From Candidatus Staskawiczbacteria bacterium (lineage in GTDB: Bacteria; Patescibacteriota; Minisyncoccia; Minisyncoccales; Staskawiczbacteraceae), in NCBI GenBank assembly GCA_903854535.1, contig CAINWR010000027.1, positions 1 through 41,074 on the forward strand: a stretch of 41,074 bases of DNA, read 5' to 3'. Position numbers and translations under genes: made by a program. The notes below the pieces were generated by a model. The model saw only the letters and a list, made by a program, of their open reading frames with translations. It made no database searches and was not told where the DNA came from. This document shows positions 1 through 41,074 of this stretch, piece by piece; position 1 is the stretch's first letter; each line of letters opens with the position of its first letter.

Positions 1-2
1 AA

Positions 3-1655
3 GAACTGCAAGCCGAGCAAATGATAAAAATTCCTTTAGAATTAGTTGACCCTCAAAGAAATGAAAACTGGAAGGAAATAATTGATAAAGTTGTAGCAAA
101 AAGAGAGGAGCTAGAAAAAATTGCAATAAAATTGAAAAATAATAAAGGAGTTTATATAAGACCTATTGCTTTATTGCAGGCAGAAAGAGCAGGAAAAGAT
201 CAAGAACAAAATATAAATTTTGTGCATACAGAACACATTAAAAAATATTTACTTGAAAAACAAATTCCATTATCGCAAATTGCAATAAAAACCGCAGAAA
301 AAAATGAAATAAAAGAAGAAAATTTGTTATCAGAACAAAGTGAAATCCGCTATATTCTAACCAAAGAAGCATTAAAAGAGGGCTGGGATTGCTCTTTTGC
401 TTATGTTTTGGGAGTTATGCCAAATGCAAGAACAGAGTCATCTATGGTACAGTTAGTTGGTAGAATTTTAAGGCAACCATATGGAAAATATACAGAAGTT
501 GAGGCGTTAAATAAAAGCTATGTTTATTATTCTTATCATCGAGAGGGCAGTAGCGAGCAAGTTTTAAAAAATATTTGGAAGGGCTTTGAAGAAGAAGGTT
601 TGGAGGATTTATCAAAATTTGTTTCTAGTGATTCTGGTCCTAGTGGGTCAAAAGCTAAAATTGTTAAAATTAAAGAAAATATTCGCAAAAAATATCAGAA
701 TTCTTTATATTTGCCTACTTGGGTAATTACAAAAGAAAAACGAAAATTTTATTATGATACAGATATTAAAAAAAATATAAATTGGGATAATATAGATAAA
801 AAAGTTTTTGAATATCTGCAAGATAATATTTTAAACAATTTAAGTGAAATACAAAGTGATATTGGCTATCTTATAGATTTAGATAAAAAATCAGAAAAAA
901 TTGTTTTAGAGGAAACATATAAGAAAGAATATTTTGATGTTTTGTATTTAGCTAAAAGAATTTTTGAGGTTGTAGAAAATGGATTTATTTCTTATGATTT
1001 ATCTTTGAAAATTATTAAAAATTTAGAAAAATTAAAAAATACAAATTTATTAAAAAATAGATTTGGCTTTATTGCTTCGCAAGTTGTAGTATTTTTAGAA
1101 ACAGAGAAAAAAGAGCAAGAAAGAAAAGTTTTTGAGAAAATGCTTAATGGAAATATATTGAATTTGATTGTTTCAAATAATGCTTTGGGGTATAAATTAC
1201 CAGAAAAAATGGAAATTTATCCTGAAGGAAGAAATTACGAAAAAAATTTGTTTGAAGAGTCCAGCTCCGTATCTATGAATACATTGGAAAAAAGTGTTGC
1301 TCAACTAATTGATGAAAAAGAATCTGTCTTGTGGTGGGTGCGAAATTTTGCTAGAAGTAGGGGTTGGTATTTTGTAAAAGGTTGGCGAAAAAATAAAATT
1401 TATCCTGATTTTATTATTGCTCAAAAAGACAAAAATGAAAATTTAAAATTGGTTTATATTTTTGAATCAAAAGGAGAACATTTAATTGGTAATGAAGATA
1501 CAAATTATAAGAAAGCTATTTTTAATTTTATAAATTCGCAAAATAAAAATATAGAAGAAATTGATAATCTGAAGTTTAAAATAAATAAAAATTTTGATTT
1601 TGAATTTATTGAAGGGGAAAAAGAAGAACTGGAAATAAACAAATTATTAAACTAA
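3..1655 (+). CDS. Type III restriction enzyme, Res subunit (C-terminal part; 5' end outside window)
   Basis: This is the ATP-dependent helicase/endonuclease subunit of a type III restriction-modification system. The frame stays open upstream of the ATG at 21 (it reads ELQAEQ just before), so the ORF-track start is internal and the N-terminal DEAD-type helicase half lies outside the window. What remains is the second RecA-like lobe, with motif VI 'QLVGRILRQP' near residue 148 of the ORF, and a C-terminal nuclease with a PD-(D/E)xK signature ('YPDF' near 460 and 'FESKGE' near 482). The Mod methyltransferase partner is not in view and is probably further upstream. A strong terminator follows the gene. 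Confidence 0.9.
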   Translation, partial: ELQAEQMIKIPLELVDPQRNENWKEIIDKVVAKREELEKIAIKLKNNKGVYIRPIALLQAERAGKDQEQNINFVHTEHIKKYLLEKQIPLSQIAIKTAEKNEIKEENLLSEQSEIRYILTKEALKEGWDCSFAYVLGVMPNARTESSMVQLVGRILRQPYGKYTEVEALNKSYVYYSYHREGSSEQVLKNIWKGFEEEGLEDLSKFVSSDSGPSGSKAKIVKIKENIRKKYQNSLYLPTWVITKEKRKFYYDTDIKKNINWDNIDKKVFEYLQDNILNNLSEIQSDIGYLIDLDKKSEKIVLEETYKKEYFDVLYLAKRIFEVVENGFISYDLSLKIIKNLEKLKNTNLLKNRFGFIASQVVVFLETEKKEQERKVFEKMLNGNILNLIVSNNALGYKLPEKMEIYPEGRNYEKNLFEESSSVSMNTLEKSVAQLIDEKESVLWWVRNFARSRGWYFVKGWRKNKIYPDFIIAQKDKNENLKLVYIFESKGEHLIGNEDTNYKKAIFNFINSQNKNIEEIDNLKFKINKNFDFEFIEGEKEELEINKLLN

Positions 1656-1708
1656 TTTCAATGGCTCAATGGGTTTTGTTGTTGGACTGATGGGATTTTG
1701 TGTTATAA

Positions 1709-1738
1709 CAATTCGCTCAAGCCCGTGTGAGCGAATTG
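1709..1738. repeat. Perfect 11-bp inverted repeat
   Basis: Arms CAATTCGCTCA and TGAGCGAATTG flank an 8-nt centre. No T-run follows, so it is not a terminator by itself. Its core CGCTCA...TGAGCG recurs at 6336-6351, which suggests a small family of palindromic elements. Confidence 0.6.
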
Positions 1739-1751
1739 CGTAAAAGTTTTG

Positions 1752-1774
1752 CACAACTTGGGTTGTGTTTTTTG
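1752..1774 (+). terminator. Intrinsic terminator of the res gene
   Basis: The stem CACAAC/GTTGTG with loop TTGG is followed by six T residues. It lies about 100 nt after the res stop codon. Confidence 0.8.
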
Positions 1775-1832
1775 TTTTGTAAAAATGTTAAAATAAACTA
1801 ATTTATTATTAAAATTAAAATTTAAAAATTTT

Positions 1833-2180
1833 ATGATTACAAAATTGCAAAAAGGTTTATTATGGTTATTTGGAGCAATGTTTTTAGTGCCCGAAATTTT
1901 ATGGAGTCCAGTTTTGAATTTCTCTTATTCTATTTGGGAAGGGAAAAATATCCCAACAATTTTGAGACCAAATTTTCTAATAAGTTCGGATTACAGGAAA
2001 TTGGCGATTGGGGTTGTTTTAATTCAGTGCTTGGGTTTAGTTATGAGTTTAATTTTTATTCTTAAGTCTGATTATAAAATTATTTTAAAAACATTTTTAT
2101 TAATTGTCGTATCTTTGTTGCTGATGTTATCAATATTAGTTTTTATTTTTTTGTTAGCCACAATTAACATGGGTTTTTAA
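1833..2180 (+). CDS. Small hypothetical membrane protein
   Basis: A 115-aa protein with three probable membrane helices: residues about 7-28, 57-76 and 84-112, the last ending in 'SLLLMLSILVFIFLLATI'. I recognise no catalytic motif or family. The start follows an A/T-rich stretch without SD, as for the core genes here. It lies between the res terminator and the secreted hydrolase, 23 nt before the latter, so the two could be co-transcribed. The overlapping ORF at 1862-2065 is a shadow. Confidence 0.6.
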   Translation: MITKLQKGLLWLFGAMFLVPEILWSPVLNFSYSIWEGKNIPTILRPNFLISSDYRKLAIGVVLIQCLGLVMSLIFILKSDYKIILKTFLLIVVSLLLMLSILVFIFLLATINMGF

Positions 2181-2203
2181 AATTATTATTAACAAAAAAT
2201 CTT

Positions 2204-4729
2204 ATGAAAAATAAAATCACAAATAAATTACTATCATTATTAATTTTGGTAACATTGTTAATTCCTCTGTTTTCGAATGCTTGGATTATTGTTCCCTCTG
2301 TAAACCTAACTATAGTTGTTAATACAGAAGGGCAAGAAAATAATTTTAACTTCAAAATTCAAAGTGAAGCTTACAACTGTGAATATGACCCAACAACAGG
2401 TGGAGAAATTTGTTCATATTCTTGGCAAGACATAGATAATTTTTCTTTGCAAACAATAAATTTTACAGCAGAAAAGAATTTCCCAGAATTTGGTGCTTAT
2501 GGACCATATAAAATTACTCAAGAAATACAAGCAGGTTTTAGGATTGATAGTATAAGTTGTATTAGTGAAGATCCAGAAAACCTTTTTGCATATCAGCCAG
2601 ATGGAATAATTTTTACTCCAAAAGCTTGGACAAGCATAATTTGTAGTTTTAATAATAAAAAAGTTACAGATAAAACTCCTGTTTTGATTGTTCCTGGGAT
2701 TACTGGGACGGAAATGAAAAAAGATAGCGAGTTGTTGTGGGCAGATATTACAAGAATGTTAAATCCGTTACAATCAGACAGTTTTTTAGATCCATTAGCG
2801 TTTAATGATGATTTAAGTCCTTCAGATGTCGGAGTTTTTACAGGTGATGTTTTAAGAAATCCAAATGGACTTTTCGATTATACTCAATCTCTTATTAGCG
2901 AATTTATTAATCAAGGATATATTGAGAACGAGACTCTTTTTACATTTCCTTATGATTGGCGATATGGGGTGAGTGGTGTGAATGGAGATGGCTCGCCCAA
3001 TGGCGAAGCGGGCAAAACTAATTCTGATTTGCTAAAAGAAAAAATAATACAGATTCTACAGCAAACAGGGGCAAGCAAGGTTGATGTAATAGCTCACAGT
3101 ATGGGTGGATTAATTGTTAAAAAATATGTGATAGACAATACAGACCCAGCAAACCACAAAATCAATAAAGCAGTATTTGTGGGGGTACCGAATACAGGTT
3201 CGGTAAAAGCTGTAAAAGGTTTGATATTGGGTGATAATATGGGAGTATATTTTGGCCCACTTGGATTAAATGATAATGAAATGAGAAAAATATCTGCCAA
3301 TATGCCCGGGGTTTATGACCTTTTGCCTTCACAGAAATATTATGACACTAAGGGCAGTTTTATTAAAACCATAGACTACAAAAACCCAATTAATTTGTTT
3401 GACGATGAAGTAAAAGATTTAAATTATCAGGAGTTTGAAAATTATTTAGTGCAAGATAAAAATTTAAATGGTCAGGCATTTAATAATTCTGAAAATCTGC
3501 ACACACAGAGTTATGATGATTTTGATTTAAGAACAGCGGGAATAGATTTGTATAGAATAACAGGATGCAAGGCAGGAACTATGAATAAAATTACAGAAAG
3601 AAAAGAAGGAATTATGAGCCTTTGGGAAGGCATGGAATTTGGCAAGGGAGACGGTACGGTTATTTTGGAAAGTTCTACAAATTTACCCATAGATCAAGAT
3701 AAGAAATATTTTGCCCTTGTTTCTGATCACGGAAAAATGCTAAGTCAAAATGGTATTCGCCAACAGATTGCAAACATAATATCGGGTAGTAATTTGGCAG
3801 TTAGCTCAAGTATAATTACGCAAGATGTAAACCAGTGCCAGCTTAATGGCAAGGCAATAGAAGTTTTTAGCCCTGTAGATATTTTTGTTACAGATCAAAA
3901 TGGAAACAAACTTGGTTTGGCAGAAGATAAAAGCACAATCAACGAAATTCCAAACGCCAGTTTTGAGATAATGGGCGAACATAAGTTTGTATACTTACCA
4001 ACAGATAATAACCAAACATATACAATAAATATGCAAGGCACAGGCACAGGAACATACACAATAAATGTAAAAGACATTCAAAATACAGAAACTACAAAAA
4101 TAGAAAGCTTTATTAATTTACCAGTTACTGCAAGTTTGATTGGCACAGTCAATTTGGCTGAGGCAAGGTCTCAGACAACTTTAACTGTAAAAGAAACTCC
4201 AAGTTCTGAAGTAATTACAATTTATCCAACTCCAGAGGATACTATTGCTCCAGAGGTGGTAATTGAGTTTGATCCAGTTAAAAAAGATTTAAAGTTTTCT
4301 GGTAAAGATAATTTGAGTCTACCTTCAGAAATAACAATTACAGATAAAGATGATATAATCACGCTTACCGACGAAGCAGGTAACACAACTGAAATTAAGC
4401 TTAAAGACAAAAACAGAAAAATAACAATGAAAGCCGAAATCAAGTCCATAAAGTATAATGGAAAGCTTGCAGATACAAGCAAAAACAAAATGGCATTCTT
4501 GTGGCTATATGACAAAAATAAAAATCTTAAAATGCTTTCCCAATATGTAGCTTCAACCCTTCGACATAGCTCAGGGCAAGAGAAAGATTATAATGTGTTG
4601 GCAGTTTATAACGGCAAAAATACAACCTTGCTTGGCAAAGATGCTTCGGGTAAAATACTTAAAACTGAGAAAGGTTTAAAGATTCTCAAGGTCACCACAA
4701 ACAATGGAGACCTAAATTGGAGTTATTAG
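2204..4729 (+). CDS. Secreted LCAT-like alpha/beta hydrolase (lipase/acyltransferase family)
   Basis: An 841-aa exported protein. It has a signal peptide of about 26 residues (KNK...LLIPLFSNA). Residues about 70-130 look like a bacterial surface domain, and the alpha/beta hydrolase spans about 155-520. Family hallmarks of lecithin:cholesterol acyltransferase-like enzymes are the oxyanion segment 'VPGITGTEM', 'FPYDWR', the nucleophile elbow 'AHSMGG' (Ser299), an Asp in 'GKGDGTV' and a His in 'VSDHGKM'. The rest is a beta-rich Ig-like tail. The likely role is ester or lipid hydrolysis or acyl transfer outside the cell; the substrate is unknown. Two short palindromic elements are inserted in frame (see repeats at 2990 and 4557). 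Confidence 0.8.
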   Translation: MKNKITNKLLSLLILVTLLIPLFSNAWIIVPSVNLTIVVNTEGQENNFNFKIQSEAYNCEYDPTTGGEICSYSWQDIDNFSLQTINFTAEKNFPEFGAYGPYKITQEIQAGFRIDSISCISEDPENLFAYQPDGIIFTPKAWTSIICSFNNKKVTDKTPVLIVPGITGTEMKKDSELLWADITRMLNPLQSDSFLDPLAFNDDLSPSDVGVFTGDVLRNPNGLFDYTQSLISEFINQGYIENETLFTFPYDWRYGVSGVNGDGSPNGEAGKTNSDLLKEKIIQILQQTGASKVDVIAHSMGGLIVKKYVIDNTDPANHKINKAVFVGVPNTGSVKAVKGLILGDNMGVYFGPLGLNDNEMRKISANMPGVYDLLPSQKYYDTKGSFIKTIDYKNPINLFDDEVKDLNYQEFENYLVQDKNLNGQAFNNSENLHTQSYDDFDLRTAGIDLYRITGCKAGTMNKITERKEGIMSLWEGMEFGKGDGTVILESSTNLPIDQDKKYFALVSDHGKMLSQNGIRQQIANIISGSNLAVSSSIITQDVNQCQLNGKAIEVFSPVDIFVTDQNGNKLGLAEDKSTINEIPNASFEIMGEHKFVYLPTDNNQTYTINMQGTGTGTYTINVKDIQNTETTKIESFINLPVTASLIGTVNLAEARSQTTLTVKETPSSEVITIYPTPEDTIAPEVVIEFDPVKKDLKFSGKDNLSLPSEITITDKDDIITLTDEAGNTTEIKLKDKNRKITMKAEIKSIKYNGKLADTSKNKMAFLWLYDKNKNLKMLSQYVASTLRHSSGQEKDYNVLAVYNGKNTTLLGKDASGKILKTEKGLKILKVTTNNGDLNWSY
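2990..3013 (+). repeat. Palindromic (REP-like) element inside the hydrolase gene
   Basis: A GC-rich block beginning GGCTCGCC with core CGCC-CAAT-GGCG lies in frame and encodes roughly 'GSPNGEAG' in a loop between the 'YDWR' motif and the helix before the catalytic serine. Its GGCTCGCC and GGCG parts match the intergenic elements at 6345 and 27894. The surrounding gene is A/T-rich, so the block stands out. Confidence 0.5.
4557..4577 (+). repeat. Second palindromic element inside the hydrolase gene
   Basis: The 21-nt block CCCTTCGACA-TA-GCTCAGGGC matches the reverse complement of the intergenic block at 6279-6299 at 19 of 21 positions. It is read in frame as part of 'STLRHSSGQE' near the C-terminus. 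Repeats of the form CCCTTCGACA..GCTCAGGG are common in intergenic DNA of many bacteria; here one has become coding. Confidence 0.75.
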
Positions 4730-4774
4730 CGCAAGTTATGGACTTTTGGAATATAATATGCTATTATAATCGTA

Positions 4775-4798
4775 TATTATGTTAAAAATAACATAATA
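4775..4798. promoter_or_regulatory. Probable AbiEi operator
   Basis: A perfect inverted repeat with 10-bp arms TATTATGTTA and TAACATAATA and an AAAA centre. It sits just downstream of TATAAT-like boxes (4752 and 4765) and 20 nt before abiEi. AbiEi antitoxins are known to bind inverted repeats in their own promoter, so negative autoregulation is the natural reading. Confidence 0.6.
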
Positions 4799-4817
4799 CA
4801 CGAACAAAGTAATAAAT

Positions 4818-5432
4818 ATGCAATTTATTGATTTTAAGCAACAATTAAGTAATTTTGTAATTTTTAATCTGGCTGATATAAGAAAAATCGAGGCAGGTTT
4901 TGATTTACGCAGATTATCTGAGTGGCAAAACAAGAGCTATATAAAAATGATCCGCAAGGGTTATTACATATTTTCTGATATAGAAATAAACGAGCAGATT
5001 TTGTTTTTGATTGCAAACAAAATTTATGAGCCGTCTTATGTTTCTTGCGAAATGGCTTTGTCTTTTTATGGGCTCATTCCAGAAGGAGTTTATTCTGTAA
5101 CTTCAATTTCAAGTAAAAACACAAGTAGGTTTAAGACACCCGTTGCCGAGTTCTCGTATCGCAAGGTAAAGCCAGAATTATTTTTTGGCTATAAGTTAAT
5201 GACGATAAATAACCAACAATATAAAATTGCAGAAATTGAAAAGACAGTTTTGGATTATTTGTATTTAAATCCGCAAATGAAAGATAGTGCAAACTTTTCA
5301 GAGTGGAGGTTTAACGCTCAAGATTTTTTAGCAAAAGTAAATATGGAAAAGTTTAATGAATATTTAAAAGTTTTTAACAACAAACAACTAAACAAAAGAG
5401 CAGAAAAATTTTTAAAGTTTATTAAGCAATAA
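4818..5432 (+). CDS. abiEi: AbiEi-type antitoxin / transcriptional regulator
   Basis: A 204-aa protein with the layout of AbiEi antitoxins. It has an N-terminal winged-helix region ('GFDLRRLSEWQNKSYIKMIRKG' type), then 'EPSYVSCEMALSFYGLIPEG' and the middle segment 'KIAEIEKTVLDYLYL'. It should repress its own promoter and counter the toxin encoded next. It starts after A-rich DNA without SD. The toxin gene begins 5 nt after its stop, and an inverted repeat in the promoter is the probable binding site. Confidence 0.8.
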   Translation: MQFIDFKQQLSNFVIFNLADIRKIEAGFDLRRLSEWQNKSYIKMIRKGYYIFSDIEINEQILFLIANKIYEPSYVSCEMALSFYGLIPEGVYSVTSISSKNTSRFKTPVAEFSYRKVKPELFFGYKLMTINNQQYKIAEIEKTVLDYLYLNPQMKDSANFSEWRFNAQDFLAKVNMEKFNEYLKVFNNKQLNKRAEKFLKFIKQ

Positions 5433-5437
5433 AAATT

Positions 5438-6223
5438 ATGTTAACCTTGCAACAGATAGAACAGCAATACCCAGAAAATATACGGGCATTTAAGCGGGGA
5501 ATTTTGCGTGAGTATTTGCAATACAAAATTTTAGAGATTATTTTTTCTTCTGAATTTGCCAGTAAGCTTTCTTTTATGGGTGGCACGGTTCTGCGACTGG
5601 TTTATGGAAATACAAGATTTTCAGAAGATCTGGATTTTGATAATTTTGGTCTTACAGAAAATGAATTTAACACATTGTCTCTAATAATTAAAAAGGGCTT
5701 GGAAGCACAGGGCTTAAAAACAGAAATTAACACAGTTGCTAAAGGAGTTTTTAGATGCAATATACGGCTACCAGAAATTTTGTTTGCTAACCAACTTTCA
5801 CCATTTAGAGAAGAAAAGATTTTAATTCAGGTAGATTCTTTTGCTCAAAATTTTGATTACAAACCGGAAAAAAAGAACATCAATAAGTTTGATGTGTTTT
5901 CTGAGATTTTTACAACCCCGCCAGATGTTTTACTTTCTCAAAAGATTTATGCAATTTTCAATCGAAAAAGAGCCAAGGGTAGGGATTTTTACGACATTGT
6001 GTTTTTGCTTTCTTTTGCAAAGCCCAATTATGAATACTTACAGCAAAAGTTAAACATAAGTTCGCCAGATGAGTTAAAGCAAAAAATTGCTTTGATTTGT
6101 AGGGAATTAAATTTTGCGGAATTGGCAAAAGATGCCGAGCCATTTTTATTCTCACCTCAAGATAGTAAAAAGATTAAGCTATTTTTAGATATAGTGAGTA
6201 GTGGGGTAGGGCAAATAATTTAA
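5438..6223 (+). CDS. abiEii: AbiEii-type nucleotidyltransferase toxin
   Basis: A 261-aa nucleotidyltransferase of the AbiEii family, the toxin of a type IV-classified toxin-antitoxin system that can act in abortive phage infection. The signature is intact: 'MGGTVLRLVYGNTRFSEDLDFD' spans residues 47-68, with G48-G49 and catalytic acids D64 and D66. A later 'KGRDFYDIVFLL' supplies the conserved Arg-Asp pair near residues 181-189. Length and order (antitoxin first, 5-nt gap) are typical. Related toxins modify tRNA acceptor ends; this one's target is not known. Confidence 0.85.
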   Translation: MLTLQQIEQQYPENIRAFKRGILREYLQYKILEIIFSSEFASKLSFMGGTVLRLVYGNTRFSEDLDFDNFGLTENEFNTLSLIIKKGLEAQGLKTEINTVAKGVFRCNIRLPEILFANQLSPFREEKILIQVDSFAQNFDYKPEKKNINKFDVFSEIFTTPPDVLLSQKIYAIFNRKRAKGRDFYDIVFLLSFAKPNYEYLQQKLNISSPDELKQKIALICRELNFAELAKDAEPFLFSPQDSKKIKLFLDIVSSGVGQII

Positions 6224-6278
6224 TAGAGTTTGGCTTGTGTTTGTGACAGATCTGGAATGAAAAAGCTTTCGTCGGCCT

Positions 6279-6299
6279 GCCCTGAGCCGTGTCGAAGGG
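6279..6299 (-). repeat. Intergenic palindromic element, same family as 4557
   Basis: The block begins GCCCTGAGC and ends GTCGAAGGG. It differs from the reverse complement of the coding copy at 4557-4577 only at the two central bases. It explains the spurious 83-aa ORF at 6230-6481. Confidence 0.75.
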
Positions 6300-6344
6300 T
6301 AGTTTGCCAAAAAGTTCTAACAGCATCTACTAGCCCGCTCAAGC

Positions 6345-6376
6345 ATGAGCGAGGCTCGCCAGTGGCGGCCCGCTCC
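6345..6376. repeat. 32-nt REP-like palindrome, copy 1
   Basis: Starts ATGAGCGAGGCTCGCCA and ends GGCGGCCCGCTCC. It folds as GAGCG-GGC-CGCC / GGCG-GCC-CGCTC with two bulged bases and a 3-nt loop. The copy at 27894-27925 is identical at 30 of 32 positions, and the differences lie in the loop. A CGCTCA-AGCA-TGAGCG hairpin (6336-6351) overlaps its left end. Confidence 0.75.
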
Positions 6377-6379
6377 AAG

Positions 6380-6407
6380 AAAAAATCACATTTAAATGTG
6401 ATTTTTT
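6380..6407. terminator. Bidirectional terminator between abiEii and the transglycosylase gene
   Basis: A perfect palindrome, AAAAAATCACATTT followed by its complement, gives a stem with T-runs on both strands. It serves the converging abiEii (+) and lytic transglycosylase (-) genes. Confidence 0.8.
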
Positions 6408-6431
6408 ACTGTATGATTATTATTATAGTTT

Positions 6432-7844
6432 TTAGAATATTAATCCTTGGCAATCAGAGCTCATTGTGCCGTTATCAATAAATCCTTGTATACATGTAGC
6501 TCTTCTATATACACTGTTTGCATAAGCAGAAGATCCGCCATAATATCTTGAAGCAGCATTTTTTTCTGCTGTAGCTGTCTGTTTATCAGCTCCAAGATCT
6601 GCAAGATAAAGTCCAGAAGCTGTAAAAGAGTCTTTAATAGCCCATGGGTCTGGTGATTTTCCTAAAAGTGTTTTGAGTTTATCATCATATAATTTCCAAG
6701 TAGATGGTATGAACTGAGCTGGTCCCATAGCTCCACCCCAACCTGAAGGTTGGCCCGAATAATAGACTGGTATCCAACAGGATACAGGTGTGTTAAAAGG
6801 GTCTTTACCCAATCTTGTTGTAATTTCAACAAATGGCAATACATCTCTAGTTGGTTTCATTACCCTAATAACTGTAGCTCCGGTTTTAATTCTTTTCCCA
6901 GTTCCAGTACTTTTATCTACTAAAACACATTGCCCAACATTTTTACCAATAGCTGACTCTTGGCTTATAATTGCCAGCAAGAAAGCTGGTCTTAATCCTA
7001 CCAAACTAGCTGCTGATTTTGCTATTTCTAATGCTTCTCCAAAAGTTGGGGCTTTTGAAACTCCAACCATTTCAAATAATTTAGCTCTAATAGCAGCTAC
7101 TTTTTTTTCAGCTTCTTGTTTATCTTTTAGTTGCTCTTGGTATTGAGCTTCAGTTAATTTTAAATATTGCTCTTTTTCTTTTTTGGCTTGTTCTGATTGT
7201 TGTTTTTGTAGATTTTGTAAAGCTATAGCTTTTTGTAATTCATCAACCTCATTATCCATTTTACTTTTTTGTTCTTCTAAGTAATTCTTTAGGTCTTGTG
7301 TGCTATCAAGTAATTCAGATACCTTAGAATTTAATCTTTCAAGATAAACTAAATTACTAAAAAAGTCAGAGATATTTCCCTCTAATAAAATTTCAATTGT
7401 TGATTTTTTATTTTCTTCATATATTGATCTTAAGATGTTTGTAATTTGTTCTTGAGAACTATAAATTTTATTTGATGTCTTATCAATTGAATTTTTAGTA
7501 TCACCAATTTGAATATTTAAACCCTTTACTTTAATAGTGCCTTGTTTTATTTGAGTTTCTAAACTAGAAATTTTTTGCTTAGAATTTGCAATAGCTGTGG
7601 TTAAAGTCTTTTTCTCAGCTGCGGTCTTGGTCATATCATTTGCTATTTTTTCAGCTTCTGCTTCATAGTACGTGGCACATTTTTCTAAGGTTATTTTACA
7701 GTCTGTAGCTGATAAATTAGAACAGCCGTTTTCATTTTCTGAAATATTTTTACATGTAGCAGATAGATCTTCAGCTAACGCAAAATAGGGCATAAAAACC
7801 CCTAGTAATAGTAATAAAAAACATGCGAAAAATTTCTTAAGCAT
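6432..7844 (-). CDS. Secreted coiled-coil lytic transglycosylase
   Basis: A 470-aa peptidoglycan enzyme. It has a signal peptide (MLKKFFACFLLLLLGVFMPYFALA), a Cys-containing stretch, and a long coiled coil (about 60-255) like that of PcsB/EnvC-type division hydrolases. A C-terminal lysozyme-like transglycosylase domain follows, with catalytic Glu296 in 'SQESAIG', then 'GAMGPAQFIPSTW' and 'NAASRYYGG', as in MltB/SLT relatives. The likely job is glycan cleavage during growth or division, with the coiled coil giving regulation or localisation. The start lies 16 nt from the window's L25 stop, so it probably follows L25 in one transcript. Confidence 0.85.
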   Translation of the reverse strand: MLKKFFACFLLLLLGVFMPYFALAEDLSATCKNISENENGCSNLSATDCKITLEKCATYYEAEAEKIANDMTKTAAEKKTLTTAIANSKQKISSLETQIKQGTIKVKGLNIQIGDTKNSIDKTSNKIYSSQEQITNILRSIYEENKKSTIEILLEGNISDFFSNLVYLERLNSKVSELLDSTQDLKNYLEEQKSKMDNEVDELQKAIALQNLQKQQSEQAKKEKEQYLKLTEAQYQEQLKDKQEAEKKVAAIRAKLFEMVGVSKAPTFGEALEIAKSAASLVGLRPAFLLAIISQESAIGKNVGQCVLVDKSTGTGKRIKTGATVIRVMKPTRDVLPFVEITTRLGKDPFNTPVSCWIPVYYSGQPSGWGGAMGPAQFIPSTWKLYDDKLKTLLGKSPDPWAIKDSFTASGLYLADLGADKQTATAEKNAASRYYGGSSAYANSVYRRATCIQGFIDNGTMSSDCQGLIF

Positions 7845-7862
7845 GTTTTTATTATAAACTTA

Positions 7863-8519
7863 TTATTTAATTTCTTCAACTACATCCTCAGTTTTCTTCT
7901 CTTTTTCTACTTTTTCAACTTTGCTTACATCTTCTTCTACCGGTGTAGATAATTCTTCTTCAACGCTTTCTACAGCTACAGCAACAGCTATAATTTCCTC
8001 AGGCTTTTTTAAGATTTCTACATTACTTGCAACTTTCAAATCTTTAATTAAAATATGATCTCCAATGTTCTTTAATAAAGTTAAATCAACTTTAATTTCA
8101 TGTGGTAAATTTTGTGGTAAAGCTTTGACTTCTATTTCTGTAAAATTTTTCACTAAATTAGCTCCCAAATCTTTTACTGCAAAAGATATGCCTTCAAACA
8201 CTAGTGGTATTGCTACTTCTACTTCTTCTTTAAGGGAGGCTTGGAAAAAGTCTATATGAATAGGACTGCCTGTTATAGGATCTCTCTGAATTTCGTGAAT
8301 TAAAACAGATCTTTTTTCTTTTTTGTCATCTATAGATAATTCAATTAATGAGCTTTCTCCTGCAACTTTTAAAACTTTTAAGAATTCTTTTAAATTTACT
8401 TCTATAGAAGCATTTTTCTCTCCTGGCCCATAAACTACAGCAGGTACAATATCTTGCATTCTTAACTTATTAGTAAGCCTACCAAGAATTGTCCTTGTTT
8501 TTGCATTTAAAGTAATCAT
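7863..8519 (-). CDS. rplY: 50S ribosomal protein L25 (CTC/TL5 type)
   Basis: A 218-aa L25 protein that binds 5S rRNA. The N-terminal L25 domain has 'RTILGRLTNKLRMQDIVPAVVYG' and 'HEIQRDPITGSPIHIDFFQ', and the C-terminal CTC-type beta domain ends in an acidic/Lys-rich tail. The ORF track starts at 8546, but I prefer the ATG at 8519. It is preceded by 'gattttaaaaat', the typical start context here, and homology begins at 'MITLNAKTR'. The upstream ATG lies in a 12-bp inverted repeat in the leader. It is probably co-transcribed with the transglycosylase gene. Confidence 0.88.
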   Translation of the reverse strand: MITLNAKTRTILGRLTNKLRMQDIVPAVVYGPGEKNASIEVNLKEFLKVLKVAGESSLIELSIDDKKEKRSVLIHEIQRDPITGSPIHIDFFQASLKEEVEVAIPLVFEGISFAVKDLGANLVKNFTEIEVKALPQNLPHEIKVDLTLLKNIGDHILIKDLKVASNVEILKKPEEIIAVAVAVESVEEELSTPVEEDVSKVEKVEKEKKTEDVVEEIK

Positions 8520-8544
8520 ATTTTTAAAATCAATCCCTACTCTC

Positions 8545-8577
8545 ATCTTTTAATTTATTACTAAGAAATTAAAAGAT
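8545..8577. promoter_or_regulatory. 12-bp perfect inverted repeat in the L25 leader
   Basis: The arms ATCTTTTAATTT and AAATTAAAAGAT are separated by 9 nt. It lies 25 nt upstream of the chosen L25 start. No U-run follows on the minus strand, so it is not an obvious terminator for the ferredoxin gene. It could be an mRNA hairpin used in L25 control or a protein-binding site. Confidence 0.45.
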
Positions 8578-8599
8578 TACCATTGTGATTAATTATTTT

Positions 8600-8818
8600 T
8601 TATTTCTCTATTATTATACATTGAACAGGGCAAGATTCTGCTGCTGTTTGTGCGCTATCTAAATCATTTGTTTCAAGCTCGAAATTTCCAGCTGAGTTTT
8701 TTTCACAACCTTTTAATTTTGATTTGCCATCATCTGCCATTTCAAAATATTTTGAGCATACAGCTGCGCATGACCCGCAACCAATGCATTTTTCATGTTC
8801 TATTATAATTTTCGCCAT
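8600..8818 (-). CDS. Ferredoxin, single [4Fe-4S] type
   Basis: A 72-aa electron carrier. 'CIGCGSC' gives Cys11, Cys14 and Cys17, and 'CP' at residue 63 supplies the fourth ligand, as in single-cluster ferredoxins. Cys21 and Cys67 could form a disulfide, as in some relatives (inference). The soluble cytoplasmic partner is unknown; the anaerobic ribonucleotide reductase activase elsewhere in the window would need such a reductant. Its own promoter, TTTACA-N17-TAATAT, lies upstream. Confidence 0.9.
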   Translation of the reverse strand: MAKIIIEHEKCIGCGSCAAVCSKYFEMADDGKSKLKGCEKNSAGNFELETNDLDSAQTAAESCPVQCIIIEK

Positions 8819-8845
8819 AAAAATTTTATATTTAATAATGTTTAT

Positions 8846-8874
8846 ATATTAGTATATTTTAGTCTTTTTGTAAA
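8846..8874 (-). promoter_or_regulatory. Sigma70-type promoter of the ferredoxin gene
   Basis: On the minus strand TTTACA and TAATAT are separated by exactly 17 nt, with the -10 box 28 nt before the start codon. Confidence 0.65.
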
Positions 8875-8893
8875 TACCTGTCTGTAAAATAAT

Positions 8894-9880
8894 CTATTTA
8901 ATTTCTTCTTTTTCTACTTTTACTTTTTCAAATTCTTGCAAGCTGGTTAAAAGGCCATTTTTAGCTCCAGTTTGAGATAAGCAACTTGTAGAATTAGCAA
9001 TGCCAAGCTGAATGGCTTTCTCAATATTACCATTTTCTTTAATAAATGCTGATACAAATCCAGAAGCAAAAGCATCACCAGCTCCTACTGTATCAGCTAC
9101 TTGGGTTTTAAGAGTTTTAGCTGAATAAATGAATTCTCCATCAGAAACTACTACACCATCTTTGCCTTTAGTCATAATTGCAATTCCTGGGCAAAGTTTA
9201 TCTAATTTTTCAAAAATTTGTTTTTCTTTTTTAAATGGAATCTTAGTAAGAAAAGAAGCTTCTTCTTGATTGAGAATTAAAATATCTATTTTAGCTAATA
9301 TTTTTTTAAGTAAAGCTTTTGGTAAAGATAATTGAGAGTGACCTGGATTAGCAACTGTTTTTATGTTATTTTCTTTAGCAAAATCCACAATAGCTTCAAA
9401 GTTATTGCACAAATCTCCAGCAAGTGGAGCTAAATAAAACCATCTTGTTTCTCTTATGTCTTGCCAAGGAATCATATCTTTGTGCAAAAGCTCAGAAGCT
9501 CCTCTGTATACAAATATAGTGCGATCTTCTTTGAGCCCAGAAAGCACTACAGAGTGGCTGGTGGCTCTTTCAGAAAATCTTTTTACAAAACGAATATCTA
9601 CATTAAATTTAGAAAGTTCATCAATCAGAGCTGTTCCCGAAACATCAAGCCCTACTGCTCCGCAAAAAGCAGTTAAAAATCCTTGCTTAGCAAATCCAGC
9701 TGCTGTATTAGTTCCACCTCCACCAGAAGAAAAGTGCATTTCTTCTACATCAACTTTACTGCCCAATCCAAAGCAAACTCCTTTGCCAGTAATAAATTTT
9801 GTTGATCCTAAAATTTTAAACTTTTCAGGTTTAATGTATATATCCTGAATAGCTGACCCAAATGTAATTATATCGTACAT
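8894..9880 (-). CDS. PfkB-family carbohydrate kinase
   Basis: A 328-aa ribokinase-like sugar or nucleoside kinase. It has the N-terminal substrate loop 'SSGGGGTNTAAGFAKQG' and the C-terminal signature 'DTVGAGDAFASGF' near residue 265, containing the catalytic Asp and the anion hole. Full length for the family. The substrate cannot be read from sequence: ribose, fructose phosphate or a nucleoside are all possible, and nucleotide salvage is a common role in reduced genomes. It is preceded by A/T-rich repeats and has no SD. Confidence 0.88.
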   Translation of the reverse strand: MYDIITFGSAIQDIYIKPEKFKILGSTKFITGKGVCFGLGSKVDVEEMHFSSGGGGTNTAAGFAKQGFLTAFCGAVGLDVSGTALIDELSKFNVDIRFVKRFSERATSHSVVLSGLKEDRTIFVYRGASELLHKDMIPWQDIRETRWFYLAPLAGDLCNNFEAIVDFAKENNIKTVANPGHSQLSLPKALLKKILAKIDILILNQEEASFLTKIPFKKEKQIFEKLDKLCPGIAIMTKGKDGVVVSDGEFIYSAKTLKTQVADTVGAGDAFASGFVSAFIKENGNIEKAIQLGIANSTSCLSQTGAKNGLLTSLQEFEKVKVEKEEIK

Positions 9881-9891
9881 TTTTGTGAATT

Positions 9892-9940
9892 TTCAATTTT
9901 AAATTTCTAATTTTCAATAAATTTTTCAATTAGACAATTT
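9892..9940. repeat. A/T-rich intergenic repeat of the 'aattttcaatttt' type
   Basis: Reiterated variants of AATTTTCAATTTTAAATTTC fill the space between the PfkB kinase start and the HExxH gene stop. Inverted versions occur before clpP (18925-18958). Confidence 0.5.
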
Positions 9941-9951
9941 TCAATTGAATT

Positions 9952-10632
9952 TTAAATATGTTCTTTTACGCAATCAAGAGAGAGGTTTTTAAACTTATTT
10001 ATTGCTTGTTTGTTGAATAAATTTTCCTGCCTTAAAAATGGTTTGATTATTCTTAATGCAAACGCCCAAGCCTTTCTTTCTGATAACACAATTTCTTGAT
10101 TTGTATTTGTTTTTCTAAATGGTTTTCCATATTTCTCTGGCTCTGCGTGAATATGACCAATTTCATGTAATAATGCAAGTATTACTTTTGGTTCTGTTAT
10201 GTCTCCATAAACAGTTACGATTTTTTCTTCAGGGTATTCGCCACTTTTTTCTAAATCATTAGATTTTGGATCAAATAAAGCTCGGCAATCTTCTGGCATA
10301 ATATCCATTATATTTATTTCATAGTCATCAATTTTTAAAATTAGGTGGCTAATTTCTAAAAAAAATCTTTTTTGTTCCTCATCTGAAAAATATGCAGATG
10401 TTCTATACTCAATAAGTAAGGTGATGCCCCCATTTTTAATTTCCATTCCACAAACCTCGTCATATTTTACTTCGCCAATTTTTTGCGATAGAAAAATTAA
10501 AGCACCCCTAGTTGCTTCTTGTTCTTTTGGGTTGCTTATTCTTTGTTTAATAATTTTTTCTACTCCTTCTGATATTGGGTAGGAATTTTCTAATTTTAGC
10601 CCTTCATTTTCTCGTTCAATTGGTTCTTTCAT
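9952..10632 (-). CDS. HExxH zinc peptidase-like protein (ImmA/IrrE-like)
   Basis: A 226-aa protein with a zinc-peptidase motif 'LLHEIGHIHAE' and a downstream 'SERKAWAFALRI' segment that could supply the third ligand Glu. This arrangement resembles ImmA/IrrE proteins, which cleave phage-type repressors. No XRE-type repressor gene is adjacent, so the partner is unknown. It lacks a signal peptide and is probably cytoplasmic. It follows the MazF-like gene on the same strand, but about 100 nt containing a plus-strand promoter and hairpins lie between. Family assignment is moderate; the HExxH motif itself is clear. Confidence 0.6.
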   Translation of the reverse strand: MKEPIERENEGLKLENSYPISEGVEKIIKQRISNPKEQEATRGALIFLSQKIGEVKYDEVCGMEIKNGGITLLIEYRTSAYFSDEEQKRFFLEISHLILKIDDYEINIMDIMPEDCRALFDPKSNDLEKSGEYPEEKIVTVYGDITEPKVILALLHEIGHIHAEPEKYGKPFRKTNTNQEIVLSERKAWAFALRIIKPFLRQENLFNKQAINKFKNLSLDCVKEHI

Positions 10633-10660
10633 AATTTTTTATTTAATTTAAATTTGTCCC

Positions 10661-10688
10661 TTGACAAGAAGTTTTAATTTGCTATAAT
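10661..10688 (+). promoter_or_regulatory. Perfect-consensus sigma70 promoter
   Basis: TTGACA and TATAAT are both perfect, with a 16-nt spacer. No plus-strand gene follows; it drives the candidate small RNA below. Confidence 0.7.
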
Positions 10689-10694
10689 TAATCT

Positions 10695-10768
10695 ACAAAC
10701 GGCTTCGGCCCTCTCTTGCTTAAAAACAAGAGTAACTATCTGAGAAGCGCTATAAGCGCTTCTTTTAG
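10695..10768 (+). ncRNA. Candidate structured small RNA
   Basis: Downstream of the consensus promoter come three successive hairpins in about 70 nt. They are GGC-TTCG-GCC (10701-10710), CTCTTG...CAAGAG (10713-10732), and AGAAGCGC...GCGCTTCT (10743-10763) followed by a short T-rich tail like an intrinsic terminator. There is no ORF. The last hairpin is antisense to the final codons of the MazF-like gene. I do not recognise the family. Confidence 0.45.
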
Positions 10769-11113
10769 TTTGGTAAAATTATTCTCGCTCATTGTATCAA
10801 TTTTATACTGTAATCTTTTTGTGTCTATCAATCTAATTTGTGACAATATCGCTACGCTTTGATTTGAAATTTTAAAGTAGTATTTTCCTATTTTATCGGT
10901 TCTAGTTAGTGGTAATATCCATGCTACATCATTATTAAATTTTAGTAAAATAACTGCAGGTCGCAAAAAATTTTCACCACTGCCATCTTGTTCAAATCCA
11001 ACATTTTCTCCAAGCGAAGCAAACCAAATTTCTCGTTCATGAAAAAATGGACGTTTTTTATCGTTATGGATTTTTGATTTTCTATCGTGCCATTTTTTAT
11101 AATCCTTTTTCAT
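10736..11113 (-). CDS. MazF/PemK-like toxin (endoribonuclease family)
   Basis: A 125-aa protein with the PemK/MazF fold pattern: 'REIWFASLGENVGFEQDG...NFLRPAVILLKF' at the N-terminal half, then 'ILPLTRT', 'SVAILSQIRLIDTKRL' and a C-terminal helix. Family members cleave mRNA. No MazE-like antitoxin gene is adjacent. Instead the start codon lies 2 nt after the ppsA stop, which implies translational coupling to PEP synthase. Its last codons coincide with a hairpin of a candidate plus-strand RNA. Whether it is an active toxin is not shown by the sequence. Confidence 0.72.
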   Translation of the reverse strand: MKKDYKKWHDRKSKIHNDKKRPFFHEREIWFASLGENVGFEQDGSGENFLRPAVILLKFNNDVAWILPLTRTDKIGKYYFKISNQSVAILSQIRLIDTKRLQYKIDTMSENNFTKLKEALIALLR

Positions 11114-11115
11114 TT

Positions 11116-13569
11116 CTATTTTTGTAATTTTTTTTCAAGAGCTGATATGGCGATTTTGGTTTTTAAAACTGCATCGGGGGAGAGGGATAAAGACTCTATT
11201 CCTTTTTCTACTAAGAACTCTGCAAAGTCTGGGAAAGTAGATGGGCCGTCGCCACAAATTCCAATATATTTGTCATTGTTTTTACAAACTCTTATTGCTT
11301 CTTCAAAAAGTTCTTTGGTAGCTTCATTTTTTTCATTGCCAATATGAGCTATTTCTCCATTATCACGATCTAAGCCCAAGGTCAATTGAGTCAAATCATT
11401 TGATCCTATAGAAAATCCATCAAAAATTTCTAAAAACTTTTCAGCTAAAATCACATTAGCTGGGATTTCACACATAACATAAATTTTTAATCCAGATTCT
11501 TGAGATAACCCATTCTCCTTCATTATGGCAATAACTTTTTTACCCTCTTCTACGGTCCTACAAAATGGAATCATAACTTGCACATTATCAAGCCCATATT
11601 CTTCTCTTACTTTTTTGATAGCCCTACACTCTAAAGCAAAAGCATCTTTGAATTTTGGATCATAGTAGCGCGAAGCTCCGCGAAAACCAATCATAGGGTT
11701 TTCTTCTTTTGGCTCAAAAGTTTCTCCCCCAACAAGCGACCTATATTCATTGGTTTTAAAATCTGAAAATCTTACAATCACTTGTTTTGGATAAAATGCT
11801 GCCCCTATTTTACCAATACCTTGAGCTAATTTATCAATATAAAATTGTATCTTACTCGCCTCGCGTCGAAGCGGGTCATCCCATCCTGCTGTAATTTTAT
11901 CTACTTGAGTTTTTGTTTTTTTATCTAATTTATTATAATTTAAAAGAGCAAGCGGGTGTACTTTTATATAATTGGCAATTATGAATTCTTCGCGAGCAAG
12001 CCCCACGCCATCATTTGGAATAAAGCTTAAGGCAAAAGCATGATCTGGCTCTCCCAAGTTCATAGTAATTTTGGTTTTGGTTTTTTCTATATTAGATATA
12101 TCTGTTTTTTTAATTTCAAAAGGTATTATGCCCTCATAAACTTTCCCTTCTTCGCCTTCTGCACAAGAAACTGTAATTTCTTGCCCAGATTTTATTTTTT
12201 TAGATCCTGTAACAGACCCAACCACAACAGGAATACCAAGCTCTCTTCCAATTATTGCAGCATGGCAAGTTCTACCACCTCTATCTGTGACAATAGCTGA
12301 AGCTATTTTCATAGCAGGCACCCAATCTGGATCTGTCATTTCAGTTACTAAAACTTCCCCAGCTTTAAATTCTGCTACATTTTTTACATCTTTTATTACG
12401 TGAGCTTTCCCTTGCCCAATTTTATTTCCCACACTAAGGCCTATTACTATAGTTTGTAGTTTATGATTTATAGTTTGTAGTTTATACTCCTCTAGTACAC
12501 TTAAATTTTTTTTGCTTTGAACTGTTTCTGGTCTTGCTTGTACAATAAATAATTTTCCTGTTTTTCCATCTTTAGCCCATTCCATATCCATAGATTTTTT
12601 GTAATGTTCTTCAACTATTATTGCCCATTTTGCTAATTGCAAAGCTTCATCATCTGATATAGAAAAACTTTCACGTTCTTTTTTGCTTGTAATAATATTT
12701 TTTGTTGGATCTTTGGCTTTGGTGTTTGGATTATAAACTAATTTTTCTTCTTTAACTCCTAGTTTCTTATCTATAACTGGTTTAAAACCCTTTTTAAGCG
12801 TAGTTTCGAAAATATAAAATTGATCAGGATCAACTCTTCCTTTTACTATATGTTCTCCTAATCCATAGCTAGCATTAATAAGCACTACATCACCAAATCC
12901 AGATTCAGTATCACAAGAAAACATAATTCCAGAAACTCCAAGATCAGATCTTACCATTTTTTGTATTCCTACAGATGAACCTACTTTGAGTTGATCAAGT
13001 CCAAGCTGATTTCTGTAAACAATAGCTCTATCTGTAAAGAAAGAAGAAAAACAATCTTTGACTGCTTTAACTAATCTCTCATGGCCAGAGATATTTAAAT
13101 AGGTCTCAAATTGCCCAGCGAAAGAAGCATCTGGATTATCTTCTGCAACTCCTGAAGTTCTTACTGCTACATCAGTATTTTCAAATTGTTCTGAGCTTGT
13201 TGAAGGGTATTTTTTTGACAAATCATCATAAGCATCAAATAATTCTTTTTGCAAATCTTCTGGTAATTCTGCGTTTAGTAATAAATCTCTGCAAGCCTTA
13301 CCAACTTGTTGGACGCTTTTTACATTTTTAGGATCTAAAGTTTTAAAGACATTATTAAGTTTTTCTTCTAATCCATTTTCTTTGATAAACTTCCAATAGA
13401 AATTTGTAGTTAAAGCAAATCCATCTGGTACAGCAACCCCTTTTGAAGTAAGCTGTGTAAACATTTCACCTAAGCTTGCATTTTTTCCACCAACTAGCGG
13501 GACATCAGTCATTCTTAATTCTGAAAAGTGTAAAATATTTTTTTGATCTCTATTTATTTCATTTGCCAT
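11116..13569 (-). CDS. ppsA: Phosphoenolpyruvate synthase
   Basis: An 817-aa PEP synthase (pyruvate + ATP to PEP + AMP + Pi), used in gluconeogenesis or run in reverse in some anaerobes. Domain order is ATP-grasp pyruvate-binding half ('VPLVGGKNASLGEM'), phosphohistidine swivelling domain with His436 in 'GGRTCHAAIIGRE', and the TIM-barrel PEP domain with catalytic Cys772 in 'ICGDGPS'. A heptamer-type repeat is inserted in frame at residues about 362-374 (KLQT-INHKLQT) in the linker before the swivelling domain. It has its own promoter divergent from the 13.7-kb gene, and the MazF-like gene follows directly. Confidence 0.93.
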   Translation of the reverse strand: MANEINRDQKNILHFSELRMTDVPLVGGKNASLGEMFTQLTSKGVAVPDGFALTTNFYWKFIKENGLEEKLNNVFKTLDPKNVKSVQQVGKACRDLLLNAELPEDLQKELFDAYDDLSKKYPSTSSEQFENTDVAVRTSGVAEDNPDASFAGQFETYLNISGHERLVKAVKDCFSSFFTDRAIVYRNQLGLDQLKVGSSVGIQKMVRSDLGVSGIMFSCDTESGFGDVVLINASYGLGEHIVKGRVDPDQFYIFETTLKKGFKPVIDKKLGVKEEKLVYNPNTKAKDPTKNIITSKKERESFSISDDEALQLAKWAIIVEEHYKKSMDMEWAKDGKTGKLFIVQARPETVQSKKNLSVLEEYKLQTINHKLQTIVIGLSVGNKIGQGKAHVIKDVKNVAEFKAGEVLVTEMTDPDWVPAMKIASAIVTDRGGRTCHAAIIGRELGIPVVVGSVTGSKKIKSGQEITVSCAEGEEGKVYEGIIPFEIKKTDISNIEKTKTKITMNLGEPDHAFALSFIPNDGVGLAREEFIIANYIKVHPLALLNYNKLDKKTKTQVDKITAGWDDPLRREASKIQFYIDKLAQGIGKIGAAFYPKQVIVRFSDFKTNEYRSLVGGETFEPKEENPMIGFRGASRYYDPKFKDAFALECRAIKKVREEYGLDNVQVMIPFCRTVEEGKKVIAIMKENGLSQESGLKIYVMCEIPANVILAEKFLEIFDGFSIGSNDLTQLTLGLDRDNGEIAHIGNEKNEATKELFEEAIRVCKNNDKYIGICGDGPSTFPDFAEFLVEKGIESLSLSPDAVLKTKIAISALEKKLQK
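12448..12485. repeat. In-frame direct repeat within ppsA
   Basis: Two perfect 17-bp copies of TATAGTTTGTAGTTTAT are separated by 4 nt. The same heptamer-like sequence (TAGTTTG) is repeated in the intergenic space at 25252-25283. Here it encodes 'YKLQTINHKLQTI' on the minus strand. Confidence 0.7.
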
Positions 13570-13602
13570 AATTTTTTATATTTTAAAAAATAATATTCAT
13601 TA

Positions 13603-13631
13603 ATTATATCTTTTTGTAGGGAAGTCCGCAA
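13603..13631 (-). promoter_or_regulatory. ppsA promoter
   Basis: On the minus strand TTGCGG and TATAAT are separated by 17 nt. Its -35 box lies only 3 nt from the -35 box of the divergent promoter. Confidence 0.6.
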
Positions 13632-13661
13632 ACCTTGACTTTTTATAAATTGTAGTATAAA
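13624..13661 (+). promoter_or_regulatory. Promoter of the 13.7-kb accessory gene, with shared 16-mer
   Basis: The segment GTCCGCAAACCTTGAC (13624-13639) ends in the -35 box TTGACT, followed by TATAAA 15 nt later or TAAACT 17 nt later. The identical 16-mer occurs at 16337-16352 before the RHH gene. Confidence 0.55.
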
Positions 13662-13719
13662 CTATATCTGTGGATCATTGACAACAATTTCTTGTTCTTG
13701 TGAATTTCCGGAGGATAAA

Positions 13720-14871
13720 GTGATTGATCAAGAACTTCAAGCAAAACTTGATGCCCTAAAAGAAATTAAGGGGCAGTACATGGTCGGATCCCAGACTGCT
13801 TACTGGTTTCTAAAGGCGCGGCGACACTATGACAACTTGTGCAATCGTCTCCACAAGTTGGGGTGCAACATCAGTGTAAACGAAGCGTCTTTGGTAACCG
13901 GCAACATCTTGACCGCATCGAAGACTGCAATAGCGATGACCTTGGTTGTAAACAGCACCATGGATCATCCGTATGTTGGTCTCGACACCTGTGTCCATGC
14001 ATTTGTACTCCCGACGCTACTTCAAGAAAGGAAAACAAAAATAAATAACTTGCATCAAGTCGGCGAAGTGGTCTGGACAGTCGATCCGTTGCCGATTTTC
14101 AAGCTCGTGCTAGACGAGTCTCGGGCGACAGACATATCGCCAGAATTCTCGGTTGGCGCGGTGCTTAAGCTCTTACTTTCGGATGTCGCACGACATGTAA
14201 AGTTCTTGGTCTGTTGCAGGACCGGAGAAAGAGTTTCTCTTTCAAACGTGGCGGAGAGAACGGAATTCCGCAATGCCCGCCGGGATACTCTTGAAGATCT
14301 GATTTTGCAAAGATTGGAATACCTTAATACGTTAGATGATGAAGTGGCCGAGGAAATTGACGAAGATTATCTTCGCCTCGTCCGGCAACTTTCAGAATCT
14401 TACGATCAAAAAGATCTTTCACAGTGCCATCTGATAATGCAGGTGATAACGGTGAGGGAAATCACTCAATCGCTCGAAATGGAAATGGTCACGGTGGTTC
14501 GCGAAAGTTGCTTGCAAGAAGAATGCCTGCTTCTGCTCGGGGTTGAGCAAATCTTTGCCAGAGCCGAAGCAGAGTATACTCTCGGCACGATCGATGTGGA
14601 GCGGCGTATAGCAGTGAATCTCGTCTATGAGCACATGCAATCAGTCGGAGAGATCACACGATCAGAGCAATCTGAGCAGTTGATCGACCTTGCGATTGCG
14701 GAGTTTCTCCGTAAAAGAGATGTTAGTAAAAGACGTCTTGCGCAGTTGGTTGATCTTGATGTTCCAGACCAGATCATTCGAGACGAGGAATATCTACTTA
14801 AAAAGCGACGATACTTTTATTTGTCGCTCAAGAAGAATCGGTCATGGCTGATTGCTTTCTTTGCCAGATGA
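13720..14871 (+). CDS. Hypothetical protein, SD-led accessory gene
   Basis: A 383-aa protein I do not recognise. It looks mostly alpha-helical, rich in charged residues, with no signal peptide or clear membrane helix and Cys-containing stretches ('FLVCCRTGE', 'ESCLQEECLLLLGVEQ'). The ORF track uses a TTG at 13678. A GGAGG five nt before the in-frame GTG at 13720 decides the start. GC and codon use are clearly higher and more balanced than in neighbours (many CTC, CGC, GTC codons), and the stop is TGA. With its own promoter and a strong terminator it forms a closed single-gene unit, probably acquired. Confidence 0.7.
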   Translation: MIDQELQAKLDALKEIKGQYMVGSQTAYWFLKARRHYDNLCNRLHKLGCNISVNEASLVTGNILTASKTAIAMTLVVNSTMDHPYVGLDTCVHAFVLPTLLQERKTKINNLHQVGEVVWTVDPLPIFKLVLDESRATDISPEFSVGAVLKLLLSDVARHVKFLVCCRTGERVSLSNVAERTEFRNARRDTLEDLILQRLEYLNTLDDEVAEEIDEDYLRLVRQLSESYDQKDLSQCHLIMQVITVREITQSLEMEMVTVVRESCLQEECLLLLGVEQIFARAEAEYTLGTIDVERRIAVNLVYEHMQSVGEITRSEQSEQLIDLAIAEFLRKRDVSKRRLAQLVDLDVPDQIIRDEEYLLKKRRYFYLSLKKNRSWLIAFFAR

Positions 14872-14892
14872 GTTGCGATAGCTGGATACGTG

Positions 14893-14933
14893 GCCAGTGG
14901 GACGGGCAAACCGACCACTGGCTTTTTTATTTT
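14893..14933 (+). terminator. Strong intrinsic terminator
   Basis: The stem GCCAGTGG/CCACTGGC is followed by TTTTTTATTTT, 22 nt after the stop of the 13.7-kb gene. Confidence 0.85.
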
Positions 14934-14993
14934 AGCTTAGCTGTCTAAATACTTTGTGGGTACGATCGTAGTGACAAGGTGTTTTGCAAATTT

Positions 14994-15022
14994 TTGGGGA
15001 TTTTGGGATTTTATGGTATATT
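14994..15022 (+). promoter_or_regulatory. Promoter of the membrane protein/arsM pair
   Basis: TTGGGG and TATATT are separated by 17 nt, with the -10 box 35 nt before the start codon. No ArsR-like operator is evident. Confidence 0.5.
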
Positions 15023-15056
15023 GTAAATAGTTCAAAATATAAAATAAAAATTTTCA

Positions 15057-15575
15057 ATGAAAAAGTTTTTTTTAGCAATATTGTTGTTTTTAGTAATAGC
15101 TATACCAGTGATGGCAGAAGAATGTCCTTTTGGCCTAAAAAATGATGCTTATCCTGGGCAATGTGGAAGATATATAGATAAAAATAAAGACGGCTATTGT
15201 GATTATTCTGAAAACGAAAATGAAGTTGTAAGTTCTACAAATGAAGAAATTAAAAAATCTCCATATAATTTTTTGGCAATTACTTTTATTACAATAGGAG
15301 TTTATATTATTTCTTGGCTTTTGGCAAAAAATAAAAAAATCACTGTAATTCAACATAGAAAATTTTGGAATATTTTGCTTTTAGCTTCTTTTATAATCAC
15401 CGCCATTACTTCTGTAGTTTATCTTTTGCGATTGGAATTTGGTATAGAAATAGGGGAAATTAAAGATTTATCTTTTTGGCACATAGAAATAGGTTATTTT
15501 ATGATTTTAGTTTCTATATTTCATAGTTTGTGGCATATTCCTTATTTTAAGACGATATTTTATGCAAGAAAATAA
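15057..15575 (+). CDS. Exported three-helix membrane protein, DUF4405/cytochrome b-like
   Basis: A 172-aa protein with a signal peptide (KKFFLAILLFLVIAIPVMAEE), then an extracytoplasmic Cys-containing segment with a calcium-binding-loop look ('DKNKDGYCDYSE'). Three membrane helices follow (about 73-91, 103-124, 140-160). Histidines in 'QHRKFW', 'FWHIEIGYF' and 'FHSLWHIPYF' suggest haem ligation, as in DUF4405-type redox membrane proteins; this is inference. It overlaps arsM by 14 nt, so the two are translated from one mRNA and may act in one redox or arsenic-related process. Confidence 0.5.
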   Translation: MKKFFLAILLFLVIAIPVMAEECPFGLKNDAYPGQCGRYIDKNKDGYCDYSENENEVVSSTNEEIKKSPYNFLAITFITIGVYIISWLLAKNKKITVIQHRKFWNILLLASFIITAITSVVYLLRLEFGIEIGEIKDLSFWHIEIGYFMILVSIFHSLWHIPYFKTIFYARK

Positions 15576-16296
15576 TATCAAAGAAATTGTAAAAGATGCT
15601 TACAAAAAAATAGCTACAGAAGATAAAAAATGTGGCTGTAGTTGTAGTAGTGCTAAAAATATTTCAAAAAGTATAGGATATACAGAAGAAGAATTGAAAA
15701 TTGTGGGCCAAGCAAATTTGGGTTTGGGGTGTGGCAATCCTTTGGCTTTTGGTAAAATAAAAGAAGGCGATATTGTGCTTGATTTAGGCTGTGGGGCTGG
15801 GATAGATGCAATTTTGGCAGCTAAAAAAGTTGGTAAAAATGGCAAAGTGATTGGCGTAGATATGACAGAGGAAATGATCAAAAAAGCTAAAGAAAACGCT
15901 AAAAACAGCGGAGTTGAAAATACAGATTTTTTATTAGGAGAAATTGAAAATTTGCCCTTGCCAGATAATTTTGTAGATACAATAATTACAAATTGCGTAA
16001 TAAATTTGACTCCAGACAAAGCCAAAACATTTTCAGAAGCTTATAGGGTTTTAAAGCCGGGCGGGCAAATTTATCTTTCTGATATTGTATTATTACAAGA
16101 ACTTACACAAGAGCAAAGAAATAACAATGAATTAATTTCTGGTTGCGTGGCAGGAGCTTTGTTGAGAGATGATTATTTGGCAAAAATAAAACAAGCAGGA
16201 TTTAACGTAAAAATTTTGCATGAAAATACGGGTATTAGCAAACAGCAATATAATGGAATTCCTTTGGAAAGCATAATGGTCCAATTAGTAAAATAA
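15562..16296 (+). CDS. arsM: Arsenite S-adenosylmethionine methyltransferase
   Basis: A 244-aa ArsM-type methyltransferase that transfers methyl groups from SAM to trivalent arsenic. It carries the Rossmann SAM motif 'VLDLGCGAGID' (near 70) and 'VIGVDMTEEMI'. The family's As-binding cysteines appear in 'CGCSC' (24-28), 'NLGLGCGNP' (Cys57) and 'ISGCVAGAL' (near 194). Length is slightly short but complete. The start codon lies within the end of the upstream membrane protein gene, indicating coupling. No arsR or arsB gene is visible. A related SAM methyltransferase acting on another substrate cannot be excluded, but the cysteine pattern favours ArsM. Confidence 0.85.
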   Translation: MQENNIKEIVKDAYKKIATEDKKCGCSCSSAKNISKSIGYTEEELKIVGQANLGLGCGNPLAFGKIKEGDIVLDLGCGAGIDAILAAKKVGKNGKVIGVDMTEEMIKKAKENAKNSGVENTDFLLGEIENLPLPDNFVDTIITNCVINLTPDKAKTFSEAYRVLKPGGQIYLSDIVLLQELTQEQRNNNELISGCVAGALLRDDYLAKIKQAGFNVKILHENTGISKQQYNGIPLESIMVQLVK

Positions 16297-16336
16297 ATTT
16301 TAAAATTTGAAGCTGGGCTTAGTTCAGTTTTTTGTT

Positions 16337-16376
16337 GTCCGCAAACCTTGACATAAATAACAATCATATGTTATTA
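16337..16376 (+). promoter_or_regulatory. Promoter/operator of the RHH gene
   Basis: GTCCGCAAACCTTGAC (shared with 13624) leads into TTGACA, with TTATTA 17 nt later. Between the boxes lies the inverted repeat AATAACA-atcata-TGTTATT (16356-16375), positioned where a repressor would block RNA polymerase. The RHH protein encoded downstream is the obvious candidate. Confidence 0.55.
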
Positions 16377-16416
16377 TTAAATATGCATTTCAGACGACCT
16401 TAATGGGGAAAATTCG

Positions 16417-16584
16417 ATGTTTAAAGAAGTTTATTCAATTCGATTGTCATGTAACGTGAAGGCCCAACTCGATAAAGTTGCCGAGGCCGAAGAGCGTACC
16501 GTTTCTTGGTTGATTAATCGAGCCGTCAAAGAATTTCTTGCACGCAGAGAAGAAAATCAAGTAGCAGAGAAGCGCGGCAGCTGA
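16417..16584 (+). CDS. Ribbon-helix-helix (CopG/Arc-type) regulator
   Basis: A 55-aa DNA-binding protein, below the ORF-track cutoff. The sequence MFKEVYSIRLSCNVKAQLDK... has the RHH layout: a beta strand 'VYSIRLS' for base contacts, helix 'VKAQLDKVAEAE', a turn 'RTVS', and helix 'WLINRAVKEFLARR'. GGGGA lies upstream at SD distance; the stop is TGA and codons are richer in GC than in core genes. It is a single-gene unit with its own promoter and terminator. No toxin gene follows on this strand, so it may be an autoregulated orphan regulator rather than an antitoxin. Confidence 0.8.
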   Translation: MFKEVYSIRLSCNVKAQLDKVAEAEERTVSWLINRAVKEFLARREENQVAEKRGS

Positions 16585-16605
16585 ATCCAGCAGGAATTGC
16601 TATTG

Positions 16606-16660
16606 GCCGTTGAGCGGGGGAGAAGGACTAAAAATTCAAACCCCACCCAACGGCTTTTCT
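16606..16660 (+). terminator. Terminator of the RHH gene
   Basis: The stem GCCGTTG/CAACGGC plus an inner GGGG/CCCC pairing is followed by TTTT, 22 nt after the stop. Confidence 0.75.
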
Positions 16661-16686
16661 ATTATATTTTTTTTGTTAAAATTATG

Positions 16687-16711
16687 AAAAAAGGCGACTT
16701 TGTGGGTCGCC
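16687..16711 (-). terminator. Terminator of the 16.7-kb minus-strand gene
   Basis: On the minus strand the stem GGCGAC/GTCGCC is followed by TTTTTT. A second hairpin (CCGCTA...TAGCGG) lies between it and the stop codon. Confidence 0.8.
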
Positions 16712-16735
16712 ACTGTGCACCGCTAAAGTTTTTTA

Positions 16736-17158
16736 TTAGCGGGCGCTCATTTCAAAAGACTCGATCCTTGTCTCGTGGTCTCTTGTTTTTTTGTGCAGAT
16801 AATTTATCCAACGGATTGCACTTAATATAAACTCCTCTTGTTTTTTCTGTTGAGAGATTTGCTCTTGGCACCACTGGCGAAGTTCACCATAGGTGCAAAC
16901 GCTTATCGGAATTTGGAGTGGTAGGAGGCCGATGTCATCTAAAATAATGCCAAAGAAATTGTCTGAAAGTTTTGCTATGCGTACCAATCTTACAGAATCG
17001 CAAGAAAATCTTTGTTCTCCAATTAGAATTATAGCTATGCCATGATTATTGCTGGCATATTTACCACCTAATTGAGAGCCTTCAAATAATTCCTCGCCAT
17101 TGCTTCCTTTAGGAAAAAGAATGATATTGTTAAAGGGTAATTGAATGGGTTCGATCAT
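16736..17158 (-). CDS. Hypothetical protein, possibly LON-domain-like; SD-led
   Basis: A 140-aa protein. The N-terminal part ('IEPIQLPFNNIILFPKG', then 'GIAIILIGEQRF' and 'VRLVRIAKLSDNFFGIIL') resembles the rhythm of Lon substrate-binding (LON) domains; this is a weak, unaided impression. The C-terminal third is helical and charged. The ORF track starts at 17197; AAGGA eight nt before the ATG at 17158 and the absence of SD at the upstream ATG favour the shorter form. It has a near-consensus promoter and its own terminator, so it is another self-contained accessory gene, facing away from tig. Confidence 0.6.
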   Translation of the reverse strand: MIEPIQLPFNNIILFPKGSNGEELFEGSQLGGKYASNNHGIAIILIGEQRFSCDSVRLVRIAKLSDNFFGIILDDIGLLPLQIPISVCTYGELRQWCQEQISQQKKQEEFILSAIRWINYLHKKTRDHETRIESFEMSAR

Positions 17159-17201
17159 TTTTTTGTTCCTTATAAAAGGGTAAGAAATTGTATGCATTTA
17201 T

Positions 17202-17230
17202 ATATTATGTTTTACATAGACTATTGTCAA
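17202..17230 (-). promoter_or_regulatory. Promoter of the 16.7-kb gene
   Basis: On the minus strand TTGACA-N17-TAATAT. The -35 box lies within the palindrome CTATTG-t-CAATAG (17221-17233). Confidence 0.7.
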
Positions 17231-17288
17231 TAGTAAAAAAGTTTGATATTATTAGAAATTGTTATAATTAAATAAAATGTAAATATAT

Positions 17289-18557
17289 ATGAAAGCAGAA
17301 GTAAAAAAGTTGCCAAAAAGCCAACTAGAAATAACCTTTGAAGTAACAGCTGAAGAATTTAAAGAACATACAGAACATGCTTTAGAGCATTTAAAGGCTC
17401 ATGTTAAAGTAGATGGATTTCGCCAAGGAAACGTGCCTTTAAAAATTGTTGAAGAAAAAGTGGGAGCTGAAAATTTGCTTATGGAAGCAGGGGATCATGC
17501 AGTAAAGCATGTTTATTATGATTATATTGCGCAAAATAAATTGGAAGTAATTGGTGAGCCAGAAGTATCTATTGTGAAAATTGCAAAGGGAAGTGAATTT
17601 ATTTTTAAAGCAAAAATTACAGTTTTGCCAGAAGTGGAATTGCCAGATTATAAAGAAATTGCTAGCAAAGTAAAAAGTAAAGATATAGAAGTCACAGAAA
17701 AAGAAATGCAAGAATCTATAAATTACTTACAAAAAACCAGAGCCAAATTTTCACAGCAAGATAAATTGGCTGAGAAGGGTGATTTTGTAGATGTAGAATA
17801 CTCGGCTGTAGAAATTAATGAGGGCAAGGTTGTAAAAGACAAGTTTATTTTGGGTGAAGGTGGAATGGTAAAAAGTTTTGAAGAAAATGTGGTTGGCATG
17901 AAAGCTGGAGAAGAAAAAGAATTTCCAGTTGATTTTCCAGAAAATACTACACGCAAAGATTTAGCTGGTAAGAAAATTAATTTCAAAGTAAGAATGATTT
18001 CTGTGCAAAAAATGGAATTACCAGAAATAAATGATGAATTTGCCAAGAGTCTTGGTGCTTTTGATACATTGGTAGCTTTTAAAGAAGAAATTAAAAAAAA
18101 TATCCATATAGAAAAAACAGAAGAAGAAAAGCAAAGAAAGAGAGGAGAAATTTTAGAAAAAATTGTAGAAAAAGCAAAAGTAGAACTTCCAGAGAAATTA
18201 GTGGGGTATGAGAAAGAGAGATTGTTTGAAGATATGAAACAGCAAATTGCTCAAAATTTCAAAATAACATTTGAAGAGTATTTAGCTTCTGTGAAAAAAA
18301 CAGAACAAGAAATTAAAGACACATTTGCCTTGCAAGCAGAAAAAAGGTTGAAAAGCTTTTTGGTTTTAAAAGAAATTGGAAAAAAAGAGAGTATAATTGT
18401 TGATGAAAAAGAATTAGAAGAAGAGATGAAAAAAGCTATGGCAATGTACACAAAAGAGCAGTTGACTAATATTGACTCAGAGCAGTTAAAGGAATATACT
18501 AAAGGTGTAGTTTATAATGAAAAAGTTTTCCAAATTTTGGAAAATCTTTCAAAGTAA
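17289..18557 (+). CDS. tig: Trigger factor, ribosome-associated chaperone
   Basis: A 422-aa trigger factor that shields nascent chains at the ribosome exit and has prolyl isomerase activity. The N-terminal ribosome-binding domain carries the signature 'GFRQGNVP' (about 42-49), an FKBP-like domain follows (about 150-235; 'GDFVDVEYSA', 'FPVDFPE'), and the helical C-terminal arms end near 420. Length is normal. There is no SD and the start context is A/T-rich. A TATAAT box lies at 17263. It is followed by a small coiled-coil ORF and clpP, the usual protein-quality-control grouping. Confidence 0.93.
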   Translation: MKAEVKKLPKSQLEITFEVTAEEFKEHTEHALEHLKAHVKVDGFRQGNVPLKIVEEKVGAENLLMEAGDHAVKHVYYDYIAQNKLEVIGEPEVSIVKIAKGSEFIFKAKITVLPEVELPDYKEIASKVKSKDIEVTEKEMQESINYLQKTRAKFSQQDKLAEKGDFVDVEYSAVEINEGKVVKDKFILGEGGMVKSFEENVVGMKAGEEKEFPVDFPENTTRKDLAGKKINFKVRMISVQKMELPEINDEFAKSLGAFDTLVAFKEEIKKNIHIEKTEEEKQRKRGEILEKIVEKAKVELPEKLVGYEKERLFEDMKQQIAQNFKITFEEYLASVKKTEQEIKDTFALQAEKRLKSFLVLKEIGKKESIIVDEKELEEEMKKAMAMYTKEQLTNIDSEQLKEYTKGVVYNEKVFQILENLSK

Positions 18558-18582
18558 AAATTGTTATTAAATTTAAAAAAAT

Positions 18583-18798
18583 ATGGCAAAAAAAATAACA
18601 TTAGATAATTTAGCCATAATGATCGGAAAAGGCTTTGCTGGCGTAGATAAAAAATTTGAAGTTGTGAATAAAAGATTTGATGATATGGATAAACGATTTG
18701 ACAGAATAGAAAATATTTTGATTAAACAACAAAATGAAAGAATAGAAAAATTGGAAACAAGAATGCATCGGCTCGAAGAGGCATTAGTTATAAAGTAA
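18583..18798 (+). CDS. Small coiled-coil protein
   Basis: A 71-aa basic protein with heptad-like repeats ('DKKFEVVNKRFDDMDKRFDRIENILIKQQNERIEKLETRMHRLEE'), predicted to form a coiled coil. The N-terminus 'KKITLDNLAIMIGKGFAGV' is typical of short conserved ORFs seen in many candidate-phyla genomes; the function is unknown. It lies 25 nt after tig and before a clear terminator, so it is co-transcribed with tig but not with clpP. Confidence 0.65.
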   Translation: MAKKITLDNLAIMIGKGFAGVDKKFEVVNKRFDDMDKRFDRIENILIKQQNERIEKLETRMHRLEEALVIK

Positions 18799-18806
18799 AA
18801 ATCACA

Positions 18807-18834
18807 AAACTGGCAGAAGTGCCAGTTTTTGTTT
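18807..18834 (+). terminator. Terminator after tig and the coiled-coil ORF
   Basis: The stem AAACTGGC/GCCAGTTT with loop AGAAGT is followed by T residues. Confidence 0.85.
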
Positions 18835-18856
18835 GCAAAAAATATTCGAAAAAAAT

Positions 18857-18885
18857 TTGACTTTGGGTGCGTAAAAGAGTATGAT
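18857..18885 (+). promoter_or_regulatory. clpP promoter
   Basis: TTGACT and TATGAT are separated by 17 nt. A/T-rich repeats ('attatcaagcatcaag', 'gaaaattgaaaatt') fill the leader. Confidence 0.6.
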
Positions 18886-18963
18886 ATAAATAACAATTAT
18901 CAAGTATCAATTATCAAGCATCAAGTTTGAAAATTGAGATTTGAAAATTGAAAATTAGTTAAA

Positions 18964-19545
18964 ATGCCGATAGTACCAACTATTGTAGAAAAATCACAGC
19001 GCGGTGAGCGCGCATACGATATATTTTCAAGGCTTTTAGAAGAGCGCATAATTTTTTTGGCGGGTCCCGTAACAGATATGAATGCTAATGTAGTAATAGC
19101 TCAAATGCTTTACTTGGCTTCAAAGGACTCCAAAAAAGATATTAAGCTCTATATCAATAGCCCTGGTGGTTCAGTTACAGCAGGTTTGGCAATTTATGAT
19201 ACAATGCAGTTTTTAAAGTGCCCAGTTTCCACTATCTGCGTAGGGCTTACAGCTTCTATGGCAGCAGTTATTTTATCAGCAGGCACCAAAGGCAAGAGAT
19301 TTGCTTTGCCTAATGCTGAAATTTTGCTTCATCAAGTAGCTGGGGGAGCCCAAGGACAGGCAGCAGATATCGAAATAACAGCTCGTCAAATTATCAAGAT
19401 GAAAGAAAAGCTAAATCAAATTTTGGTAAAACATACAGGGCAAAAGTTTGATAAAGTAGTTACAGATACTGATAGAGATTTTTATTTGACAGCAGAAGAA
19501 GCAAAAGAATATGGGCTTATTGATGAAGTGATAGGTGGAAAATAA
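18964..19545 (+). CDS. clpP: ATP-dependent Clp protease proteolytic subunit
   Basis: A 193-aa serine peptidase that forms the ClpP tetradecamer and degrades proteins fed by Clp ATPases. The catalytic triad is complete: Ser98 in 'GLTASMAA', His123 in 'EILLHQ', Asp172 in '[11 protein letters not shown]'. The 'SPGGSVTAG' oxyanion region and the N-terminal hydrophobic-pocket elements are present. Length matches E. coli mature ClpP. It has its own promoter after the tig terminator. No clpX or clpC gene lies nearby in this window. Confidence 0.95.
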
Positions 19546-19562
19546 AGCCGACTATTAAACTC

Positions 19563-19644
19563 GGCAACAAACTTTTTTCCGTTGCTGGTAACCCCCTTTG
19601 CCTCTACGGGCAAGTGGGCCAGGGACTACAAAAAGTTTATTGCC
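19563..19644. repeat. 82-nt nested hairpin downstream of clpP
   Basis: Outer 15-nt arms GGCAACAAACTTTTT and AAAAAGTTTATTGCC pair at 14 of 15 positions. Inside are CTGG/CCAG, CCC/GGG and TTGCC/GGCAA pairings around a TCTACG loop. The GC-rich interior contrasts with the A/T-rich surroundings. It could be a mobile palindromic element, a structured 3' end or a small RNA; no known family is recognised. Confidence 0.5.
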
Positions 19645-19699
19645 TCGTTCCAAAATATATCGTATAAAAATGCTCACCCGCGCAAGCGAGTTTTTTTGT

Positions 19700-19737
19700 A
19701 AAAAAAAGAACCCGATAAGTATCATGACTCTCGGGTT
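19700..19737 (-). terminator. Terminator of the 19.8-kb minus-strand gene
   Basis: On the minus strand the stem AACCCGA/TCGGGTT is followed by CTTTTTTTT. A smaller GAAGAA...TTCTTC hairpin lies just before it. Confidence 0.75.
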
Positions 19738-19771
19738 GACGAAGAAATTCTTCGACCATCCTCGCATTTTA

Positions 19772-20017
19772 TTAAGCGAGGATTTCAATCACGGCAGGTT
19801 CTCCGGCGATACTGTGCTGCCAATTCATGTTGCCGGTAGCAAAATCAGACGCTGGCAGCCATGCATCATAGCCACACCTTCCTTTAATAAGTAGGTGGTG
19901 TTGCCCTTGTTCAGAAAAACATCTGAATACCTCTCCTTCGATGGGATCGTAGATTCCAGATTTAGTGCTGATGCGAACCTTGACTCCTTTGACTAGCTGA
20001 TCTGGGTACGGATTCAT
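19772..20017 (-). CDS. Small hypothetical protein, SD-led accessory gene
   Basis: An 81-aa protein without recognisable family. The pattern 'VKVRISTKSGIYDPIEGEVFRCF...HHLLIKG' looks like a small beta-barrel, which is only an impression. AGGAAGG precedes the ATG by 5 nt. GC is visibly higher than in clpP and rny on either side, and the gene runs against them. It has its own terminator; the promoter is unclear. The longer ORFs at 19555-19788 (-) and 19598-19894 (+) read through hairpins and T-runs and are not genes. Confidence 0.6.
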   Translation of the reverse strand: MNPYPDQLVKGVKVRISTKSGIYDPIEGEVFRCFSEQGQHHLLIKGRCGYDAWLPASDFATGNMNWQHSIAGEPAVIEILA

Positions 20018-20119
20018 TAAGCCTTCCTTTCATATTTTATGCTGTAAGAGGGGGGGAGAATATTTAAAATATAAACTAAAATTATATAAAAAGCAAGTAA
20101 AATTATTAAAATTAAATTT

Positions 20120-21652
20120 ATGGAACAAAATATTGTATATATAATTATTGGGGCTTTGGCTTTGATAATTGGTGTAATTATTGGTTATTATATTCGTCAA
20201 TCAATAGCTAAAAAAAGAGCAGGTACACTTGAAGCTAAGCTTGAAAAAAGAGTAGCTCAAGTAAAAGAGGAAACATCAGCTTTGGTGAAAAATGCTGAGA
20301 AAAAAGCTTTTGAAATTACAGAGAAAGCTGAAAAAGAAATTGATCAAAGAAGAAAGGAGTTTTTAAGATCACAAGAGATTTTGCTTTCTAGAGAAAAATT
20401 ATTAGAAGATAAAATTTCTAATTTTGAAGCAAAAGAAAATGAGCTTAAAGATAAGGTAGAAAAAGTAAGAGCTATTAAAGAGAGTTTAGATGGTTTAAGA
20501 AAAGAAGCAGAAGTAAAATTAGAAAAAGTCGCCAATCTTTCAAGAGATGATGCAAAAAAGGAATTATTAGCTTTAGTTGAGATAGAGTCTGAAAAAGAAA
20601 TTATAGAAAAAATGAAAAAAATGGAAGAAAGAGGCAAAGAAAGATTAGATGCTAGAGCAAAAGAAATAGTAACTTTAGCTATTCAAAAGTGTGCTGTAAA
20701 TCATACTCAAGAATTATCTACTACAACATTTATGTTGGCTTCAGAAGATCTTAAAGGTAGGATTATAGGTAAAGAGGGTAGGAATATTAAAACTTTTGAG
20801 AAACTAACTGGAGTAGAATTAATAGTAGATGAAACTCCAGATTCAATAGTGATTTCATGTTTTAATCCTATAAGAAGGCAAATTGCTAAATTGGCTTTAG
20901 ATAAATTAGTTCAAGATGGTAGAATTCAACCAGCAAAGATTGAAGAGAAAATTGAAGAAGCAAAAACAGAAATATCAAACACAATCAAAGAAGCTGGTGA
21001 AAAAGCAGTTTATGATACAGGCATAATTGGTATGCATGATAAATTAATTCAAATTTTAGGTAGATTGTATTATAGGACATCTTATGGGCAGAACGTTCTT
21101 CTTCATTCTATAGAGATGGCATTTTTAGCAGAAACTATTGCAGAAGAATTAGGAGCTAATAGTCAAATTGCAAAAAGAGCTGCGCTTTTGCATGATATTG
21201 GAAAAGCTATAGATCAGCAAATGCAAGGTTCTCATATTGAAATTGGAATTAAGATTTTAGAGAAATTTGGTGAGAAACAAGAGATTATTAATGCGATGAG
21301 AGCTCACCATGATGATTACCCAGCAGATACTTTAGAAGCTGTAATTGTAAAAGTAGCTGATGCTATTTCTGGAGCAAGACCCGGAGCTAGGAAAGACACA
21401 ATAGAAAATTATTTGCAGAGATTAAAGAATCTTGAAGATATTGCCAATAGATTTGATGGGGTTGATCGTACTTATGCTATACAGGCTGGTAGAGAAATAA
21501 GAGTGTTTGTAAAAGCAGATAAGGTAGATGATTTACAATCTCAGAAAATGGCCCGCCAAATTGCAGAAAATATTGAAGAAGAGTTGCAATATCCGGGTGA
21601 AATCAAAGTCACAGTAATTCGCGAAACTCGCGTTGTAGAGTTTGCTAGATAA
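20120..21652 (+). CDS. rny: Ribonuclease Y
   Basis: A 510-aa membrane-anchored endoribonuclease that initiates mRNA decay. It has an N-terminal membrane helix (about 5-25), a long coiled coil (about 30-190), a KH domain with 'GRIIGKEGRNIKTFEKLTG' near 212-230, and an HD domain with 'ALLHDIGKAID' near 356 and 'RAHHDDYPADT'. The C-terminal part, ending 'VTVIRETRVVEFAR', is characteristic. Full length. No SD. A bidirectional terminator separates it from the converging exporter operon. Confidence 0.95.
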   Translation: MEQNIVYIIIGALALIIGVIIGYYIRQSIAKKRAGTLEAKLEKRVAQVKEETSALVKNAEKKAFEITEKAEKEIDQRRKEFLRSQEILLSREKLLEDKISNFEAKENELKDKVEKVRAIKESLDGLRKEAEVKLEKVANLSRDDAKKELLALVEIESEKEIIEKMKKMEERGKERLDARAKEIVTLAIQKCAVNHTQELSTTTFMLASEDLKGRIIGKEGRNIKTFEKLTGVELIVDETPDSIVISCFNPIRRQIAKLALDKLVQDGRIQPAKIEEKIEEAKTEISNTIKEAGEKAVYDTGIIGMHDKLIQILGRLYYRTSYGQNVLLHSIEMAFLAETIAEELGANSQIAKRAALLHDIGKAIDQQMQGSHIEIGIKILEKFGEKQEIINAMRAHHDDYPADTLEAVIVKVADAISGARPGARKDTIENYLQRLKNLEDIANRFDGVDRTYAIQAGREIRVFVKADKVDDLQSQKMARQIAENIEEELQYPGEIKVTVIRETRVVEFAR

Positions 21653-21661
21653 TATAAGAAC

Positions 21662-21699
21662 AAAAAAGTGGTGAGCGCTCCGACTGCTCACCACTTTTT
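21662..21699. terminator. Bidirectional terminator between rny and the exporter operon
   Basis: The stem AGTGGTGAGC/GCTCACCACT is flanked by A-run and T-run on both sides, so it works for both converging units. Confidence 0.9.
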
Positions 21700-21729
21700 G
21701 TTTGCTAGTTATTAGTTACTAATTATGAA

Positions 21730-22989
21730 TTACTCGTAGCGAAGAGCTTCTATAGGGTCGAGTTTTGAGGCGCTTCGAGCTGGCAATACTCCAAAGCCAA
21801 TTCCAATTATAGCAGAAACTCCTACGCCAAGTATGATTGAATAAAATGGTACTTTATATGCCCATTCTAAGCCACTTGAAACTGCAATCAAAGAAATAAC
21901 CCAACCTCCAAAAGCACCTAAAATAATTCCCAAAATTCCTCCAATAATTGTAACCAAAACAGATTCAACTAAAAATTCTGTTAAAATATCTTTGTTTTTA
22001 GCTCCCAATGCTTTTTTGAGTCCAATTTCAGAAGTTCTTTCTGTAACTACTACATACATAATATTCATAATTCCCACCCCACCAACTATTAAAGAAATGC
22101 TTGCAATGCAAATCAACAAAATTGTAATTCCTGAAAAAATTGTATTGAAAGTGTCCATTGCTTGAGCTTGAGTGGTAACTGTAAAATCATCTTTAACTGG
22201 ATCTGTTATATTATGATTTTTGCGTAAAATTGTTTTTATTTCTTCTGATGTTGCTTCCCCTAAATTAGAATCTTTCAATTGAACTATGCCTACCAATAGA
22301 TGATCAATGCCAAGTAATTTTTTTTGAGCTGTTTGGAGGGGGATATATAATATATCATCTGCTCCAGCTCCACCAAAATTACCTTGCTCATCGTAAACTC
22401 CTATTACTTGAAAGTTTAAATTTCCTACTTTAATTAATTTACCCAAAGGATCATCTTGTCCAAATAAATCATTGGCAATATTATATCCCAAAATTACAAC
22501 TTGAGAAGCTCCCATATCTTCTGCTTGCGTAAAAAATCTGCCAGATTTTAAAGTATTTTTATCAATTTCAAATCTTTTGTAAGAAGATCCATAATAAATT
22601 ACACTTTTTGCATTATCTCTATAACTTGCTACTGCAAGTCCTGTAACAATGCCATAAGATGCTTTTACATTTCCTAATCTTTCAATATCAGTAAGATCTT
22701 TTTGTTTAAAAGTGGTAATTGCTACAGCAGAACTAGCTCTACTAAAATCTGCTGATGTGGCATTGTTTGATGCTCTATTTTTAGTGGTAGGAGGAACTCT
22801 TGTTTCTACAAAAAGTGTGTCTGTGCCATAAGCTTGAAGTTGAGCATCAATCAAGCTACGAAAACCAGCTCCTGCAGAAAGTACCAAAATAACTGTGGCA
22901 ATTCCAATTACAATTCCCAAAGTCGTCAAAATAGTCCTAACTGGGTTAGCTTTTAAAACTTTGATAGATTGTTGTAATGCTTTAAACAT
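21730..22989 (-). CDS. MacB/FtsX-type ABC transporter permease (second permease)
   Basis: A 419-aa permease with an N-terminal helix ('PVRTILTTLGIVIGIATVILVLSAGAG'), an extracytoplasmic MacB-core domain (about 50-270), and three C-terminal helices of the FtsX domain. The hallmark 'VTERTSEIGLKKALGAKNKDIL' lies between helices, and the ending 'PARSASKLDPIEALRYE' is typical. It pairs with the ATPase at 25.3-26.0 kb and resembles the permease at 24.0 kb, so a heterodimeric exporter is plausible. Two unrelated genes separate the two permeases. Confidence 0.88.
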   Translation of the reverse strand: MFKALQQSIKVLKANPVRTILTTLGIVIGIATVILVLSAGAGFRSLIDAQLQAYGTDTLFVETRVPPTTKNRASNNATSADFSRASSAVAITTFKQKDLTDIERLGNVKASYGIVTGLAVASYRDNAKSVIYYGSSYKRFEIDKNTLKSGRFFTQAEDMGASQVVILGYNIANDLFGQDDPLGKLIKVGNLNFQVIGVYDEQGNFGGAGADDILYIPLQTAQKKLLGIDHLLVGIVQLKDSNLGEATSEEIKTILRKNHNITDPVKDDFTVTTQAQAMDTFNTIFSGITILLICIASISLIVGGVGIMNIMYVVVTERTSEIGLKKALGAKNKDILTEFLVESVLVTIIGGILGIILGAFGGWVISLIAVSSGLEWAYKVPFYSIILGVGVSAIIGIGFGVLPARSASKLDPIEALRYE

Positions 22990-23054
22990 AATATTAGTTA
23001 TAAAGTTATCAAGTTATAAAGTTTATAAAGTTCTACGATGACGAGTTATAAAGT
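22987..23054. repeat. Array of 'gttataaag' repeats, left of the insert
   Basis: Four or more variants of (A)GTTATAAAGT follow one another here. The inverted form (ACTTTATAAC) occurs on the other side of the two-gene insert at about 23935-23972. The array supplies the stop codon of the S23 gene. Confidence 0.65.
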
Positions 23055-23390
23055 CTTGATGAAGCCGGAAAGTAATCGGCCGATTTCTGTGCAACGATTT
23101 TGTAGGTCGTCGAATTGTTTTTGATTTATGTAATTTAATTTTAAAGCCAAATTCAACATTGACCTTACTTCGCCAGCCGATCCTTTGGCAATATAAAGAA
23201 AGTTGGTTAACTCTTTATTGCTACGCCTTTCAAAACCTTCTGCAATGTTGTTGGAAATACTTACAGCCGCTCTTTGAATTTGATCTTTGAACCCATAATC
23301 ACGGTTATTTCTAAAAATATCATAAACAATTACTGATAATTCTGTTCCTTTCTGCCAAGAAATAATGTCTTCAAACCTTTCTATTTTCAT
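23046..23390 (-). CDS. Four-helix-bundle protein, S23/IVS family
   Basis: A 114-aa protein of the 23S rRNA intervening-sequence (S23) family. The signature order is 'FEDIISWQKGTELSVIVYDIFRN', 'YGFKDQIQRAAVSISNNIAEGFERRS', 'ELTNFLYIAKGSAGEVRSMLNLA' and a final helix. Known members are small helical-bundle proteins of unclear role, related in fold to Avd of diversity-generating retroelements; no reverse transcriptase is present here. Its last codons and TAA lie in a 'gttataaag' repeat. With the kinase gene it interrupts the exporter operon and looks inserted. Confidence 0.85.
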   Translation of the reverse strand: MKIERFEDIISWQKGTELSVIVYDIFRNNRDYGFKDQIQRAAVSISNNIAEGFERRSNKELTNFLYIAKGSAGEVRSMLNLALKLNYINQKQFDDLQNRCTEIGRLLSGFIKTL

Positions 23391-23407
23391 GAAATAAAGT
23401 TTTCAAG

Positions 23408-23914
23408 TTATAGTTTATTAAAATATTTATCAAATGTTTCTTGTGGCGTTTCATTGCTATTATCAATATAATTTTCTTCACCAATGAAATTTTTTGATTC
23501 TTCAAAATCTTTGTAAAGTCTTTTAACGGACTCGTCCCCAGAAGTCCAACACTCTCTTTTTTTATCTCGTTCAATTGTGGTTTCAACTGAAGGCTGTATA
23601 ACCTTAAATATTAAATTTTTTCCAAAAAGTTTCTTAAATTTATTAATGTAATCTTCTCCTAAAATTACATAGTCAACTACCACACACTCTTTCTTGTTAA
23701 ACATTTCTTTTATCCTTTTTAATAGCTCATTTTTTACAATCTCTAATTTTTCAGGGTACAAAATAATATTCTCTAAACCTGGAAAAAGTTCTTTTTTAGT
23801 TTCGTCACCAGAAATATATTTATATCCAAATTTTTCCGCAACTAATTTGCAGAGGGTTGTTTTTCCCACTCCAGTAGGTCCTGTAATTATTAATACAAAA
23901 TTATTATCTGACAT
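23408..23914 (-). CDS. P-loop nucleotide kinase-like ATPase
   Basis: A 168-aa small AAA/kinase-type protein. The Walker A motif 'GPTGVGKTT' is at residues 12-20; 'CVVVDYVI' is a likely Walker B-type strand, and 'ETTIERDKKRE' resembles a lid with basic residues as in small-molecule kinases. The substrate is unknown; relatives include shikimate-, gluconate- or antibiotic-kinase-like folds and zeta-toxin-like proteins. It lies 17 nt upstream of S23 on the same strand, separated by a 'aagttatag' repeat, and both sit between the two permease genes. Confidence 0.65.
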   Translation of the reverse strand: MSDNNFVLIITGPTGVGKTTLCKLVAEKFGYKYISGDETKKELFPGLENIILYPEKLEIVKNELLKRIKEMFNKKECVVVDYVILGEDYINKFKKLFGKNLIFKVIQPSVETTIERDKKRECWTSGDESVKRLYKDFEESKNFIGEENYIDNSNETPQETFDKYFNKL

Positions 23915-23931
23915 AAAATATTTTTTTAATC

Positions 23932-23972
23932 TTCGTACTTTATAACTTTATGAACTTTACAACTTTATAACT
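23932..23972. repeat. Inverted 'actttataac' repeats, right of the insert
   Basis: ACTTTATAAC, ACTTTATGAAC and ACTTTACAAC variants occur in series, the inverse of the array at 22987-23054. The kinase/S23 pair is thus bracketed by inverted repeat arrays. Confidence 0.6.
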
Positions 23973-23975
23973 ACA

Positions 23976-25247
23976 CTATTCGTATCTTAATGCATCTATT
24001 GGATTTAGACTACTAGCTTTAAGGGCGGGGTACAATCCAAAAATTACGCCTGTTAAAATTGAAACTCCGATTGCCAATAAAACAGAATTAATTGAAACCA
24101 CAAACGCCCAATCATATCCTAAATATTCCATAAGCAAAGAAATTAGCCAAGAAATAATTATGCCAATAATAATTCCTACAATTCCACCAAGAAAGGTAAG
24201 TGTGCCAGCTTCTAGTAAAAATTGACGCATAATTGCCATATTGCTAGCCCCAACTGCTTTTCTTAAGCCAATTTCACGAGTTCTTTCTGCTACAGTAGCT
24301 AACATTATATTTAAAATTCCAATACCTCCAACTACCAGAGAAATTCCTGCCATTGCGGTTAAAAATAATCTTAAAGCATCTGTAATTGTGCTTAAGATTT
24401 CTAAAGCATCAGCAATATTTCTTACTGTAAAATCAATATCAGAATCTTTGAGTATCCTGTGGCGTTGTTTTAAAAGGCGAGTAGTATCATCTATTGTTTG
24501 TTGCACATTTTCTGAAAAATCTACTTTTATGTTTATTGCTTGTAAATAATTGATTCCCAAAATTTGTTTTTGTCCAATTGGTAAAGGAATAAAAATCATA
24601 TCATCATTATCTTGAAAGAATGCAGACCCTCTTGGAACTATTGTGCCTATTACGCGCAAAGGTATTCCGCCAGCTTCTTTTTGAGAAGTACTTTTTACTT
24701 TTATAACTTGTCCAATAGGATCTATTCCAGATTGACCAAATAATTGCTCTGCAACATATGATCCTAAAACAACTACATTTGATCCGCCCGAACTTTCTTC
24801 TTCAGTAAAAAATCTGCCTGCTTGCATATCAAAAGCAGTTACTTGAGGTAAGTAAGAATCTGTTCCCATAAAACTAGTATCTAGTGTTTTATTGGTCCAT
24901 GTAACTGAAGCCTGTCCTCTCACCAAAGAATTTACAGCTTTTGCATGTGGTACTTCATTGCCATCTCTTATATCTTGAGCATCTCCATCTGTGAGAGTTG
25001 TAATTACAATTCCAAAAACTTGAGCTGGTGGGCCTTTCTCATTGCTTTTCCCTGGTTGCACAGAAAGTAAATCAGATCCTAGTTTTGTGATTTGTCCTAA
25101 AATTAAACTTTGTGCTCCTGCCCCCAAAGCAATAATTATAATTACTCCAGCTACTCCAATTACAATTCCAAGTATAGTTAAAAATGACCTGCCCTTCCTA
25201 GCAAGTAAAGTACGAATTACTAATTTTATTGTTCCCAAAAAATCCAT
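23976..25247 (-). CDS. MacB/FtsX-type ABC transporter permease (first permease)
   Basis: A 423-aa MacB-like permease. It has the N-terminal membrane helix 'SFLTILGIVIGVAGVIIIIALGAGA', a large periplasmic-type core domain, then 'VAERTREIGLRKAVGASNMAIM' and three further helices, ending 'PALKASSLNPIDALRYE'. Together with the adaptor and ATPase upstream in the operon it should export a peptide, lipid or small molecule by the mechanotransmission mechanism known for MacB. A short TAGTTTG repeat tract separates it from the ATPase gene. Confidence 0.9.
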   Translation of the reverse strand: MDFLGTIKLVIRTLLARKGRSFLTILGIVIGVAGVIIIIALGAGAQSLILGQITKLGSDLLSVQPGKSNEKGPPAQVFGIVITTLTDGDAQDIRDGNEVPHAKAVNSLVRGQASVTWTNKTLDTSFMGTDSYLPQVTAFDMQAGRFFTEEESSGGSNVVVLGSYVAEQLFGQSGIDPIGQVIKVKSTSQKEAGGIPLRVIGTIVPRGSAFFQDNDDMIFIPLPIGQKQILGINYLQAINIKVDFSENVQQTIDDTTRLLKQRHRILKDSDIDFTVRNIADALEILSTITDALRLFLTAMAGISLVVGGIGILNIMLATVAERTREIGLRKAVGASNMAIMRQFLLEAGTLTFLGGIVGIIIGIIISWLISLLMEYLGYDWAFVVSINSVLLAIGVSILTGVIFGLYPALKASSLNPIDALRYE

Positions 25248-25251
25248 GAGT

Positions 25252-25283
25252 TAGTTTGTAGTTTGTAGTTTGTAGTTTGTAGT
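25252..25283. repeat. Heptamer tandem repeat (TAGTTTG)n
   Basis: Four to five tandem copies of TAGTTTG lie between the permease and ATPase genes, followed by 'actactcac' repeats that contain the ATPase stop codon. The same heptamer sequence is inserted in ppsA. Confidence 0.75.
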
Positions 25284-25316
25284 TTTTTATTCTGCCAACT
25301 ACTCACTACTAACTAC

Positions 25317-26033
25317 TCACTTGACGAGGTCTTTATCTGCTGTGGCTATTGTGCGATTTTTGACTTTTTCGTCTGAAACTATCATTCCATCTTTTACGCG
25401 AATAATTCTTTTAGCGTGGTTTGCAGTATCTGTTTCGTGAGTTACTAAAATAATTGTTTTACCCTCATCATTTAGTTTTTGTAAAATATTCATTACGGTA
25501 TTTCCAGATTTAGAATCTAAGTTTCCTGTTGGTTCGTCAGCAAACAAAACAGCTGGTTCGTTTACAAGGGCGCGAGCAATAGCTACTCTTTGCTTTTCTC
25601 CACCAGAAATTTGATTAGTAAAATATTTTAATCTATGAGAAAGCCCCACAGAAGCCAAAGCCTTTTCTGCTAATTTATCATAGTCTTTCCGCCTACTATA
25701 TATAAGAGGCAATTTTACATTATCTAGCACAGTTGTACGAGCAAGTAAATTGAATGATTGGAATACAAAACCTATTTTTTCATTTCTTAACATTGCCAAA
25801 TAATTATCATCAAAATCTTTGGTGTCTTTGCCTTCAAATTCAAAAGTTCCAGAAGTAGCTCTGTCTAAAAAACTTAAAATATGCATTAAGGTTGATTTGC
25901 CACTTCCTGAAGGCCCCATAATTGCTACAAACTCACCTTCATTTATTTCAAAACTTACATCATGTAAAACATGAGTAATTACTTCATCATTTACATAATT
26001 TTTCTTTAAATTTTGTACTTTTATTAGTGTCAT
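25317..26033 (-). CDS. ABC transporter ATP-binding protein, MacB/LolD type
   Basis: A 238-aa ATPase with Walker A 'GPSGSGKST' (40-48), Q-loop 'FVFQSFNLL', signature 'ISGGEKQRVAIARAL', Walker B 'AVLFADEPTGNLDS' and H-loop 'ILVTHE'. The 'TGNLDS' variant is typical of the LolD/MacB/FtsE group, which fits the FtsX-type permeases next to it. It lies 5 nt after the adaptor gene, so it is the second gene of the operon. It ends in TGA, showing that core genes also use TGA as stop. Confidence 0.93.
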   Translation of the reverse strand: MTLIKVQNLKKNYVNDEVITHVLHDVSFEINEGEFVAIMGPSGSGKSTLMHILSFLDRATSGTFEFEGKDTKDFDDNYLAMLRNEKIGFVFQSFNLLARTTVLDNVKLPLIYSRRKDYDKLAEKALASVGLSHRLKYFTNQISGGEKQRVAIARALVNEPAVLFADEPTGNLDSKSGNTVMNILQKLNDEGKTIILVTHETDTANHAKRIIRVKDGMIVSDEKVKNRTIATADKDLVK

Positions 26034-26038
26034 AATTA

Positions 26039-27589
26039 TTATGGCTTTAAGTAAGTTACAACTTCTTGCTCTTCTTCAATGCCTGATAAAATTTCTATTA
26101 ATCCACCATCTGCCTGCAAACCTGTTTGCACTTCCACTTCTTTAAATGATTTTGTTTTAGAATCTGTGATCACTCTTGCATATTGCTTTTTATTTTTATT
26201 AATTACAGCAGAGTAGGGAATAGATAAAATATTATCTTTTTTAGCTACCATTATTGTCATATTAGCTGTCATGCCAGGTTTTATTTCTGGAATATTGTCT
26301 AAACTACCTTTTATCTTGTAATTTACTACTCCAGAAATTACTGTAGATGCAGGATTAATTGTGAGTACTGTACCTGTAAAATGTTTATCTGGTCCTAAAG
26401 CATCAAAAGTATAATCAATATTTTGACCTATTCTTAAAGATGCAATATTTGCTTCTGAAACATCTGATTCTGTATGAAGGCTATTTATATCTTGCAAAGT
26501 TATTACGGGCATTGTGGCTGTAGCTAATTGACCTATTTTTGTATCTACAAGAGTTATAGTGCCTTTTAATGGTGCAGATAATATTGTGTTGTTTAGAGTC
26601 ACTTGAGCTGAAGAAACTTGTCCTTCTGCTGAAATAATTTGAGCTTTATATAAATCAATGTCTTCTTGGCGAGCAGGAGCTTTTTTGAGAGCTAATTGGC
26701 TTTCAGCTTTTTCTAAAGCTATTTGATATGAATATATTGCTTGTTGTGAATTAGATATATTTAAAAGACCGGTATTTATATAACCTTTTTGTAAATCAAG
26801 AGATGATTTTTCTGTTGAAGGAATGCTGGTGTTGTAAATTCCTTGATCGCAAGCATCTCTAGTTATTCTTAAATTTTCTGTGGTTGTGTTTAACTCTTTG
26901 ATTGTTTGCAAAAGCGCTGTATCAATATCAGTATGGATTAAAGTTAATTTTGCTTTATCTAAATATTTTTTTGTGTTTAGTAAAGATTCGGAAATTAAGT
27001 TTTTGCTATTTTGAACTCTTATACCTTCTTGATCTGAACTATTGAAGTAATTATTTTTAAGCGAATCAATTGTTGTGAATGCATTATATATTTTTGTATA
27101 AGCATCATCTAAATATGCAAGTGCGTCATTATATGCGTTTTCTAGATCTTGTTTTGCTGATTTTATTGAATCTTCATATATTTTTATATCTTCTGGCGTA
27201 GAGCCTGCTATTAATTTATTGTAATTTGCTTTAGCTTGCGCTAAAGATCCTTGAGCTATTGTTAAATTAGCTAAAGCTGAACTTTGATCTAAAATAGCTA
27301 AAGTTTGTCCTGTATAAACATCATCTCCTTCTTTTACATAGACTTGCTTTACGATTCCCGAGCCTTGAAAGCTTAAGTTTAAACTAGTTCCGCTAACAAC
27401 TTGACCTGTTGCAAGAACTGTTTGCTCAAGGTTTTGTTTAACTGCTTTAGTAGTTTGTATTGAGCTTAAATCTTTTTCTCTACCAAAAATAAACCAACTT
27501 ATAATAGCAACAATTAAAACTATTATAATTGTCCATATTATTTTTTTCTTTGACCATTTTCTTAAGAATTTGGGTAAATGTATTTTCAT
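26039..27589 (-). CDS. MacA/HlyD-type efflux adaptor protein
   Basis: A 516-aa membrane-fusion (adaptor) protein, first gene of the exporter operon. It has an N-terminal membrane anchor (about 16-31, 'IIWTIIIVLIVAIISWFIF'), a biotinyl-lipoyl half motif ('GIVKQVYVKEGDDVYTGQTLAIL'), and an unusually long helical hairpin (about 110-320). The second lipoyl half ('LSAPLKGTITLVDTKIGQLA') is followed by beta-barrel and membrane-proximal domains ('PGMTANMTI'). In monoderm relatives such adaptors work without an outer-membrane channel. No SD. Confidence 0.9.
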   Translation of the reverse strand: MKIHLPKFLRKWSKKKIIWTIIIVLIVAIISWFIFGREKDLSSIQTTKAVKQNLEQTVLATGQVVSGTSLNLSFQGSGIVKQVYVKEGDDVYTGQTLAILDQSSALANLTIAQGSLAQAKANYNKLIAGSTPEDIKIYEDSIKSAKQDLENAYNDALAYLDDAYTKIYNAFTTIDSLKNNYFNSSDQEGIRVQNSKNLISESLLNTKKYLDKAKLTLIHTDIDTALLQTIKELNTTTENLRITRDACDQGIYNTSIPSTEKSSLDLQKGYINTGLLNISNSQQAIYSYQIALEKAESQLALKKAPARQEDIDLYKAQIISAEGQVSSAQVTLNNTILSAPLKGTITLVDTKIGQLATATMPVITLQDINSLHTESDVSEANIASLRIGQNIDYTFDALGPDKHFTGTVLTINPASTVISGVVNYKIKGSLDNIPEIKPGMTANMTIMVAKKDNILSIPYSAVINKNKKQYARVITDSKTKSFKEVEVQTGLQADGGLIEILSGIEEEQEVVTYLKP

Positions 27590-27669
27590 AATTTTTATGA
27601 TTAAATGATTATTAAAGAATTATAACATAATTACAAAATAAATAAAAGTTGATTTTTGCATATAATATT

Positions 27670-27698
27670 TTGACTTTTAATAAAATAAATGATATATA
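27670..27698 (+). promoter_or_regulatory. tRNA operon promoter
   Basis: TTGACT and TATATA are separated by 17 nt; the predicted start is a few nt before tRNA-Pro. Confidence 0.65.
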
Positions 27699-27707
27699 TT
27701 TATTATA

Positions 27708-27779
27708 CGGGGTATGGTGCAACGGCTAGCACGAGCGCTTTGGGAGCGCTTAATCTCAGTTCGAATCTGAGTACCCCGA
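27708..27779 (+). tRNA. tRNA-Pro (anticodon TGG)
   Basis: The cloverleaf is complete. The acceptor CGGGGTA/TACCCCG with C1-G72 is typical of bacterial tRNA-Pro, followed by D-arm GGTG...GCAC, anticodon stem AGCGC/GCGCT with loop TTTGGGA, and T-arm with GTTCGAATC. CCA is not encoded. Confidence 0.95.
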
Positions 27780-27801
27780 CACGTAGTTATTTTGTTGATA
27801 T

Positions 27802-27872
27802 GCGGGTATCGTATATCGGTATTACCTTAGCTTTCCAAGCTAATGAGAGGAGTTCGACTCTCCTTACCCGCT
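27802..27872 (+). tRNA. tRNA-Gly (anticodon TCC)
   Basis: Acceptor GCGGGTA/TACCCGC, anticodon stem TTAGC/GCTAA with loop TTTCCAA, and T-arm GGAG-TTCGACT-CTCC. CCA is not encoded. It is 22 nt after tRNA-Pro and clearly co-transcribed. Its 3' end forms part of an inverted repeat with the following element. Confidence 0.95.
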
Positions 27873-27900
27873 CATTTTTTAAAATTTCAAAAAATGAGCG
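27869..27900. repeat. 12-bp inverted repeat spanning the tRNA-Gly 3' end
   Basis: CGCTCATTTTTT (the last nucleotides of the tRNA plus a T-run) pairs perfectly with AAAAAATGAGCG eight nt later. The right arm runs straight into the 32-nt REP-like element. Confidence 0.65.
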
Positions 27901-27925
27901 AGGCTCGCCATAGGCGGCCCGCTCC
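27894..27925. repeat. 32-nt REP-like palindrome, copy 2
   Basis: Same element as 6345-6376, differing only at two adjacent positions in the loop (TA instead of GT). The stem is fully conserved. Confidence 0.75.
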
Positions 27926-27928
27926 ATA

Positions 27929-27953
27929 AAATTCGCCTTTTCGGCGATTTTTT
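27929..27953 (+). terminator. Terminator of the tRNA operon
   Basis: The stem TCGCC/GGCGA with loop TTTTC is followed by TTTTTT. Confidence 0.8.
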
Positions 27954-27994
27954 GATATTATAAATTTGTAAGAAAATAGTTAAAATTAAAAATT

Positions 27995-28570
27995 ATGAAT
28001 AAGCAAATTAAAGTTATTATTTCAATTGTTGTTGTAATTATTGTTTTGATAATGGGGGTCTTAAGTGTTTATTTGTATAAAGAAAAAATAAAAAAAGATT
28101 CACCAATTGTAAATGATTTTCAAGAATGTGTTGATGTGGCAGGTCTTGTAGAAGAAAGTTATCCTCGCCAATGCAATTTTAATGGTCATAATTTTACTGA
28201 AGATATTGGAAATGAGCAAGAAAAATCAGATTTGATTATTTTAGAAAATCCGCGCCCAAATCAAATTATCCAAAGTCCTTTGTTAATTAAAGGGAGGGCA
28301 AGAGGAATGTGGTTTTTTGAAGCAAATTTTCCTGTAATTCTTGTAAATTGGGATGGCTTAATAATAGCAGAGGGATTTGCTACTGCGAAAGGAGATTGGA
28401 TGACAGAAGAATTTGTGCCTTTTGAAGCAAATCTTTATTTTACAATTGATAAAGATATTTATAGTAATAGAGGCGCTTTAATATTAAAAAAAGATAATCC
28501 TTCTGGTTTACCAGAGCATAATGATGCATTAGAAATCCCAATAATTTTTGAAGATATAAAAAATAAATAA
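27995..28570 (+). CDS. Membrane-anchored Gmad2-like Ig-domain protein
   Basis: A 191-aa protein with an N-terminal anchor (about 6-28, 'VIISIVVVIIVLIMGVLSVYLY') and a short Cys-containing motif 'ECVDVAGLVEESYPRQC' (about 43-60). A Gmad2-type immunoglobulin-like domain follows, recognised from 'ENPRPNQIIQSPLLIKGRARG', 'WFFEANFPV', 'DWMTEEFVPFEA' and 'NPSGLPEH'. Gmad2 domains occur in surface and spore-germination proteins and are thought to bind ligands or mediate contacts; the partner is unknown here. No SD; a terminator follows. Confidence 0.8.
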   Translation: MNKQIKVIISIVVVIIVLIMGVLSVYLYKEKIKKDSPIVNDFQECVDVAGLVEESYPRQCNFNGHNFTEDIGNEQEKSDLIILENPRPNQIIQSPLLIKGRARGMWFFEANFPVILVNWDGLIIAEGFATAKGDWMTEEFVPFEANLYFTIDKDIYSNRGALILKKDNPSGLPEHNDALEIPIIFEDIKNK

Positions 28571-28603
28571 GTTGGAATTATTAATTTTTATTTTTATTTA
28601 ACT

Positions 28604-28626
28604 AAGCCCTTAATTGGGCTTTTTGG
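28604..28626 (+). terminator. Terminator of the Gmad2-like gene
   Basis: The stem AGCCC/GGGCT with loop TTAATT is followed by TTTT. Confidence 0.75.
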
Positions 28627-28629
28627 TTG

Positions 28630-28657
28630 TAACAAAAGACCCGAGATATTTCTCGGG
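28630..28657 (-). terminator. Terminator of the 28.7-kb minus-strand gene
   Basis: On the minus strand the stem CCCGAGA/TCTCGGG is followed by TCTTTTGTT. Confidence 0.7.
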
Positions 28658-28688
28658 CATGGCTTGGGGAGTAAAGGCCTAGCAAGGC

Positions 28689-28937
28689 TTATCGCCCGCG
28701 ACAAGACCTCTCCTTGTAGTTAAGCTGTCGCTTACGGCGATAACACCTTGGCTCGTTTAACTTTTTCTCGATTGCTTCTTTTACCGCAGTAGGTACTTTA
28801 AAATCATCTGACGAATCTTCAGACCCATCATTGAATCTATAGATGCACCATTCTCCACTGTGATAATCGCCTTTTGCAAAGAAGGTGACTTTTTTGCCTG
28901 TTTTTGTTTCAACACACTCAATCTCTATATAAACCAT
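28689..28937 (-). CDS. Small hypothetical protein, SD-led accessory gene
   Basis: An 82-aa protein without a recognised family. The first half has beta-strand-like segments ('VYIEIECVETKTGKKVTFFAKG', 'GEWCIYRFNDGSEDSSDDF') and the C-terminal end is strongly basic ('CYRRKRQLNYKERSCRGR'), which would suit nucleic-acid contact (inference). AAGGAG stands 6 nt before the ATG. It has a higher GC than neighbours, a lone minus-strand position between plus-strand core genes, and its own terminator. It belongs to the same class as the genes at 13.7, 16.4, 16.7 and 19.8 kb. Confidence 0.6.
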   Translation of the reverse strand: MVYIEIECVETKTGKKVTFFAKGDYHSGEWCIYRFNDGSEDSSDDFKVPTAVKEAIEKKLNEPRCYRRKRQLNYKERSCRGR

Positions 28938-29069
28938 TGCACTCTCCTTTGGTTAGAGGATATGTTTACTTATTTTATAGTAGACCTTTTTATTAAAACT
29001 TCAATAGTTTTGTTATTTTTATATTAGTGATATAATAAATCAATATTAATAAATTAAATAAAAAATCAT

Positions 29070-29423
29070 ATGGAAGATTTAAATAATCAATCTTCGCCAA
29101 ATAATTTATCACAAGATAATATTCCATCTCAAGCTTCAAGTACACCTCCTTTGCCAGAAAAAAGAAAATCAACAAGTGTTTTGAAAATTTTAGTTGTTGT
29201 AATTGTTTTGCTATTAGTTGGTGTTGGAGCTTTTGGTGCTGTATTATACACAAGAGTATATGATCCAGCTTGGAGTCCTTTCAGGCCAAACCCAGAGCAG
29301 GTTTTAATGCAGATGATGCAAAATATGCAGAATGTAAAAACTGTTAGCTCTCAAACAAAAATGAGCTTATCTTTCGATGATAGTAAAAAAATAAATATTG
29401 ATTTCTTGATTGCATATCCATAA
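29070..29423 (+). CDS. Hypothetical single-pass membrane protein, possibly truncated
   Basis: A 117-aa protein with a Ser/Pro/Asn-rich cytoplasmic N-terminus (1-36) and one membrane helix (about 40-62, 'VLKILVVVIVLLLVGVGAFGAVLY'). The short extracytoplasmic part (63-117) begins as if it were a longer lipid- or substrate-binding domain ('QVLMQMMQNMQNVKTVSSQTKMSLSFDDS'). It stops abruptly at 'FLIAYP', where A/T-rich repeats ('aattgtaaaatgaagttaattgtaattg') begin. A full-length version truncated by repeat insertion is plausible but unproven. Confidence 0.5.
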   Translation: MEDLNNQSSPNNLSQDNIPSQASSTPPLPEKRKSTSVLKILVVVIVLLLVGVGAFGAVLYTRVYDPAWSPFRPNPEQVLMQMMQNMQNVKTVSSQTKMSLSFDDSKKINIDFLIAYP

Positions 29424-29500
29424 TTGTAAAATGAAGTTAATTGTAATTGATTTTATTGTTTCAATTTACAATTTCCATCGTCTTACCGCAATGAATTTCG

Positions 29501-29556
29501 GTTTGAAATTATATGATTTAACCGACATGCTTTCAGTTTGATTTTATATGATTTAA
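29501..29556. promoter_or_regulatory. Pair of 21-nt direct repeats (possible regulator sites)
   Basis: GTTTGAAATTATATGATTTAA (29501-29521) recurs at 29536-29556 with two differences; the starts are 35 nt apart. They lie just upstream of the promoter at 29566, so tandem operator sites are one explanation. Confidence 0.4.
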
Positions 29557-29565
29557 TACGTTAAC

Positions 29566-29594
29566 TTGAGGATATTAGATATTTCTGGTATAAT
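29566..29594 (+). promoter_or_regulatory. Promoter of the 29.7-kb gene
   Basis: TTGAGG and TATAAT are separated by 17 nt, with an extended -10 TGG upstream. Confidence 0.6.
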
Positions 29595-29656
29595 TAGACT
29601 ATAAAAATTGTTTAAAGGTCGGATAAAAATTTAAATTATTAAATAAATAAAAAAAT

Positions 29657-30109
29657 ATGGAAGGAGAAATAAATCATGAGGAAGAACAAGTTTCAACTGA
29701 AAATCCACCTGCAGAGAGCTTAGAAGGTGGAAGCATAGAAGGGCAAGAGATAAATGCAGAAAATATTATAGAAAAAAAGAAAGAATTTAGACAAAGAGAG
29801 AAAAGCTGGAAAGATGGTGTTAATGAAGTAATTGATGCATATAGTGAATTTGGTTTTGCAAAAGCAGGAAAATCAAAGGATGATGAGTATTCTGCATTTG
29901 GAAAAATGTTTTTATATTCAAAAGATAATCCAGAAATGTTTGAACATGGAAGAGGTCAAGAGTTTCTTAAAGTTTTAGAAGTTTTAACTGGAAAGTTTGT
30001 AGAAATTTCTACTCTTAAAGGGGAAATACAAAAGTACGAATATAGAAAAGAGAAACAAGGACAAGATGAAAAAGGAAAATCCTTACTTGATAAACTTAGT
30101 GCAATTTAA
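29657..30109 (+). CDS. Hypothetical acidic/charged cytoplasmic protein
   Basis: A 150-aa hydrophilic protein with an acidic low-complexity N-terminus ('EGEINHEEEQVSTENPPAESLEGG') and a helical, Lys/Glu-rich remainder. It has no signal peptide, membrane helix or catalytic motif, and I recognise no family. It has its own promoter with a pair of direct repeats upstream and a good terminator downstream, so it is an independently regulated single gene. Confidence 0.55.
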   Translation: MEGEINHEEEQVSTENPPAESLEGGSIEGQEINAENIIEKKKEFRQREKSWKDGVNEVIDAYSEFGFAKAGKSKDDEYSAFGKMFLYSKDNPEMFEHGRGQEFLKVLEVLTGKFVEISTLKGEIQKYEYRKEKQGQDEKGKSLLDKLSAI

Positions 30110-30131
30110 TTTTTTGAACTTAGAAAATTAC

Positions 30132-30158
30132 AAAAAAGCCAAAAAAAATGGCTTTTTT
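30132..30158 (+). terminator. Terminator of the 29.7-kb gene
   Basis: AAAAAAGCC and GGCTTTTTT form a stem with a T-run. Confidence 0.8.
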
Positions 30159-30224
30159 GCTTTTAATTTTAGAATTTTATAAAAATTAATAGTTATTCAC
30201 AGATTTTTGTGCTCAAAGTGGGGC

Positions 30225-30252
30225 TTGACTCGGTTTTTAAATCAAGTAAAAT
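30225..30252 (+). promoter_or_regulatory. nrdD promoter
   Basis: TTGACT and TAAAAT are separated by 16 nt. I do not see a clear NrdR box. Confidence 0.5.
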
Positions 30253-30302
30253 AGATTATGCAACTTATAAAAACAATTTAGAAAAATATTAAAATTAAAA
30301 AC

Positions 30303-32456
30303 ATGTCAAAGCCAAAAAAAGTTAAAAAAATATCAGCTCCAGCAAAACAAGAAAATAAAATAACAAAAGTTTTAAAAAGAGATGGGAGGGTTGTTGAGTT
30401 TGAGCCAGAAAAAATTATTGATGCAGTACACAAAGCCATTACATCTGTTGGGCATGGTAATGGAGCTGAATCAAAAAAAGTTGGCAATAGAGTTGTTGAT
30501 ATTTTAAATAGAAGATTTAAAAAAGATGAAATTCCAACAATTGAACAAATCCAAGATATTGTAGAAGAAGTTTTGATTTTAGAGGGATTAGTTGAAGAAG
30601 CAAGAGCATATATATTATATAGAGAGCAGAGAAGAAAGGTAAGGGAGCTAGGAACTGCTGTTGATGAATCCTCAGAAAAAGTTGACAGTTATTTAAAGGA
30701 GCTTGATTGGCAGGTTAAAGAAAATGCCAACATGACATTTTCTTTGCAGGGACTTAATCAATATGTGGGATCATATATTTCCAAAAAATATTGGTTAAAC
30801 AAGATCTATCCAAAAGAAATTAGAGAAGCTGCTTTTGCTGAAGATTTTCACATTCATAATTTGGAATTAATTGCCCCTTATTGTGCGGGTTGGGATTTAT
30901 ATGACTTTTTAGTAAAAGGTTTTGGTGGAGTGTCGGGAAAAATTGAATGTAAACCTCCAAAACATTTCAGGACTGCTTTGGGGCAATTAGTGAATGTGCT
31001 TTTTACTCTTCAAGGAGAAACAGCTGGGGCTAATGCAGTATCTAATTTTGATACATTACTTGCTCCATTTATAAGATATGATGGTTTAACTTATAAGCAA
31101 GTAAAACAAGCAATGCAAGAATTTTTGTATAATTGTATGGTGCCTACTCGTGTAGGATTTCAAACACCATTTTTAAATGTTTCTTTAGATGTAAAACCAC
31201 CAGCATTTTTAGCTAAAATGCCGGTTGTAATTGGTGGAGAAATAAAAAACGAAACTTATGGGGAATTTCAAGAGGAAATGAATATGTTTATTCAAGCTTT
31301 TTATGAAGGTTTAATGGAGGGAGATGCTAAAGGCAGACCATTTACTTTCCCAATACCAACAGTTTCAATTGGAAAAGATTTTGATTGGGATAATCCAAAT
31401 TTAGATAAATTATGGGAAGCAACTGCCAAATATGGAATTAATTATTTTTCAAACTTTGTGCAATCAGATATGAGTCCAGATGATGCAAGGTCAATGTGTT
31501 GCCGACTTAGATTAGATAATAGAGAATTATATAAAAGGGGCGGGGGGCTTTTTGGATCTAGTCCAAAGACCGGCTCAATTGGAGTAGTTACAATCAATTT
31601 GCCAAGAATTGGTTATTTATCAAAAACTAAAAAAGAATTTTTTGAAAGATTGGGGCATTTAATGGACTTAGCAAAAGAGTCTCTGGAAATTAAAAGAAAA
31701 GCTTTAGACAATTTTATGGATAAAGGGCTTTATCCATTTTCAAGACATTATTTGTCTGATGTGAAAAAAATGAGAGATACTTATTTTGGAAATCATTTTT
31801 CAACGATTGGATTAATTGGAATGAACGAAACTTTGCTTAATTTTATGGGAGTGGGAATTACTGACAAGCAAGGTAAAAAATTTGCTTTAGAGGTTATGGA
31901 CTTTATGAGGGACACAATGATAAAATTTCAAGAAGAAACTGGAAACTTATATAATTTAGAAGCAACTCCTGGGGAGGGGACGGCTTATAGGCAAGCAAAA
32001 GCAGATAAAGAAAGATTTCCAGATATTATTACAGCTGGCACGAAAGAAGTGCCATATTACACAAATTCAACTCATCTGCCAGTAAATTATACAGATGACC
32101 CATTTGAAGCTTTAGAATTGCAAGATGAATTACAAACAAAATATACTGGCGGAACTGTGCTTCATTTATTTTTAGGGGAAAAGATTTCTGATCCAAATTC
32201 AGCTAAAAATCTTGTAAGAAAAGTTTTTGATAAATTTCATTTACCATACATAACCTTAACTCCAACATTTTCTATTTGCCCAACTCATGGATATATTGCA
32301 GGAGAACATTTTGAATGTCCACAGTGTGCTATTAAACAACCTTGTGAAGTATATTCAAGAGTAGTGGGTTATATTAGACCGGTGGGTCAATGGAACAACG
32401 GCAAAAAACAAGAATATGGCGAAAGAAAAGAATACAAAATGCCAGCAAAATGTTAA
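30303..32456 (+). CDS. nrdD: Anaerobic ribonucleoside-triphosphate reductase
   Basis: A 717-aa class III ribonucleotide reductase, making deoxyribonucleotides without oxygen via a glycyl radical. It has an N-terminal ATP-cone regulatory domain ('KVLKRDGRVVEFEPEKIIDAVHKAI', about 20-110), the glycyl-radical barrel, a C-terminal zinc site ('CPTHGYIAGEHFECPQC'), and the radical site Gly689 in 'RVVGYIRPVGQW'. Length and motifs match the family. Its activase is the NrdG2-like gene at 35.2 kb, four genes downstream. No SD. Implies anaerobic or oxygen-poor life. Confidence 0.95.
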   Translation: MSKPKKVKKISAPAKQENKITKVLKRDGRVVEFEPEKIIDAVHKAITSVGHGNGAESKKVGNRVVDILNRRFKKDEIPTIEQIQDIVEEVLILEGLVEEARAYILYREQRRKVRELGTAVDESSEKVDSYLKELDWQVKENANMTFSLQGLNQYVGSYISKKYWLNKIYPKEIREAAFAEDFHIHNLELIAPYCAGWDLYDFLVKGFGGVSGKIECKPPKHFRTALGQLVNVLFTLQGETAGANAVSNFDTLLAPFIRYDGLTYKQVKQAMQEFLYNCMVPTRVGFQTPFLNVSLDVKPPAFLAKMPVVIGGEIKNETYGEFQEEMNMFIQAFYEGLMEGDAKGRPFTFPIPTVSIGKDFDWDNPNLDKLWEATAKYGINYFSNFVQSDMSPDDARSMCCRLRLDNRELYKRGGGLFGSSPKTGSIGVVTINLPRIGYLSKTKKEFFERLGHLMDLAKESLEIKRKALDNFMDKGLYPFSRHYLSDVKKMRDTYFGNHFSTIGLIGMNETLLNFMGVGITDKQGKKFALEVMDFMRDTMIKFQEETGNLYNLEATPGEGTAYRQAKADKERFPDIITAGTKEVPYYTNSTHLPVNYTDDPFEALELQDELQTKYTGGTVLHLFLGEKISDPNSAKNLVRKVFDKFHLPYITLTPTFSICPTHGYIAGEHFECPQCAIKQPCEVYSRVVGYIRPVGQWNNGKKQEYGERKEYKMPAKC

Positions 32457-32472
32457 ATAAGAAGCAAGCCCT

Positions 32473-32502
32473 CCTTCGTCCCGCTTAGCGGGACTACGAA
32501 GG
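32473..32502. repeat. GC-rich palindromic element after nrdD
   Basis: CCTTCGT-CCCGC-tta-GCGGG-act-ACGAAGG folds into a 12-bp hairpin with a 3-nt bulge. It lies in the short gap before the nrdD terminator and contrasts sharply with the A/T-rich surroundings, like the other palindromic elements of the window. Confidence 0.65.
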
Positions 32503-32524
32503 GCAAGTAGGACCTCCAAAAAGT

Positions 32525-32549
32525 CGCTTTGCAATGAAGCGGTTTTTTT
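32525..32549 (+). terminator. Terminator of nrdD
   Basis: The stem CGCTT/AAGCG is followed by GTTTTTTT. Confidence 0.7.
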
Positions 32550-32589
32550 GTATAATAAATAATAAAAATTAAATTTGAAATTTAAAAAT

Positions 32590-33558
32590 ATGCAAGTGAA
32601 AAATTTATTTGATGTGTTAAAAAAACAAAAGATATTAAAGTCTATATTTTTACATTCGTTAACAGTTTTAATTTCTGTGTTAGTTGTTTTTGCAATAACT
32701 AATGCCGGAAGCTTAAGCCCAACACTAAGCCCAGCTTCAACATTTTACACACTTGCAGATATTTACACGCGCCTCACAACCAATGCCACAGCAACAGAAG
32801 CAAACCACGATTTAAATACAAGCAATTCCCCAGCATCAACCTTCTACACACTCAAACAAATCTACGATGTAATTCCTACAATTGACCCAGCAAAAGTAAA
32901 TGTTGGCACAACATATCTTGGAGTTACAGGAACTTTACTTGGCAATATGTGGAATGGGACTGCAGGCATCACTGTTTTGCCTGCTGGTGCATATCCTCAG
33001 TCGCTTGGAGGTGTGGAAGATTGGAATAGAAACACGGTAATGCCAGTAGATACATATAAATCAACTTGGGTTTCTTGTCATGCGGGAAGCACTCCAAATG
33101 ATGCGGGCAACAATTATTGTGGCACAAATGATACGAATGCAGATAAATTAGATGTTGATACTGGTTTAATATGGTCAAAAATGTTAAATAATGGCGTCTC
33201 ACATAGATGGTTTTGGGCAAATAATTGCGCTTATCCAAATGGGCTTCCTGGAGACGATGGAGTTTGTAATTCCAATGGAGAGGTTGCATGTCAGTGTGTA
33301 AAGTTGACTAGTAACAAAACTGGATGTGAGGCGCAAGATGGTTGGCACCTTCCTTATCAAAAAGAGCTAATGCAAGCATATATCAATGGATCTTGGAGTG
33401 GATTGTCTCCAGGGACTTGGTTTTATTGGGCCTCTACTACTGCATCTCAATATACTGAAAGGGCGTGGTTTGTGGATATATCTTCTGGTAATACGGTTTA
33501 TAGTAATAAAACAAATTATAATCAGACTCTATGCGTAAGGTCAATATATAATAATTAA
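32590..33558 (+). CDS. Secreted DUF1566 (Lcl C-terminal) domain protein
   Basis: A 322-aa surface protein. The N-terminal hydrophobic segment ('SLTVLISVLVVFAITNAG') is a signal peptide or anchor. A repeated 'SPASTFYTL' module (about 46-110) follows, then a DUF1566/Lcl-type domain with 'GLIWSKML', 'WHLPYQKELMQAYING', 'FYWASTT' and a final 'QTLCVRS'. Such domains are common in lipoproteins and adhesion-related proteins. The ORF-track start is a TTG at 32575; the ATG at 32590 after 'aaatttaaaaat' is the better start. GC is higher in the repeat module than in the rest. Confidence 0.78.
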   Translation: MQVKNLFDVLKKQKILKSIFLHSLTVLISVLVVFAITNAGSLSPTLSPASTFYTLADIYTRLTTNATATEANHDLNTSNSPASTFYTLKQIYDVIPTIDPAKVNVGTTYLGVTGTLLGNMWNGTAGITVLPAGAYPQSLGGVEDWNRNTVMPVDTYKSTWVSCHAGSTPNDAGNNYCGTNDTNADKLDVDTGLIWSKMLNNGVSHRWFWANNCAYPNGLPGDDGVCNSNGEVACQCVKLTSNKTGCEAQDGWHLPYQKELMQAYINGSWSGLSPGTWFYWASTTASQYTERAWFVDISSGNTVYSNKTNYNQTLCVRSIYNN

Positions 33559-33595
33559 AAATATTTATTTTAGCGTATGTTAAGATAAAAATAAT

Positions 33596-33805
33596 ATGAT
33601 AAAATTAGGAAAGTATAGACATTTTAAAGGGAAAGAATATGAAGTTATTGGAGTTGCAAAACATAGCGAAACTTTAGAAGATTTTGTAATATACAAAGCA
33701 CTTTACAATGAAGGACAAATTTGGGCTAGACCAATAAATAATTTTCTAGAAGAAGTTGAAGTCGATGGTCAAAAAATTCTAAGATTTATTTATATAGAAA
33801 AATAA
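33596..33805 (+). CDS. DUF1653 family protein
   Basis: A 69-aa protein matching the DUF1653 pattern: 'KLGKYRHFKGKEYEVIGVAKHSETLEDFVIYKALYN', 'IWARPINNFLEEV' and a short end. The family is a small beta-barrel of unknown function. It is complete and followed 4 nt later by the GrpB-like gene, so the two are co-transcribed. No SD, as for core genes. Confidence 0.85.
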   Translation: MIKLGKYRHFKGKEYEVIGVAKHSETLEDFVIYKALYNEGQIWARPINNFLEEVEVDGQKILRFIYIEK

Positions 33806-33809
33806 AATT

Positions 33810-34331
33810 ATGTTAACAGTAGAACAAGAAAAATGGTTAGAACATTTAAATAGCACAGATAAAATTGAGATTTTAGCATATAATCCGGAATCAAATATAG
33901 TTTTTGAGGAAATTAAAAAAGAAATTCATAATTTCTTGCCAGAAGTGGAAGTTTTACATTGTGGTTCTACTGCTTTAGAAATTTTGGGTCAAAGTGAAAT
34001 AGACATTTATGTACCTGTTTTAGAAAAAGATTTTGATAGATATCTAGAAAAAATGAAAGAACATTTTGGCCAGCCTGCTAGCTTTTATCCATTAGAAAGA
34101 GTAAGATTTGTAAGGCGTGATAATAGAATGAAAATAACTATATTTTTAATGAATCAAGAGTTAGATAAATGGAAAGATCATATTAAATTTGAAAATTATT
34201 TAAAAGAAAATAAAGAAGCTTTGCAAAAATATATCAAAGTAAAAGAAGAAAGTAACGGCTTATCAACTCGCGAATATTATCGCAAAAAGCTAGAGTTTAT
34301 AAATGAAATATCAAATAAAATAAAAACATAA
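33810..34331 (+). CDS. GrpB/UPF0157 nucleotidyltransferase-like protein
   Basis: A 173-aa protein of the GrpB family, which adopts a nucleotidyltransferase fold. The core is 'EVLHCGSTALEILGQSEIDIYVPV', where the G-S and the D-x-D ('EIDIYV') match the fold's active-site strand, followed by 'VRFVRRDNRMKITIFLM' and a helical C-terminus 'STREYYRKKLEFI'. The biochemical role is not established in the family. It is the second gene of a two-gene unit with DUF1653. Confidence 0.8.
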   Translation: MLTVEQEKWLEHLNSTDKIEILAYNPESNIVFEEIKKEIHNFLPEVEVLHCGSTALEILGQSEIDIYVPVLEKDFDRYLEKMKEHFGQPASFYPLERVRFVRRDNRMKITIFLMNQELDKWKDHIKFENYLKENKEALQKYIKVKEESNGLSTREYYRKKLEFINEISNKIKT

Positions 34332-34343
34332 TAAAATATCCTT

Positions 34344-34361
34344 GGTTATCATGTGATAACC
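34344..34361. promoter_or_regulatory. 8-bp perfect palindrome before the 34.4-kb gene
   Basis: GGTTATCA-TG-TGATAACC lies 25 nt upstream of the next start codon and 13 nt after the GrpB stop. The loop is too short for an ideal terminator and only 'ttaaaa' follows, so an operator is also possible. Confidence 0.45.
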
Positions 34362-34385
34362 TTAAAATAAATTTAGCTAATAAAT

Positions 34386-35189
34386 ATGAGTATGAATTTT
34401 TCAAGAGATCGAGAACCTGTGGCAGGAAGTATTGTGCCAGATTTTGATTATGCAGAATCGCAGTTTGAAGATAGAAAAGCACGACTTCAAGAAATTGCTG
34501 ACAGAAGCCATTTGTTCGAGACTGAGGATGGCTATAAAAGAAAGGTTTTTGCCCATAGTGGATATGTTTTCTTTCCTGATGTTAGTAAAAGAATGGAGTT
34601 TGATAAGTTAAACAATTTAGCTGATAAGGCGCCAAATTTGATTTATGCATTACCACCTTCTTCTGAAATTAAAAAATTAACACCATGGGACAAAGAAGTA
34701 GTAGAGGCATACGCTGGAAGATATAAGATTCACTTGATGCCTTGTCAGGAATATGTTCCGTTTGTGATTGCAAGATTGCATGAAGCCCTAGAGAGTGATC
34801 TTGAATTTAGAAATGCATTGAAAAATTTTAAGGTTTTTGAAGGCACAGAGGATTATAGAAAAAAGCAAAAAGACGTCTTTCCAATTATTGTTTTGTATCC
34901 GCATCCCACAAAAGAAAATGCACAAATTGTTTTAGATAAGGTTTTGGAATGTTTTAAAGATTTTGATAATATTAGCACTGGTGAAACTCCGCGATTAAAT
35001 CAAAAAATTACAGATTTAGTTCATTATGCTCAAGGAGATGCTGATATCAAAAAAAGATATAAAAAACACATTGAATCTTTATGGGGAGAAGGCGTTGCTG
35101 ATTCTGGAGGTATTTTCGAGTCAGACTTTATTCATTTTAAGGGTGATTATAAATTAAAGTTACCAGATATGGGGACAAAAAATAAATAA
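34386..35189 (+). CDS. Hypothetical cytoplasmic protein
   Basis: A 267-aa soluble protein of unknown family. It contains 'HLMPCQEYVPFVIARLHEAL' and 'VFPIIVLYPHPTKENAQIVLDKVLECF' (about 160-190), which alternate strand and helix, then a 'TPRLNQKI' motif and a C-terminal region ending in charged residues. It resembles no enzyme I can name; a remote likeness to HopA1-type effector domains crossed my mind but cannot be supported. It is 18 nt upstream of the NrdG2-like gene, suggesting co-transcription. Confidence 0.5.
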   Translation: MSMNFSRDREPVAGSIVPDFDYAESQFEDRKARLQEIADRSHLFETEDGYKRKVFAHSGYVFFPDVSKRMEFDKLNNLADKAPNLIYALPPSSEIKKLTPWDKEVVEAYAGRYKIHLMPCQEYVPFVIARLHEALESDLEFRNALKNFKVFEGTEDYRKKQKDVFPIIVLYPHPTKENAQIVLDKVLECFKDFDNISTGETPRLNQKITDLVHYAQGDADIKKRYKKHIESLWGEGVADSGGIFESDFIHFKGDYKLKLPDMGTKNK

Positions 35190-35207
35190 AAAATAAATTT
35201 TAAAAAT

Positions 35208-35930
35208 ATGATAATAGCTGGGTTGCAAAAAACAACATTAATAGATTATCCGGGCAAGATTGCTTGTATTGTTTTTTTGGCTGGATGTAATTTTAGATGT
35301 CCTTGGTGTTATTCTGCAGAATTAGTTTTGCCAGGAAAAATTATAAAACAGCCAAGAATCTCAGAAAAAGAAATTTTTGATTTTTTAAAAACTAGAAAAG
35401 GACTTTTGGAGGGGGTTGTTTTATGTGGGGGAGAGCCAACAATAAATAAAGATTTGCCAAAGTTTATAAAAAAAATAAAAAATATGGGTTTTGCAGTTAA
35501 GCTTGATACAAATGGATCAAATCCTAAAATGCTTCAAGAATTAATTGATGCAAAATTAATAGATTATGTGGCAATGGATATTAAGACTTCGCAAAAGTCA
35601 AAAGTCAAAAGTCAAAAGTTTAATTATGAAGATTTATTTATTGATGGTGTAGGCATGAAAGACATAGAAAGGTCTGTAGAGATTTTGAAGAAAGGCTTAA
35701 TTGACTGGGAATTTAGAACAACTGTAGTGCCTAGCGTACATACAAAAGAAGATTTTTTACAGATTGCTAATTGGATAGGCGGGCCTAGTGTAAAATATTA
35801 TTTACAGAATTTTGTAGCTCAAAAAACAATTGATCCGGATTTTGAGAAAATAAAGTCATATAACAAAGATTGGTTAGAAGAAGTTGCTAAAGAAATTTCT
35901 CCTTATTTTAAAGAATGTAAAGTCAGGTAA
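35208..35930 (+). CDS. nrdG: Anaerobic ribonucleotide reductase activating radical-SAM protein (NrdG2 type)
   Basis: A 240-aa radical-SAM activase. The cluster motif 'CNFRCPWC' gives Cys27-x3-Cys31-x2-Cys34 for the [4Fe-4S] centre, and 'VVLCGGEPTI' is the SAM-binding GGEP motif. The N-terminal 'GLQKTTLIDYPGKIACIVFLAG' is typical of the long NrdG2 form that installs the glycyl radical on NrdD. It carries a heptamer repeat insertion at residues about 128-138 ('SQKSKVKSQKF') in frame. It follows the hypothetical gene and precedes a minus-strand accessory gene. Confidence 0.88.
   Translation: MIIAGLQKTTLIDYPGKIACIVFLAGCNFRCPWCYSAELVLPGKIIKQPRISEKEIFDFLKTRKGLLEGVVLCGGEPTINKDLPKFIKKIKNMGFAVKLDTNGSNPKMLQELIDAKLIDYVAMDIKTSQKSKVKSQKFNYEDLFIDGVGMKDIERSVEILKKGLIDWEFRTTVVPSVHTKEDFLQIANWIGGPSVKYYLQNFVAQKTIDPDFEKIKSYNKDWLEEVAKEISPYFKECKVR
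35593..35619 (+). repeat. In-frame heptamer tandem repeat in the NrdG2 gene
   Basis: AAAAGTC is repeated three times, followed by AAAAGT. It encodes 'KSKVKSQK' and sits where NrdG2 homologues would be expected to have a short loop. Confidence 0.75.
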
Positions 35931-35936
35931 ATTTTT

Positions 35937-35965
35937 ATAAAAGAAAAGTCGCTTTTTGGGCGACT
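35937..35965 (-). terminator. Terminator of the 36.0-kb minus-strand gene
   Basis: On the minus strand the stem AGTCGC/GCGACT is followed by TTTCTTTT. Confidence 0.7.
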
Positions 35966-35989
35966 ATATATTACTTAAAGGCTAAGCTG

Positions 35990-36268
35990 TTAGATATCTT
36001 TTTCTGCAAAAGATATTTTACAGCCATAATCTTCTACAAACTCTTGTAGAGCAGAGTCGAGCTCTTTGTTGAGCTTCTCATTGCGATCTATCCATTTAAA
36101 GCAAATTAAATTGCCTTTTTTGGAGCAACAGGTTCCTGCAACAAATTGTATAATTCTTTCTATTACAGGTTGAGCTAATTGCTTAATATCATCAGCCATT
36201 TGCATGGTGATGATTACAAATTTGCCCAATCCTTCTTCCATGTAACAAGGGTTATTAGTTGTCATCAT
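35990..36268 (-). CDS. Small hypothetical protein, SD-led accessory gene
   Basis: A 92-aa protein I do not recognise: 'KFVIITMQMADDIKQLAQPVIERIIQFVAG' then 'CCSKKGNLICFKWIDRN' and an acidic end. The two adjacent Cys plus two more could bind a metal or form disulfides. The ORF track starts at 36304; AAAGG seven nt before the ATG at 36268 (or the next ATG at 36265) favours a shorter protein. It is divergent from comEC, with only 70 nt between the two starts, and has its own terminator. Confidence 0.55.
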   Translation of the reverse strand: MMTTNNPCYMEEGLGKFVIITMQMADDIKQLAQPVIERIIQFVAGTCCSKKGNLICFKWIDRNEKLNKELDSALQEFVEDYGCKISFAEKDI

Positions 36269-36338
36269 AGTTTTGCCTTTGCAAAAGAGTGAATGTGCTA
36301 GCACCTATTTAATCATACCAAAAAATAGGAAAAATAAA

Positions 36339-37865
36339 ATGACTTCATCGAAAATATTATTTTTAATTGGCATTTCTTTTATTGGAGGAGTGTTTTTAAG
36401 TTCAATTTTTGCAATACCTCAAATAATTATTTGGGCTTTTTTATTGATAGGAATTTTGTTAATTATTTTTTCTTTTTATAAAAAGATATTTATAATTTTG
36501 GGATTTTGTTTATTAATATTTTGCTTGGGTATTTTAAGATATCAAATATCTATATTTAATATAGAAAATAATGATTTAATCCAGTTAAATGATAAGCAAG
36601 ATGAAATAACTTTAAATGGGACAGTAGTTAAAGAACCAGATAATAGAGATAAAGTTCAGAGATTAAAAGTAAAAGTTGATAATTTTGGTGGCTTAGTTTT
36701 AATAACAAAAAATAGATATCCAGAATATAATTATTTAGATAAAATTGAAATTACAGGTAAGCTTAAAACACCAGCTGATTTTGGAGATTTTAATTATAAA
36801 AATTATTTATTAAAAGATGGAGTTTATTCTGTGATGGATTTTCCCAAGACAGAACTAATTTCTAGATTCGCTTCAAGTAGCTTTGGCCAATTAGGGTTTG
36901 AAAAAGTTTTATTTGTAAAACAAAAATTACGAGAATCTATAAGGCAAATATATTTACCTCCAGAAAGTTTGGTTATAGAAGGCACAATTTTGGGTGATTC
37001 TAGTGCTTTGACTCAAGAACTAAAAGATCAATTAAATATCACAGGACTTCGTCATATTATAGCAGTGTCTGGAACTCATATAATTATTTTATCTTCTATA
37101 TTGATGTATTTGTTTTTATTTTTGGGGTTTTGGAGGGGGCAAGCTTTTTATGGATCTATTGCATTTATTTGGCTTTATATATTACTTACTGGGCTTCCAG
37201 CTTCAGGGATTAGAGCTGGAATTATGGCAACTTTGTTTTTATTTGCTCAGAAAATAGGCAGAAATGCTGGAGGAGAAAGAATAATAGTAATGTCCTGTGC
37301 TTTAATGCTTTTAATAAATCCTTTGCTTTTATTTTATGATATTGGTTTTCAATTATCATTTTTAGCTGTTTTGGGTTTAATTTATTTACAAAAACCAATT
37401 AATGAATTTTTAAAATTTATAGTAAGTTTTATAAAAAATAAAATAAATAAAGCAAAAAAACCTCAAAAAGAAAATGAGAAATTAGATAGTATTTTTAATA
37501 TGGTTTCTGCCACATTATCAGCTCAGATTTTTACAATTCCAATTATGCTGTATAATTTTGGCAATATTTCCTTTATAGCCCCTATAACAAATATTTTGGT
37601 TTTACCTATAGTAGAATATTTAATGATTTTTGGATTTTTATCTTCAATAATTGGCATATTTTCAGAATTTTTGGGATTTATAATTTCAATTCCTAGTTAT
37701 TTTTTAATTATTTATTTTTTAAAAATTTTAGAAATATTTTCGCAAGCTTGGGCAATGAAAGTTTTTGAAAATGTGCATTGGATTTGGCTTATAATTTTAT
37801 ATTTGATTATTATAATTTTTGTAGCTTGGGTAAAAAAGAAAGAAAGAGAAAATAGATTTTATTAA
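36339..37865 (+). CDS. comEC: ComEC/Rec2-type DNA-uptake channel protein, short form
   Basis: A 508-aa membrane protein of the competence ComEC family, which passes single-stranded DNA into the cell. It has N-terminal helices, an OB-like extracytoplasmic domain (about 80-190), and the competence domain with 'HIIAVSGTH' (about 235) and 'GLPASGIRAGIMATLFLFAQ', followed by several helices. There is no C-terminal metallo-beta-lactamase domain after 'FVAWVKKKERENRFY', so this is a short form. The ORF track begins at 36273, but the ATG at 36339 after 'aaaataaa' starts the first helix. Other competence genes are not in the window. Confidence 0.88.
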   Translation: MTSSKILFLIGISFIGGVFLSSIFAIPQIIIWAFLLIGILLIIFSFYKKIFIILGFCLLIFCLGILRYQISIFNIENNDLIQLNDKQDEITLNGTVVKEPDNRDKVQRLKVKVDNFGGLVLITKNRYPEYNYLDKIEITGKLKTPADFGDFNYKNYLLKDGVYSVMDFPKTELISRFASSSFGQLGFEKVLFVKQKLRESIRQIYLPPESLVIEGTILGDSSALTQELKDQLNITGLRHIIAVSGTHIIILSSILMYLFLFLGFWRGQAFYGSIAFIWLYILLTGLPASGIRAGIMATLFLFAQKIGRNAGGERIIVMSCALMLLINPLLLFYDIGFQLSFLAVLGLIYLQKPINEFLKFIVSFIKNKINKAKKPQKENEKLDSIFNMVSATLSAQIFTIPIMLYNFGNISFIAPITNILVLPIVEYLMIFGFLSSIIGIFSEFLGFIISIPSYFLIIYFLKILEIFSQAWAMKVFENVHWIWLIILYLIIIIFVAWVKKKERENRFY

Positions 37866-37866
37866 A

Positions 37867-37904
37867 TAAAAAAGCCCCGACTCGCACATGGCGTGCCGGT
37901 GGCT
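37867..37904 (-). terminator. Terminator of the carbonic-anhydrase-like operon
   Basis: On the minus strand AAGCC-a-CCG-GCAC...GTGC...CGG-GGCT folds into an interrupted stem followed by TTTTTT. Confidence 0.65.
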
Positions 37905-37941
37905 TGGTTTGCATCTTGGTGACAGATTGTCTCCGCAACGC

Positions 37942-38538
37942 CTAGTCGATTTTGACCACTTCTGGGTTAGGGTTGACTAGACCCTTCTCCTTGTCCGTGA
38001 AGCTGAAATACAACATCACGAGTTCCAGCTCCGGAGTTCTCTTGGCAAAGAACTCTTTGATCGCAGGAAAATCCTTTTTCCCTTGGTGCGGGTCTGTGAA
38101 TCCGTAGTGCTTGATGCAAGCACAATCCTCGTGCTCTGCAACAATAACCATTGTCATTGATGGGGCGGGGTGCTCCAAGATAATGTCTAGGTCGGTTTTT
38201 TCCGCTAGACACTTGCAGTCCATCAGAACTGGGTTTGCCAAGGGATCTGGCCCACCCGGAACGACGATCGGGAAGCACTCTTCCTCCATGAGCCCGTAGC
38301 GTTCCCTGATTTTCTTATACATACACAGGCGCGGGTCGGAGCAGCACACAACGATCGCCCTGACCTTTGGGGATTCGGTTTGTTGTTGCTCTTGAGAGCT
38401 GACTTTCTGGCTCGAGTTTGTCCCAATTGCAATCAGCCAAAATGTTGCTGCGACAATTGCAAGCGCTTGAACCGCATGTAAGATACTTCCCCAGGCTGTT
38501 GGCTCCGGGCCAATTACTAACCTTACCAATTTCTTCAT
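37942..38538 (-). CDS. Membrane-anchored beta-carbonic-anhydrase-like protein
   Basis: A 198-aa protein with an N-terminal membrane helix (about 19-39, 'ILHAVQALAIVAATFWLIAIG'), a Gln/Ser linker and a domain with beta-carbonic-anhydrase landmarks. These are 'CCSDPR' (Cys66, Asp68, Arg70 as C-x-D-x-R), 'VPGG' (93-96) and 'HEDC' (His136, Cys139 as H-x-x-C). All three zinc ligands are thus in place. The orientation predicts an extracytoplasmic domain. The start at 38538 is set by AAGGAG seven nt upstream; the ORF-track start is 150 nt too early. The overall domain is shorter than typical enzymes, so catalysis is uncertain. Confidence 0.65.
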   Translation of the reverse strand: MKKLVRLVIGPEPTAWGSILHAVQALAIVAATFWLIAIGTNSSQKVSSQEQQQTESPKVRAIVVCCSDPRLCMYKKIRERYGLMEEECFPIVVPGGPDPLANPVLMDCKCLAEKTDLDIILEHPAPSMTMVIVAEHEDCACIKHYGFTDPHQGKKDFPAIKEFFAKRTPELELVMLYFSFTDKEKGLVNPNPEVVKID

Positions 38539-38575
38539 CAATCTTCTCCTTCTTGTGAAATTGACCAAACAATGC

Positions 38576-39028
38576 CTAAGTCCACACAATGCCGTTAGCA
38601 AAAAGTTGCTCGAAGGTTTTGTCTTCCCGGAGAAAGTGCGCCGACACTGGTCTGCCGGGAAACATTTCTTCAATGTTCTTTGCAGCAATTACCGTGTCGT
38701 CCATTTTCTCTTGCAAACTGAAATCACATCCCTTGAATCTGGGGAACCTTCCGAGCATTTTGTAAATTCCGCAATCATGTCCAATTATTCGAAAGTTAGG
38801 CTGTGCGAAATTGTCTAATGCAAAGAGAGTGTCTTCCATGATGGCAGCAACTTTCATTGAGAAATACAATGGCCTCGCCAAGGCCGGCACGGTGCCAAAT
38901 AGTCCGATAGGAGCCACAAGTTTGCCTTCTGGCACCAGCAAACGCTTGGCGTATTTCCAAGTGTTAGCTTTTTCGGCGCGCGGATCTGCACACAAAAAAA
39001 AGATGCCGTCTGCTTGTTCGCTTTTCAT
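38576..39028 (-). CDS. Beta-carbonic-anhydrase-like protein with altered zinc site
   Basis: A 150-aa protein, first gene of the operon. It has 'CADPR' (Cys13, Asp15, Arg17) as in the C-x-D-x-R motif, and 'GHDCG' (His84, Cys86) where beta-carbonic anhydrases have H-x-x-C. The spacing is one residue short. No membrane helix, so probably cytoplasmic. It may bind zinc differently or have a non-enzymatic role. AAGGAG precedes the ATG by 6 nt. The second, membrane-anchored paralogue starts 37 nt after its stop. GC is much higher than in comEC and greA. Confidence 0.6.
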   Translation of the reverse strand: MKSEQADGIFFLCADPRAEKANTWKYAKRLLVPEGKLVAPIGLFGTVPALARPLYFSMKVAAIMEDTLFALDNFAQPNFRIIGHDCGIYKMLGRFPRFKGCDFSLQEKMDDTVIAAKNIEEMFPGRPVSAHFLREDKTFEQLFANGIVWT

Positions 39029-39081
39029 TGGTAACTCCTTGTCAAAGAACGATTTTTGTTAGTCAAACGACTTGACTGTAA

Positions 39082-39110
39082 CAGATAAACATTATCATAA
39101 ATTTTGTCAA
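39082..39110 (-). promoter_or_regulatory. Promoter of the carbonic-anhydrase-like operon
   Basis: On the minus strand TTGACA and TATCTG are separated by 17 nt. Confidence 0.6.
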
Positions 39111-39152
39111 ATTTCAATGGTGTAACATAATTTTGGGGGTTTTGCACAGCTA

Positions 39153-39181
39153 TTGACTTTAGGCAAGAAAAAAAATAGAAT
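39153..39181 (+). promoter_or_regulatory. greA promoter
   Basis: TTGACT and TAGAAT are separated by 17 nt, 81 nt before the chosen greA start. Confidence 0.55.
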
Positions 39182-39262
39182 TAGACAATATCAGATAAGA
39201 TATTTTAAGAAAATTTAAAGAAATTGTTGCTAGAAATAGTATTAAATATATATAAACCTAAA

Positions 39263-39739
39263 ATGGATACAAAAAACTTTTTTCTAACAAAGTCAAAATT
39301 AAAAGAACTTAAAAAAGAGTATGAAGAATTGATTGTTCTAGAAAAGCAAAAATCAAGTGAAGGTGAAGCTCCTAAAATTTTTGAATCTGAAGATTTAAAC
39401 CCTGATTTTGTAAATTTTCAAGATGATTTAAATTTCTTAAGATCTAGAATTGATGATTTAAAAAACGTATTTGAGAACCATATATTAATTAAAAATCCTC
39501 CAAAAGATAAGAAAAATGTAATTGATTTAGGGGCTAAGGTTAAGATTGATATTGATGGGCAAAAAGATGAATTTATGATTGTAGGTACTTTGGAAGCAAA
39601 TCCAATGCTTGGCAAAATTAGTAATGAATCTCCTGTGGGAGCTGCTTTAATAGGTCATAAAGTTGGAGATGAGATAATAGTGCCATCTCCTGTAAAAACA
39701 ATTTATAAAATAAAAAGCATTAAATACGAAATAAGCTAG
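39263..39739 (+). CDS. greA: Transcription elongation factor GreA/GreB
   Basis: A 158-aa Gre factor that rescues backtracked RNA polymerase by stimulating transcript cleavage. The N-terminal coiled coil ('LTKSKLKELKKEYEELI', with 'NFQDDLNFLRSRIDDLKNVFENH') is followed by the C-terminal FKBP-like domain ('VIDLGAKVKIDIDGQ', 'NESPVGAALIGHKVGDEIIV'). Standard GreA length. The ORF-track start at 39224 is upstream of the likely ATG at 39263, which begins homology. No SD. The HD nucleotidase gene follows 13 nt later, likely in the same transcript. Confidence 0.88.
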   Translation: MDTKNFFLTKSKLKELKKEYEELIVLEKQKSSEGEAPKIFESEDLNPDFVNFQDDLNFLRSRIDDLKNVFENHILIKNPPKDKKNVIDLGAKVKIDIDGQKDEFMIVGTLEANPMLGKISNESPVGAALIGHKVGDEIIVPSPVKTIYKIKSIKYEIS

Positions 39740-39752
39740 TCTTATTAAATTT

Positions 39753-40391
39753 ATGACAAATGTTTTAAAGTTTTTAAATCAAGTTACTAAGCTTAAAGAA
39801 ACTCCAAGGCAAGGTTGGGTTTTGCGTGGAATTAAAAACCCAGAAAGTATCGCAGATCATAGTTTTAGAGTAGCTTTGATGGCTTGGGTGTTAGGTAAAC
39901 AAAAAAATAATCTTAATCTTGAGAAAATTATTAAAATGGCTTTAGCTCATGATTTGTGTGAAGTATATGCTGGAGATATTACTCCTTATGATACAATATT
40001 GCCCAAAGATCCTAAGAAGAGAAAAGAAATGCTCAAAACTTGGCCTAAATTTACAGAATCTCAAAAAAAGAAAATATCTGAAAAAAAATATATTAAAGAA
40101 AAGCAAGGCTTAGAAAAATTAATAAAGGATTTGCCTGCAAACTTAAGTAAAGAGATAAAAGCTTTGTGGCAAGATTATGAAAAAAGATTAAGTCCAGAAA
40201 GTAGATTTTTAAGACAAATAGATAGAGCAGAAAATTTATTACAATCTTTGGAATACTGGCAAAAAAATAAAAATTTACCTCAAAAAGCATGGTGGGTTCA
40301 GGCAAATCAACTTTTTGATGATAAAACAATAATTGATTTTGTAGAACATATGGATAAAGAATTTTACAAAACTCATAAACCAAAACATTAA
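39753..40391 (+). CDS. HD-domain nucleotidase, YfbR/HDDC2-like
   Basis: A 212-aa HD hydrolase resembling 5'-deoxynucleotidases. Metal ligands are visible: His36 in 'IADHSFRVA', His66-Asp67 in 'LAHDLCE' with Glu70, 'AGDITPYD' and a late Asp in 'RQIDRAEN' (about 147). The family dephosphorylates deoxynucleoside monophosphates, which would link it to nucleotide turnover. It is downstream of greA with a terminator after it. No SD. Confidence 0.85.
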   Translation: MTNVLKFLNQVTKLKETPRQGWVLRGIKNPESIADHSFRVALMAWVLGKQKNNLNLEKIIKMALAHDLCEVYAGDITPYDTILPKDPKKRKEMLKTWPKFTESQKKKISEKKYIKEKQGLEKLIKDLPANLSKEIKALWQDYEKRLSPESRFLRQIDRAENLLQSLEYWQKNKNLPQKAWWVQANQLFDDKTIIDFVEHMDKEFYKTHKPKH

Positions 40392-40405
40392 AAAATAATT
40401 TTAGA

Positions 40406-40433
40406 AAATCTCTGTAAAAGGAGATTTTTTATT
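40406..40433 (+). terminator. Terminator after the HD nucleotidase
   Basis: The stem AAAATCTC/GAGATTTT is followed by a T-run. Confidence 0.8.
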
Positions 40434-40510
40434 TACATGTTTAAAAATTTCTGATAGTATCTATTTGTCAGTTTGTTGTTCTTTCGAGACTTTATTGTGG
40501 AGAACCTAAG

Positions 40511-40813
40511 ATGGCCAAGAGTAATTTCATTAAATTGGGCAAGGGTAGGTGGGTTAGTGTTTGGATTAGTTCTGTTGGTAAAGACCCTTTACAAGAAATT
40601 GCAAGAGAAACAGGTAGTGTGATCGGATCTAAGGTAAGGTGCTTTTATTGCGACAATAGAAGCGGAAGCGGTTTTGATTTTTTCTGGAGGAAAGATCTTA
40701 ATCCACATGCTGTAGCTGGAGCATTAAACAAGCTAGCTAATATTCTTAAAGCTAAAATTTCATTTGATGATTGCATTGGAGTAATGGGCCACAGAATTGT
40801 AGGGATCAGCTGA
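40511..40813 (+). CDS. Hypothetical protein, SD-led accessory gene
   Basis: A 100-aa protein with no recognised family. It has strand-rich parts ('FIKLGKGRWVSVWISSVG', 'FDFFWRKDLNPHAVAGAL') and Cys residues in 'VRCFYCDNRSGSG' and 'DDCIGV'. GGAG stands 8 nt before the ATG and the stop is TGA. GC and codon choice are more balanced than in core genes. A second small gene with a good SD follows 20 nt later, so this is a two-gene accessory unit ending in a strong terminator. Confidence 0.6.
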   Translation: MAKSNFIKLGKGRWVSVWISSVGKDPLQEIARETGSVIGSKVRCFYCDNRSGSGFDFFWRKDLNPHAVAGALNKLANILKAKISFDDCIGVMGHRIVGIS

Positions 40814-40833
40814 TATTTTAAGGAGTATAGGTT

Positions 40834-41001
40834 ATGGCAGATAAACTAAAAGAAATTGTGATGGAAGCAGATGAAGTCAATGTAATTTTGCGCTTATTGG
40901 AGATTGCACTGATTACGCAGAATTTGAAAGGATTATTCAGTGGAAATGAAAAACAATCTATGAGAAAGGCTTATAAGAAAATTTCTGGCAATGATATTTG
41001 A
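40834..41001 (+). CDS. Very small hypothetical protein
   Basis: A 55-aa ORF below the ORF-track limit: MADKLKEIVMEADEVNVILR... It is helical and charged, ending 'MRKAYKKISGNDI'. AAGGAG lies 8 nt before the ATG, 20 nt after the preceding stop, and a terminator follows 26 nt later, which together make it a credible gene. I recognise no family. A regulator or partner of the preceding protein is possible. Confidence 0.6.
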   Translation: MADKLKEIVMEADEVNVILRLLEIALITQNLKGLFSGNEKQSMRKAYKKISGNDI

Positions 41002-41027
41002 TATTGTTGTCAGTTTAAAACTCGCTT

Positions 41028-41051
41028 GAGCTGGGCAACCAGCTCTTTTTG
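41028..41051 (+). terminator. Terminator of the last accessory unit
   Basis: The perfect stem GAGCTGG/CCAGCTC with loop GCAA is followed by TTTTT. Confidence 0.9.
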
Positions 41052-41074
41052 TTTGCAAAAAGTTTAATTTTAAT

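Follow-up and report, generated by a model that had tools for sequence, protein, structure and literature searches.

The comEC locus of Candidatus Staskawiczbacteria is variable and lineage-specific, and the two carbonic-anhydrase-like genes that occupy it in the window (the whole stretch of DNA analysed, 41,074 nucleotides, from a genome assembly of 844 kb in 77 contigs) represent one state of this locus and no fixed system. The first-pass annotation had described their products, the soluble P0002 and the membrane-anchored P0001, as an unusual two-protein system with one part facing outward. What is unusual is the variable, GC-rich locus, with its repeated anchoring of proteins and its H-x-C clade, rather than the pair itself.

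The gene pair and its signals

P0002 is followed by P0001 after 37 bases (Table 1), and the operon layout claimed at first pass is seen in the sequence, with good ribosome sites before both ATGs and a terminator behind the second gene. The consensus -35 claimed with it is present, but as a promoter it is only half supported: its partner -10 (TATCTG, spacing 16) is weak, and the promoter scan listed none at this TTGACA. A second TTGACA at 39040-39045 was ruled out as the -35 of P0002, as it overlaps the ribosome site. A longer P0001 frame, from a TTG and extending to 38688, would overlap P0002, and the ATG was taken instead. Both genes have homologues at the equivalent position in other species, and their amino acids are under constraint (dN 0.36, dS saturated), which indicates that they are more than chance open reading frames.

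Table 1. Features of the gene pair and its surroundings, in window coordinates
Feature	Position	Strand	Basis
P0002, soluble beta-carbonic-anhydrase-like protein, 150 aa, first gene of the pair	38576..39028	-	ORF and translation
P0001, membrane-anchored beta-carbonic-anhydrase-like protein, 198 aa, second gene of the pair	37942..38538	-	ORF, ATG at 38538
comEC, convergent neighbour marking the variable gap, outside the operon	36273..37865	+	ORF
AAGGAG ribosome site of P0002, 6 nt 5' of the ATG	39035..39040	-	sequence
AAGGAG ribosome site of P0001, 7 nt 5' of the ATG	38546..38551	-	sequence
TTGACA, possible -35, 76 nt upstream of P0002	39104..39109	-	sequence
Stem-loop followed by a U run, terminator closing the P0002-P0001 operon	37872..37905	-	-30.1 kcal/mol, z -2.6
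CADPR of P0002 (C13-A-D15-P-R17), first zinc ligand (C13, putative) and Asp-Arg dyad	38978..38992	-	translation, motif table
H84-D-C86 of P0002, shortened by one residue relative to the usual H-x-x-C	38771..38779	-	motif table, clade alignment
CSDPR of P0001 (C66-S-D68-P-R70)	38329..38343	-	translation, motif table
H136-E-D-C139 of P0001	38122..38133	-	translation, motif table
Membrane helix predicted in P0001, at about residues 20-38	38425..38481	-	hydropathy 2.03; AF2 helix 15-44

Membership of the beta-carbonic anhydrase superfamily

Single-sequence searches with P0001 and P0002 (Pfam, NCBIfam, PDB, PADLOC and PHROGs) returned nothing usable, matches of P0001 to Sdh_cyt and pilin being due to its membrane helix, and neither protein reaches the cut-off of Pro_CA_2 (PF20393, 30 bits) or of Pro_CA (PF00484, 25.7 bits). 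Relatives at the same locus score up to 29.7 bits against Pro_CA_2 (cut-off 30; E 8e-7) and match Pro_CA weakly (E 1.4e-4), and some other genes of the comEC gap exceed the Pro_CA_2 cut-off. Profile-profile comparison with hhalign linked the anchored clade of P0001 (96.3%, E 1.5e-9) and the HDC clade of P0002 (98.1%, E 1.1e-13) to class-level proteins of the Pro_CA_2 type; the four members of this comparison set that were tested each lie above the Pro_CA_2 cut-off (35-66 bits against 30). When the family profile was compared with the PDB, beta-carbonic anhydrases (beta-CAs) ranked top, with a best value of 7e-4.

Predicted structures point the same way. The AlphaFold (AF2) model of P0001 (pLDDT 84) has a best Foldseek match at E 1.1e-4 (probability 1.0), and all of its top 50 matches are beta-CAs. 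For P0002 (pLDDT 77.5) the best Foldseek matches are again beta-CAs, although the signal is weaker and suggestive (E no lower than 0.012; TMq 0.53 to 1g5c). Comparison with solved beta-CAs gave low TM-scores (0.3-0.5); in the case of P0001 the anchor helix accounts for part of this. Both proteins have the Cys-His-Cys ligands and the Asp-Arg dyad in the right order, and C-x-D-x-R and H-x-x-C recur in most of 54 aligned sequences. The carbonic-anhydrase-like fold claimed at first pass is borne out by the profile-profile and AlphaFold/Foldseek results, and we assign both proteins to the beta-CA superfamily, in fold and zinc site, with high confidence. The similarity to solved beta-CAs signifies superfamily membership and no close kinship. 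The two proteins had also been called paralogues, which holds in the sense of a common superfamily; the tree rejects a recent tandem duplication and, with it, recent paralogy between them.

Among known systems, the putative carbonic anhydrases of PF20393 (Pro_CA_2), common in this bacterial group, resemble the window proteins in domain length, in C-x-D-x-R and H-x-x-C and through the profile-profile link. The window proteins differ from them in giving no single-sequence match, in a DPR/GGP consensus, in the N-terminal anchor of P0001 and in the H-x-C of P0002. Classical beta-CAs of PF00484 (6gwu, 3e28 and 1g5c) are the top structural matches and share the same five residues, whereas the window proteins are very divergent (10-17% identity), with one of them anchored and P0002 carrying H-x-C. 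Hydrolases of COS and CS2 belong to the same superfamily, and the family profile matches one of each weakly (3vqj and 3ten, respectively); a substrate shared with the window proteins is only putative. It is nonetheless conceivable that fold and zinc site are as proposed and that COS, CS2 or another small electrophile is hydrolysed. Rapid divergence and swapped partners (see below) would be easier to reconcile with a shifting substrate than with a housekeeping function in CO2 hydration. True carbonic anhydrases match equally well or better, however, and sulfur-metabolism genes are absent from the neighbourhood, and we regard a different substrate as improbable.

The putative H-x-C zinc motif of P0002

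The first-pass reading of the motifs agrees with ours: both proteins carry C-x-D-x-R (CSDPR in P0001 and CADPR in P0002), with H-x-x-C in the anchored protein (HEDC) and H-x-C in the soluble one (HDC). All five active-site residues (C, D, R, H and C) are kept in each; P0001 has the normal spacing, and P0002 departs from it. Conservation of H-x-C among homologues had been named as a check, and the same one-residue deletion was found in six sequences (P0002, G005, G011, G021, G023 and G058), which form one clade together with an H-x-x-C protein of G019 (UFBoot 98). In the clade alignment, which holds five of the six HDC sequences, C, D, R, H, D, C and G are invariant. Because the same deletion recurs across the clade and the key residues do not vary, H-x-C reads as a conserved variant, and sequencing error and simple decay are excluded as its source. 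The shortened motif may fail to hold zinc in the manner of H-x-x-C.

Altered spacing has a precedent in CsoSCA, the carboxysomal beta-CA subclass, in which zinc is bound by Cys173, His242 and Cys253 (PMC12646314). The His-to-Cys spacing is longer in CsoSCA and shorter in P0002, and the window proteins have neither a carboxysome nor the three-domain layout. Since accepted members of the superfamily vary in this way, the motif marks P0002 as a variant that, by its sequence, still belongs to it. The H-x-C clade would be a natural test of how far the beta-CA zinc site tolerates rearrangement.

A variable gap beside comEC

Homologues of comEC were sought in 36 Candidatus Staskawiczbacteria genomes of the family and matched in 34; leaving out the two genomes without a match and two more cut by contig ends, 32 gaps could be assessed. 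Carbonic-anhydrase-like genes occupy the gap in 20 of these, with one to three per genome, and 12 have none. The genes are antisense to comEC in every case, the gap is usually bounded on its other side by a glycosyltransferase-like gene, and the same-place loci in named genomes belong to Candidatus Staskawiczbacteria. Two branches of the superfamily are found here: a DPR radiation, to which P0001 and P0002 both belong, and a CMDGR branch (Pro_CA_2) in G028, G030, G032 and G034.

Membrane anchoring is concentrated in the gap. Anchored copies, from both branches, make up nine of 28 gap proteins against none of 28 relatives elsewhere (p about 0.002, computed with 27, for species that are not independent and with shared ancestry ignored). 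They occur in 6/7 multi-gene gaps and in 1/12 complete single-gene gaps (p about 0.002, shared ancestry again ignored; G002, whose contig breaks off nearby, left out). For P0001 the predicted topology is N-in/C-out, with the catalytic domain probably outside; the one basis for this orientation is the K/R residues before the helix (MKKLVR), read by the positive-inside rule. An anchored and a soluble gene lie side by side in five genomes (G000, G003, G028, G032 and G034), so the pairing on which the two-protein idea hinged does recur. An obligate pair is contradicted by the swapping of partners between species: the anchored gene has different partners in G001 and G003, and in four genomes (G021, G005, G011 and G023) the HDC gene stands alone or beside another soluble gene, with no anchored gene.

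Active-site residues are intact in 21 of the 28 gap proteins and lost or changed in the other seven, with losses in G001, G021, G031, G030, G028 and G002, so that part of the locus may be non-enzymatic. These losses, repeated anchoring and a turnover that is fast relative to the flanks (between G000 and G002 the anchored gene is 33% identical and comEC 77%) would all fit proteins in which the fold has been reused for binding at the surface, in contact with a host or competitor, with the zinc structural or lost. Such a role is nevertheless unlikely, given that both window proteins and three-quarters of the gap proteins keep all five residues and that adhesin or secretion genes are not among the neighbours. 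Candidate non-catalytic members are L070 of G021 (CTEIA...ENDC), L058 of G031 (CSQLS, with an insertion before CGYY) and L056 of G001 (RYDPR...HWNC). The gap protein L079 of G024 has a lipoprotein-like N-terminus (IVGAC) and a GC3 of 0.82, compared with 0.50 for comEC.

Base composition and gene turnover

The pair had been placed in a higher-GC island, and its GC of 0.46-0.48 indeed stands above a background of about 0.31. GC3 is 0.60 in P0001 and 0.50 in P0002, against mostly 0.15-0.3 in other genes; in a sample of 183 ORFs drawn from this genome and the window, only nine exceed 0.40, and several of the nine seem to be artefacts (e.g., in L093). In 19/19 genomes the gap genes have on average a higher GC3 than comEC; taken singly, 25 of 26 genes do, and the difference holds for the CMDGR gap genes. 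Relatives at other loci, unlike the gap genes, have a GC3 close to that of their neighbours. Between species, fourfold sites approach saturation in both carbonic-anhydrase-like genes and in comEC, which would have let a high GC3 fade; one old import with incomplete amelioration is therefore unlikely as the sole cause, and the GC3 of the gap is either held up or re-imported. The dS of the carbonic-anhydrase-like genes is higher than that of comEC. We did not count this excess in favour of transfer, since the apparent dS of comEC is depressed by codon bias.

Composition raises the possibility that GC-rich accessory genes are repeatedly imported into a permissive gap, with carbonic-anhydrase-like genes as mere frequent cargo that have no joint function. 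The consistently higher GC3 of the gap genes, the presence of two superfamily branches, further GC-rich ORFans in the genome and the gap of G013 (L128:1444-2178), where an unrelated gene with a GC3 of 0.64 takes the place of a carbonic-anhydrase-like one, are in keeping with this, and judging by the last case the gap may draw in GC-rich genes of any kind. Yet the superfamily is nearly always the same, as is the antisense orientation, the anchored clade follows genus in the tree (UFBoot 97), and the gap contains no mobility genes that we could see. No homologues were found in viral contigs, phages or plasmids, which also makes a phage or plasmid origin of the pair unlikely. Recurrent import as the whole explanation accordingly has a low probability in our judgement.

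An initial scan of the genome contigs with P0002 as the query gave no relatives. A second GC-rich island in the window (13678-14871, + strand) encodes a 397-aa ORFan with a GC3 of 0.49. It matches no Pfam family, and among the other genomes of the family G026 alone has a relative, which is weak and partial. Two further GC-rich genes of the same genome encode a radical SAM protein (L099:8760-9647, GC3 0.53) and a lipoprotein-like protein that matches HEAT repeats weakly (L097:1433-2170, GC3 0.51).

Proposed function and significance

The reading we favour is that P0002 and P0001 are divergent beta-CA superfamily members (Pro_CA/Pro_CA_2), each with a putative Cys-His-Cys zinc site and Asp-Arg dyad. 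P0002 would act in the cytoplasm, and P0001, tethered by its N-terminal helix, probably outside. The likeliest chemistry would be reversible CO2 hydration by a cytoplasmic and an external enzyme, in cells that lack a canonical Pro_CA enzyme. None of the 36 family genomes has a Pro_CA gene above the 25.7-bit cut-off, and Pro_CA_2 is present in 21 of them. The comEC locus gains, loses, swaps and repeatedly anchors such genes, and P0002 and P0001 are its present occupants. The data show the superfamily membership, the intact residues, the conservation of HDC and the behaviour of the locus; we infer zinc binding, the outside location, the reaction and joint action of the pair, and the proposal as a whole, with CO2 hydration inside and outside the cell, has in our view an even chance of being right. 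A stronger version, in which locus-bound, fast-diversifying surface and cytoplasmic zinc enzymes of the beta-CA type, a new zinc-site variant with H-x-C among them, replace the canonical carbonic anhydrase of these reduced genomes under diversifying pressure at the surface, is rather speculative.

At the window locus, comEC is convergent and no other gene qualifies as a functional neighbour. In many genomes elsewhere in the class, carbonic-anhydrase-like genes of the same superfamily and of ordinary GC3 adjoin apparent atpD/atpC genes (L109, L111, L112, L113, L115, L116, L118, L120, L121 and L040), and three others (L117, L119 and L122) adjoin apparent GAPDH/PGK genes; these neighbours were named by reading the sequences, with no family search. 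Both neighbourhoods would be consistent with an involvement in energy, pH or CO2 balance. A search of the literature on Pro_CA_2 and on carbonic anhydrase in Patescibacteria/CPR, at title and abstract level, found no study of these genes.

Patescibacteria have tiny genomes with few accessory genes. In these small genomes, a single gap goes on acquiring and remodelling carbonic-anhydrase-like genes and repeatedly anchors their products, while canonical Pro_CA is absent. If the proteins are catalytic, they would show how such cells manage CO2, bicarbonate and pH at their surface, and the comEC gap is a good place to seek a novel type of zinc enzyme at the cell surface.
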